Source: an uncultured Clostridia bacterium (GTDB lineage: Bacteria; Bacillota; Clostridia; Christensenellales; CAG-917). Taken from it: 39,162 nt of DNA. The translations under genes were made by a program, and so were the position numbers. Below the pieces are notes generated by a model. That model ran no database searches, had not been told where the DNA came from, and saw only the letters and a program-made list of their open reading frames with translations. The stretch is taken from positions 1-39,162 of the forward strand of contig CANQMD010000005.1 in assembly GCA_947624885.1 (NCBI GenBank). The letters run 5' to 3'. Positions 1 through 39,162 of this stretch are shown here, piece after piece (the first letter of the stretch is position 1; every line of letters starts with the position of its first letter).

Positions 1-1353
1 ATTGTCTTTGCATTGGAGGAGGCGCACAGGCGTTTCACTCCGTCCATACTCATCTGCTCGTTTTCCGCGGTCATATCCGCAATAATCACCCGCAACCTGT
101 TGTACGAGGCGCTGGGCTTGACCGTCGGGAGTTCGCTTGTGGGATTCAAACTTGCCATGATGCCCGCAAAGGCATATTTGTACGTCGCGTTGGCGGCGCT
201 CGTCAGCGGGATAGTGGGCGTGTGCCTTGTGCGCTTGGTCAAGTTGAGCGGCAAATTGATGCGAAAAATCACCGCGTGGAAAGGCATATTGAAATATGTC
301 ATTCCCTTTGTGTTTGCGGGCGTTGCGGGCTTGATAACGGTGTACGCGACGGGCGGCGGACACTCGCTTGTCAACATGCTTGGCACCGACGGCGGCGCAA
401 AGGAAATGGCTTTGCGATCCATATTCGGCTCGCCGATCGCCGTCACTCTTCTCGCCGTGATCATCCTGCGCGTCGTGGCGCTCACGCTCAACATAGGCGC
501 GGGCGTTCCAAGCGGAATATTTGTGCCCATCATCGCTTTGGGTGCGTTGATAGGCTCGCTGATGTCAAGGCTGTGCATATTGATGGGCATGGACAAAATT
601 TTTGTGGACAGCGTCGTGCTGATATGCATGGCGGCGATGTTTGCGGCGACTGTCAAAGCGCCCCTCACCGCTATAATTTTTGTTGTGGAATTCACTTGGC
701 AGACCACACTTCTGCTCCCCGTTGTGCTCGGCACGTTTATAGGCTATGCCGCAAGCGAGATCGCCGGCAACAAACCTCTCTACGACCTGCTGTTGGAGGA
801 ACTTGCCGAACGCATCACACCATCGTCGCTGCACCACGAGTACCGCACTTACATCGAGGAGGGCTCGTCCGCGGCGGGACAATCCATACGCGACGTGCTG
901 TGGGATGAGGGCGTGATGATCTGCGCCATCGAGCGCGACGGCGCACAGCTTTTGCCAACTTCCGACACCGCGCTGCAGGCGGGCGACAAGCTGACGCTGC
1001 AAGCCGATGTTGTCGACATAGAGGAGTTTGAACAAAAGGTGGAGCAGATCGTCAAACCGCAGGATCACAAATTGAAATTTACGCTTGCAAAGCGTATGAA
1101 ACTGCATGCGGAAACAATTTCGAAAGAGGATGGCGACAGCGCTTCCGCGACCGACGCGTCCGCCGACGCTTCGTTGCCGTCGATAGGCGACGACGCGCAT
1201 GAAAGTCCGCTCGATCAAGAGGTTTCCGCCGCCAACGACATCGTCGCTCCCTCGCAGGACTCTACCTCCGCAGAGCCAACGCCTCTCAAACAGAGCGAAA
1301 AGGACAACGGCGCTGACAACCACAATGCAAAAGAGGAGGAGGACCCCAAATGA
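1..1353 (+). CDS. ClC family chloride channel/antiporter with C-terminal TrkA-C-like domain (5' truncated by window edge)
   Basis: Frame is open from base 1. Protein contains ClC motif GAGVPSGIFVPIIALGALIGSLMSRL and 'ALEEAHRRF' near the start; C-terminal 'GEQ..DKLTLQADVVDIEEFE'-type RCK-C/TrkA-C segment, then an acidic Ser/Ala-rich tail. Confidence 0.9.
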   Translation: MVFALEEAHRRFTPSILICSFSAVISAIITRNLLYEALGLTVGSSLVGFKLAMMPAKAYLYVALAALVSGIVGVCLVRLVKLSGKLMRKITAWKGILKYVIPFVFAGVAGLITVYATGGGHSLVNMLGTDGGAKEMALRSIFGSPIAVTLLAVIILRVVALTLNIGAGVPSGIFVPIIALGALIGSLMSRLCILMGMDKIFVDSVVLICMAAMFAATVKAPLTAIIFVVEFTWQTTLLLPVVLGTFIGYAASEIAGNKPLYDLLLEELAERITPSSLHHEYRTYIEEGSSAAGQSIRDVLWDEGVMICAIERDGAQLLPTSDTALQAGDKLTLQADVVDIEEFEQKVEQIVKPQDHKLKFTLAKRMKLHAETISKEDGDSASATDASADASLPSIGDDAHESPLDQEVSAANDIVAPSQDSTSAEPTPLKQSEKDNGADNHNAKEEEDPK

Positions 1354-2177
1354 ATAAAATTTTAGGCATTTTCAACGGCAACGACCCCGTGATCGACATC
1401 ATCGGGAGGCTGACCGACAAAGCCGGTGTGGAATTTGCGCCTCTTTGCTCGCCCATCGACAAAAATTCGCTGCTCAACGCCGCAAAAAGCGCCGACTGCG
1501 TGTTGCTGGGCAAGGCGGGATATACCGCGAGCATGCGCGACTTCCTCGCGGAACAATTGAATTTGCACACGTCATTGCGCTCGTTTTTTGGCTCAAATAT
1601 TGTGACTCCCGCCTTGAGCAGCATGTACGGCAAACGCAGCGGCTACGCCTGCGACGAGCGCTTTGGCAGAGCCGCTTTTGACACGGAATACATCAGCGAG
1701 TTGGAAATCGAACGCACTGCGCGAGTGGCTTACGAACTTGCAGAGCAGCTGCGCTTGGGCGTGACGCTTGTCGACAGAGCCTCAAAATTGCTGACTTCCG
1801 CACTTTGGCGCAAGATCGTCAGCGACATCAACGAGGACTACCCCTCCGTCCCGCTGACGATGCTGGAACTCGGCGAGTTGCGCCGTCACGATCCCGACCA
1901 AAAACCTGTCTATCTGTGCTCCAAACCGGACGGCGATATTCTGTGGAGTTATTGGCAAAACGACGGCTACGAATGCCTGCTTGGCGACAGTGCCCTCGCG
2001 CTTTACGCCCCGACAAACTCGTCTGCCGACCTCATATTTGCCCTGCCTCACATGCTGAAACATTGTTTCTCGCTTGAAAAGGAGGCGCAGGACTTGTCGG
2101 ACGCGCTTTCCTGCCTCCCGCCCCACCCTAATGCGGAAGATCTGACGGCCGCATTGAGGCGAAACATGCGGGATTGA
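1350..2177 (+). CDS. Isopropylmalate/isocitrate dehydrogenase-like protein, apparently catalytically degenerate
   Basis: ATGA overlap with the ClC stop. 'FDTEYISELEIERTARVAYELAEQ..VTLVDRASKLLTSALWRKIVSDINEDYPSVPL' resembles IPMDH 'DTE.Y...EIERIARVAFELA...VTSVDKANVLE.SRLWREVV.E...EYPDVEL'; 'LYAPTNSSADLI...MLKHCFSLEKEAQDLSDAL' resembles 'LYEPxHGSAPDIAG...MLRxSxGLEExAxxIExAV'. Confidence 0.6.
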   Translation: MNKILGIFNGNDPVIDIIGRLTDKAGVEFAPLCSPIDKNSLLNAAKSADCVLLGKAGYTASMRDFLAEQLNLHTSLRSFFGSNIVTPALSSMYGKRSGYACDERFGRAAFDTEYISELEIERTARVAYELAEQLRLGVTLVDRASKLLTSALWRKIVSDINEDYPSVPLTMLELGELRRHDPDQKPVYLCSKPDGDILWSYWQNDGYECLLGDSALALYAPTNSSADLIFALPHMLKHCFSLEKEAQDLSDALSCLPPHPNAEDLTAALRRNMRD

Positions 2178-2334
2178 TACGCTGTCCGTCCGTTCTTTTG
2201 AATAAAAATTTTAAATAAATATACAAAAAATCAGACGTCACCCTAAAAGTAAAACTAACGTCGTTTTTATAATTTTCCCATCCCGACTTCCGGCCCGACT
2301 TCCGGGGCGCAATGCCCGCCCCGGTCTGCGCAAG

Positions 2335-2565
2335 TTATTTGGTCTTTTTTTGGATCAGCGCAACGACGTCCGCAACGGTCTTGATCCCCTCCGTTTCATC
2401 GTCGTCGACAATGATCCCCCACTCTTCCTCGACGCTCATAAGTATTTCCACAATGTCCAGGCTGTCAAGTCCAAGATCCTTTTTTATGTCGCTATCGAGT
2501 GTGACGTTTGTCACGTCGATGTCAAGCTGTTCGCTCACCATTTGTTTGAGTTTTTCAAATATCAT
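2335..2565 (-). CDS. acpP: Acyl carrier protein
   Basis: 76 aa, 'DSDIKKDLGLDSLDIVEILMSVEEEWGIIVDDDETEGIKTVADVVALI' with the DSL phosphopantetheine site. Confidence 0.93.
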   Translation of the reverse strand: MIFEKLKQMVSEQLDIDVTNVTLDSDIKKDLGLDSLDIVEILMSVEEEWGIIVDDDETEGIKTVADVVALIQKKTK

Positions 2566-2632
2566 AATATCTCTCCTTTTTGTTGTTTATTTCAAAATCG
2601 GCGCTTTAACGCGCGTTTTTGTCGCTTCAACC

Positions 2633-3118
2633 TCATATTTGCGCAGGATCGATCTCATAAGCGATGATGTTTTGCTCCTCTGCGCACACCGCCACATGAT
2701 AGCCGTCAAACACGTCGAAGTGTTCAAAATGCGCGTCCGCGGGGATATCGTCCCTTATTTTTGAGATCCCGTCGCCCGTGAACTTCACATAACTTTCCCT
2801 CTCCGTCCATTTTTCAAAAAACTCCTTTTCGTCTGCGGCTTGGATGAACGGAAATTTTTGCATATGTACGGGCCTCACCTTCTCGATATCCACGCCCACT
2901 TCGGCATGCGACATGGCAAGCACGCTGACCCCGTGCGAATGCGACAGATTGAAAAACACTCCTTCAACGTCCAGACGAGGTTTTTTGCCGTCCTCTCTGA
3001 TCACGTCGACGGACGCGGGCAACAACTCGACATCCCTCATGACGTTGCGATAATTCATATAGCAAAAGCGGATAAATTTGTCGCTATCCACTTCGCCGCG
3101 CACAAAAAACAGTATCAT
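2633..3118 (-). CDS. 4'-phosphopantetheinyl transferase (Sfp type)
   Basis: Start trimmed to the ATG overlapping the malQ stop (ATGA). Motifs 'FFNLSHSHGVSVLAMSHAEVGVDIEKVR' and 'FFEKWTERESYVKFTGDGI' are typical of Sfp-type PPTases. Confidence 0.88.
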   Translation of the reverse strand: MILFFVRGEVDSDKFIRFCYMNYRNVMRDVELLPASVDVIREDGKKPRLDVEGVFFNLSHSHGVSVLAMSHAEVGVDIEKVRPVHMQKFPFIQAADEKEFFEKWTERESYVKFTGDGISKIRDDIPADAHFEHFDVFDGYHVAVCAEEQNIIAYEIDPAQI

Positions 3119-4638
3119 AAGCCTCCTCTGTGTCTGCCGTAGGTTTTGATCGCGTCCAAAAAGAAGTCCCTGTCCACTGTGGACATAAGGTGATAGGGCA
3201 ATCTCCACTTCCAATTGCCTTCTACCGTGCCGGGAACGTTCATTCTTGTGTCGCCGCCGTAGCCCAACATATCCTGAAATGGCAACACAAGCAGCGAGGA
3301 CGACGACATCATCAGCGTGCGGATTATCGCTTTGACCGATCCGCAGTCGGGTCCTCCCGCGCCCCACCCCGCGCCTGAAAAGCCGACGTATTTCAACACA
3401 TAATCCCTTGCGCCGTCGTTCAACTCGTACAGCCAGCCAAGCGTGGTGTTGTTGTCGTGGGTGCCCGTGTAAGCGACCGTGTTGACGTCGTAACGATACG
3501 GAATGTGCGCGCTTGGCGTGCCGTCAAATCCAAATTGAAACACTTTTGTCGTGGGTATGCCCGTGCCGTCTATAAACGCCCTGCACTCCTCGTCCATAAA
3601 GCCCAGATCCTCCGCAATGAACAGCGCGGACGGAAAGTTGTCGCGCACTCTGTCAAGCAGCGCGTCGGCGGGACCCTTTTCCCAGCGCCCGCTCACGGCG
3701 TTTTTGAATTCCGTGGCGGGTATGGCATAATAGTTGTAAAATCCGCGGAAGTGGTCCAGCCTGAGCGCGTCGTACATTTTGAGGCAGTGCCCTATCCTGC
3801 CCAGCCACCACTTGAAACCGTCATTTGCCATCGCGTCAAAATCGTACAGGCAGTTGCCCCACACTTGCACTTTGTTTGAAAATGCGTCGGGAGCGCCTGA
3901 GATCGCGCGTGGAAAACGGTTTTCGTCAAGCTGAAACAGTTCGCGATGCGCCCAAACGTCCGCGCTGTCCGTCGCCACATAAAACGGAAGGTCGCCAATG
4001 ACGCGCACTCCTCTTTTTGCGGCGCGAGCGCGTAGAGAGTTCCATTCGCGGAAAAATTCGTACTGCTCGAAAACTATAAAATCGATATCATCGCAAAATT
4101 CGCGTCTTGCCTTTTCAAGCGCTTCGCCGTCGCGGTCCCTCAATGGAGTTTCCCATTTCCACCAGCACGGCGAGTACTCGGACGAAAGCGCCTGAAACAG
4201 CGCGTAATCCTCAAGCCAATACGCCTCCCTTTTGCGAAATTCAAGCATACGCTGTCTGAAATCGTCGTCGACTCTGCTGTACGCCAGCCTGAGAAAGCGC
4301 TCGGAATTCAGCCTTGCAAAGTCATAGTCCGCCAGATACGGCTCGCCGTGATACTTGAACGACGCGACCTCATCCGCCGTAAGCAATCCGATCGCCTCAA
4401 GTTCGGCGGGACAGATGTAAAGCGTGTCGCCCGCATACGACGACGCGCCGGAATAAGGCGAATTGCCCGCGCCCGTCACCGTGATGGGCAACACCTGCCA
4501 CCAGCAAAACCCCATATCCGCAATGAGATCAACAAAAGCGTCCGCGTCGCGCGAGAAACAGCCTATCCCGTATTCTCCCGGCAGAGAGGATACGCTCAAC
4601 AGCACGCCCGCAGATCTGTCAAAGGTCTTAAACGCCAC
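3115..4638 (-). CDS. malQ: 4-alpha-glucanotransferase
   Basis: 'RSAGVLLSVSSLPGEYGIGCFSRDADAFVDLIADMGFCWWQVLPI', 'NSPYSGASSYAG', 'ALRLDHFRGF', 'IAEDLGFM'. GTG start (VAFKTFDRS) preceded by GGAGGG; overlaps the coaX stop. Confidence 0.93.
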   Translation of the reverse strand: MAFKTFDRSAGVLLSVSSLPGEYGIGCFSRDADAFVDLIADMGFCWWQVLPITVTGAGNSPYSGASSYAGDTLYICPAELEAIGLLTADEVASFKYHGEPYLADYDFARLNSERFLRLAYSRVDDDFRQRMLEFRKREAYWLEDYALFQALSSEYSPCWWKWETPLRDRDGEALEKARREFCDDIDFIVFEQYEFFREWNSLRARAAKRGVRVIGDLPFYVATDSADVWAHRELFQLDENRFPRAISGAPDAFSNKVQVWGNCLYDFDAMANDGFKWWLGRIGHCLKMYDALRLDHFRGFYNYYAIPATEFKNAVSGRWEKGPADALLDRVRDNFPSALFIAEDLGFMDEECRAFIDGTGIPTTKVFQFGFDGTPSAHIPYRYDVNTVAYTGTHDNNTTLGWLYELNDGARDYVLKYVGFSGAGWGAGGPDCGSVKAIIRTLMMSSSSLLVLPFQDMLGYGGDTRMNVPGTVEGNWKWRLPYHLMSTVDRDFFLDAIKTYGRHRGGL

Positions 4639-5416
4639 GTTTTGCGCCCTCCGTTCTGCCATAGATATACTTAAGCCCGTTCAAAGCAAGTTCCCTGTCG
4701 ACAACGTCAAACAAATTGGGCTCCACGTCCGCGATAAGCTGACTCAGCCCACCCGTGGCGACGACTTTTGCGTTGCCGAATCCGTCGAGCGCACGGTAGC
4801 TTTGGATCATATATTTCACAAGTCCCGCGTAGCCAAACACTATGCCGCTCTGCATACAGCTTTTTGTGTCCGTGCCCAGCACGCTTTGCGGCGCGGAAAG
4901 TTCGATGATAGGCAGTTTTGCCGCCGCGCCCGAAAGCGATTCCGCAGAGGTCTTTATTCCGGGAGCGATCGCTCCTCCCTTGAAAACGCCGTCCGCGCTC
5001 ACCACGTCGAAAGTCGTTGCGGTGCCGAAATCTATCACTATCACGGGGCCTCCGTAAAAGTGATACGCCGCCGCCGCGCCCACAAGCCTGTCCGCGCCTA
5101 GTTCGCCGGGGTGCGCGTATTCCACCGTCACGCCCGTATCCAGCGCACAGCTCACCGTGAGAGGCGCTTTGCCTATGCAATCTTTGCACATATGCTCGAT
5201 GGTATAGTTGAGCGCGGGCACCACAGACGACATGACCGCGGCGTGAATATCCTCAAATGACAGCCCCTTTTGCCTCAACAGGTCGTGCAACATCGAGCCG
5301 TACTCGTCCGATGTGCGCGAGGCCTTTGTCGAAAGCCTCCAGAAGCCGCGAGGCTGCCCGCCGTCGTACAGCCCGAATTTGACATTTGTGTTGCCGATAT
5401 CGATCGTGAGAAGCAT
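4628..5416 (-). CDS. coaX: Type III pantothenate kinase
   Basis: 'MLLTIDIGNTNVKFGLYD', 'PGELGADRLVGAAAAYHFYGGPVIVIDFGTATTFDVV', 'GGAIAPGIKTSAESL'. Start trimmed to MLLTID. Confidence 0.93.
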   Translation of the reverse strand: MLLTIDIGNTNVKFGLYDGGQPRGFWRLSTKASRTSDEYGSMLHDLLRQKGLSFEDIHAAVMSSVVPALNYTIEHMCKDCIGKAPLTVSCALDTGVTVEYAHPGELGADRLVGAAAAYHFYGGPVIVIDFGTATTFDVVSADGVFKGGAIAPGIKTSAESLSGAAAKLPIIELSAPQSVLGTDTKSCMQSGIVFGYAGLVKYMIQSYRALDGFGNAKVVATGGLSQLIADVEPNLFDVVDRELALNGLKYIYGRTEGAKRGV

Positions 5417-5443
5417 ACCGCCCTCCAAGCAAGTCTTTAGATT

Positions 5444-5472
5444 AGTATAACAAAATACTCGGCTATTATCAA
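5444..5472 (-). promoter_or_regulatory. Sigma-70-like promoter for coaX-malQ-PPTase-acpP
   Basis: Minus strand TTGATA-17-TATACT immediately upstream of coaX. Confidence 0.7.
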
Positions 5473-5489
5473 GCAAAAGTTGCGGCTTA

Positions 5490-5954
5490 TCAGTTTGCCA
5501 TCGCAATGTACACGACCATGACAAATCCAAACAGATCAAACAAAAACGCGGGCAGAAAAGCGAGCGCGATCTTTATATCCTTCATCAAAAAGCGAAAAAA
5601 CAGCACAAACGCAAAACCCGCCGTCGCGCTCATAAAGACAAGTCCCCACAAAAGCTGCTTAAGCCCGAAAAACGTGTGCACAAACAATATGCAACTCACC
5701 CCCAGCGCCACAAAAAACAGCATGGACGGAAAGATGTGTTTGTACTCCACAAGCCTACCAATCGCAAATATGCACGACGCATAGCTTGCCGCCACCATGA
5801 TTTCAAAGGCCACGGGAGGCGGCATCACCGCAGGCAATTTCAGCGAGTAAAACCACCTCGCGTCAAATTTGAAGCAGTAGGAAATCAGCGCCGCCACTAT
5901 CAGCGTGCAAAAGATCCCCGCCACAATGCCGATCATCCGCTTGAGGTACTCCAC
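5490..5954 (-). CDS. TspO/MBR family-like membrane protein (divergent)
   Basis: 154 aa, five hydrophobic segments; 'RWFYSLKLPAVMPPPVAFEIMVAASYASCIFAI' resembles the TspO 'WYxxLxKPxxxPPxxxF' signature. Confidence 0.55.
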   Translation of the reverse strand: MEYLKRMIGIVAGIFCTLIVAALISYCFKFDARWFYSLKLPAVMPPPVAFEIMVAASYASCIFAIGRLVEYKHIFPSMLFFVALGVSCILFVHTFFGLKQLLWGLVFMSATAGFAFVLFFRFLMKDIKIALAFLPAFLFDLFGFVMVVYIAMAN

Positions 5955-6058
5955 ACAAAAATATATTTTTTTCGTCGGTCTTTAATGCAGTAACACAATT
6001 TTTTGCGGACGCGTATGGTGATGTAGGAGCAATTCCAAATCTTCAGGAGGTACATAAA

Positions 6059-6253
6059 ATGAATTTCTTTGCAAACGGTGGCTCAAACGGTTGCGGATGC
6101 AACACTTGCGATCTTGTCCTGCTTCTGCTCTTGCTCAACAATTGCGGCGCGGGCGGCGGATGCAACGGCGGCGGCGTTGGCGGCTGCGGATGCGGGATGT
6201 CAAGCTGCGACATCATCTGGCTCATCCTCATTCTGTCCTGCCTCTGCAAGTAA
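6059..6253 (+). CDS. Small Gly/Cys-rich hydrophobic protein (10 Cys in 64 aa)
   Basis: [64 protein letters not shown]; strong RBS CAGGAGGtacataaaATG; followed by a hairpin. Confidence 0.75.
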
Positions 6254-6261
6254 GCAGACGC

Positions 6262-6299
6262 ACTCAAATGGCGCTCGCAAAAGCGAGCGTCTTTTGAGT
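6262..6299 (+). terminator. Hairpin / probable terminator after the small Cys-rich gene
   Basis: ACTCAAA..CGCTCGC-AAAA-GCGAGCG..TTTGAGT stem-loop directly downstream of the stop codon. Confidence 0.6.
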
Positions 6300-6434
6300 T
6301 TGATTCGTTTGCCAATTTATTTTGCATATCAAAACTTTGCGCCCAAACGTTTGACTTTTCCCCTTCGTTTATTTTATCATTTTATCACTATATCATTATC
6401 CCCCTATAATCCATATAGGGAAAGGAGTTCGTTT

Positions 6435-7820
6435 ATGGCAAAATTGACGATGGACAAGTTGGTTGCGCTTGCAAAAAATCGCGGATTTGTTTATCCCGGC
6501 AGCGAGATCTACGGCGGACTGTCCAACAGTTGGGACTACGGTCCTTTAGGTGTTCAGCTGAAAAACAACATCAAAGCGGCTTGGTGGAAAAAATTTGTCG
6601 TTGAAAACCCCTACAACGTCGGGTTGGACAGCGCGATCATCATGAATCCCACCACTTGGCAAGCGTCCGGGCATATCGGCGGATTTTCGGATCCTCTGAT
6701 GGACTGCAAAAGCTGCAAATCCCGCCACCGTGCGGACGACCTCGTTGAGGACTATATGTCAAAGCACGGCATCGAGGAAAACATTGCAAGTTGGAGCAAC
6801 GAGCAACTTGAAACGTACATCAAGGAGCACAACATTCCCTGCCCTATCTGCGGCAAATCCGACTTCACGGGAGTGAGGAAGTTCAACCTGATGTTCAAGA
6901 CCTTCATCGGCGTGACAGAGGACACCACATCCACCGTCTACCTGCGCCCCGAAACCGCGCAAGGCATATTTGTCAACTTCAAAAACGTGCAGCGCACAAC
7001 GCGCAAAAAGATCCCCTTCGGCATCGGACAGATAGGAAAGAGTTTCCGCAACGAGATCACTCCCGGCAACTTCATCTTCCGCATCCGCGAGTTTGAACAG
7101 ATGGAACTCGAATTTTTCTGCAAGCCCGGCACCGACCTCGAATGGTTTGCCTATTGGAAGGAATTCTGCCACAAGTGGTTGCTCGACCTCGGCATGCGCG
7201 ACGAAAACCTCAAACTCCGCGACCACGACAAGGAAGAACTTTGCTTCTACTCCAAGGCAACGACGGACTTCGAGTACAACTTCCCCTTCGGCTGGGGCGA
7301 GCTGTGGGGCGTTGCGGATCGCACGGACTATGACCTTAATCAACACATCAAAACAAGCGGCAAGGACTTGAGTTATATCGATCCCGTCACCAACGAGAAG
7401 TATGTGCCCTATGTCATCGAGCCGTCCCTCGGCGCGGACCGCGTTTTCCTCGCCTTCCTGTGCGACGCATACGACGAGGAGCAAGTCGGCGAGGGCGACA
7501 TCCGTGTCGTGCTCCATCTGCATCACGCGCTTGCGCCCATCAAGGTGGCTGTCCTGCCCCTGCAAAAACAACTCAACGAAAAGGCGGAAGAGATCTATCT
7601 CGAACTCTCCAAACACTTCGCCTGCGATTTTGACACCTCCGCATCAATCGGCAAGCGCTATCGCCGTCAGGACGAGATAGGCACTCCCTATTGCGTCACA
7701 GTGGACTTCGACACCATCGAGGACGGCTGCGTCACCGTGCGCGAGCGCGACAGCATGTCCCAGATCCGCTTGGCGATAGACTCCCTCGCGAGTTATTTTG
7801 AGGAGCAACTCCAATATTGA
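6435..7820 (+). CDS. glyS: Glycyl-tRNA synthetase, alpha2 (GlyQS) type
   Basis: '[33 protein letters not shown]', '[17 protein letters not shown]', '[28 protein letters not shown]', '[13 protein letters not shown]'. Start trimmed to the ATG after AAAGGAG. Confidence 0.96.
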
Positions 7821-7875
7821 AAAATCGAGCATCCACAGTTTCAACAAATATCTATCTCTCAAACATACAACAAAC

Positions 7876-7904
7876 AAAGCCCTTCCTAACAGCGGAAGGG
7901 CTTT
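7876..7904 (+). terminator. Intrinsic terminator-like hairpin after glyS
   Basis: AAAGCCCTTCC-TAACAGC-GGAAGGGCTTT. Confidence 0.7.
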
Positions 7905-8017
7905 AAAATTTGTCAAATGCGAAGATCTTCGCCGTATCATTTGCAGACGTTATCGAAAAATTTACCGATATGCGCCGCAAGAGTAAATTCTGGTGCACTA
8001 CGTCGTCATTCTGTCGC

Positions 8018-9334
8018 TCAAAGCGTCAGCAACAGCGCGGGGACAATTCCGTCCGCTCTGTAATAATAATCGTTCAAAATGCTGCCGTCGTACATAATTG
8101 TCGTGATTTTGGTCGCGTTAGTCGCGTTTTGCGAACGCAACCACCACGTTCCATAGCCGTGATATTTTTTGAGCCCCTTGTTTGATTCGGGCACGGTATA
8201 CGCTCCGCGAACTCTCGCGTATGCCGTCGTCTTTCTGTTTATAGCAAACGAATCTTCATGCATTGTCGTCACTTCGCTTTCGCTCGGCAAAAACACTTTG
8301 TCCAAGGTGTCCTCGCACACGTTGGGATTGTCGGGATTCGAAGTGGAAGCGGCGCTGTTGTCGACCGTGGCCTGCAGAATAAATTTCGCCTCGACGTCGT
8401 TGAACGCGTCGGCATAAAAGTTTTCGTTGAGCCATTGGCGAACATTGCTGTTTTTGTAGCCGTCGTCGGCGGCGCTCCAATATTGCCCGTCCAAAATGAG
8501 ATTTGCAACGAGCGTCATCTTGTTGTCGTCCGTCCTCACCGAAACCCATTCGATCGGCTCCCACTTGAACCAATACACGGTTTCCACCTCATATCCGTTG
8601 CTAAGTTGATTGCTATTGTTGTTGTGATACCAGATCGCAAAATACAAGTTTGTCAAAAAATATACTCCTCTGTATTTGTTTCCGCCGTGCTCGACGTCTA
8701 TATACCACATATCCTCCTCGAAAGTCGCTTCGCCCTCGCAATAAAATTTGATATATTTTGACCAACCGTGCGCGTTCTCCAATGTGGGTTTTTCGCCCGC
8801 TTTTGCGTTAAGTTCCGCTATGAGCGCGGCGTCATCAACTTCGCTTTGCGGATAATTGCCGAAATATATCTTGCCGTTTTCGGACTTGTATATCTCGTTT
8901 TCGAGCCCGCACACCGTGCATTTTGCTTTGCCGTTTTCAAGTTTATCTCCCCAGGTGTGCTCTCCCGTCTTTGGAATTGTCTCCTCTCCGTCGAGTTTTT
9001 CACCGCACACGGCGCATTTTTTATATTTATGCCCGTCTCTCACGCAAGTCGCCTCGACGTCGACCTCCCACGTTTCGGTATGTTCGCCCGTCGCGGGAAT
9101 GACCGTATCCGACAATTTTATTTCATTTTTGTTCGCGTCGAAATATCTCCCGCATTCGCAAGTATAATACAAACTGTTGCCGGCCAGCACGCAGGTAGGA
9201 CTGTTCGCTGCAACTTCGACATAGTTGTGCGTATGTGCGGTTTGAGCCTTGCCGTCGCACGCCGCAAGCGCCATCGCGGCGATAGCCAACGCCAAAGCCA
9301 CCGCCAAAATCAAAAGACGTTTGTTCTTTTTCAT
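8018..9334 (-). CDS. Secreted lipoprotein with CxxC repeat region and DUF6273-like C-terminal domain
   Basis: Signal peptide with lipobox-like 'AAMALAACDGK'; repeated 'GEHT..CxxCG' modules; C-terminal 'GKIYFGNYPQSEV...EPIEWVSVRTDDNKMTLVANLILD...SNVRQWLNENFYADAF...KVFLPSESEV...WWLRSQN...DGIVPALLL' matches the DUF6273 layout. Confidence 0.75.
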   Translation of the reverse strand: MKKNKRLLILAVALALAIAAMALAACDGKAQTAHTHNYVEVAANSPTCVLAGNSLYYTCECGRYFDANKNEIKLSDTVIPATGEHTETWEVDVEATCVRDGHKYKKCAVCGEKLDGEETIPKTGEHTWGDKLENGKAKCTVCGLENEIYKSENGKIYFGNYPQSEVDDAALIAELNAKAGEKPTLENAHGWSKYIKFYCEGEATFEEDMWYIDVEHGGNKYRGVYFLTNLYFAIWYHNNNSNQLSNGYEVETVYWFKWEPIEWVSVRTDDNKMTLVANLILDGQYWSAADDGYKNSNVRQWLNENFYADAFNDVEAKFILQATVDNSAASTSNPDNPNVCEDTLDKVFLPSESEVTTMHEDSFAINRKTTAYARVRGAYTVPESNKGLKKYHGYGTWWLRSQNATNATKITTIMYDGSILNDYYYRADGIVPALLLTL

Positions 9335-9359
9335 CCTTTTATGCTCCTTTTTATATCGT

Positions 9360-9417
9360 TTGATTAAATTATTTAATCAACACACGCAATTATAGATAAG
9401 ATTATCTAATCTGTCAA
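9360..9417 (-). promoter_or_regulatory. Consensus promoter with two palindromic operator candidates for the lipoprotein gene
   Basis: Minus strand TTGACA (9412-9417)-17-TATAAT (9389-9394). Palindrome TAGATAA-GA-TTATCTA 9393-9408 lies in the spacer and the edge of -10; palindrome TTGATTAAAT-T-ATTTAATCAA 9360-9380 lies just downstream of the expected +1. Confidence 0.8.
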
Positions 9418-9465
9418 TACTAAATTATCAAAAAACTTTATATTTCTTGAGTAAAAGAGGTGAAT

Positions 9466-9789
9466 ATGATAAGATTTTTTGAACTTAGAGGGGAAAAAGG
9501 CATTTCCCAACGCGAAATCGCAAAAATCTTTGACATAAGTCAGGCAACCTACAACAATTGGGAGAACGGCAAAACGCAGCCGTCCATCGAACAACTCATC
9601 GCGCTTGCAAAATTTTACGGCGTTTCTGTGGATTATCTCATTGGCAACAGCGACGACGCAGGCATCATCAATTATGACAAACCCCAACTCTCCGACGAAG
9701 AAACTCAGCTTCTGCGCGCGTTTCGCCCCCTGCCCCATGAAACGCGAACGAGTTTTCTCAAACTGATGCAAGATATGAGCAACTCCTGA
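9466..9789 (+). CDS. XRE-family HTH transcriptional regulator
   Basis: 'LRGEKGISQREIAKIFDISQATYNNWENGKTQPSIEQLIALAKFYGVSVDYLIGN' is a canonical Cro/CI HTH; AGAGG RBS. Confidence 0.9.
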   Translation: MIRFFELRGEKGISQREIAKIFDISQATYNNWENGKTQPSIEQLIALAKFYGVSVDYLIGNSDDAGIINYDKPQLSDEETQLLRAFRPLPHETRTSFLKLMQDMSNS

Positions 9790-9895
9790 ATCTGCGCCTA
9801 TCCTGCATATAGCGTAAACACATGGCATAAAAAATTTGCAAAGCACAAATTCGGCGCAAAAAGACTACATGGCTTTTGTTTTTTTGGAGGTAAAA

Positions 9896-10441
9896 ATGTT
9901 TATAGGCGCTTTCAACAAGAAAAACAACTTTTGCGAAAAAGAATGGGTATACAAAAAATGGGGACTGCAATATGCCTTTGACGCGCAAATTTTCGGCGAT
10001 GTCGCGGACAATATAGTGCGGCTCCTCGGCGACAAAACTACATATACGGTCGAGGACGCTTACAAATATTTTCATCTGACATACAACGCGTATCAAATCG
10101 ACTATAAGCAATTTTACAACTATTGCCACACGTACTCTCCAAAACTTTTCGACATCTCTCAACCTACAATAAGCGACGATCGCGACATAGAGATCTTGGC
10201 AGAGGATGCGGGCAAATTTTTCGCATATCTGAAAGACGGGCAATATACAGATGAAAAAGCGCTCGCATTGGTGATAGACAACGGCTTTCTTCGCGATATG
10301 ACGGGGTCGACTTCCGACGACAATTTGATTTTGGTCATCGGCACTTTAGACGGCACGATGATAAATTCCATGAAAGTCCTCCTCCACCCCAATATACCTG
10401 AAATCGAATACGCGCTTGACTTTTTCAGACAGCACAGTTAA
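9896..10441 (+). CDS. Hypothetical protein (181 aa)
   Basis: Strong RBS (TTTGGAGGTAAAAATG); ORF MFIGAFNKKNNFCEKEWVYKKWG...; no family recognised. Confidence 0.65.
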   Translation: MFIGAFNKKNNFCEKEWVYKKWGLQYAFDAQIFGDVADNIVRLLGDKTTYTVEDAYKYFHLTYNAYQIDYKQFYNYCHTYSPKLFDISQPTISDDRDIEILAEDAGKFFAYLKDGQYTDEKALALVIDNGFLRDMTGSTSDDNLILVIGTLDGTMINSMKVLLHPNIPEIEYALDFFRQHS

Positions 10442-10505
10442 ATTCAGCGACAATGCCATAAAAACCGATATCTAAACGTTTGAACATGCAAATTTATTAA
10501 AAATA

Positions 10506-10619
10506 CGGCTGATCTCGAAACATCTTCGATATCAGCCGAATTTCTCGCCTATTTCCGTTTGCTGTCGGCATATTTGTGAATTTATTTCGACTAATCTCGA
10601 ATCCGATTTGAAATTAGCC
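10506..10619. repeat. Two related hairpins (82-bp offset) upstream of rex
   Basis: CGGCTGATCTCGAA-acatc-TTCGATATCAGCCG (10506-10538) and GACTAATCTCGAA-tccga-TTTGAAATTAGCC (10589-10619). Confidence 0.6.
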
Positions 10620-10757
10620 ATACTTTATATCTTGTCAACACTAAATGTCAAAGTTTGATTCTACAATCAAGAAATAGTTCACCCTGCAACTTATCTGTAC
10701 ATAAATTTGCGATTTTTGCAAATTTTATCGATTTTGACTCAAATGCCTATTATTTTG

Positions 10758-10786
10758 TTGACATTTCACTTGAAAAACATTATATT
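10758..10786 (+). promoter_or_regulatory. Sigma-70-like promoter of rex
   Basis: TTGACA-17-TATATT. Confidence 0.75.
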
Positions 10787-10816
10787 TTTATCGATTAAAC
10801 ATCCGTGAGGTGCATT

Positions 10817-11455
10817 ATGGTTTCGGACAAGTCTGAAATTTCAAAGGCTACGCTCAACAGGTTGCCGTCCTATCTCAGGTATCTCTACGAACTTGACAAA
10901 AAGGGCGAGCAAACCGTTTCCAGCACAATGATAGCGGCGGGGCTGGACCTCAACCCCGTGCAGGTGCGCAAGGATATCGCCTTTGTTGCGACATCTCCCG
11001 GCAAACCGAAACTCGGCTATGTCACAAAGGAACTCATTGCGGATTTTGAAAACTTCCTTGGCTACCACAACACGCGCGACGCGGTTTTGGTGGGAGCGGG
11101 CGGACTTGGTCACGCGATCCTTGGCTACGACGGATTTGCAAAATACGGCTTGAACGTCATTGCCGCCTTCGACATAAATCCCGATGTGATCGGCAAAACC
11201 ATTAACGGCAAACCCGTCTACGAAATGGCACGCCTGCCCGAACTTGTCAAACGTTTCAACATCCGCCTCGGCATCATCACCGTTCCATCGCAGTCCGCTC
11301 AAGAAGTCGCAGATCTCATGGTGAACGCGGGCATAAAGGCGATTTGGAGTTTCGCCGCAAAGCACCTCAATCTGCCCGCAGGAGTCGCCCTCAAGCACGA
11401 GGATCTTGCCGCGTCGTTGGCTCTATTGCGCATGCAACTCGTTTCCCAAGATTAA
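10817..11455 (+). CDS. rex: Redox-sensing transcriptional repressor Rex
   Basis: 'SKATLNRLPSYLRYLYELDKKGEQTVSSTMIAAGLDLNPVQVRKDIAFV', 'VLVGAGGLGHAILGY', 'IAAFDINPDVIG'. Confidence 0.94.
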   Translation: MVSDKSEISKATLNRLPSYLRYLYELDKKGEQTVSSTMIAAGLDLNPVQVRKDIAFVATSPGKPKLGYVTKELIADFENFLGYHNTRDAVLVGAGGLGHAILGYDGFAKYGLNVIAAFDINPDVIGKTINGKPVYEMARLPELVKRFNIRLGIITVPSQSAQEVADLMVNAGIKAIWSFAAKHLNLPAGVALKHEDLAASLALLRMQLVSQD

Positions 11456-11460
11456 AACCG

Positions 11461-11695
11461 CGATATTTGTGCAAAGACAAGGAAAAGCCCTTTGATAAGC
11501 CGCCAAATGTACTTTGCGTACATGACGGCGAAATCAAGGGGCTTTGACACAGTATTTGGGCAAATAGCACGTTTGTAAAACGGCGATATTTGGATGAAGA
11601 ACAAGAACGCGCCTTCTCGCTGAACACGAGCGTACTTTGTGTACGTGAACGTGAAGCGAGAAGGCGCTGACGCAGTTATTCGCCAAATACCGCCG
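11461..11695. repeat. Two tandem structured elements (123-bp offset, long composite hairpins) between rex and upp
   Basis: Core 1 11461-11566 and core 2 11584-11689, about 60% identical without indels; each has a 12-13-bp stem, a 4-bp stem and apical GTAC-TTTGY-GTAC. Outer stem of element 2 CGGCGATATTTGG (11581-11593)/CCAAATACCGCCG (11683-11695) is followed by TTTTT. Confidence 0.8.
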
Positions 11696-11698
11696 TTT

Positions 11699-12337
11699 TT
11701 ACTTGGTGCCGAAGAGGCGATCGCCCGCATCGCCGAGGCCGGGAAGAATGTATCCCACATCGTTGAGTTGGCGATCGAGCGTGGACACGTAGATCTTCAC
11801 GTCGGGATGTGCTTTGGCGACGGTTTCAACGCCTTGGGGCACGCCGATGATGTTCATAAGGCGGATATTTTTGCAGCCGCGTTTTTTGAGCAGATCGATG
11901 GCTCCCACAGCGCTTCCGCCGGTGGCAAGCATGGGATCGAGCAGAATGACCACGCTGTTTTCGATGCCGTCGGGCAGTTTGCAGTAGTACTCGTGCGGCT
12001 CAAGCGTTTCCTCGTCGCGATACAGTCCGATGTGCCCCACTCTTGCCGTCGGGAAAAGCGTATGCACGCCGTTGACCATGCCCAGCCCCGCGCGGAGGAT
12101 GGGAACGATGGTGACCGCGTTGTCGGCGACCATAGTCTGCTCCGTCGTTTCAAGCGGAGTTTCCACAAGCACTTTTTTGGTCGGGACGTCCTTGAACGCC
12201 TCAAAAACCATGAGCGTGGTAATCTCCTCCACGAGTTCTCTGAACTGCTTCATGCCGGTATTTTTATCGCGCAGGATCGCGACTTTGTGCTGAATGAGCG
12301 GATGATCGAAGATAGTGACGTTTTGATAGTTTTGCAT
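11699..12337 (-). CDS. upp: Uracil phosphoribosyltransferase
   Basis: 'NVTIFDHPLIQHKVAILRDKNTGMKQFRELVEEI', 'PILRAGLGMVNGV', 'LLDPMLATGGSA'. Confidence 0.96.
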   Translation of the reverse strand: MQNYQNVTIFDHPLIQHKVAILRDKNTGMKQFRELVEEITTLMVFEAFKDVPTKKVLVETPLETTEQTMVADNAVTIVPILRAGLGMVNGVHTLFPTARVGHIGLYRDEETLEPHEYYCKLPDGIENSVVILLDPMLATGGSAVGAIDLLKKRGCKNIRLMNIIGVPQGVETVAKAHPDVKIYVSTLDRQLNDVGYILPGLGDAGDRLFGTK

Positions 12338-12390
12338 AATTAACCTCCAAAGAATGCGGCGGCAACGCATGCACGCGGCTTGCGCGTCGC

Positions 12391-12424
12391 AAAAAACGGG
12401 CATACGGACGTTGTGCCGTATGCC
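12391..12424 (-). terminator. Intrinsic terminator between the uracil permease gene and upp
   Basis: Minus strand GGCATACGG-CACAACGT-CCGTATGCC followed by CGTTTTTT. Confidence 0.75.
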
Positions 12425-12437
12425 TGCAAAATGGTTT

Positions 12438-14102
12438 TCAGTCCTTGTCCTCAGCGGCTTCCTTTTCGGGGAGTTCCTCGGTCGTTTGGGTTTGAGGAGC
12501 CTCAGGCGCTTCGGTAGCCTCGGGTTGAGCCTCTTCCGCGGGTGTGGCCTCTGCTTGTGAACCGCCTACGTCGTAGGTCGCGTCAGCTTCGACGGGCGCA
12601 GCCATAAGACTTTCGGGCTTTTCGGTTTCGCCGCCCTTCTTTTCGATAGCCGTGATGATGGCGTATGTCACGATGCCAAGGATAAGCGCGGTCGCAATGG
12701 AAGTGATCTGAATGGTTTTTGCGACATGTCCGTTGCCCTCAAGCGCATACGGGATCTGAATGGACAATCCGCCGATGCCCGCAATGAGGATCGCGCTGAC
12801 GACAAACAAGTTCTTGTTTTCGCCAAGGTCGATATTTTTGAACATCTTAAGACCGCTGACCGCGATGAAGCCGTACAATGTGAGGCACACGCCGCCCATA
12901 ACGCAGCTGGGGATCGTGCGCAACAGTGCCATAAGCGGGCTGATGAAACTCAGCACAATGCACATGCACGCGGCAGTGAATATCGTCCAGACAGAAGCGT
13001 TTCTTGTGATCGCAACGCAGCCGACGGACTCGCCATATGTGGTGTTGGGGCACATACCCAAAACCGTACCGGCGATAGATCCAACGCCGTCGCCGAGGAG
13101 CGTTCTCTTCAGACCGGGCTCTCCCTCAACAAGATCTCTGCCGATGATGGAGCCGAGGTTTTTGTGATCCGCGATGTGCTCAGCAAACACAACCAGCGCA
13201 ACGGGGATAAACGCAAGCGCGACTTCCGCAACGCCCGCGCCGTTGAGCAATGTGCCCTGCTGCATAACGCCATCCACGATAGCGCCGATGGACGCCTCGC
13301 CTTTGACGATTTCCTTGATAGCCTCTATCAATGCAAAGTCGGGATAATTGAGGAAAGCGGTCACGCCGTTGAACGCCTTCGCGCCCGTATCTGTTGTGTG
13401 AACGAAATTGTCGACCAGCGGTTGCCAATTGACTATCTTGAGATATTCCACATGCGCGCCGTAGCCGATTGCAGAGAAGAGCGAAGCCACAACATAGCCT
13501 GCACCGATACCGATGATGAACGGGATGAGTTTGGGCATCTTGAACTTCTTTTGGCAGGAGCAAAGGATGATCGTGATGAACGTCACAAGGCCGCACAGCA
13601 AACCGATAAGATTGTAGCTGCCGTTGATCGCGTCACCGCTTGCCTTGACCATATCGCCCATAGCGCTGCCCGCAAGGCTGAGTCCGATGAGCGCGACCGT
13701 GGGCCCGATGATGACGGGAGGCATCAGCTTGCTGACCCATTTTGTGCCGGCAAAGTGAATGATGAGCGCAAGCACCACATAAACAAGACCCGCAAATATG
13801 GATCCGACCAAAATTCCCAGATATCCGAACGCCATCGCCGCGGAAAGCGAGCTCAAAAACGCAAAGGAACTGCCCAAAAACACGGGGCTCTTGAACTTTG
13901 TGAAGAGCAGGTAGACTATCGTGCCAACGCCCGCGCCGAGGATCGCGGCGGGGATCTGCGTCGGCAAACCGATGATCGTCGGGACGGCGATCGTTGCCGC
14001 CATGATGGCGAGGACCTGTTGGAAAGCAAAGACCAGCAACTTTCCAAACGGCTTCGGCACATCTTGCACGTCATAGATGAGATTGTTTTGATTGTTTGCC
14101 AT
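12438..14102 (-). CDS. Uracil/xanthine permease (UraA type) with long acidic C-terminal tail
   Basis: 'QQVLAIMAATIAVPTIIGLP', 'MPPVIIGPTVALIGLSLA', 'EHIADHKNLGSIIGRDLVEGEPGLKRTLLGDGVGSIAGTVLGMCPNTTYGESVGCVAIT'. Start trimmed to MANNQNN after AGGAGATATTGTT. Confidence 0.9.
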   Translation of the reverse strand: MANNQNNLIYDVQDVPKPFGKLLVFAFQQVLAIMAATIAVPTIIGLPTQIPAAILGAGVGTIVYLLFTKFKSPVFLGSSFAFLSSLSAAMAFGYLGILVGSIFAGLVYVVLALIIHFAGTKWVSKLMPPVIIGPTVALIGLSLAGSAMGDMVKASGDAINGSYNLIGLLCGLVTFITIILCSCQKKFKMPKLIPFIIGIGAGYVVASLFSAIGYGAHVEYLKIVNWQPLVDNFVHTTDTGAKAFNGVTAFLNYPDFALIEAIKEIVKGEASIGAIVDGVMQQGTLLNGAGVAEVALAFIPVALVVFAEHIADHKNLGSIIGRDLVEGEPGLKRTLLGDGVGSIAGTVLGMCPNTTYGESVGCVAITRNASVWTIFTAACMCIVLSFISPLMALLRTIPSCVMGGVCLTLYGFIAVSGLKMFKNIDLGENKNLFVVSAILIAGIGGLSIQIPYALEGNGHVAKTIQITSIATALILGIVTYAIITAIEKKGGETEKPESLMAAPVEADATYDVGGSQAEATPAEEAQPEATEAPEAPQTQTTEELPEKEAAEDKD

Positions 14103-14132
14103 AACAATATCTCCTAAATATAGATTTTCCAC

Positions 14133-14159
14133 AAAAAAAGATGTCCCCGAAAGGACATC
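14133..14159 (-). terminator. Leader terminator (attenuator candidate) upstream of the uracil permease gene
   Basis: Minus strand GATGTCC-TTTCGG-GGACATC-TTTTTTT. Confidence 0.85.
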
Positions 14160-14165
14160 AAATTT

Positions 14166-14255
14166 TCACGCAAGCGTGGAAGAGAGAATTTCAGACGGCA
14201 CTGCGACAATGATCGCACAAACGCTTGCAAAACGCTTAAAGAGCATGCTCCTCAT
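14166..14255 (-). CDS. Putative 29-aa leader peptide (MRSMLFKRFASVCAIIVAVPSEILSSTLA)
   Basis: GGAGG-5-nt-ATG, stop codon 6 nt before the terminator stem; placed about 23 nt downstream of the predicted TSS. Confidence 0.6.
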   Translation of the reverse strand: MRSMLFKRFASVCAIIVAVPSEILSSTLA

Positions 14256-14284
14256 CTCTGCCTCCGCAAATTTTATCGGGAAAA

Positions 14285-14313
14285 ATATTAACACAAATTC
14301 CGAAAAATGACAA
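14285..14313 (-). promoter_or_regulatory. Promoter of the leader/uracil permease transcript
   Basis: Minus strand TTGTCA-17-TAATAT. Confidence 0.7.
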
Positions 14314-14364
14314 CAAAAATCCACAATGTTTTGGCTTTCACAACCAAAAAACACAAAAAGTGCG

Positions 14365-15207
14365 CTACCGCTCCAAAAATCTCCTCAATTCGTCAAGGTC
14401 AAAGGACGGCACGTAATCCTCTATCGCGCTGTCCAGATCCTGCGAAAAGCCGTTTTTCAGCCCCGCGTCAAAAAAAGCGTCCGTCGCCAGGTCATACTCG
14501 TGAGCGGTGAGTCTGCGCCCAAGATCCCCGCGCCCTTCCACCGACGGAGTGGGAAAGTATTGTCCCATCACGCTCACATACATATCCGCGTCGATGTCGG
14601 CGATGTCGCGCATGACTCCGCGCGTGTTTTCCGTCGCGCCCGGCAAAACGAGGTGACGCACGATCACGCCTCTTTTCATCAAGCCGTCGTCCCCAAACAC
14701 GTCGTTTGGCTGTTGCGCTCTCATTTGCGCGATCGCCGCTTTGGCGACCGCCCTGTAGTTTTTGGCATGCGAATATTCCCACGCCAAACCGTCGTCGCTA
14801 TATTTGAAATCCGGCAAAAATATGTCGACCAGCCCCTCAAGTTTTTTGATGTTCGCGACCGTTTCGTAACCGCTGCTGTTCCACACAATCGGCACTTTAA
14901 GCGTCGATTTTGCAAGTTTAAGTGTGTGAACAAGCTGATTTGTCCAATTTGACGGGGTGACAAGATTGATGTTGCAAGCGCCCTCTTTTTCAAGTTTTTG
15001 CATGCCGAAAACAAGTTCGTCCTCGCTCACTTCAACGCCCTTGCCGCCATGCGAGATCTCATAGTTTTGGCAAAACGCGCACCTCAGATTGCATCCGGAA
15101 AAGAAAATAGTTCCGCTGCCCGTCCGCCCGGATATACACGGCTCCTCAAAAAAATGCAAGCCCATCCTTGCAATTTTGTATTTGACGTTCACATCATCTT
15201 TTGCCAA
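14365..15207 (-). CDS. Radical SAM protein (COG1313/PflA-like activating enzyme family)
   Basis: 'IFFSGCNLRCAFCQNYEISHGGKG' CxxxCxxC cluster; 'VWNSSGYET', 'FLPDFKYSDD', 'VRHLVLPG'. Apparent TTG start (MAKDD) after GGGAGA. Confidence 0.85.
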   Translation of the reverse strand: MAKDDVNVKYKIARMGLHFFEEPCISGRTGSGTIFFSGCNLRCAFCQNYEISHGGKGVEVSEDELVFGMQKLEKEGACNINLVTPSNWTNQLVHTLKLAKSTLKVPIVWNSSGYETVANIKKLEGLVDIFLPDFKYSDDGLAWEYSHAKNYRAVAKAAIAQMRAQQPNDVFGDDGLMKRGVIVRHLVLPGATENTRGVMRDIADIDADMYVSVMGQYFPTPSVEGRGDLGRRLTAHEYDLATDAFFDAGLKNGFSQDLDSAIEDYVPSFDLDELRRFLER

Positions 15208-15323
15208 CGCTTTCTCCCGCGCGGACTCTGTTTAACCTGCAGTGCCGCGCTTTGACAGAATATATTGTTTGCATATGCTGATCGACGTTTTGTTTGCGAG
15301 ATCCGTAGTTTCAATCGGGTCGC

Positions 15324-16652
15324 TCAAACAGCGCCCAAGCGCTTGGAATACTTCCTCGCCCACTTCGCTATCTTTTTTTGGTCGTACTTTTTGGGCGCGT
15401 GAGCAGCGCAGCGCTTTGCCTTCAGCGCCCTAACGACATGGCGTATCGCAGGGAAAGTGAGTGAAGGTCTTGTCAGCAACAGTCCTATCTTTTTGAAGAT
15501 CGCCCCCGCGGGGATCTTCGGCTTTGCGGCCGAGGAATCGGTGGTGACAAGCGCCAAATCGCTCTTGCTTATCAACCCGCTGGAAAACACCCAATCTATC
15601 TGTCCCTGGTCTATCGCCAACGCCCAACGCTTGAGCACGTCGATAAACGCGAAATCCGCGCCCTGCTTCTTCATCCAATCCGTCCAAAACCGCCAAAGCG
15701 CCGCCGCCGAAAATTCGCCTCCGCCCGCGATGAAATCCGCAAGCGCCTTGCCCGCCTTCATAGAAGATTCTATCCCGCTGCCCATGAGCGGCATGGTTTG
15801 AAACGCACTGTCGCCAACGGCGACGTAACCGTCCGCAACTCCAACGGGTATGGGCCCGCGCAAACATATCTGCACTCGCTGCCCGAAATACAACTCCTTT
15901 GACAGAATGGGCATTTTTTGTTGAAGGTCCGCTATCGCCTCATTTATATCCTCGTCGCTCAGTCCTCCAAGTCTGCCTATCAGCACGTCCACCATATCAT
16001 CGCCCACGAGATTGCACCAACTTATGCCCTGCTTGCCCATATGTTTGAGCACCATCGTACAATCTACCCCCGGCTCCAACGTCTGCGCGTCGGCTCTCCT
16101 GTGGAAAAACGCTCTGTAACCATACAGCACGCCATCGGATTCCGGCTGCGCATCCACGCAGAACTTTTTGGGGAGTTGCGCTCTGAACGGCGAGCGCATT
16201 CCGCTTGCGTCGATCACAAGGTCAAATTTTTCCTCCCCATCGGACGTGACGACTCCGTCGACGCGTTCGTCCTCCACGATCAAACTCCGCACAGGAACGC
16301 CAAATTTGACGATCCCTCCAGCGGCAATGGCAAGCTGCGCGAAGTATTCGCTGAGCGCCCTCCTGTCTATGGAGATCTCCTCCATGGGCTTTGCGGGAGG
16401 GACCGGCAACGAATTTTGAAAGTTTGGCGCAACAAACAGCCACTTGCGCTTTTGTTCGTAGCAATCCTCGGGCGGCGAGGGCAACTCGCACAACGAAAAG
16501 ACGTCCGACCTGATGTCGTCCTTCCAACGATAGCTGACTTCCCCCCTTTGCTCCTTTTCAAAAACGGTGACTTGGTTGCCGCTCTCCAAAAGTTTGACTG
16601 CGGCGGTCATTCCGCCCTGTCCCATGCCGATCACTGCAATCTTTGCGCACAT
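15324..16652 (-). CDS. FAD-dependent oxidoreductase (geranylgeranyl reductase/halogenase-like fold)
   Basis: N-terminal 'KIAVIGMGQGGMTAAVKLLESGNQVTVFEKE' Rossmann motif; 'DLVIDASGMRSPFR'; 'GYVAVGDSAFQTMPLMGSGIESSMKAGKALAD'. Confidence 0.8.
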   Translation of the reverse strand: MCAKIAVIGMGQGGMTAAVKLLESGNQVTVFEKEQRGEVSYRWKDDIRSDVFSLCELPSPPEDCYEQKRKWLFVAPNFQNSLPVPPAKPMEEISIDRRALSEYFAQLAIAAGGIVKFGVPVRSLIVEDERVDGVVTSDGEEKFDLVIDASGMRSPFRAQLPKKFCVDAQPESDGVLYGYRAFFHRRADAQTLEPGVDCTMVLKHMGKQGISWCNLVGDDMVDVLIGRLGGLSDEDINEAIADLQQKMPILSKELYFGQRVQICLRGPIPVGVADGYVAVGDSAFQTMPLMGSGIESSMKAGKALADFIAGGGEFSAAALWRFWTDWMKKQGADFAFIDVLKRWALAIDQGQIDWVFSSGLISKSDLALVTTDSSAAKPKIPAGAIFKKIGLLLTRPSLTFPAIRHVVRALKAKRCAAHAPKKYDQKKIAKWARKYSKRLGAV

Positions 16653-16754
16653 ATATCCCCCTGAACAAGCGCTTTATCCGCACATATTTGACGTTTAAAG
16701 TGCTCAATTGGCGATTTTTGATTTTTTTGACAGCCGCCGCTGTCCTTGCAAAAC

Positions 16755-16783
16755 ATTATATCACTTCCTAGGCAAATTGTAAA
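16755..16783 (-). promoter_or_regulatory. Promoter for the FAD oxidoreductase
   Basis: Minus strand TTTACA-17-TATAAT. Confidence 0.6.
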
Positions 16784-16820
16784 TGCTCGGATTTTCAAAA
16801 GCAGAAAAAATCGAATTTTC

Positions 16821-16849
16821 TTTACATAATTTCCAAATGATGATATTAT
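16821..16849 (+). promoter_or_regulatory. Promoter for holA (and possibly the downstream membrane gene and cdaA)
   Basis: TTTACA-17-TATTAT. Confidence 0.6.
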
Positions 16850-16878
16850 ATTATAAGCAATCTCAAGCGGAGGCGCGT

Positions 16879-17856
16879 TTGAAATTTTCAATGCTGAAAT
16901 CACATCTGAACGAGGCGGCAAACGGAGGAGGATTCTCGTCCGCTTATTTGTTTTCGGGCAGCGACGAGTTTCTTGCGCAAGAGGCGGTCAAACTGTTCCG
17001 CCAAGTGCTTGACCCTGAGTTTGCGGAGATGAATTTTTCGCGTTGCTCCATCTTTGCCGACGCTGCCGAAACTCTGTTCACCTTCCCCGTGTTTGATATG
17101 CACAGGGTCTGCGTGTACGAGCCGGAAGCGATTTCGGCGGAGGAGATCGAAAAGATCAAGGAGTACCTCTCTTCCCCCGCTGAGGAGAGCATACTTGTTG
17201 CGCTTGTAGACGGCGCGACATGCAAAGCGCTTTCAAAACAGAAGGGGGCGACGACGGTGGACTGCGCGGCGCTGTCACAGGAGGAAACCGTCGCATACGT
17301 TCGCGAGTTGTTTGCGTCCCCTCCCCGCGTGGAAGTCACAAACGACGCTATCGACGAACTTATCACCCGCACGCAATCCTCGCTTGCGCGCATAGTCAGC
17401 GAGGTGCAAAAACTCAAAGCATACTCGCCCGCCGGCGTGAGCAAGGCGGATGTAAAGGAAATGGTCGCCGCAGACATGGAATATCAAGTGTATCTGCTTG
17501 CTGAGGCGGTTTCCACTCACGATGCTCCCAAGGCGATCTCGATGCTTGACGCGATCCTCAAAAACGGCGTGTCCGAACGCACGCTGTTTTCGGCAATATA
17601 CACGCGTTTCAGACGGCTGTTGCACGTTTCTCTCAACAAGGACGCTCGCCGCGACGACGCGGAACTTGCCCGACTGCTTGGGCTGAAAAGCACGGGCGCG
17701 TTGTACTATCTTCGCAAAAATGCGGAAAACTACTCTCAAGTGCGGTTGAAAGCCATTGTGGACTATCTCCACTCGCTTCAATACGACACTCTCACGGGCG
17801 CGAGAAGCGACGTGAGCGTGCTGCACGAGGCGATGTTGAAAATGCTCGCGATGTGA
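16879..17856 (+). CDS. holA: DNA polymerase III subunit delta
   Basis: 'SAYLFSGSDEFLAQEAVKLFRQ', 'LFTFPVFDMHRVCVYE', 'SLARIVSEVQKLKAYS', 'DAPKAISMLDAILKNGVSERTLFSAIYTRFRRLL'. Start TTG (GGAGG 5 nt upstream) or ATG 16891. Confidence 0.75.
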   Translation: MKFSMLKSHLNEAANGGGFSSAYLFSGSDEFLAQEAVKLFRQVLDPEFAEMNFSRCSIFADAAETLFTFPVFDMHRVCVYEPEAISAEEIEKIKEYLSSPAEESILVALVDGATCKALSKQKGATTVDCAALSQEETVAYVRELFASPPRVEVTNDAIDELITRTQSSLARIVSEVQKLKAYSPAGVSKADVKEMVAADMEYQVYLLAEAVSTHDAPKAISMLDAILKNGVSERTLFSAIYTRFRRLLHVSLNKDARRDDAELARLLGLKSTGALYYLRKNAENYSQVRLKAIVDYLHSLQYDTLTGARSDVSVLHEAMLKMLAM

Positions 17857-17877
17857 CCGTAAGATCCGGAGGTAAAT

Positions 17878-18747
17878 ATGGTGCCTGACAAACTCGATCC
17901 CAAATACCGTCTGCCCATCTGGCTGGGGCTGTTTTTTGCAACGTTCGTATGCAATTTTTACGACATATATTTCACTTGCGCGGATATGGCCGCCACGGGC
18001 AGCGAACTTGGCAGGATAGGCGTTGCGATCGGCGTGGTGCAAATGCTTTTTGCCGACCTCATAGTCCCCGCCCTGCTTGTGGTGTTGTTTGCATATTTGG
18101 TCTATCAGATAGGATCTTCGCGGTTTGTGCGCTGCATATCCCGCAGGGATTTCACACATTGGGTGATGCTGTTCATCTCGGCTTCGCGCCTTGTGATGGG
18201 GTTTGTCAACGTGTTTGGCATCATCAACGCAAACGTCAACTACTGCACGACGGGGTTTTTGTCCACCCTGTGCAACGGCGCTGCGATGCTGACGATGTTT
18301 TTTGCGGTGTTCAAGCGCGTTTATCGTTTCAATCCCGCAGAGGAATACAACGCGTTTAAAGCGTGGGCTACAGTGTTTATGATAGGCGGCGGCATTCACG
18401 CGATCATAGGCAACGGCGCGGCGCTGATACTTCTTGACTCGCCCGAATTGCTTTTCGAGTTGTTTGGGATAGACCTCTCGTCAAACATCGTCGCCATCAC
18501 CGCGGGCTGTGTGACGGGCATGGTGGTGTACTTTGCGTATCTTGTCGCCATCATCGCGCTTGGCGAGATCATGAAAAAGAAGGCGCGGGCGTTCATCGAT
18601 CCTCAAACTCGCGGCGACTATTACGCCTATCGCAACAACGCGCCCTACACGACTCGCACCGACGCAAACGAAGTATTCGGCGACGACGCTCCCGCCGAGC
18701 AAACCGACTCCGACGACGACAAAGTCTTTGAGGAGTTTGAAAACTGA
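17878..18747 (+). CDS. Uncharacterised multi-pass membrane protein with acidic C-terminus
   Basis: 289 aa, about 6-7 hydrophobic helices; tail 'DDAPAEQTDSDDDKVFEEFEN'; no family recognised. Confidence 0.7.
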   Translation: MVPDKLDPKYRLPIWLGLFFATFVCNFYDIYFTCADMAATGSELGRIGVAIGVVQMLFADLIVPALLVVLFAYLVYQIGSSRFVRCISRRDFTHWVMLFISASRLVMGFVNVFGIINANVNYCTTGFLSTLCNGAAMLTMFFAVFKRVYRFNPAEEYNAFKAWATVFMIGGGIHAIIGNGAALILLDSPELLFELFGIDLSSNIVAITAGCVTGMVVYFAYLVAIIALGEIMKKKARAFIDPQTRGDYYAYRNNAPYTTRTDANEVFGDDAPAEQTDSDDDKVFEEFEN

Positions 18748-18776
18748 TCAATTTTTACCTCTGAGGAGAGAGAAAT

Positions 18777-19640
18777 ATGGACTATAACTTTGTCGAATTT
18801 GCAAAACACATCGGCCCGTTCGCCGCGATAGACGCGGTGATATTGGTCGTGGTGCTTGTGGTCATGTTGCTGTTTTTCATCTACAAGCGCAACGTGAAAG
18901 TGCTGTGTCTGCTGTTGCTTGGTTGCGTGCTTGAGATCGCCGTGCAAACGCTCGCGGCGTATTATCCCGATCAGCACATACTTGAAGTTGCAAAATACAT
19001 CATGCATTACGTCGTCATATTTGACGTCGTGTGCGCTTGCGTCGTGTATCAAAACGACTTTAAAAACATATTCCAAAAGGTGTCAAGCCAGCGCCAATTT
19101 GACGTTCACACCAGCGACGACGAGTTGAGAGAGGCAACGACTGAGATCCTCACCGCCTGCCAGGATATGTCCAAGCAGGACGTCGGCGCGATCATCATCA
19201 TTGACTCCGTCGGCGACATTCATGAGAACATCCTCGACACAGGCACGCGCCTGGGAGCCACGCTGTCTGCGCCGCTGCTTGAAAGCATTTTCAACACAAA
19301 AGCGCCCCTGCACGACGGCGCAGTCATTGTCAGAGGCAACAAGATCGTAGCGGCGGGCTGTTTTCTCACCCTCACCCAACGCAACGTCAACAAGGAGATG
19401 GGCACTCGCCACCGCGCCGCGATCGGCGTCACAGAGGAAACGGACGTGCTGTCCATCGTCGTCAGCGAGGAAACGGGCATAATCTCCGTCGTCAAGCACG
19501 GCGAGATCAAGCGCTATATGACCATGGACAAACTCAAGGATGAGATCGAGGAAGCCTACGGCATTTCGCCGACGGCGATCGCCATGCGCGAGGCGAACAA
19601 CCACAAAAAGAAAAAACGCAGGAGCGGCAGATTCTATTGA
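18777..19640 (+). CDS. cdaA: Diadenylate cyclase CdaA (DisA_N domain)
   Basis: Three N-terminal TM segments; 'FNTKAPLHDGAVIVRGNKIVAAGCFLTLTQ' (DGA motif), 'EMGTRHRAAIGVTEETDVLSIVVSEETG' (RHR motif). Confidence 0.93.
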   Translation: MDYNFVEFAKHIGPFAAIDAVILVVVLVVMLLFFIYKRNVKVLCLLLLGCVLEIAVQTLAAYYPDQHILEVAKYIMHYVVIFDVVCACVVYQNDFKNIFQKVSSQRQFDVHTSDDELREATTEILTACQDMSKQDVGAIIIIDSVGDIHENILDTGTRLGATLSAPLLESIFNTKAPLHDGAVIVRGNKIVAAGCFLTLTQRNVNKEMGTRHRAAIGVTEETDVLSIVVSEETGIISVVKHGEIKRYMTMDKLKDEIEEAYGISPTAIAMREANNHKKKKRRSGRFY

Positions 19641-19676
19641 TATCGCCCGTTCGATACGGGCAAAACCGCATATATT

Positions 19677-19714
19677 GCCGAGGGGACAACGCGTCCGCCT
19701 CGGCGATTTTTGTT
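19677..19714 (+). terminator. Intrinsic terminator after cdaA
   Basis: GCCGAGG-N14-CCTCGGC followed by GATTTTTG. Confidence 0.65.
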
Positions 19715-19864
19715 TGCGCCCTTCAACCCTCCTCACACGCCGCGTTTTTGTACTCTGCCCCAAATGCGTGCGCCGCGGGCACGCTTAAAACGCGGATATC
19801 CGCAATTCACCTCGGCGCGGGCGCGTTAATAAAATATAGTGATCTGCAATGTGGGAGCAATATT

Positions 19865-21178
19865 ATGCGGGTATGCAAATTCGGCGGCACGTCCATGGCG
19901 GACGCGGCAAGCATAAAGAGAGTCATAAACATCATACGGCGCGACGAGGGGCGCAAATATATCGTTGTTTCCGCGCCCGGCAAGCGCGACAAGTCCGACG
20001 TCAAGATCACAGACGCTCTGTACGCGTGCCACGACGCGATCGACGACAACGATTTTGACTCGGCGTTCGCCCCAATAGAGGAGAGGTTTGAGCAGATATG
20101 CGGCGACCTTGCCCCAAAAGCGGACATCGCTTCCGTGCTCGACGACGTGCGCCGCGGAATTTTGAGCGAGCGCTCACGCGATTTTACCGCCTCGCGCGGG
20201 GAATATCTTTCCGCCTACGTGCTTTCCTCCGCTTTGCAAGTCCCGTTTGTGGACTCCGCGGAACTCATAAAATTCGACTCCGACGGCGCGCTGCTTCTTG
20301 ACGAATCCCTCGCTCTTATCAAATCGCGCCTGAAGGACATTCCCCGCGCTGTGTTGCCCGGCTTTTACGGCTCGCTCCCAGACGGCAGGATCAAAACTTT
20401 CTCCCGCGGCGGAAGCGACATATCGGGGGCTATCGTGGCGAGCGCTGTCGGCGCGGATGTATACGAAAATTGGACGGATGTAAACGGTTTTTTGTCGGCG
20501 GATCCCCGCGTCGTCAAATCGCCTCGCCCAATAGATTGGCTGAGCTACAACGAAATGCGGGAGTTGTCGTATATGGGCGCGGAAGTGTTGCACCCTGAGG
20601 CGATCTTCCCCGTGCGCCGCGCGGGCATCCCTATACACATCAAAAACACCTTTGACCCCTCCGCACCCGGCACCGTGATAGTGTCCAACGTCCGCCATAT
20701 GGGCGACGCCAACGTCATAACTGGCATAGCGGGCAAAAAGGGCTTTTCCATCATCAACATCGAAAAGGAAATGATGAACAGCGAAATAGGCTTTGGTAGA
20801 AAGGTGCTTTCGGTCTTTGAAGACGAGGGGATCTGCTTTGAGCACATGCCGTCGGGGATAGACACGCTGTCCGTAGTCGTGCGCGACGAATACCTCGAAG
20901 GCAAGTTGCCCGCCCTGCTCTCCTCGCTGTGGCGAGCCACCAACGCCGACGCGATAGACGTGCAATCGGGGCTGTCTCTCATCGCCACCGTAGGTCACAA
21001 CATGACTTCGCGGCAGGGCACCGCCGCCGGGATATTCAAAGCGCTTGCGGGGCGGCACATAAACGTCCGCATGATAGACCAAGGCTCGTCCGAACTCAAC
21101 GTTATCGTGGGCGTGGACACCTTTGACTACGAAAAAGCCATACGGGCGATCTACGATCACTTTTTTTGCGCAGATTGA
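19865..21178 (+). CDS. lysC: Aspartate kinase
   Basis: 'MRVCKFGGTSMADAASIKRV', 'LPGFYGSLPDGRIKTFSRGGSDISGAIVASAVGADVYENWTDVNGFLSADPRVV', two C-terminal ACT-like segments. Confidence 0.93.
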   Translation: MRVCKFGGTSMADAASIKRVINIIRRDEGRKYIVVSAPGKRDKSDVKITDALYACHDAIDDNDFDSAFAPIEERFEQICGDLAPKADIASVLDDVRRGILSERSRDFTASRGEYLSAYVLSSALQVPFVDSAELIKFDSDGALLLDESLALIKSRLKDIPRAVLPGFYGSLPDGRIKTFSRGGSDISGAIVASAVGADVYENWTDVNGFLSADPRVVKSPRPIDWLSYNEMRELSYMGAEVLHPEAIFPVRRAGIPIHIKNTFDPSAPGTVIVSNVRHMGDANVITGIAGKKGFSIINIEKEMMNSEIGFGRKVLSVFEDEGICFEHMPSGIDTLSVVVRDEYLEGKLPALLSSLWRATNADAIDVQSGLSLIATVGHNMTSRQGTAAGIFKALAGRHINVRMIDQGSSELNVIVGVDTFDYEKAIRAIYDHFFCAD

Positions 21179-21337
21179 CGGCTTTTGACAGCGTAGATCC
21201 CGCCGTCGCTCCCTTGCACCACAAGGCGACGCGCATGTTTTTCTTTTACTGTTGCCGTCTGTTTTTACGCATTTATTTTACATTTTACTCATTTTGTAGC
21301 ATGTTATTGTCCGTCGATTTTGCGACAAGGCGCGAAA

Positions 21338-21392
21338 TTGTAAGAAATTTGTAACAATTTTGTCATGCCGTTGCAAGAAAGTTGTGAGATGA
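21338..21392 (+). promoter_or_regulatory. Five exact 11-bp-phased TTGT/TTGC direct repeats overlapping a promoter (TTGCAA 21371-21376, 17 bp, GATATT 21394-21399)
   Basis: TTGTAAGAAAT/TTGTAACAATT/TTGTCATGCCG/TTGCAAGAAAG/TTGTGAGATGA beginning at 21338, 21349, 21360, 21371, 21382. Confidence 0.8.
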
Positions 21393-21423
21393 TGATATTG
21401 TAAAAATTCCGACGAGGTTGTTT

Positions 21424-22998
21424 ATGAAAGACAATGTTGTTGTTGCAATGACGGGCGCAAGCGGCAATATGGGCATGGAAACGCTTGCCCAATTGCTCGA
21501 ACTTGACCGCGTAAAAAAGGTCAAAGCCCTGCTCCTCAACGAGCGCCGCGAAAGGAAATACGCGCGTTCAATACGCAAAAAATACGGGGACCGAGTCGAG
21601 GTCATATTCGGCAACGTCGCCGACATGGGAAAGTGTCGCCAGCTTGTCAAGGACGCGGACTACGTGTTGCATCTTGCCGCAGTCATTCCGCCTCTTGCCG
21701 ACCATCATCCCAAGGAAACCGACGATTGCAATCGCCTCGGCACGATAAATCTTGTCAACGCCGTGCAGGAGATTCAGACGGATCAACCAAAATTTGTGCA
21801 CATCTCCACCGTCGCGATCTACGGCAACCGCAACTACAAGCACCCGTGGGGGCGCATAGGCGATCCGCTCATCTCAAGCGTGTACGACGAGTATTCCGCC
21901 AGCAAGATCAAGGGCGAAAGATATGTGCTTGACAGCGATCTTGCCTGCTGGGTAGTGCTCAGGCAGACGGGCATGCTGCACAACCGCATGCTCACCAACA
22001 ACATGAAGGACGGGTTGATGTTTCACACCTGTTTCAACGCGCCCATAGAGTGGGTGACCGCGCGCGACAGCGGCAGGCTGATGAAAAATCTTGTGGAAAA
22101 GGACGCAAGCGGACAGCTGGACGAGCAGTTTTGGAAAAAGTGTTACAACATAGGCGGCGGGGCTCGCAACAGAGTGACGGGCTACGACACTTTCGATCAA
22201 GGATTCAAGATCATCGGCGGATCCACCGAAAAATTTATGAAGCCGCAATGGAATTCCCTGCGCAACTTCCACTGCATGTGGTTTGAAGACAGCGGCGTTT
22301 TGAACGACTATCTGGACTTCCAAAGGGAGGATATCCGCGATTATTGGAACGAGATCCTCAAAAAACACAGCTATTATCGCATCGCAAAACTCTTCCCTGC
22401 CGGACTGATCCGAAAACTTGCGATCGAGCGTCTGCTCAAGGACGAAAACGCTCCTCGCAAATGGATCAACAGCGACGACGCAGGCAAAGTACGCGCATTT
22501 TTCGGCAGCCCGGAAAACGTCGTCAACATGCCTGAGGATTGGAGCAAATTCCCCGTGCTCGCCAAAGGACAGCTTGCGGACGGCAGCATTGACTACGACG
22601 ATATGCGCAATCCCGACCACGTCGTTCAAAACGGCTACCGCCTCAGCCACGGCTACGACGAAACAAAGCCCGACAGCGAGTTGGACATCGATGACATGCG
22701 CGACGCGGCGGCGTTCAGAGGCGGCAGATGCGTGTCCGAAAGCATGGTCAAGGGCGACCTTTACACCAAACTCGAATGGGAATGCCACGACGGACATCGC
22801 TTTTTCGCCTCGCCGTACACGGTGCTCAAGGCGGGACATTGGTGCCCGCAGTGCTGTCAACCTCAGCCGTGGGACTACGACAGACTTTCCAAATTTATGC
22901 CATTCTATGCGCAAGTGTGGTACGACACACACGCCAAGGGCGAAAACCGCACCTATTGGTTTGACAGAGAGCATCACGCTCGCTTCACAAAATTCTGA
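21424..22998 (+). CDS. NAD-dependent epimerase/dehydratase family protein with C-terminal zinc-ribbon-like domain
   Basis: 'VAMTGASGNMGMETLAQLL', 'DYVLHLAAVIPP', 'VHISTVAIYGNR', 'DEYSASKIKGERYVLDSDL'; C-terminal 'LEWECHDGHRFFASPYTVLKAGHWCPQCC'. Confidence 0.85.
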   Translation: MKDNVVVAMTGASGNMGMETLAQLLELDRVKKVKALLLNERRERKYARSIRKKYGDRVEVIFGNVADMGKCRQLVKDADYVLHLAAVIPPLADHHPKETDDCNRLGTINLVNAVQEIQTDQPKFVHISTVAIYGNRNYKHPWGRIGDPLISSVYDEYSASKIKGERYVLDSDLACWVVLRQTGMLHNRMLTNNMKDGLMFHTCFNAPIEWVTARDSGRLMKNLVEKDASGQLDEQFWKKCYNIGGGARNRVTGYDTFDQGFKIIGGSTEKFMKPQWNSLRNFHCMWFEDSGVLNDYLDFQREDIRDYWNEILKKHSYYRIAKLFPAGLIRKLAIERLLKDENAPRKWINSDDAGKVRAFFGSPENVVNMPEDWSKFPVLAKGQLADGSIDYDDMRNPDHVVQNGYRLSHGYDETKPDSELDIDDMRDAAAFRGGRCVSESMVKGDLYTKLEWECHDGHRFFASPYTVLKAGHWCPQCCQPQPWDYDRLSKFMPFYAQVWYDTHAKGENRTYWFDREHHARFTKF

Positions 22999-23010
22999 GG
23001 TCCGACAATT

Positions 23011-23910
23011 ATGAAAAACGCTGTAATTTACGTATTTTCAGGCACCGGCAACACAAAAAAGATTTGCGACCTTTATAAAGCCACGTTCGAATTGAACGGC
23101 GTTGCCACCACGCTGTACGAAGTGCGCGGAGATCTTGACGGGATCCCATCGCCGCAAGCCTACGATCTTGTGGGATTTGCCTACCCCATCCACGGCTTCA
23201 ACGCGCCGCACATCATGCTCAGCCTTGCAAAAGCGCTGCCAAAGTTGCCAAAGGGCGAGCATAAACAATACTTTGTGCTGAAAAGTTCGGGCGAGCCGCT
23301 CAAAACAAACAACATCTCCTCTTACAAACTTCGCTCCATACTCAAGCGCAAAGGCTACGCGCAATTTGCGGAGTATCACTACGTCATGCCCTACAACATG
23401 ATCTTCCGCCACACCGACGAGTTCGCCGCAAAAATGTGGGATACGGCAAAGGCGCTTGCGCCCATCGAGGCGCGCGAGGTGCTGGCTATGACCCCTCATA
23501 TGCTCAAGGGCGTGCCTTTTGGGCATTTCATCGCCTGGGTGCTGAGGATAGAGCAGCCCGCAATGCGCGTCAACGGCAGGATGTTCAAAGTGAACGCCAA
23601 AAAGTGCGTGGGCTGCAACCGTTGCGTCAAGGCGTGCCCTATGGGCAACATAACGCGCGGCAAGGACGGCAAATTTCACTTTGGCGGCGATTGCGTGATG
23701 TGCGCCCGCTGCTCGTTCAACTGCCCAAGCGACGCTTTCAACATCGCGATGCTCAACGGCTGGCGAGTCAACGGCAAATACGACTTTGAATATAGCGGCG
23801 AAAACCAGCCTAACAAGCACTCCCGCTACTGCAAAAAGGCGTATGAGAGATATTTTGCCGAGGCGACGCAAAAAATCAATTGTGCAAATCAAAATAATGA
23901 TGTAAAATAA
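23011..23910 (+). CDS. EFR1 family flavodoxin/ferredoxin fusion protein
   Basis: 'IYVFSGTGNTKKICDLY' flavodoxin P-loop; two clusters 'CVGCNRCVKACP' and 'CVMCARCSFNCP'. Confidence 0.9.
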   Translation: MKNAVIYVFSGTGNTKKICDLYKATFELNGVATTLYEVRGDLDGIPSPQAYDLVGFAYPIHGFNAPHIMLSLAKALPKLPKGEHKQYFVLKSSGEPLKTNNISSYKLRSILKRKGYAQFAEYHYVMPYNMIFRHTDEFAAKMWDTAKALAPIEAREVLAMTPHMLKGVPFGHFIAWVLRIEQPAMRVNGRMFKVNAKKCVGCNRCVKACPMGNITRGKDGKFHFGGDCVMCARCSFNCPSDAFNIAMLNGWRVNGKYDFEYSGENQPNKHSRYCKKAYERYFAEATQKINCANQNNDVK

Positions 23911-23936
23911 GATCATCAGGTATATCGAGGGCGAAA

Positions 23937-24617
23937 ATGAGAAAAATTTTGATCGCAGAGGACAATATCGAAATCTCCGACATGATGCGCAACTACCTGT
24001 TCAAAGCCGGCGATATGACGGTGTATCAGGCGTTCGACGGCGAGCAAGCGCTGAGCATCGCGGCGCAAGTGGAGCCCGACTTGGTGTTGCTTGACATCAT
24101 GATGCCCATTGTGGACGGCTACGAAGTGTGCCGCCGCCTGCGCGATGGCAACAACATCCCCATCATAGTGGTTTCCGCAAAAGTCGCCGAGGAGGACAAG
24201 GAGCGCATGTTTGCGCTTGGCGCGGACGACTACATGACCAAGCCCTTCTCCTTCAAGGAGATGGTGATGCGGGTGCACGCCCAACTCAGGCGCTACTACG
24301 ATTTCAACTCCCAACAGCGCGGCAACGACCGCAGATACGGCAGGCTGACCATATCCTCCTCCCGTTTTGAGGCGAAGGTGGACGGCGAGGACATTTCTCT
24401 CACGGCAAAGGAGTTCAAAATTTTGGACTACCTCACCCTCAACGCAAATCAGATCATTCCAAAGCAGAAACTCATTGACGAGGTGTGGGGCATCGACGAA
24501 TATATCGACGAAAACACCGTCGCCGTCACCATCGCGCGGCTGAGGGACAAACTTGCCAAGGTCGACGTGCACAACGTCGCCACGGTATGGGGCCTCGGCT
24601 ACAAGTGGCAGGACTGA
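23937..24617 (+). CDS. OmpR/PhoB-family response regulator
   Basis: 'KILIAEDNIEISDMMRNYL', 'PDLVLLDIMMPIVDGYEVCRRLR', 'GADDYMTKPFSFKEMVMRVHAQLRR', winged helix 'LTAKEFKILDYLTLNANQIIPKQKLIDEVWG...VAVTIARLRDKL'. Confidence 0.95.
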   Translation: MRKILIAEDNIEISDMMRNYLFKAGDMTVYQAFDGEQALSIAAQVEPDLVLLDIMMPIVDGYEVCRRLRDGNNIPIIVVSAKVAEEDKERMFALGADDYMTKPFSFKEMVMRVHAQLRRYYDFNSQQRGNDRRYGRLTISSSRFEAKVDGEDISLTAKEFKILDYLTLNANQIIPKQKLIDEVWGIDEYIDENTVAVTIARLRDKLAKVDVHNVATVWGLGYKWQD

Positions 24618-24635
24618 CCTCCCCGCAATATTGTT

Positions 24636-25715
24636 ATGTTTAAATCGAAATTGGCAAAAATCGAATCCGAACTCATGCGTTTGCAGGAGGGCAACCTGCT
24701 TGAGCCTGTCAAGATTGAAGGCGTGGGAGTATACCACGCCATAATGAAGAGGCTTGACACTCTGCGGCTTACGCTTTTGAAACTGCAGGACGCACAAGTT
24801 GACGTTGCAAACCGCACCAACACGGCGATCGCGTCCGTCGCGCACGACATGAAAACGCCTCTCGCGGTCATTGCGGGCTATGCGGAGAGTCTGAGCGACG
24901 GCATGGACGACAAAAACTACGCCGAACTCATTCTTCAAAAGACAGATCAAATGAACGAGATGGTGCTGTCCCTCGTCGAGGAATCGCACGAGGAACTTGA
25001 AAAAAGCAAAAAGGTCAAGCATATCGTCAACGCCCGCGAGTACTTCACCGAGGCTGTGGATCGCATGCGCCCTCTTGCGGAGGCAAAAGGCATCACGATC
25101 AAGCACAAAAAAGTGCCGAGCGTGCCCATAAGGCTGGACGCATATCAATTTGGCAGAGTGGTGCAAAACCTCATATCCAACGCCGTGAAATATTCCCCGT
25201 CCGGGACATCCGTCAAAATTTCATACACGCTTTTCGCCAAAAAACTTTACATCAAAGTCAAGGACATGGGTCAAGGCATCTCAAAGGCGAGCCTGCCCTA
25301 CATTTTCGACCAATTTTACACCGAGGACAAAACGCGATCCAACTCTCAAAACAACGGGCTTGGGCTTTACATCACCAAGGAGATCGTGCGCGAACACGGC
25401 GGCACGATAAGCGTCGCAAGCAAAAAAGGCAAAGGCAGCACGTTCACCGTCGCGCTTCCCGTCGAGCCTCCTCTTGCCGAAAAGTTGACCCTAACGGCGC
25501 GTTTTGACAAACTTCCTCTTTGGGGCAAGATCTTAATAGAGTTGTGCTTCGGCTGGTTGCTTGCGTCGGTGTATCGCATCACCCGCTTTTTTGAAACGCG
25601 CAACGCTTCGACCCTTCTTTTCGGAGTCCTGTGTCTTGCGCTGTTCCCATTCATGTGGTTTATCGACTTTTTGAGCATCTGCGTCTACGGCAAGATCACT
25701 TTCCTTGCGGATTGA
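24636..25715 (+). CDS. Sensor histidine kinase with C-terminal transmembrane region
   Basis: 'ASVAHDMKTPLAVIAGYAESL' H-box; 'VVQNLISNAVKYSP' N-box; 'KDMGQGIS', 'NNGLGLYITKEIVREHGG', 'GKGSTFTVALP'; hydrophobic helices only after the catalytic domain. Confidence 0.93.
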   Translation: MFKSKLAKIESELMRLQEGNLLEPVKIEGVGVYHAIMKRLDTLRLTLLKLQDAQVDVANRTNTAIASVAHDMKTPLAVIAGYAESLSDGMDDKNYAELILQKTDQMNEMVLSLVEESHEELEKSKKVKHIVNAREYFTEAVDRMRPLAEAKGITIKHKKVPSVPIRLDAYQFGRVVQNLISNAVKYSPSGTSVKISYTLFAKKLYIKVKDMGQGISKASLPYIFDQFYTEDKTRSNSQNNGLGLYITKEIVREHGGTISVASKKGKGSTFTVALPVEPPLAEKLTLTARFDKLPLWGKILIELCFGWLLASVYRITRFFETRNASTLLFGVLCLALFPFMWFIDFLSICVYGKITFLAD

Positions 25716-25750
25716 AAAAGCGCATAGCCGCCTAGCAATTATCAACACAC

Positions 25751-25792
25751 AAAATCGCCCCTCCGCGTACAGCGAAGAGGCGATTTTTTTTT
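25751..25792. terminator. Intrinsic terminator between the histidine kinase gene and the ABC exporter
   Basis: AAAATCGCC..CTCCGC-gtaca-GCGaaGAG..GGCGATTTT followed by a T tract on the + strand; A-tract suggests possible use on both strands. Confidence 0.8.
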
Positions 25793-25839
25793 CAGATTTT
25801 CATTTGCGGGGGTATATTTGAGCCTCCCGCCCGATTTTA

Positions 25840-27858
25840 TCAATCCAACTCAAACGCGCCCGTATACAGCTGGTAGTACTTGCCTTTTGCGTCGATCAAC
25901 TGTTTGTGGTTGCCTCTCTCGATTATCTCGCCGTGTTCAAGCACGAGAATCATATCGGAGTTTCGCACCGTGGACAGCCTGTGAGCAATGACAAACACCG
26001 TGCGCCCTTCCATCAGCCTGTCCATACCCTTCTCGATGAGTTTTTCAGTGCGGGTGTCAATGGACGACGTAGCCTCGTCAAGAATGAGCACGGGCGGATT
26101 TGCAACGGCGGCGCGGGCGATCGCAAGCAGCTGTCTTTGCCCTTGCGACAGGTTTTCGCCGTCGCCCGTGAGCATTGTGTCGTAGCCTTCGGGGAGATGG
26201 CGAATGAAGTAATCCGCGTTGGCAAGCACCGCCGCATTTTTGACCTCCTCGTCCGTTGCGTCAAGTTTGCCAAATCGGATATTGTCCGCCACCGTGCCCG
26301 TAAACAAGTGCGTATCTTGCAACACCATCGCCATCGATCGCCTCAGATCCGCTTTTTTGATCTTGGTGATATTGATGTTGTCATACCTGATCTTGCCGTC
26401 CGTTATATCGTAAAAGCGGTTGATCAGGTTGGTGATCGTGGTCTTGCCCGCGCCCGTGGAGCCGACAAGCGCCACTTTCTGTCCCGGATATGCCGTCATG
26501 GTGATGTGCTTCAGCACCGTCTTTTCGGGCTCATAGCCAAACGACACGTCCTCAAATTCCACTTCGCCCGTCCACTTGACGTAGGTCGTGGTGCCTTCCG
26601 CCTTGTGGAAGTGCTTCCATGCCCACACGCCCGTGTACTCCTCCGTTTCGATGAGGTTGCCGTTTTCGTCCTCGCGAGCGTTGACAAGCGTGACGTAGCC
26701 GTCGTCCGTTTCGGGCTGTTCGTCAAGCAAGTCGAAAATGCGTTCCGCGCCCGCAAGCGCCATAAGTATGCCGTTCATCATCTGCGCTATCTGCGCTATC
26801 GGGTTGGAAAATTGCCTTGAGTATTGCATAAAGCTGACCAGATTGCCCCAATTCATGCCCTGGAAGGATCTGATCGCCATTATCGTGCCCAGGATCGCCG
26901 TCGCCGCATACGAAACGTAAGACAGGTTGCCCATGATCGGCATAAGGATGTTCGCGTAGGTGTGCGCCTTGCGCGATGCGTGGCGCAACTCGCCGTTGTG
27001 TTTGTCAAACTGTTGCTTTTCCGCCTCCTCATGGCAGAACACCTTGACCACCTTCAGTCCGTCGATATGCTCCTCGATATATCCGTTGATCTCGCCGATC
27101 TTCCTCTGTTGCCGCACAAAGTGCTTGCCGCTCTTGCCTCCGACGTATTTGACGATAAACAATTCTATGACAAGCATCAGGATGGACACCAACGTCAGCA
27201 CCCAGTTGAGCACCATCATCATGACAAACATGCCCACGATCGTCAAAGTTTGCGTGATGAGGTTGGGCAAACCGTTTGAAAGCAGTTCGCGCAAAGTGTC
27301 TGTGTCGTTTGTGAACAGCGACATCAGATCGCCATGCGTGTGCGTGTCAAAATATTTGATTGGCAATGTCTGCATTTTTTCAAACATCTCGTCGCGCACG
27401 CGTTGCAACACCTTTGAAGTTATGCGCACAATGATGATGTTGTACACATAGTGCAACCCCGCGCCGACAAGATACACCGCCGCCATAATGCCCATGATCG
27501 CGCCAAACGCGTCGATGCCCGTGAGTCCGCCAAGTTTTGCCAACTCGATCGGGTATCTTATGGGATCGAATTTTGAAAGCGGCAGAATGTAATTGTTGAT
27601 GACGATTGACATCATGAACGTCCCGCCAATGTTGCACAGCACGTTTGCCACAATACAAATGATCGCAAACAGCAATTGGATCTTGTAGCCTTTCAAATAT
27701 CCGAGTATGCGTTTGAAGGTGCCTAGCGGACTGCGGGCGCGGAATCTCTTTTTGCCGTTTCCGCCCTTTTCTTCCGCTTCGGAAACTTCGGGAGGCGTTG
27801 GTTGGGCGTTTTCTTCGGGCATGAGTTGAAGGTCTTTCCTGTCGTCATTCTCAGTCAT
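25840..27858 (-). CDS. ABC transporter, permease/ATP-binding protein (canonical-Glu half of heterodimer)
   Basis: ABC_membrane region plus 'VGSTGAGKTTITNLINRFYD', 'LSQGQRQLLAIARA', 'LILDEATSSID', 'VIAHRLSTV'. Confidence 0.95.
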   Translation of the reverse strand: MTENDDRKDLQLMPEENAQPTPPEVSEAEEKGGNGKKRFRARSPLGTFKRILGYLKGYKIQLLFAIICIVANVLCNIGGTFMMSIVINNYILPLSKFDPIRYPIELAKLGGLTGIDAFGAIMGIMAAVYLVGAGLHYVYNIIIVRITSKVLQRVRDEMFEKMQTLPIKYFDTHTHGDLMSLFTNDTDTLRELLSNGLPNLITQTLTIVGMFVMMMVLNWVLTLVSILMLVIELFIVKYVGGKSGKHFVRQQRKIGEINGYIEEHIDGLKVVKVFCHEEAEKQQFDKHNGELRHASRKAHTYANILMPIMGNLSYVSYAATAILGTIMAIRSFQGMNWGNLVSFMQYSRQFSNPIAQIAQMMNGILMALAGAERIFDLLDEQPETDDGYVTLVNAREDENGNLIETEEYTGVWAWKHFHKAEGTTTYVKWTGEVEFEDVSFGYEPEKTVLKHITMTAYPGQKVALVGSTGAGKTTITNLINRFYDITDGKIRYDNINITKIKKADLRRSMAMVLQDTHLFTGTVADNIRFGKLDATDEEVKNAAVLANADYFIRHLPEGYDTMLTGDGENLSQGQRQLLAIARAAVANPPVLILDEATSSIDTRTEKLIEKGMDRLMEGRTVFVIAHRLSTVRNSDMILVLEHGEIIERGNHKQLIDAKGKYYQLYTGAFELD

Positions 27859-29845
27859 TGTCCTCACCTCCTTCCGCTTTATTTTGCAACGCGTTCAAAG
27901 CGTTCTCTTCTTCGTTTTGGGCTTTTATCGGCTCATTTTGAGCGTCTGAACTGTCGATCTCGTCATTTGCGCTGCCCTTTTGCTGCGATGTGTAAACGTC
28001 GCGATAGATCTCGCTTGTTTCAAGCAACTCGTCGTGCGTGCCAATGGCGCTTATCCTGCCGTCGTTCATCACGATGATCCTGTCCGCCTGTTCCACCGAC
28101 GAGATGCGTTGCGCGATTATGATCACCGTTGTGTCGCCAAACTCCTTTTTGAGTCCGTTGCGTATGGCTGCGTCCGTCGCGGTGTCAACAGCGCTGGTGG
28201 AGTCGTCCAAGATCATGATCTTGGGGTGCTTGAGCAGTGCGCGAGCAATGCAAAGCCTCTGCTTTTGTCCGCCGGAAACGTTTACGCCTCCCTGCCCAAG
28301 ATCGGTGTCGTAGCCGTTGGGGAATGACATTATGAAGTCGTGCGCCTGCGCCGCCATTGCCGCGTGCTCTATCTCCTCCTGCGTGGCGTTGGGATTGCCC
28401 CACAACAGATTTTCCTTTATCGTCCCGCTGAACAGCACATTTTTTTGCAGCACCATTCCGATCGCGCCGCGCAGATTTTCGATCTTGTATTCGCGCACGT
28501 CCACGCCGCCCACTCTCACAGCGCCGTCAAACACGTCGTAAAGGCGCGGAATGAGTTGCACGAGGGTGGTCTTTGCGGAGCCTGTCCCGCCGATTATGCC
28601 TATCGTTTCGCCGCTCTTGATATGTAGTTCGATGTTTTCAAGATTGAGCACGTCCTTACTGCGGCTGTACGAAAAGTCCACGTTGTCAAAGTCTATGCTG
28701 CCGTCCGCGGGCTTGACGTCTGTCGCGTCGGGCTTGTCCTCGATGTCGATCTTTTCGTCAAGCACTTCGACGATACGCGCCATGGACGCTCTTGACATAA
28801 CTATGGTCATAAACGTCATTGCCACCATCATCAGCGACATGAGGATCTGCATGACGTAACTCAAAAACGCGGTGAGATCGCCCATATTCAGCCCTGCGGC
28901 GACCGTGCCGTTGCCGTTTTTGATGATGTCATTGCCTCCGAAAAGTATGATGAAGATGATGCATGCGTACACCAAAAGCTGCATAAACGGGAACGCGATC
29001 ACAATGATCTTTTCCGCGCTGAACTGCAGTTTTTGCACCGTTTCGCTGACTTTTTTGAACTTTTTGATCTCGTTGTCCTCTCTCACAAACGCCTTGACCG
29101 CGCGTATGCCTATGAGGTTTTCCTGCTCGACCTCGTTCATATCGTCATACTTGTGCAACATCTTTTCAAATCGCGGGAAGGCTATCTTTACGCCCACAAG
29201 CAGAACGATGATCAACACGGGCAGCGTAATTGCAAATATAACGCTCAAGTCGGGGCTTATGGAGATCGCCATGCAAAGCGCCATGATCAGCATAAACGGC
29301 GCGCGCACCATGATTCGGATGATCATCATGTACGAGTTTTGCATGTTGGTTACGTCGGTCGTGAGCCTTGTGACGAGGCTGGCGGTGTTGAAGCGATCCA
29401 GATTTGCAAAGCTGTAGTTTTCCACCTTGTAAAACAGCTTTTGCCTCAGGTTGCTTGCAAATCCCGTCGCCGCGGTCGCCGCAAATTTGCCGCTCAACAC
29501 TCCGCACAACAGCGAGATCATCGCCATTGCCACCATGATAGCGCCGCACACCACAATAAAGCCGACTCTGTTGTGCATGGTGAAAATGGGCTCGTTGATC
29601 TTGCCCATATTAAACCAAAACGTAAAGTTGTTGCTTGAGTTGTCCGCCATGCCGACGTTGACTATCTGCGCCATTACGATGGGGATGAACACCTCAAAAA
29701 GCACCTCAAGCGCCACGAGCACCGACGTCCAGATCGACGGCGCTTTGTACTCGCCTATGCATGAAGCCAGCTTTTTGAGTCCTCCTTTGGTTTTGGGGAC
29801 TACCCTTTCGCCGTTGCGGACGGCGACTCTCTGTTGCCTTGCCAT
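27851..29845 (-). CDS. ABC transporter, permease/ATP-binding protein (degenerate half of heterodimer)
   Basis: 'IGGTGSAKTTLVQLIPRLYD', 'VSGGQKQRLCIARALL', 'MILDDSTSAVD' (Glu to Asp), 'IIAQRISSV' (His to Gln). Confidence 0.95.
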   Translation of the reverse strand: MARQQRVAVRNGERVVPKTKGGLKKLASCIGEYKAPSIWTSVLVALEVLFEVFIPIVMAQIVNVGMADNSSNNFTFWFNMGKINEPIFTMHNRVGFIVVCGAIMVAMAMISLLCGVLSGKFAATAATGFASNLRQKLFYKVENYSFANLDRFNTASLVTRLTTDVTNMQNSYMMIIRIMVRAPFMLIMALCMAISISPDLSVIFAITLPVLIIVLLVGVKIAFPRFEKMLHKYDDMNEVEQENLIGIRAVKAFVREDNEIKKFKKVSETVQKLQFSAEKIIVIAFPFMQLLVYACIIFIILFGGNDIIKNGNGTVAAGLNMGDLTAFLSYVMQILMSLMMVAMTFMTIVMSRASMARIVEVLDEKIDIEDKPDATDVKPADGSIDFDNVDFSYSRSKDVLNLENIELHIKSGETIGIIGGTGSAKTTLVQLIPRLYDVFDGAVRVGGVDVREYKIENLRGAIGMVLQKNVLFSGTIKENLLWGNPNATQEEIEHAAMAAQAHDFIMSFPNGYDTDLGQGGVNVSGGQKQRLCIARALLKHPKIMILDDSTSAVDTATDAAIRNGLKKEFGDTTVIIIAQRISSVEQADRIIVMNDGRISAIGTHDELLETSEIYRDVYTSQQKGSANDEIDSSDAQNEPIKAQNEEENALNALQNKAEGGEDND

Positions 29846-29999
29846 ATTCACCTATACGCCGCATTTGCGGCACAAATTTCAAAAAACTTATTTCTGCCTT
29901 TATCCGCCGTGCCCGACGCGCTCGCACGCGCCCGTTTATTAGGAAATATATGTATCTGTACAAATATATATCTCCAATCAACATCTATATCTATATTGT

Positions 30000-30028
30000 T
30001 ATTTACAATTTATAATTACAATTGTCAA
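30000..30028 (-). promoter_or_regulatory. Promoter of the ABC exporter operon
   Basis: Minus strand TTGACA-17-TAAATA; upstream inverted repeat AAATTGTTAAA-N14-TTTAACAATTT (30040-30075). Confidence 0.6.
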
Positions 30029-30154
30029 CCGTTTTGCGCAAATTGTTAAAATTTTTCAAACGCGTTTAACAATTTTAATATTCGCCCCGTCCTCACGTCG
30101 CATATCTCCTCACACTTTCGCCATTTCTTAAGCCGACTTTTTGCGTTTTGACAC

Positions 30155-30195
30155 AAAAAAGGCGGCGCAAACATTCGCGTCGCGCCGCCTTTTTG
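30155..30195 (-). terminator. Intrinsic terminator after the large lipoprotein gene
   Basis: Long GC-rich stem AAAAAGGCGGCGC...GCGCCGCCTTTTT. Confidence 0.85.
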
Positions 30196-30207
30196 ATCGA
30201 CTGTCGA

Positions 30208-33200
30208 TCATTGCATCCAATCGCTGAAGTTTGTCCACTCGGCAAATCCGTCGTAGTACAACTCGATCTCGATATCGCCGCTCCCGTCCTCAACATGGAT
30301 CGTGAGCAGTCCGCCTTCTGCCTCAAAGAAGCCGCCCAACTCGTATGACCCATGCGCTGTGAAGATTGTGATGAGCGCATATCCGTCCATTCCCTCCTCA
30401 AATGCGCCTTGTCCGTATTTTGCAAAGTCCTCCTCGTTGTAGACCTCGATCAAAATGGACATGGATGAGGGTGAGAAGATGTTGTAGCTTATGCGCCTTG
30501 CGCTGCCTGTCGCAAAGTCGACGACGTACATGAGGGTGTTGTCGTTCTCATCCTGAATGATGTATCTGGTGTCCTTTTCGCCCGCATACACAACGCCGAA
30601 GTTGTTGAAGTTGCCGGCGTGCTCCACGCCCAGAGAGTCATAAAACTCCACGTCGTCAAATCCGTTGAAGTGCAGTATGCTTCCGTCGTTGGCGTACACG
30701 ATCTTGTCCTCCGCCTCGTTGTAAGCCACCACGCCCACAAGATACTCCGTGTTGCCAAGGATATCCTCGCGTGAAAGCGGGTATGACTTGTACACTTGCA
30801 CGATTTCAAAGCTGCTTGCATCCTGACTCAGCGTTCCCACTTTGATGAAGTCCGTAGAATCGTCATCCGGGTCATATGGATTGGATCCAAACATATAATC
30901 GCCGATCAGCGATCCCTGCCCCGCAGTTGTTGCGCGGTAGGCGTGTCCGAGGCCGTCAAAGTACACGCTCGGAGTTTCCGACAGCATGAGGGACGCAGAT
31001 GTCGCGGTGTAATAGAATTCGTATGCCATACCTCTCTCAAGCCCATATGCCGCAAGATACGGCTCGCCGTCCTTCTCTCTTTCAAGCAATTCCGTCCTGC
31101 CGTTTTGCGCAATGAACACGTACGTCTTGGTCTGTTGGTTGTAACTCACGCTGCCTCTCATCGTCCGCTGTCCCGTGACGAGTTCCGCCACCTCATAGAA
31201 GCCCTTGATCGTGAGGCTTCCCGACAGCATGACAGTCGGATCGCCGTCAATCGTGCTGTGACCTGCCTCGTACAGATAGATGTTGCCGGAATATATCTCA
31301 AAATGCAGTTCGAGATCCTCGTCATACAGTTTGAGTTCGTCGTTCTCGTCGATGATGAACTTTGCGCTGTACGGCTTGTAGTCCGCGTCGATCGCCTCAA
31401 ACGAATATATTCCGTATGCGTCCTTAAGCAACGTCCCCGCGACGACCTGATCGCCTGCTTGCAACAGCGTGGCTTCAAGCGTATTGAAGTTGATGGAGAT
31501 CGTATATTCCGTTCCGTCTATCGTAATCAGGTATTCTCCGCTCGTCACTTCCTCGCGATGGGGATCGTAGATGATCAGTCTGTGCCCATCAAGATCGAGG
31601 GAGAAACTCACGTCTATATCGTTATCAAGATCGCGGAATCTGTACATTCCGCCGTTGTTGTAGTAGTATCCGCTGTACGTTCCACCGTTGCCGTCGTTGT
31701 AGGTCGCGCGGCCGAGATTGTCAAGCTGTATGGACTTTGCTCCATCCTCCGTGAATGTGCCTGAGGGCAGCGACGGGTTGCTTTCCACGACGGTCCTCTC
31801 GCTCATGATCATATCGGAGTAATAGAATTCAAACATCGTCGCATACTCGGCTTCGGCGCTCATTCTGGACTTGAACTCAAACGTATTGCCGTCTGCCTTT
31901 TGCTCGACTTTGCCGTCGTCGCGTACTCTTTCGCCAATTGTGTACGAGGAGTTGCTTGAGGAGATGTTGTACAGTTCGGCCTTGCTGCCATCGTCCCAAA
32001 TGCGGATGAGATACACCGCTCTGAGCGTTGCGGGATTGAGCACCAGATAATCGCTGTAGCCCACCTTTGCAAACGTTGCGTCCGCCGCCGACGGCATAAA
32101 CTTGAGCGTACTCTCGTCCTCAAAGGTCGCCACATACACGTTGTTTTGCACGCTGAATGTTCCCGTATGTACGGTATCTTCCGCGCCCTCCGCGCCGGGC
32201 ACAGAATATTTTGCGTTGCCGTAGCAGTCCACCTGCAAGGTTTCCGCCTTGGCGGTTTCATTTTCCTTGTAGGAGAACGTTCCGCTTGCAAGGGTCATAT
32301 TTGCAAACAGATAAAATTCCTCTTCCTGCTTGATCGCGTAATATGTGGAGCCGCTCACACTCAACCTGTACACCGTATCATCCTTGCCTTCCGCCTTGCC
32401 GTATATGGGTTTGGGATACTCTCCCGTCGCTTGCGCGATAGTGCCGTGTCCGTAAAATCTCGGCTCGTCGCTTGTGCCGATATATCTGAACATTGCAAAT
32501 CCGCCGTAATACTCAAACAGTATCCCGCCGTTTTCGTCGCCGTCCGCGATGCCCCACATAGCCATTTGGATGAGCAATGCGGTCGGGTTTGTATCCTCCG
32601 TGCCGAACGTGTCGATGAGGAACGCGCCCTCCTCGCCCATGATCGTCATGCCGTAAGCAAACCCATATTCTTGATTCTCAAACACAACGGTATCTTCGCC
32701 GTTTGTATATTTTGCTTTTCCGTCGCCGCTCAGCGCGAGTTGTCCCGCGGGCTGACCCTTCAGGTCAAGCACATCAAATGTCAACTCCGCAAGCGTCATT
32801 TGATGAGTCACAACGGTCGGGATACCCTTCTCGCTCGTGCGATCGGGGTCGTCCGCAAAGTAGATCACGTATTCTTTTCCGCTGAACAATTTGCCTTCTT
32901 GCTGCGTCGTAACGGTGCCCTCCGATACTTCGACAAATATAATGTTACCCGAAGCGGACTCGTTCGCCGTCAGATAAAACGCCTTTTCGGCTGTTTCCAC
33001 AATAGCGCCGACATAGCTACTGAAACTCGCATTGTACAAATAGTTCAGTTCGGCATGACCGTTGACCTTTATGAACTCGCCCGTAGCTGTGCCGCTGTCC
33101 ACTATGATCGAGTACTCGCCGCTCGCGGTCTTAAGCGAATACACAATGGCGGGCGACGCGTCCTCAAACCTCTCTCCGACAAGCGTCACTTCGCCCTCTT

Positions 33201-35013
33201 CCGCCTTGCCTGTCGCGTCAGTGTAAACGCCGTTGCCAAACCCGTCCGCCTCAAATTTGCTGCCGTCGGGATTGGTGCAATATGCAAGACTTGAACTGTC
33301 GCCGCTCTTGTACGTCATGACTGGCAAGCGCAACATACTCATGCCCAGCACCATGCTGTAGTCAGGTCTTATGAACATCTCTATATAGTCGTTGCTGTCG
33401 CTTGTTGCGCTGACGATCACGTCGCCGTCGCCCACAATGCTGTAATCGCCCTCAAATTGGCTGTCGTCCTCGGTGACCACTATCGCGTTGCCGTAGCCGT
33501 CAAGCACGATCCTATCGCCAACAAGATATCCTTCCTCGTCAAAGTTCTCGGCAAACAAGCCCGCCTCGCGCCCGCGCATCTGCATGATGTTGTATTGCTG
33601 CGCCGATGACGAGGGATTCTCCTGTATCTCAGCCGAGATCGGCATAAAGTGAATGTCAAATTGCACCGACTCTTCATCGCCATCCGTATACGTGACTGTC
33701 CGCATTATTGAGAAGCAGAAGTCGCCGCTGAAAATATCCTGCCAATATCCGCCGAAGTATGCGCCGGGTTGCAGCGTCGTTTGCACAACGTCGTAATAGC
33801 TGTCTGTTGAATAGATCGTAAGCGGCTGATCAAGCGTGAGCGTCGCCGCGCCGTAGCCGTCCACAAATTTGAAATGGATATGGTCGTAAACTTTCTCTTG
33901 GAACACGTCGCCGCCGACAAGTTCGAGCCCGTCCACATTAAGCGAGGTCTGAACATACGCAAAATGTCCGTCGCTGTAAACTCTGCCCGTGACGCTCACG
34001 CCCGACGGCAATTCAACCAAAAATGTACCCGTTGACGGATCGGAGTCCGTTGGGTTATGCGGGAAAAACGCGCCCTCAAACTCGCTGTCGCCACCGCGGC
34101 GTATGATCGCCTTGTTCCCTTCGCGAGCGGGCACAAACACGTAGTCGTCGCCATAGGAGTAATCAAAATATCCCTCGTCGTAGATGGCGTACAAAGTCAC
34201 GTTTGTGACCTTGCCGTCGATCAAGCTGCCGTTGCCGCCAAGAGGCGCTTTTTGACCCGCGGGCGCAAAGTTGACTCCTGCGGAATCTGTCGCCCATCCC
34301 GCAAAGCGCAGCGAGTACGGCGTGAGAAAATCGCTTTCCGGCAATTCGAGTTCCTGCCCAAAATACAGCGTTTTCGGCTGCATCTCGCCGATGGCAGTGC
34401 TGTCGTTTGCGTCAAAACTCACCGTGTACTGTCTTAAATTGTACTTGAGATACACGGTCTTTTGCTTCACGTCGACCCTTGCCTGCATTTCATCGCTTGT
34501 CGCGACGTTTCTGAAGCCCACCACATCCGGCAAATCGTAGTTGTACAAGTCAACATTGGGAGTGTTGGGATTCACCTCATAGGACTTCGCAAACTGTTCG
34601 TCGGGGACGTACGCGTCCTCTCCCGTTGCGGGTGTTCCGTCCGCTCCGAGAGTTTGCAAACTTGGCACTATCTTGAGTGTGCGCACCCATCTTGCGTAAA
34701 ACGTGACGTTCTCGCCGGGCATGACGGTGGGCAAGTCTTCCTTTCTGCTTGCAAAGCCGTTGTTCTCGCGCGACCAGCCGCCAAAAACGTACGACGTGTG
34801 CGAGGGGTCTGAGGGGAGCAGGTCGGTGATGTCGCTGCCCTCATCCGCGGTTATCGACTCCACTGCCTGCCCGCCCAGACTGTCAAAAGTGATCGTATAC
34901 TTTCTCGTGCTGGGAGCTAGCGGGTCTGTCCTTCCGTCACATGCCACAATGACGCAGAGCGCTGCGATCAGCGCCAACGTAGTCAGCAGAATTGCGAAAA
35001 TCTTTTTCTTCAT
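30208..35013 (-). CDS. Very large secreted lipoprotein (~1600 aa) with InlB B-repeat-like N-terminus and recurring DGYGNA-type units
   Basis: 'MKKKIFAILLTTLALIAALCVIVACDGRTD' lipoprotein signal; 'YTITFDSLGGQAVESITADEGSDI...FGGWSREN..FARWV' Listeria-Bacteroides repeat; later units such as 'VLDGYGNAIVV', 'EADGFGNGVYT', 'QVDCYGNAKYS', 'QLDNLGRATYN', 'YFDGLGHAYRA'. Confidence 0.85.
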   Translation of the reverse strand: MKKKIFAILLTTLALIAALCVIVACDGRTDPLAPSTRKYTITFDSLGGQAVESITADEGSDITDLLPSDPSHTSYVFGGWSRENNGFASRKEDLPTVMPGENVTFYARWVRTLKIVPSLQTLGADGTPATGEDAYVPDEQFAKSYEVNPNTPNVDLYNYDLPDVVGFRNVATSDEMQARVDVKQKTVYLKYNLRQYTVSFDANDSTAIGEMQPKTLYFGQELELPESDFLTPYSLRFAGWATDSAGVNFAPAGQKAPLGGNGSLIDGKVTNVTLYAIYDEGYFDYSYGDDYVFVPAREGNKAIIRRGGDSEFEGAFFPHNPTDSDPSTGTFLVELPSGVSVTGRVYSDGHFAYVQTSLNVDGLELVGGDVFQEKVYDHIHFKFVDGYGAATLTLDQPLTIYSTDSYYDVVQTTLQPGAYFGGYWQDIFSGDFCFSIMRTVTYTDGDEESVQFDIHFMPISAEIQENPSSSAQQYNIMQMRGREAGLFAENFDEEGYLVGDRIVLDGYGNAIVVTEDDSQFEGDYSIVGDGDVIVSATSDSNDYIEMFIRPDYSMVLGMSMLRLPVMTYKSGDSSSLAYCTNPDGSKFEADGFGNGVYTDATGKAEEGEVTLVGERFEDASPAIVYSLKTASGEYSIIVDSGTATGEFIKVNGHAELNYLYNASFSSYVGAIVETAEKAFYLTANESASGNIIFVEVSEGTVTTQQEGKLFSGKEYVIYFADDPDRTSEKGIPTVVTHQMTLAELTFDVLDLKGQPAGQLALSGDGKAKYTNGEDTVVFENQEYGFAYGMTIMGEEGAFLIDTFGTEDTNPTALLIQMAMWGIADGDENGGILFEYYGGFAMFRYIGTSDEPRFYGHGTIAQATGEYPKPIYGKAEGKDDTVYRLSVSGSTYYAIKQEEEFYLFANMTLASGTFSYKENETAKAETLQVDCYGNAKYSVPGAEGAEDTVHTGTFSVQNNVYVATFEDESTLKFMPSAADATFAKVGYSDYLVLNPATLRAVYLIRIWDDGSKAELYNISSSNSSYTIGERVRDDGKVEQKADGNTFEFKSRMSAEAEYATMFEFYYSDMIMSERTVVESNPSLPSGTFTEDGAKSIQLDNLGRATYNDGNGGTYSGYYYNNGGMYRFRDLDNDIDVSFSLDLDGHRLIIYDPHREEVTSGEYLITIDGTEYTISINFNTLEATLLQAGDQVVAGTLLKDAYGIYSFEAIDADYKPYSAKFIIDENDELKLYDEDLELHFEIYSGNIYLYEAGHSTIDGDPTVMLSGSLTIKGFYEVAELVTGQRTMRGSVSYNQQTKTYVFIAQNGRTELLEREKDGEPYLAAYGLERGMAYEFYYTATSASLMLSETPSVYFDGLGHAYRATTAGQGSLIGDYMFGSNPYDPDDDSTDFIKVGTLSQDASSFEIVQVYKSYPLSREDILGNTEYLVGVVAYNEAEDKIVYANDGSILHFNGFDDVEFYDSLGVEHAGNFNNFGVVYAGEKDTRYIIQDENDNTLMYVVDFATGSARRISYNIFSPSSMSILIEVYNEEDFAKYGQGAFEEGMDGYALITIFTAHGSYELGGFFEAEGGLLTIHVEDGSGDIEIELYYDGFAEWTNFSDWMQ

Positions 35014-35072
35014 ATTTGCTCCTTTCGGGCAATGCCCGATCAAAGATTGTAGACTTTTTGAAAGTACATAAT

Positions 35073-35101
35073 ATGATAAATCTATTATGAAAATATGTCA
35101 A
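35073..35101 (-). promoter_or_regulatory. Promoter of the large lipoprotein gene
   Basis: Minus strand TTGACA-17-TATCAT. Confidence 0.65.
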
Positions 35102-35330
35102 CCGTTTGCGCCTTCCAAATTTTTGCATAAATATAAACCTTCGCGGCATTTTCGGCACAAAATTGTATAATATGTCAATTTTTATGCAATTTTTCGTATA
35201 AAATTTTATACAATTTTTCCTCCGCAAGTCGTATTTGCCGTCGCAGGAGCAAGCAAAATTAAAAAATTTTAATACACCGTGTCGGTTTTTGTATACTTCT
35301 GTAATGTTATACTCCACTTTGTTTGATATC

Positions 35331-35359
35331 TTGACAAACTTCTCGCTTTGTGTTAATAT
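35331..35359 (+). promoter_or_regulatory. Promoter of the TetR-family regulator
   Basis: TTGACA-17-TAATAT. Confidence 0.75.
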
Positions 35360-35375
35360 GAGATCGGAGGAAATT

Positions 35376-35966
35376 ATGCTCAAGGAAAAGGAAGATCTGC
35401 GCGTCATTCGCACCCGCAAATTGCTTTGCAACACCCTGCTCGACCTTATGCAGGAGGATTCGATCGAAAAAATCAGCGTCATAGACCTGTGCAACGCGGC
35501 GATGATTAACCGCGCCACATTTTACGCGCACTTTGAGGACAAATACCACCTGCTCAACTACGCGCTGGAGGAACTCAAGGATTCGCTTTACAAAAGTTTC
35601 ACCAAGGACAAAAAATTCGACTCCCCCGCGCAAGCCGTCAAAGCGCTGCTCACAATGGGCGTGGATTTTGTGTTTGACAACCGCAATCACATCGCCAACC
35701 TGCTCAGGCACAATCGCGGAGGCAAAGTGCTTGAAACCATACGCGAATCCATCACGCAATCCATCAAATACCAGCTTGGCAAGTACAAAGCCACTTACGA
35801 TTTTGCCGCGCCCGCGGGGATCATTTCCAAATTTTTGGCGGGAGGGATGCTGAGCACCGCGCTGTCAGTGCTTGACAACCCCGAGGCATACACCTACGAC
35901 GATTTTATCAAATACATCTCGTCACTGTCCTTTGACGATCTGTTCAAGCCAAAGCGCAAGGACTGA
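35376..35966 (+). CDS. TetR/AcrR-family transcriptional regulator
   Basis: 'RVIRTRKLLCNTLLDLMQEDSIEKISVIDLCNAAMINRATFYAHFEDKYHLLNYALEEL' TetR HTH; RBS CGGAGGAAATT. Confidence 0.9.
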   Translation: MLKEKEDLRVIRTRKLLCNTLLDLMQEDSIEKISVIDLCNAAMINRATFYAHFEDKYHLLNYALEELKDSLYKSFTKDKKFDSPAQAVKALLTMGVDFVFDNRNHIANLLRHNRGGKVLETIRESITQSIKYQLGKYKATYDFAAPAGIISKFLAGGMLSTALSVLDNPEAYTYDDFIKYISSLSFDDLFKPKRKD

Positions 35967-35997
35967 GGGCAAACCTCACCGTCCGCGCCGCTTCGAT

Positions 35998-36026
35998 ATC
36001 CAAACGCTCGTCGTTTGGATTTTTTT
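35998..36026 (+). terminator. Intrinsic terminator after tetR
   Basis: ATCCAAACG-CTCGT-CGTTTGGAT-TTTTTT. Confidence 0.85.
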
Positions 36027-36071
36027 ATTGCTCTTCGCAATATCAGCCCTCACGCAACTCCGCATTGCCAC

Positions 36072-36125
36072 TCGCTCTTCCGCAATATTTTTCGCAAATC
36101 GCTCTTCCGCCCATTTTTTGCAAAC
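36072..36125. repeat. Two-copy imperfect 27-bp tandem repeat
   Basis: TCGCTCTTCCGCAATATTTTTCGCAAA / TCGCTCTTCCGCCCATTTTTTGCAAAC. Confidence 0.65.
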
Positions 36126-36183
36126 GACGCGATTCGTCGGCATAACGCCGCGACCAAAGTCAATAATAATTTTGCGCAAACTC

Positions 36184-36241
36184 TTGACAAAGCGCATATG
36201 GCGGGTATATACTTTTAGCAGTCTAGAGGCGAGAGTGCTAA
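36184..36241 (+). promoter_or_regulatory. clpB promoter with CIRCE operator (HrcA box)
   Basis: TTGACA (36184-36189) then TATACT (36208-36213); CIRCE TTAGCAGTC-N9-GAGTGCTAA at 36215-36241 (one mismatch to TTAGCACTC-N9-GAGTGCTAA). Confidence 0.9.
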
Positions 36242-36285
36242 CAATCATCATAGTTGACTGCCAACGCTCGCCCAAGGAGGCAAAT

Positions 36286-38871
36286 ATGGATCTTGAAAAA
36301 TTCACAAAAAAAGCTATCCAATCAATAAACGACGCGCAGACCCTCGCGCTTGAGAGGGGCAACCAACAGATCGAGCCGGAGCATATGGCGTACGCCCTGC
36401 TCAATGACGACGACGGACTGATACCCAAGCTGGTGACCAAATGCGGCTGCGACTCCCCGCAACTTTTGAGGGAGATCGATCGCATTTTGGGCGGATTTCC
36501 GTCGGTGAGCGGAAGCGGCGCGGGCAGCGTGTACATCTCAAATCCTTTGGCGCTCATCTTTTCCGCGGCGCAGAAGGCGGCGGACAAAAACGGCGACGAC
36601 TTTGTCAGCGTGGAGCACATTTTCGGCGCGATATTGGCGTCGCCAAGCAAGGCGCTGAAGGCGGCGTTTGAAAAGGTGGGTTTGACCAAATCGAGGTTTG
36701 AACAAGCGCTTTCGCAAGTTAAAACCTCAAAAGTGACAACAGACAGTCCTGAGGACACCTACGACGTTTTGTCAAAATACGGCAGCGATCTTGTTGAACG
36801 CGCAAGTCGCGGACAGCTTGATCCCGTCATTGGCAGGGACGACGAAATAAGAAATGTCATACGCATTTTGTCGCGCAAAACCAAAAACAATCCCGTGCTC
36901 ATCGGCGAGCCTGGCGTGGGCAAGACGGCGATCGCGGAGGGGCTTGCTCAGCGCATCGTGCGCGGCGACGTTCCCGAAGGGCTGAAGGACAAGCACATCT
37001 TCGCGCTGGATATGGGCGCGTTGATCGCGGGCGCGAAGTACCGCGGCGAGTTCGAGGAGCGACTCAAAGCCGTGCTGAACGAGATCAAAAAGCAAAACGG
37101 TCGCACCCTGCTCTTCATCGACGAGTTGCACCTCATCGTAGGCGCGGGCAAGACTGAGGGCAGCATGGACGCGGGCAACCTGCTCAAGCCTATGCTTGCC
37201 AGGGGCGAACTGCATTGCATAGGCGCGACGACGCTTGACGAATATCGCAAGTACATCGAAAAGGACGCGGCGCTCGAGCGGCGTTTCCAACCCGTGCAGG
37301 TGGACGAGCCTACGGTGGAGGACACCATCGCGATACTTCGCGGGCTGAAGGAGCGCTACGAGATATATCACGGAGTGCGCATACACGACGGCGCGATAGT
37401 GACCGCCGCCACGCTGTCGGATCGCTACATCACTGACAGATTTTTGCCTGACAAGGCGATAGATCTCATCGACGAGGCATGTGCGCTCATCCGCACGGAG
37501 ATCGACAGCATGCCCACCGAGATGGACGTGATCAGCCGCAAGATCATGCAACTGCAGATCGAGGAGATGGCGCTTGAAAAGGAAACGGACAAGCTGTCGC
37601 AGGACCGCCTTGCGAGCGTCAAAAAGGAGTTGAGCGAGTTGACGGACAAGTTCAACGCGATGAAGGCGCAGTGGGAAAACGAAAAGAAGCAGATCACCTC
37701 CGTGCAGGACATCAAGGCGGAGATCGACAACATAAATTTGCAGATACAGGAGGCGCAGCGCAAGGGCGACTACGGCAAAGCGGCGGAGTTGCAATATGGC
37801 AAACTGCCCGCGTTGCAGCAGCGGCTCGACCAATCGGAGCGCAAGCCTGAAGGTAAGCTGTTGCGCGACGAGGTGACCTCGGACGAGATCGCGCGGATAG
37901 TGGCGAAGTGGACGGGCATCCCCGTGACAAAACTTGTTGCAAGCGAAAAGGAAAAACTGTTGCGTCTCGGCGACGAGTTGCACAAACGCGTAGTTGGGCA
38001 GGACGAGGCTGTGGACGCGGTGAGTCAGGCGATATTGCGCTCCCGCGCGGGCATCGCGGATGAAAATCGTCCCATCGGCAGTTTTCTGTTCCTGGGTCCC
38101 ACGGGCGTGGGCAAAACGGAACTTGCCAAAACGCTCGCGGCATACCTGTTTGACGACGAGCGCAACATCGTACGCATAGACATGACTGAGTACATGGAAA
38201 AATTCAGCGTATCCCGCCTCATCGGAGCGCCTCCGGGCTACGTGGGCTACGACGAGGGCGGCCAACTCACCGAGGCGGTCAGGCGCAAGCCCTACTCCGT
38301 GGTGCTGTTCGACGAGATAGAAAAGGCGCATCCTGACGTGTTCAACATCTTGTTGCAGGTGCTCGACGACGGCAGGATCACGGACAGCCAAGGGCGCACG
38401 GTCAACTTCAAAAACACCGTCATAATCCTCACGTCCAACCTTGGCAGCGCCGCCCTGCTCGACGGCATAGACGCGGACGGCAACATCTCCGCCGAGGCGC
38501 GACAGCAAGTTGATTCCCTGCTCAAAGCCACCTTCCGTCCCGAATTCCTCAACAGGCTGGACGACACCGTCCTCTTCACGCCTCTCAGCCGCGAGCACGT
38601 GCGCAAGATAGTCGATCTGCTGCTCGACAAACTCCGCGCCCGCCTCTCAAAGCAACAACTCAAACTCGAAGTCACCCCCGCCGCCAAGGACGCGATAATA
38701 GACGGAGGCTATGACGTCACCTTCGGCGCCCGCCCACTCAAGCGCTACATCGAGAGCCACGTCGAAAACGCCGTCGCCCGCACCATCCTCAAAGGCGACC
38801 TCTCGGAAGGCTCCACCCTCCTCGTCGACGCCAAGGACGGCACACTCACTGTGACTGTAAAGGAAAAGTGA
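36286..38871 (+). CDS. clpB: ATP-dependent chaperone ClpB
   Basis: Two AAA modules: '[19 protein letters not shown]', '[28 protein letters not shown]', coiled-coil middle domain, '[21 protein letters not shown]', '[36 protein letters not shown]'. Confidence 0.95.
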
Positions 38872-38935
38872 TATTCTAAACGGATAAAATCAATGCAATA
38901 TACGCGAACGGCGAAACCACGACGGATGTCGACAG

Positions 38936-38983
38936 AAATCAAGAAACGGCGAGGAAAGTTCCCCGCCGTTTCTTGATTTTTTT
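38936..38983 (+). terminator. Intrinsic terminator after clpB
   Basis: AAATCAAGAAACGGCG...CGCCGTTTCTTGATTT plus T tract. Confidence 0.9.
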
Positions 38984-39162
38984 GCAGCGCTTTGTTCAGA
39001 TACTTTTTGATCGCACCGACGCTTGCGCTTGCCTCTGCGCCATGAATGCTCGGCCGATCAATCCATATAGGATTGAAAATTGCTTTCGGTGAATTATACT
39101 TTTAAGTGCAACACCTTGAGTAAAATAAAAGGTTCATATGCAAAGTCCAACTGTTATAATAA

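Follow-up and report, generated by a model that had tools for sequence, protein, structure and literature searches.

In promoters of the tetO/lacO type, whether engineered or natural, a repressor bound within the spacer between the -35 and -10 hexamers sterically excludes RNA polymerase. Other closely related arrangements have been described in phages and plasmids. In the S. aureus phage phi13, CI binds three palindromic sites located between cI and mor (PMC8516035), while Rco, an XRE-family protein of the B. subtilis plasmid pLS20, autoregulates and represses a divergent overlapping promoter via several sites (PMC4207663). In addition, RstR of phage CTXphi, as cited in PMC8402870, acts as a dimer of dimers in repressing the rstA promoter. 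In the literature that we searched, we found no XRE system with a spacer operator in the Clostridia considered here, which is weak evidence of its absence.

Here, we analyzed a stretch of 39,162 nucleotides from an uncultured Clostridia bacterium (the window), in which an XRE gene and a lipoprotein gene are divergently oriented. It is highly likely that the XRE protein and the predicted operators in the divergent promoter constitute a self-contained repressor switch. Its features are as follows:

8018-9334, minus strand: gene of the 438-aa DUF6273 lipoprotein, presumed to be the one under control (open reading frame, PF19789)
9360-9380, no strand: predicted operator O1, a 21-bp perfect palindrome with the core GATTA-N7-TAATC at 9362-9378 (from conservation beside XRE orthologues)
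9389-9394, minus strand: -10 hexamer TATAAT of the lipoprotein promoter
9393-9408, no strand: TAGATAA-GA-TTATCTA, which overlaps O2 in another register (perfect in 2 of 17 loci)
9395-9411, minus strand: the 17-bp spacer GATTAGATAATCTTATC between -35 and -10, which is exactly the predicted operator O2 (GATTA-N7-TTATC; from half-site conservation)
9412-9417, minus strand: -35 hexamer TTGACA of the lipoprotein promoter
9426-9442, no strand: O3, a candidate third operator that reads TATAAAGTTTTTTGATA on the minus strand and extends over the presumed XRE -10 (weak in the window)
9466-9789, plus strand: XRE (Cro/CI-type) repressor gene, 107 aa, with its ATG at 9466 after AGAGGTG (open reading frame, HTH_3)

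The divergent gene had been read as an XRE regulator from the sequence alone, and its product indeed matched HTH_3 (PF01381) with 69 bits against a cut-off of 23 (E 3.6e-19). Neither a sensor nor a protease domain was recognised in the 107-aa protein with Pfam or NCBIfam, and the C-terminal S24 self-cleaving domain that characterises a lambda-type CI was absent, with only HTH domains found in Pfam. The nearest named NCBIfam families were RstR (NF041951; 58.8 bits, under the cut-off of 80) and DicA (NF007257; 41.8 bits, under the cut-off of 101); the protein is an HTH_3 member outside these two curated families. This weak similarity, together with an architecture resembling phage CI switches, would be expected if the module were a prophage remnant, in which the chromosome has taken over an immunity switch of the CI/Cro type. 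However, no phage genes were apparent among the open reading frames of the window, where the neighbours are glyS, rex, upp and a uraA-like gene, and among 2.9 million viral contigs only five remote relatives of the XRE protein were found (at most 53% identity over 57 residues), none with the operators. A phage origin is thus unsupported by both the window and the viral-contig scan, and we regard it as quite improbable. No candidate for an inducer or antirepressor that would release the operator was found among the Pfam and NCBIfam matches. The strong inducibility proposed from the sequence alone is thus unsupported. Beside the XRE gene lies a 181-aa open reading frame (9896-10438, plus strand) that has no Pfam or NCBIfam match and also stands beside the XRE gene in the genomes G004 and G016.

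The XRE and lipoprotein genes are separated by 131 bp with a G + C content of 24%. On the minus strand, the order is promoter, 21-bp palindrome, ribosome-binding site and then the ATG of the DUF6273 gene. The promoter had been described as an exact consensus; it is TTGACA-GATTAGATAATCTTATC-TATAAT at 9417-9389 (minus strand), the sole sigma-70 promoter of the window that matches at 12 of 12 positions. The genome as a whole contains 28 exact consensus promoters compared to none for the reversed control pattern, and thus a perfect promoter is uncommon but not unique. Another exact consensus promoter, L124 (G000:C18:4981-5009), has the palindromic spacer ATACCCAAACAGGGTAT and possibly belongs to another regulator-operator unit.

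O1 corresponds to the 21-nt perfect palindrome that the sequence-only reading had placed near +1, and would span about +2 to +23 if transcription starts approximately 7 nt past the -10 hexamer. It exceeds every other perfect inverted repeat of the window in length and is unique in the 1.59-Mb genome even when up to three mismatches are allowed; in dinucleotide shuffles of the intergenic stretch, an inverted repeat of this kind with 10-bp arms arose with p = 0.002. O2 is imperfect in the window (9/10 half-site matches) and in register with O1, with their centres 33 bp apart, and two GATTA-N7-TAATC sites matching at 9/10 or better occurred in shuffles of the intergenic stretch with p = 0.0002, for a motif that was chosen post hoc. 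The other palindrome proposed for the spacer, TAGATAA-GA-TTATCTA, is present, and a genome-wide search found exact TAGATAA-N2-TTATCTA only once. It is unremarkable by itself because 7-bp arms arise in the shuffled intergenic stretch with p = 0.12, and its register is not conserved, being perfect only in the window and in locus L038. TAGATAA-GA-TTATCTA is probably not the operator as such. With respect to the three operators of a lambda-type CI, O1 and O2 are clear and the third is weak in the window; a site equivalent to O3, 30 bp upstream of O2, is clearer in six relatives (L036, L040, L042, L044, L063 and L064). The presumed -10 of the XRE gene (TTTATA/TATATT) is overlapped by O3, making autorepression plausible; this overlap suggests that the XRE gene may be repressed by its own product through O3.

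The XRE orthologues that were compared, with approximately 49-92% identity, come from other Clostridia MAGs, some in the genus of the window and others in further genera and families of its order. Upstream of them the same succession was observed, i.e., TTGAC(A/T), a spacer (G/A/T)ATTA-N7-TNNTC, a -10 hexamer and then TGATTA-N7-TAATCA, and the conserved spacer form GATTA-N7-TNATC exactly fills the 17 bp. Over 17 loci including the window, the spacer half-sites matched at a mean of 8.5 of 10 positions compared with 3.5 +/- 0.35 in shuffles at a fixed register; as the sequences had already been inspected when this register was picked, and as the loci share common descent, the effect size weighs more than the nominal probability. 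The O2-O1 spacing was 32-33 bp in 13 of the 14 loci measured by one script and 28 bp in the other. A held-out profile, for which nothing but the other loci's +1 sites was used, detected the spacer site with p <= 0.025 in 11 of 14 loci. Its p value was 0.001 for the window, 0.11 for L065 and 0.27 for L041, and in the latter two the spacer site is poor (6/10 half-site matches). The orthologues L057-L059 have degenerate sites only, some spacers (L043, L046 and L010) were assigned to a promoter by visual inspection, and several of the loci belong to one order and are not independent. We turned to the half-site and profile tests after a contiguous-palindrome shuffle test had failed on the core orthologues; that test (Fisher p = 0.57) was uninformative for them because its score penalises the unpaired N7 centre. 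When 297 genomes of the order were searched with the promoter-operator pattern, four matched, and each match was located just upstream of an XRE orthologue. Taken together, this footprinting, done on sequence only, agrees with the earlier proposal that operators of the XRE protein lie inside the divergent promoter, since the sites are kept across orthologues and are linked to the XRE gene.

In the own genome of the window, allowing 0-1 mismatch to the 19-bp form of GATTA-N7-TAATC yielded no further site, which fits a local regulator. A regulon elsewhere in the genome was considered and rejected: only sites with two mismatches were found, 26 per strand compared to 7 for the reversed control, and as several of them are copies of one repeat (TGCCTAAAATTTATAATCA), no further target is claimed. 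The sequence TG(C/T)CTAAAATTTATAATCA occurs about eight times in this genome (C1:35987, C1:36285, C6:25512, C36:12157, C59:3261, C65:1683, C117:4248 and C145:30) and is probably part of a dispersed repeat. The palindromes might alternatively serve as operators of another, global regulator, such as Rex or a protein of the CRP/FNR type; a rex gene (10805-11455) is indeed located 1.3 kb away, and TTGAT...ATCAA bears a superficial likeness to an FNR half-site pair. An FNR site is TTGAT-N4-ATCAA, however, and the N7 between GATTA and TAATC fits neither this nor a Rex box. In addition, the uniqueness of the 21-bp site and the lack of another near-perfect 19-bp-form site in the genome are unlike a global regulator, and in bacteria of other families the palindromes likewise stand beside XRE orthologues, leaving this explanation very doubtful. 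Predicted operators that lie in the divergent promoter and are linked to the XRE gene are best read as sites where the XRE protein encoded next to them acts as a repressor.

The 438-aa protein matched DUF6273 (PF19789) with 78.2 bits against a cut-off of 23.5 and has a signal peptide with a lipobox-like LAAC, as read from its sequence, in keeping with its description as a DUF6273 lipoprotein. A structure prediction from a two-row alignment was uninformative (mean pLDDT 35). Another lipoprotein-like protein of the window (30208-35043, minus strand; 1611 aa) contains a Listeria-Bacteroides repeat domain (PF09479). A DUF6273 lipoprotein is the divergent gene product both in the window and in L035, where an orthologue with 37-41% identity occupies the same place, and in L041 this place is taken by an LRR lipoprotein whose N-terminal region is common to the proteins of the window and L035. 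The divergent genes of other loci encode zinc-ribbon (L042, L063 and L064), TM2 (L043) or DUF4177 (L046) proteins, or proteins without a family. Approximately 16 related bacteria carry the same switch with a different controlled gene. In G004 (L034, 1-728), the XRE gene and both operators are kept with no convincing gene after the divergent promoter, and this locus is a natural cargo loss. Since most of the controlled genes are unrelated to one another, it is the XRE gene and not its neighbour that the sites follow. The sequence-only reading had described a switch dedicated to the DUF6273 lipoprotein, which these comparisons do not support. Judged from these comparisons, the conserved unit is the XRE gene with its predicted operators, whereas the controlled gene is exchanged.

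Such exchange bears on two other explanations. One is that the XRE protein is mainly a self-regulator or an activator, with the divergent gene as an incidental or transient passenger; this would agree with the unrelated divergent genes of most genomes and with the retention of the XRE gene and operators in G004, and activation of the presumed XRE promoter, which O2 adjoins, is conceivable. However, the best sites occupy the core and the +1 region of the divergent promoter, which is the place for repressing the divergent gene, and in 16 of 20 core loci the start of an open reading frame on the divergent strand lies no more than about 175 nt from the XRE start codon. We therefore consider this explanation unlikely. 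The other places the role of the +1 palindrome in the RNA and not in an operator, with a 5' hairpin stabilising or attenuating the mRNA of the lipoprotein. The transcript would form a 9-bp A-U stem near its 5' end, but at -5.6 kcal/mol (z -1.7) this stem is weak, and it lacks a U-run terminator. In addition, the half-sites recur in the untranscribed promoter spacer, and the perfect symmetry of the +1 palindrome is kept before unrelated genes, so that a function in RNA appears extremely improbable. Repressor operators in DNA are our preferred explanation of these sites.

XRE proteins with different recognition helices were found with different palindromes at the same place of the promoter. L014, L020 and L098 share the palindrome TTCTAAnnATAATTAGAA (TTCTAA..TTAGAA) and the helix LSNASISYWETG, L018 and L033 share a TACCA-type palindrome and the helix LNSVTYLHYEKG, and L068 has three perfect GCAAG-N5-CTTGC sites upstream of its XRE gene, approximately 28-32 bp apart, which by sequence is a textbook three-operator arrangement. 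The genome of the window has 22 HTH_3 matches. In the contiguous-palindrome shuffle test, spacer palindromes with p < 0.05 were found for 6 of its 15 other XRE genes with a divergent promoter-like site (combined p = 3e-4) and for 8 of 22 more distant XREs with a promoter (combined p = 8e-9), compared to 1 of 20 control promoters in the window. On visual inspection, palindromes lie within or next to such a promoter at about ten XRE genes in this genome. Other XRE genes with their own palindromes at the divergent promoter are L085, L088, L092, L093, L097, L098 and L100, with weaker cases in L086, L090 and L101, and these palindromes precede membrane, lipoprotein or zinc-ribbon genes. It is possible, although we propose this only tentatively, that many short XREs of the order each own a near-consensus promoter with a private spacer operator, re-used with unrelated envelope or membrane genes, and that genomes of 1-2 Mb thereby carry several independent plug-in switches for surface proteins.

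The following mechanism may be proposed for the locus in the window. The XRE protein, as a dimer, would bind GATTA-N7-TAATC. A dimer at O2 would exactly fill the spacer between -35 and -10 and thereby sterically exclude RNA polymerase, and a second dimer at O1, which lies at the start point some three helical turns further downstream, would reinforce the block; the two bound dimers may also cooperate. At the same time, the weaker O3 over the presumed XRE -10 would limit repressor synthesis. When active repressor drops, the consensus promoter would fire and the lipoprotein would be made. The sequence comparison shows the sites with their register and spacing, and also that they are linked to the XRE gene. 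The proposed block at O2 and O1 is most likely, given the geometry and what is established about Cro/CI-type repressors.

From these analyses, GATTA-N7-TAATC can be predicted as the DNA target of a regulator family in uncultured Clostridia that has so far been uncharacterised. Of most interest is the clean case of a regulator and its operators being fixed while the controlled gene is exchanged. If the pattern holds for the other XREs of these small genomes, it would explain the one-by-one control of many surface proteins and could be a source of orthogonal repressor-promoter pairs.

The switch is very probably real, and its predicted arrangement is of the familiar phage CI or Rco type. The phage CI switches (lambda OR; OR/OL/OD of TP901-1 and phi13) have as many as three palindromic operators between and over their divergent promoters. 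The switch resembles them in its Cro/CI-type HTH repressor, its divergent promoters and its predicted palindromic operators, of which the third is weak in the window, but it has no Cro/Mor counterpart, lytic genes or recognised C-terminal protease domain, its operators are approximately 30-33 bp apart, and the controlled gene encodes a surface protein or is otherwise unrelated. RstR and DicA differ from the window protein in the genes controlled and in context, in addition to the scores under the cut-offs. With Rco of pLS20 it shares an XRE regulator beside a divergent promoter with several sites, although autoregulation is only plausible here and a distant second operator, DNA looping and a countering signalling system belong to the Rco side. 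Compared to the tetO/lacO-type promoters, the repressor is of another family, and the length of the spacer is exactly that of the operator.

Follow-up and report, generated by a model that had tools for sequence, protein, structure and literature searches.

The Pho boxes of the phosphate-starvation regulator PhoB/PhoP are composed of 11-bp direct-repeat units, seven conserved positions and four others, that are bound head to tail (PMC4415409, PMC3348028), and in the PhoB promoters of E. coli the direct repeats are placed 10 bp upstream of the -10 (PMC1906773). The sites of WalR/VicR follow the pattern TGTWAH-N5-TGTWAH, and the wal operons have been reported as not autoregulated (PMC4168254, PMC9210968). 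CiaR recognizes (N/T)TTAAG-N5-TTTAAG at promoters that are mostly activated and carry a conserved -10, and it also feeds back on the operon that encodes it (PMC3091779, PMC8317062). An autoregulatory direct-repeat operator is a known kind of element; the regulator and the motif considered here appear to be undescribed.

The window, which is the whole 39,162-bp stretch of DNA that was analysed, contains on its forward strand five 11-mers (TTGTAAGAAAT, TTGTAACAATT, TTGTCATGCCG, TTGCAAGAAAG and TTGTGAGATGA) that start at 21338, 21349, 21360, 21371 and 21382 with a period of exactly 11 bp and open with the words TTGT/TTGT/TTGT/TTGC/TTGT. The coordinates and the perfect phasing of these TTGY repeats are as the first-pass annotation had given them, and no other run of at least four TTGY words at 11-bp spacing occurs on either strand of the window. 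When the 245-bp intergenic stretch, with its 13 TTGs, was simulated by a first-order Markov model, a five-run never arose in 20,000 trials and a four-run arose in 2 of 20,000. Allowing a free choice of 3-mer and of a fixed spacing between 7 and 22 bp gave five copies in 3 of 2,000 simulations, which makes the raw periodicity, with word and spacing chosen freely, about a 1-in-700 event, and the case therefore rests on conservation.

The array precedes four genes that lie on its own strand with intergenic gaps of 12, 26 and 18 bp, between an aspartate kinase gene upstream and a convergent gene downstream. The first gene (21424–22998) encodes a 524-aa SDR-type NAD-dependent epimerase/dehydratase-like protein (Pfam Epimerase, 3.3e-14), and the second (23011–23910) encodes a ferredoxin-like protein of the EFR1 family (NCBIfam NF038196, 100.9 bits against a cut-off of 75), a family name of which no mention was found in the literature searched. 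The third (23937–24617) encodes an OmpR/PhoB-family response regulator that is proposed to bind the array; its receiver (Response_reg) and winged-helix (Trans_reg_C) domains both score above the Pfam cut-offs. The fourth (24636–25715) encodes a histidine kinase, assigned from its HisKA and HATPase_c domains.

The HisKA/HATPase core of the kinase lies near the N terminus with no membrane segment before it, and by hydropathy it is the C terminus that is hydrophobic, with a strong stretch at about residues 323–352 and a weaker one ahead of it; this region is kept in most orthologs, and the topology is unusual. In the epimerase-like protein, Pfam covers the N-terminal SDR part only, and the long C-terminal part carries a C-x2-GH ... 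C-x2-C pattern (WECHDGHRF...WCPQC) reminiscent of a zinc ribbon. Relatives of this epimerase that lack the two-component genes are found in Bacteroidales and spirochaetes.

Relatives of the epimerase at 52 public genome loci formed the comparison set, and at 21 of them (L001-L014, L019-L023, L027 and L051) the regulator lies next to or near the epimerase gene. All 21, in which response regulator and kinase are both present, carry the array upstream of the epimerase, either as TGTAAG-N5-TGTAAG itself or in a form that departs from it at one or two bases, no more than about 130 bp before the gene, whereas an array model built from these 21 promoters found no array in any of the 31 epimerase loci without the regulator (best E 0.71 over 365 kb). 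The first-pass annotation had proposed that the promoter of an operon encoding an OmpR/PhoB-class regulator carries a direct-repeat site of that class, and had named a lack of conservation before orthologous operons as grounds for rejecting this; these counts support the proposal. Within whole genomes of relatives, the regulator is present in 22 of 60, always alongside the epimerase, which is found in 35 of 60; further regulator-bearing relatives with the array that emerged from these genomes are G022, G039 and, with a weak array, G020. The exact double box lies beside the epimerase in none of the 13 genomes that have this gene without the regulator. It is absent altogether from 12 of these and occurs in the other, G009, on a different contig, among unrelated genes and lacking boxes 3 and 4. 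A full-length match to the array model was likewise not found in G002, G006, G009, G021, G048 or G050, all with the epimerase and without the regulator. One genome, G026, has the regulator and lacks the exact double box, as judged by an exact-pattern search only.

On the epimerase tree the combined array/regulator label needs two changes, which we read as a single gain followed by loss of both together in the clade of L015-L018, where the contig of L015 stops soon after gene 2 and leaves the absence of the regulator there unproven. The agreement between array and regulator is complete but, given how the label clusters on the tree, it represents only about two independent evolutionary events. 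The repeats might instead be a product of chance or a structural feature of the DNA, such as phased T-runs or curvature, with no regulator devoted to them; the promoter is AT-rich (59%), and some five-fold phased 3-mer did appear in the simulations. We consider this extremely improbable, as TGTAAG is conserved base by base, and with sharp borders, among loci that encode epimerases of 51–92% identity, the flanking DNA is not conserved, and the array was lost together with the regulator.

In its own genome the array is the single site that the array model found (E 3.8e-14), the next-best match having an E of 0.92. A search of the same genome for TGTAAS-N5-TGTAAS with one mismatch allowed returned 7 matches against 19 for a reversed control, so only the match in the window is meaningful. 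Four OmpR-type regulators are encoded in this genome, and members of the family typically bind direct repeats, so that the array could be bound by another of them (the VanR-like one at C12, or the two at C1), with the two-component genes merely its target. This is very unlikely, as the VanR-like regulator occurs in G002, G006 and G009, where the epimerase is found and the array is not, and no ortholog of it exceeded the threshold in the array-bearing G003, G022, G025, G032, G035 and G039. The array-model scan found no array near the other three OmpR-type regulator genes, and the operon's own regulator tracks the array with no exception found. Its recognition-helix region, IDENTVAVT[IV].RLR[DE]KL, does not vary among the nine regulators that were inspected, which are 61–88% identical overall to that of the window, so that it stays unchanged while the site stays unchanged, and it differs in the other three regulators of the genome.

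The individual repeats were scored as mean matches to TTGTAAG, out of 7, over 20 orthologous promoters, for which the background is 2.12. Box 1 (TTGTAAG, 21338–21344) averages 6.5/7 and has a sharp conservation edge in the alignment, and box 2 (21349–21355), which is TTGTAAC in the window and TTGTAAG in most orthologs, averages 6.55/7 with its bases T, G, T, A and A invariant in 21 of 21 aligned promoters. Box 4 (TTGCAAG, 21371–21377), the promoter-proximal half-site, reaches 5.45/7. Box 3 (TTGTCAT, 21360–21366) is a degenerate half-site with a mean of 3.75/7, taking the form TGTCA or CGTCA in some clades and gone in others; the same forms are seen again in extra copies of the array before other genes. 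The fifth repeat (TTGTGAG, 21382–21388), at 2.75/7, is no conserved box, falling between box 4 and the -10 and sharing its last base with the first of the -10 hexamer. The five consecutive half-sites that had been thought unusually long are thereby reduced to three that are strongly kept and one that is weakly kept, and with boxes 1, 2 and 4 conserved in this way and box 3 only weakly the array looks like two tandem dimer sites.

The probable -10, GATGAT (21388–21393), begins 50 bp downstream of the first base of box 1 and is separated from the end of box 4 by exactly 10 bp, a distance that is fixed in nearly all orthologs. This offset gives the best mean match to TATAAT anywhere in the promoter (4.25/6 against a background of 1.98), and in the 18 promoters tabulated position 2 is always A and position 6 always T. 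No convincing TTGACA-like -35 was found 16–18 bp before the -10 in 20 promoters, the best being a 4/6 match in two of them. The promoter proposed at first, TTGCAA-17-GATATT, is numerically right, but the conserved -10 starts 6 bp earlier, and a -10 at 21394–21399 has little cross-species support. The accompanying suggestion that repeat 4 coincides with a -35 had to be abandoned, as the conserved -10 follows box 4 by 10 bp and no -35 is visible.

Set against the described systems, the array is closest in layout to the PhoB promoters, with which it shares tandem 11-bp units, a last repeat that ends 10 bp before the -10 and overlaps the -35 position, and the lack of a -35 consensus. It differs from them in its motif, TTGTAAG rather than the CTGTCAT of Pho boxes, and in its targets, which are unrelated to phosphate. 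The common 7+4 repeat format, the equal distance to the -10 and the resemblance of box 3, TTGTCAT, to CTGTCAT (PMC4415409) could be taken to mean that the array is itself a Pho box, bound by the phosphate-starvation regulator, but this is scarcely credible: PstS was not found in the genome, the regulator reaches 172.3 bits where the PhoB cut-off is 296.2, and the array is found nowhere else in the genome. Membership of the Pho regulon and orthology with PhoB were rejected on the first two of these points.

With the WalR/VicR sites, to which the first-pass annotation had likened it, the array shares the hexamer phase, the spacing and the TGTAA core; the comparison is a loose one, as position 6 of the hexamer is mostly G (20 of the 21 aligned promoters have it in box 1), which TGTWAH excludes. 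The regulator, at 183.1 bits against a YycF cut-off of 340, is not identified as WalR/YycF either, and unlike WalR/YycF it is patchy among genomes rather than universal. The CiaR sites resemble the array in their AAG-ending hexamers, N5 spacer and conserved -10, but the hexamer is TGTAAG here and TTTAAG in CiaR, two tandem dimer sites stand in place of one, and gene content and lineage are different; identity with CiaR was rejected because nearly all promoters have a G at position 2 of both box 1 and box 2. Identity with VanR was also rejected, at 188.9 bits against 460 (VanR-F/M) and 182.3 against 350. As the motif fails the WalR (TGTWAH), CiaR (TTTAAG) and Pho-regulon comparisons, we file it at the level of the OmpR/PhoB family only, where its head-to-tail half-sites at 11-bp spacing are those of a direct-repeat operator.

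An autoregulatory operator of the OmpR/PhoB class is strongly supported by these comparisons of sequence, and the operator is probably activating and PhoB-like in layout. We think it very likely that the operon's own OmpR/PhoB-family regulator uses the array as its operator, bound there as a tandem pair of dimers and acting in positive feedback. In the mechanism that we propose, the phosphorylated regulator would bind boxes 1+2 and boxes 3+4 as one head-to-tail dimer each, boxes 1+2 being the strong site and boxes 3+4 a weaker, promoter-proximal site that would be filled cooperatively. The dimer on boxes 3+4, which we only infer because box 3 is degenerate, would occupy the -35 position, end 10 bp from the -10 and recruit RNA polymerase as PhoB does, the outcome being positive feedback on the epimerase-EFR1-regulator-kinase operon. 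Binding, the pairing into dimers, activation rather than repression, the need for phosphorylation and a role at the envelope are all things that we infer. The regulator gene is the third of the operon and might additionally be transcribed from an internal promoter not seen here.

The same site might serve the same regulator mainly for repression, in that a dimer bound to boxes 3 and 4, which span the region of RNA polymerase -35 contact, would block the promoter and give negative feedback; direct-repeat regulators are able to repress from such positions (PMC4168254). We regard this as unlikely, though the least unlikely of the alternatives, as the lack of a good -35 in 20 promoters and the fixed spacing from box 4 to the -10 form the layout of a PhoB activator.

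More copies of the array are found in relatives. Within the same genus, G001, G004 and G005 have additional full four-box arrays ahead of a CrtO-like acyltransferase gene, behind which G004 and G005 also have a family-4 glycosyltransferase gene, and in G032, of the same family (L120:4030-10001), an array precedes an ABC-transporter operon and then a large Big_2-domain protein. The same regulator would in some relatives also drive the CrtO-like acyltransferase/glycosyltransferase operon, and these targets suggest, as a guess, a cell-envelope (glycolipid) response. In G014 and G016 the CrtO-like gene is present and no array precedes it, so that the wider target set is not stable. Whether TTGTAAG-N4 repeats and an IDENTVAVT-type recognition helix make up a previously undescribed pair of site and regulator in an uncultured Clostridia lineage, which mostly serves its own operon only, with the SDR enzyme and the EFR1-family ferredoxin, and has gained glycolipid-type and ABC-transporter operons in some species, we judge to be evenly balanced; if true, it would show on a small scale how a two-component regulon with almost a single target acquires others.

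The mechanism itself is ordinary. A repeat picked out by eye has become an operator that can be tested, its motif and -10 being defined and a regulator assigned to it, in a lineage of which almost everything known comes from metagenomes. As genomes carry the site almost only once and it was lost together with the regulator, it offers a clean natural case in which to match a recognition helix with its half-site, and the array family also allows the gain of regulon targets to be watched.

In relatives, exact copies of TGTAAG-N5-TGTAAG at L061, L065 and L070 have no recognisable boxes 3 or 4 and look like chance, and those at L060, L077 and L079 adjoin other two-component or ABC genes without the layout of box 4 and -10. 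At L076 (G034) an exact double box and a box-4-like word stand before a DNA-gyrase-B-like gene. The arrays before the CrtO-like gene are paired at two loci, L117:4905-5520 and L118:4660-5290, where two arrays lie about 560 bp apart and enclose two short reading frames, one of about 34 aa and then a membrane-like one of about 56 aa, and the first array of L118 carries an extra, partly duplicated box. The CrtO-like gene of G004 (L117:5575-6200) appears interrupted, its matches falling in two frames with stop codons, and is intact in G001 and G005.
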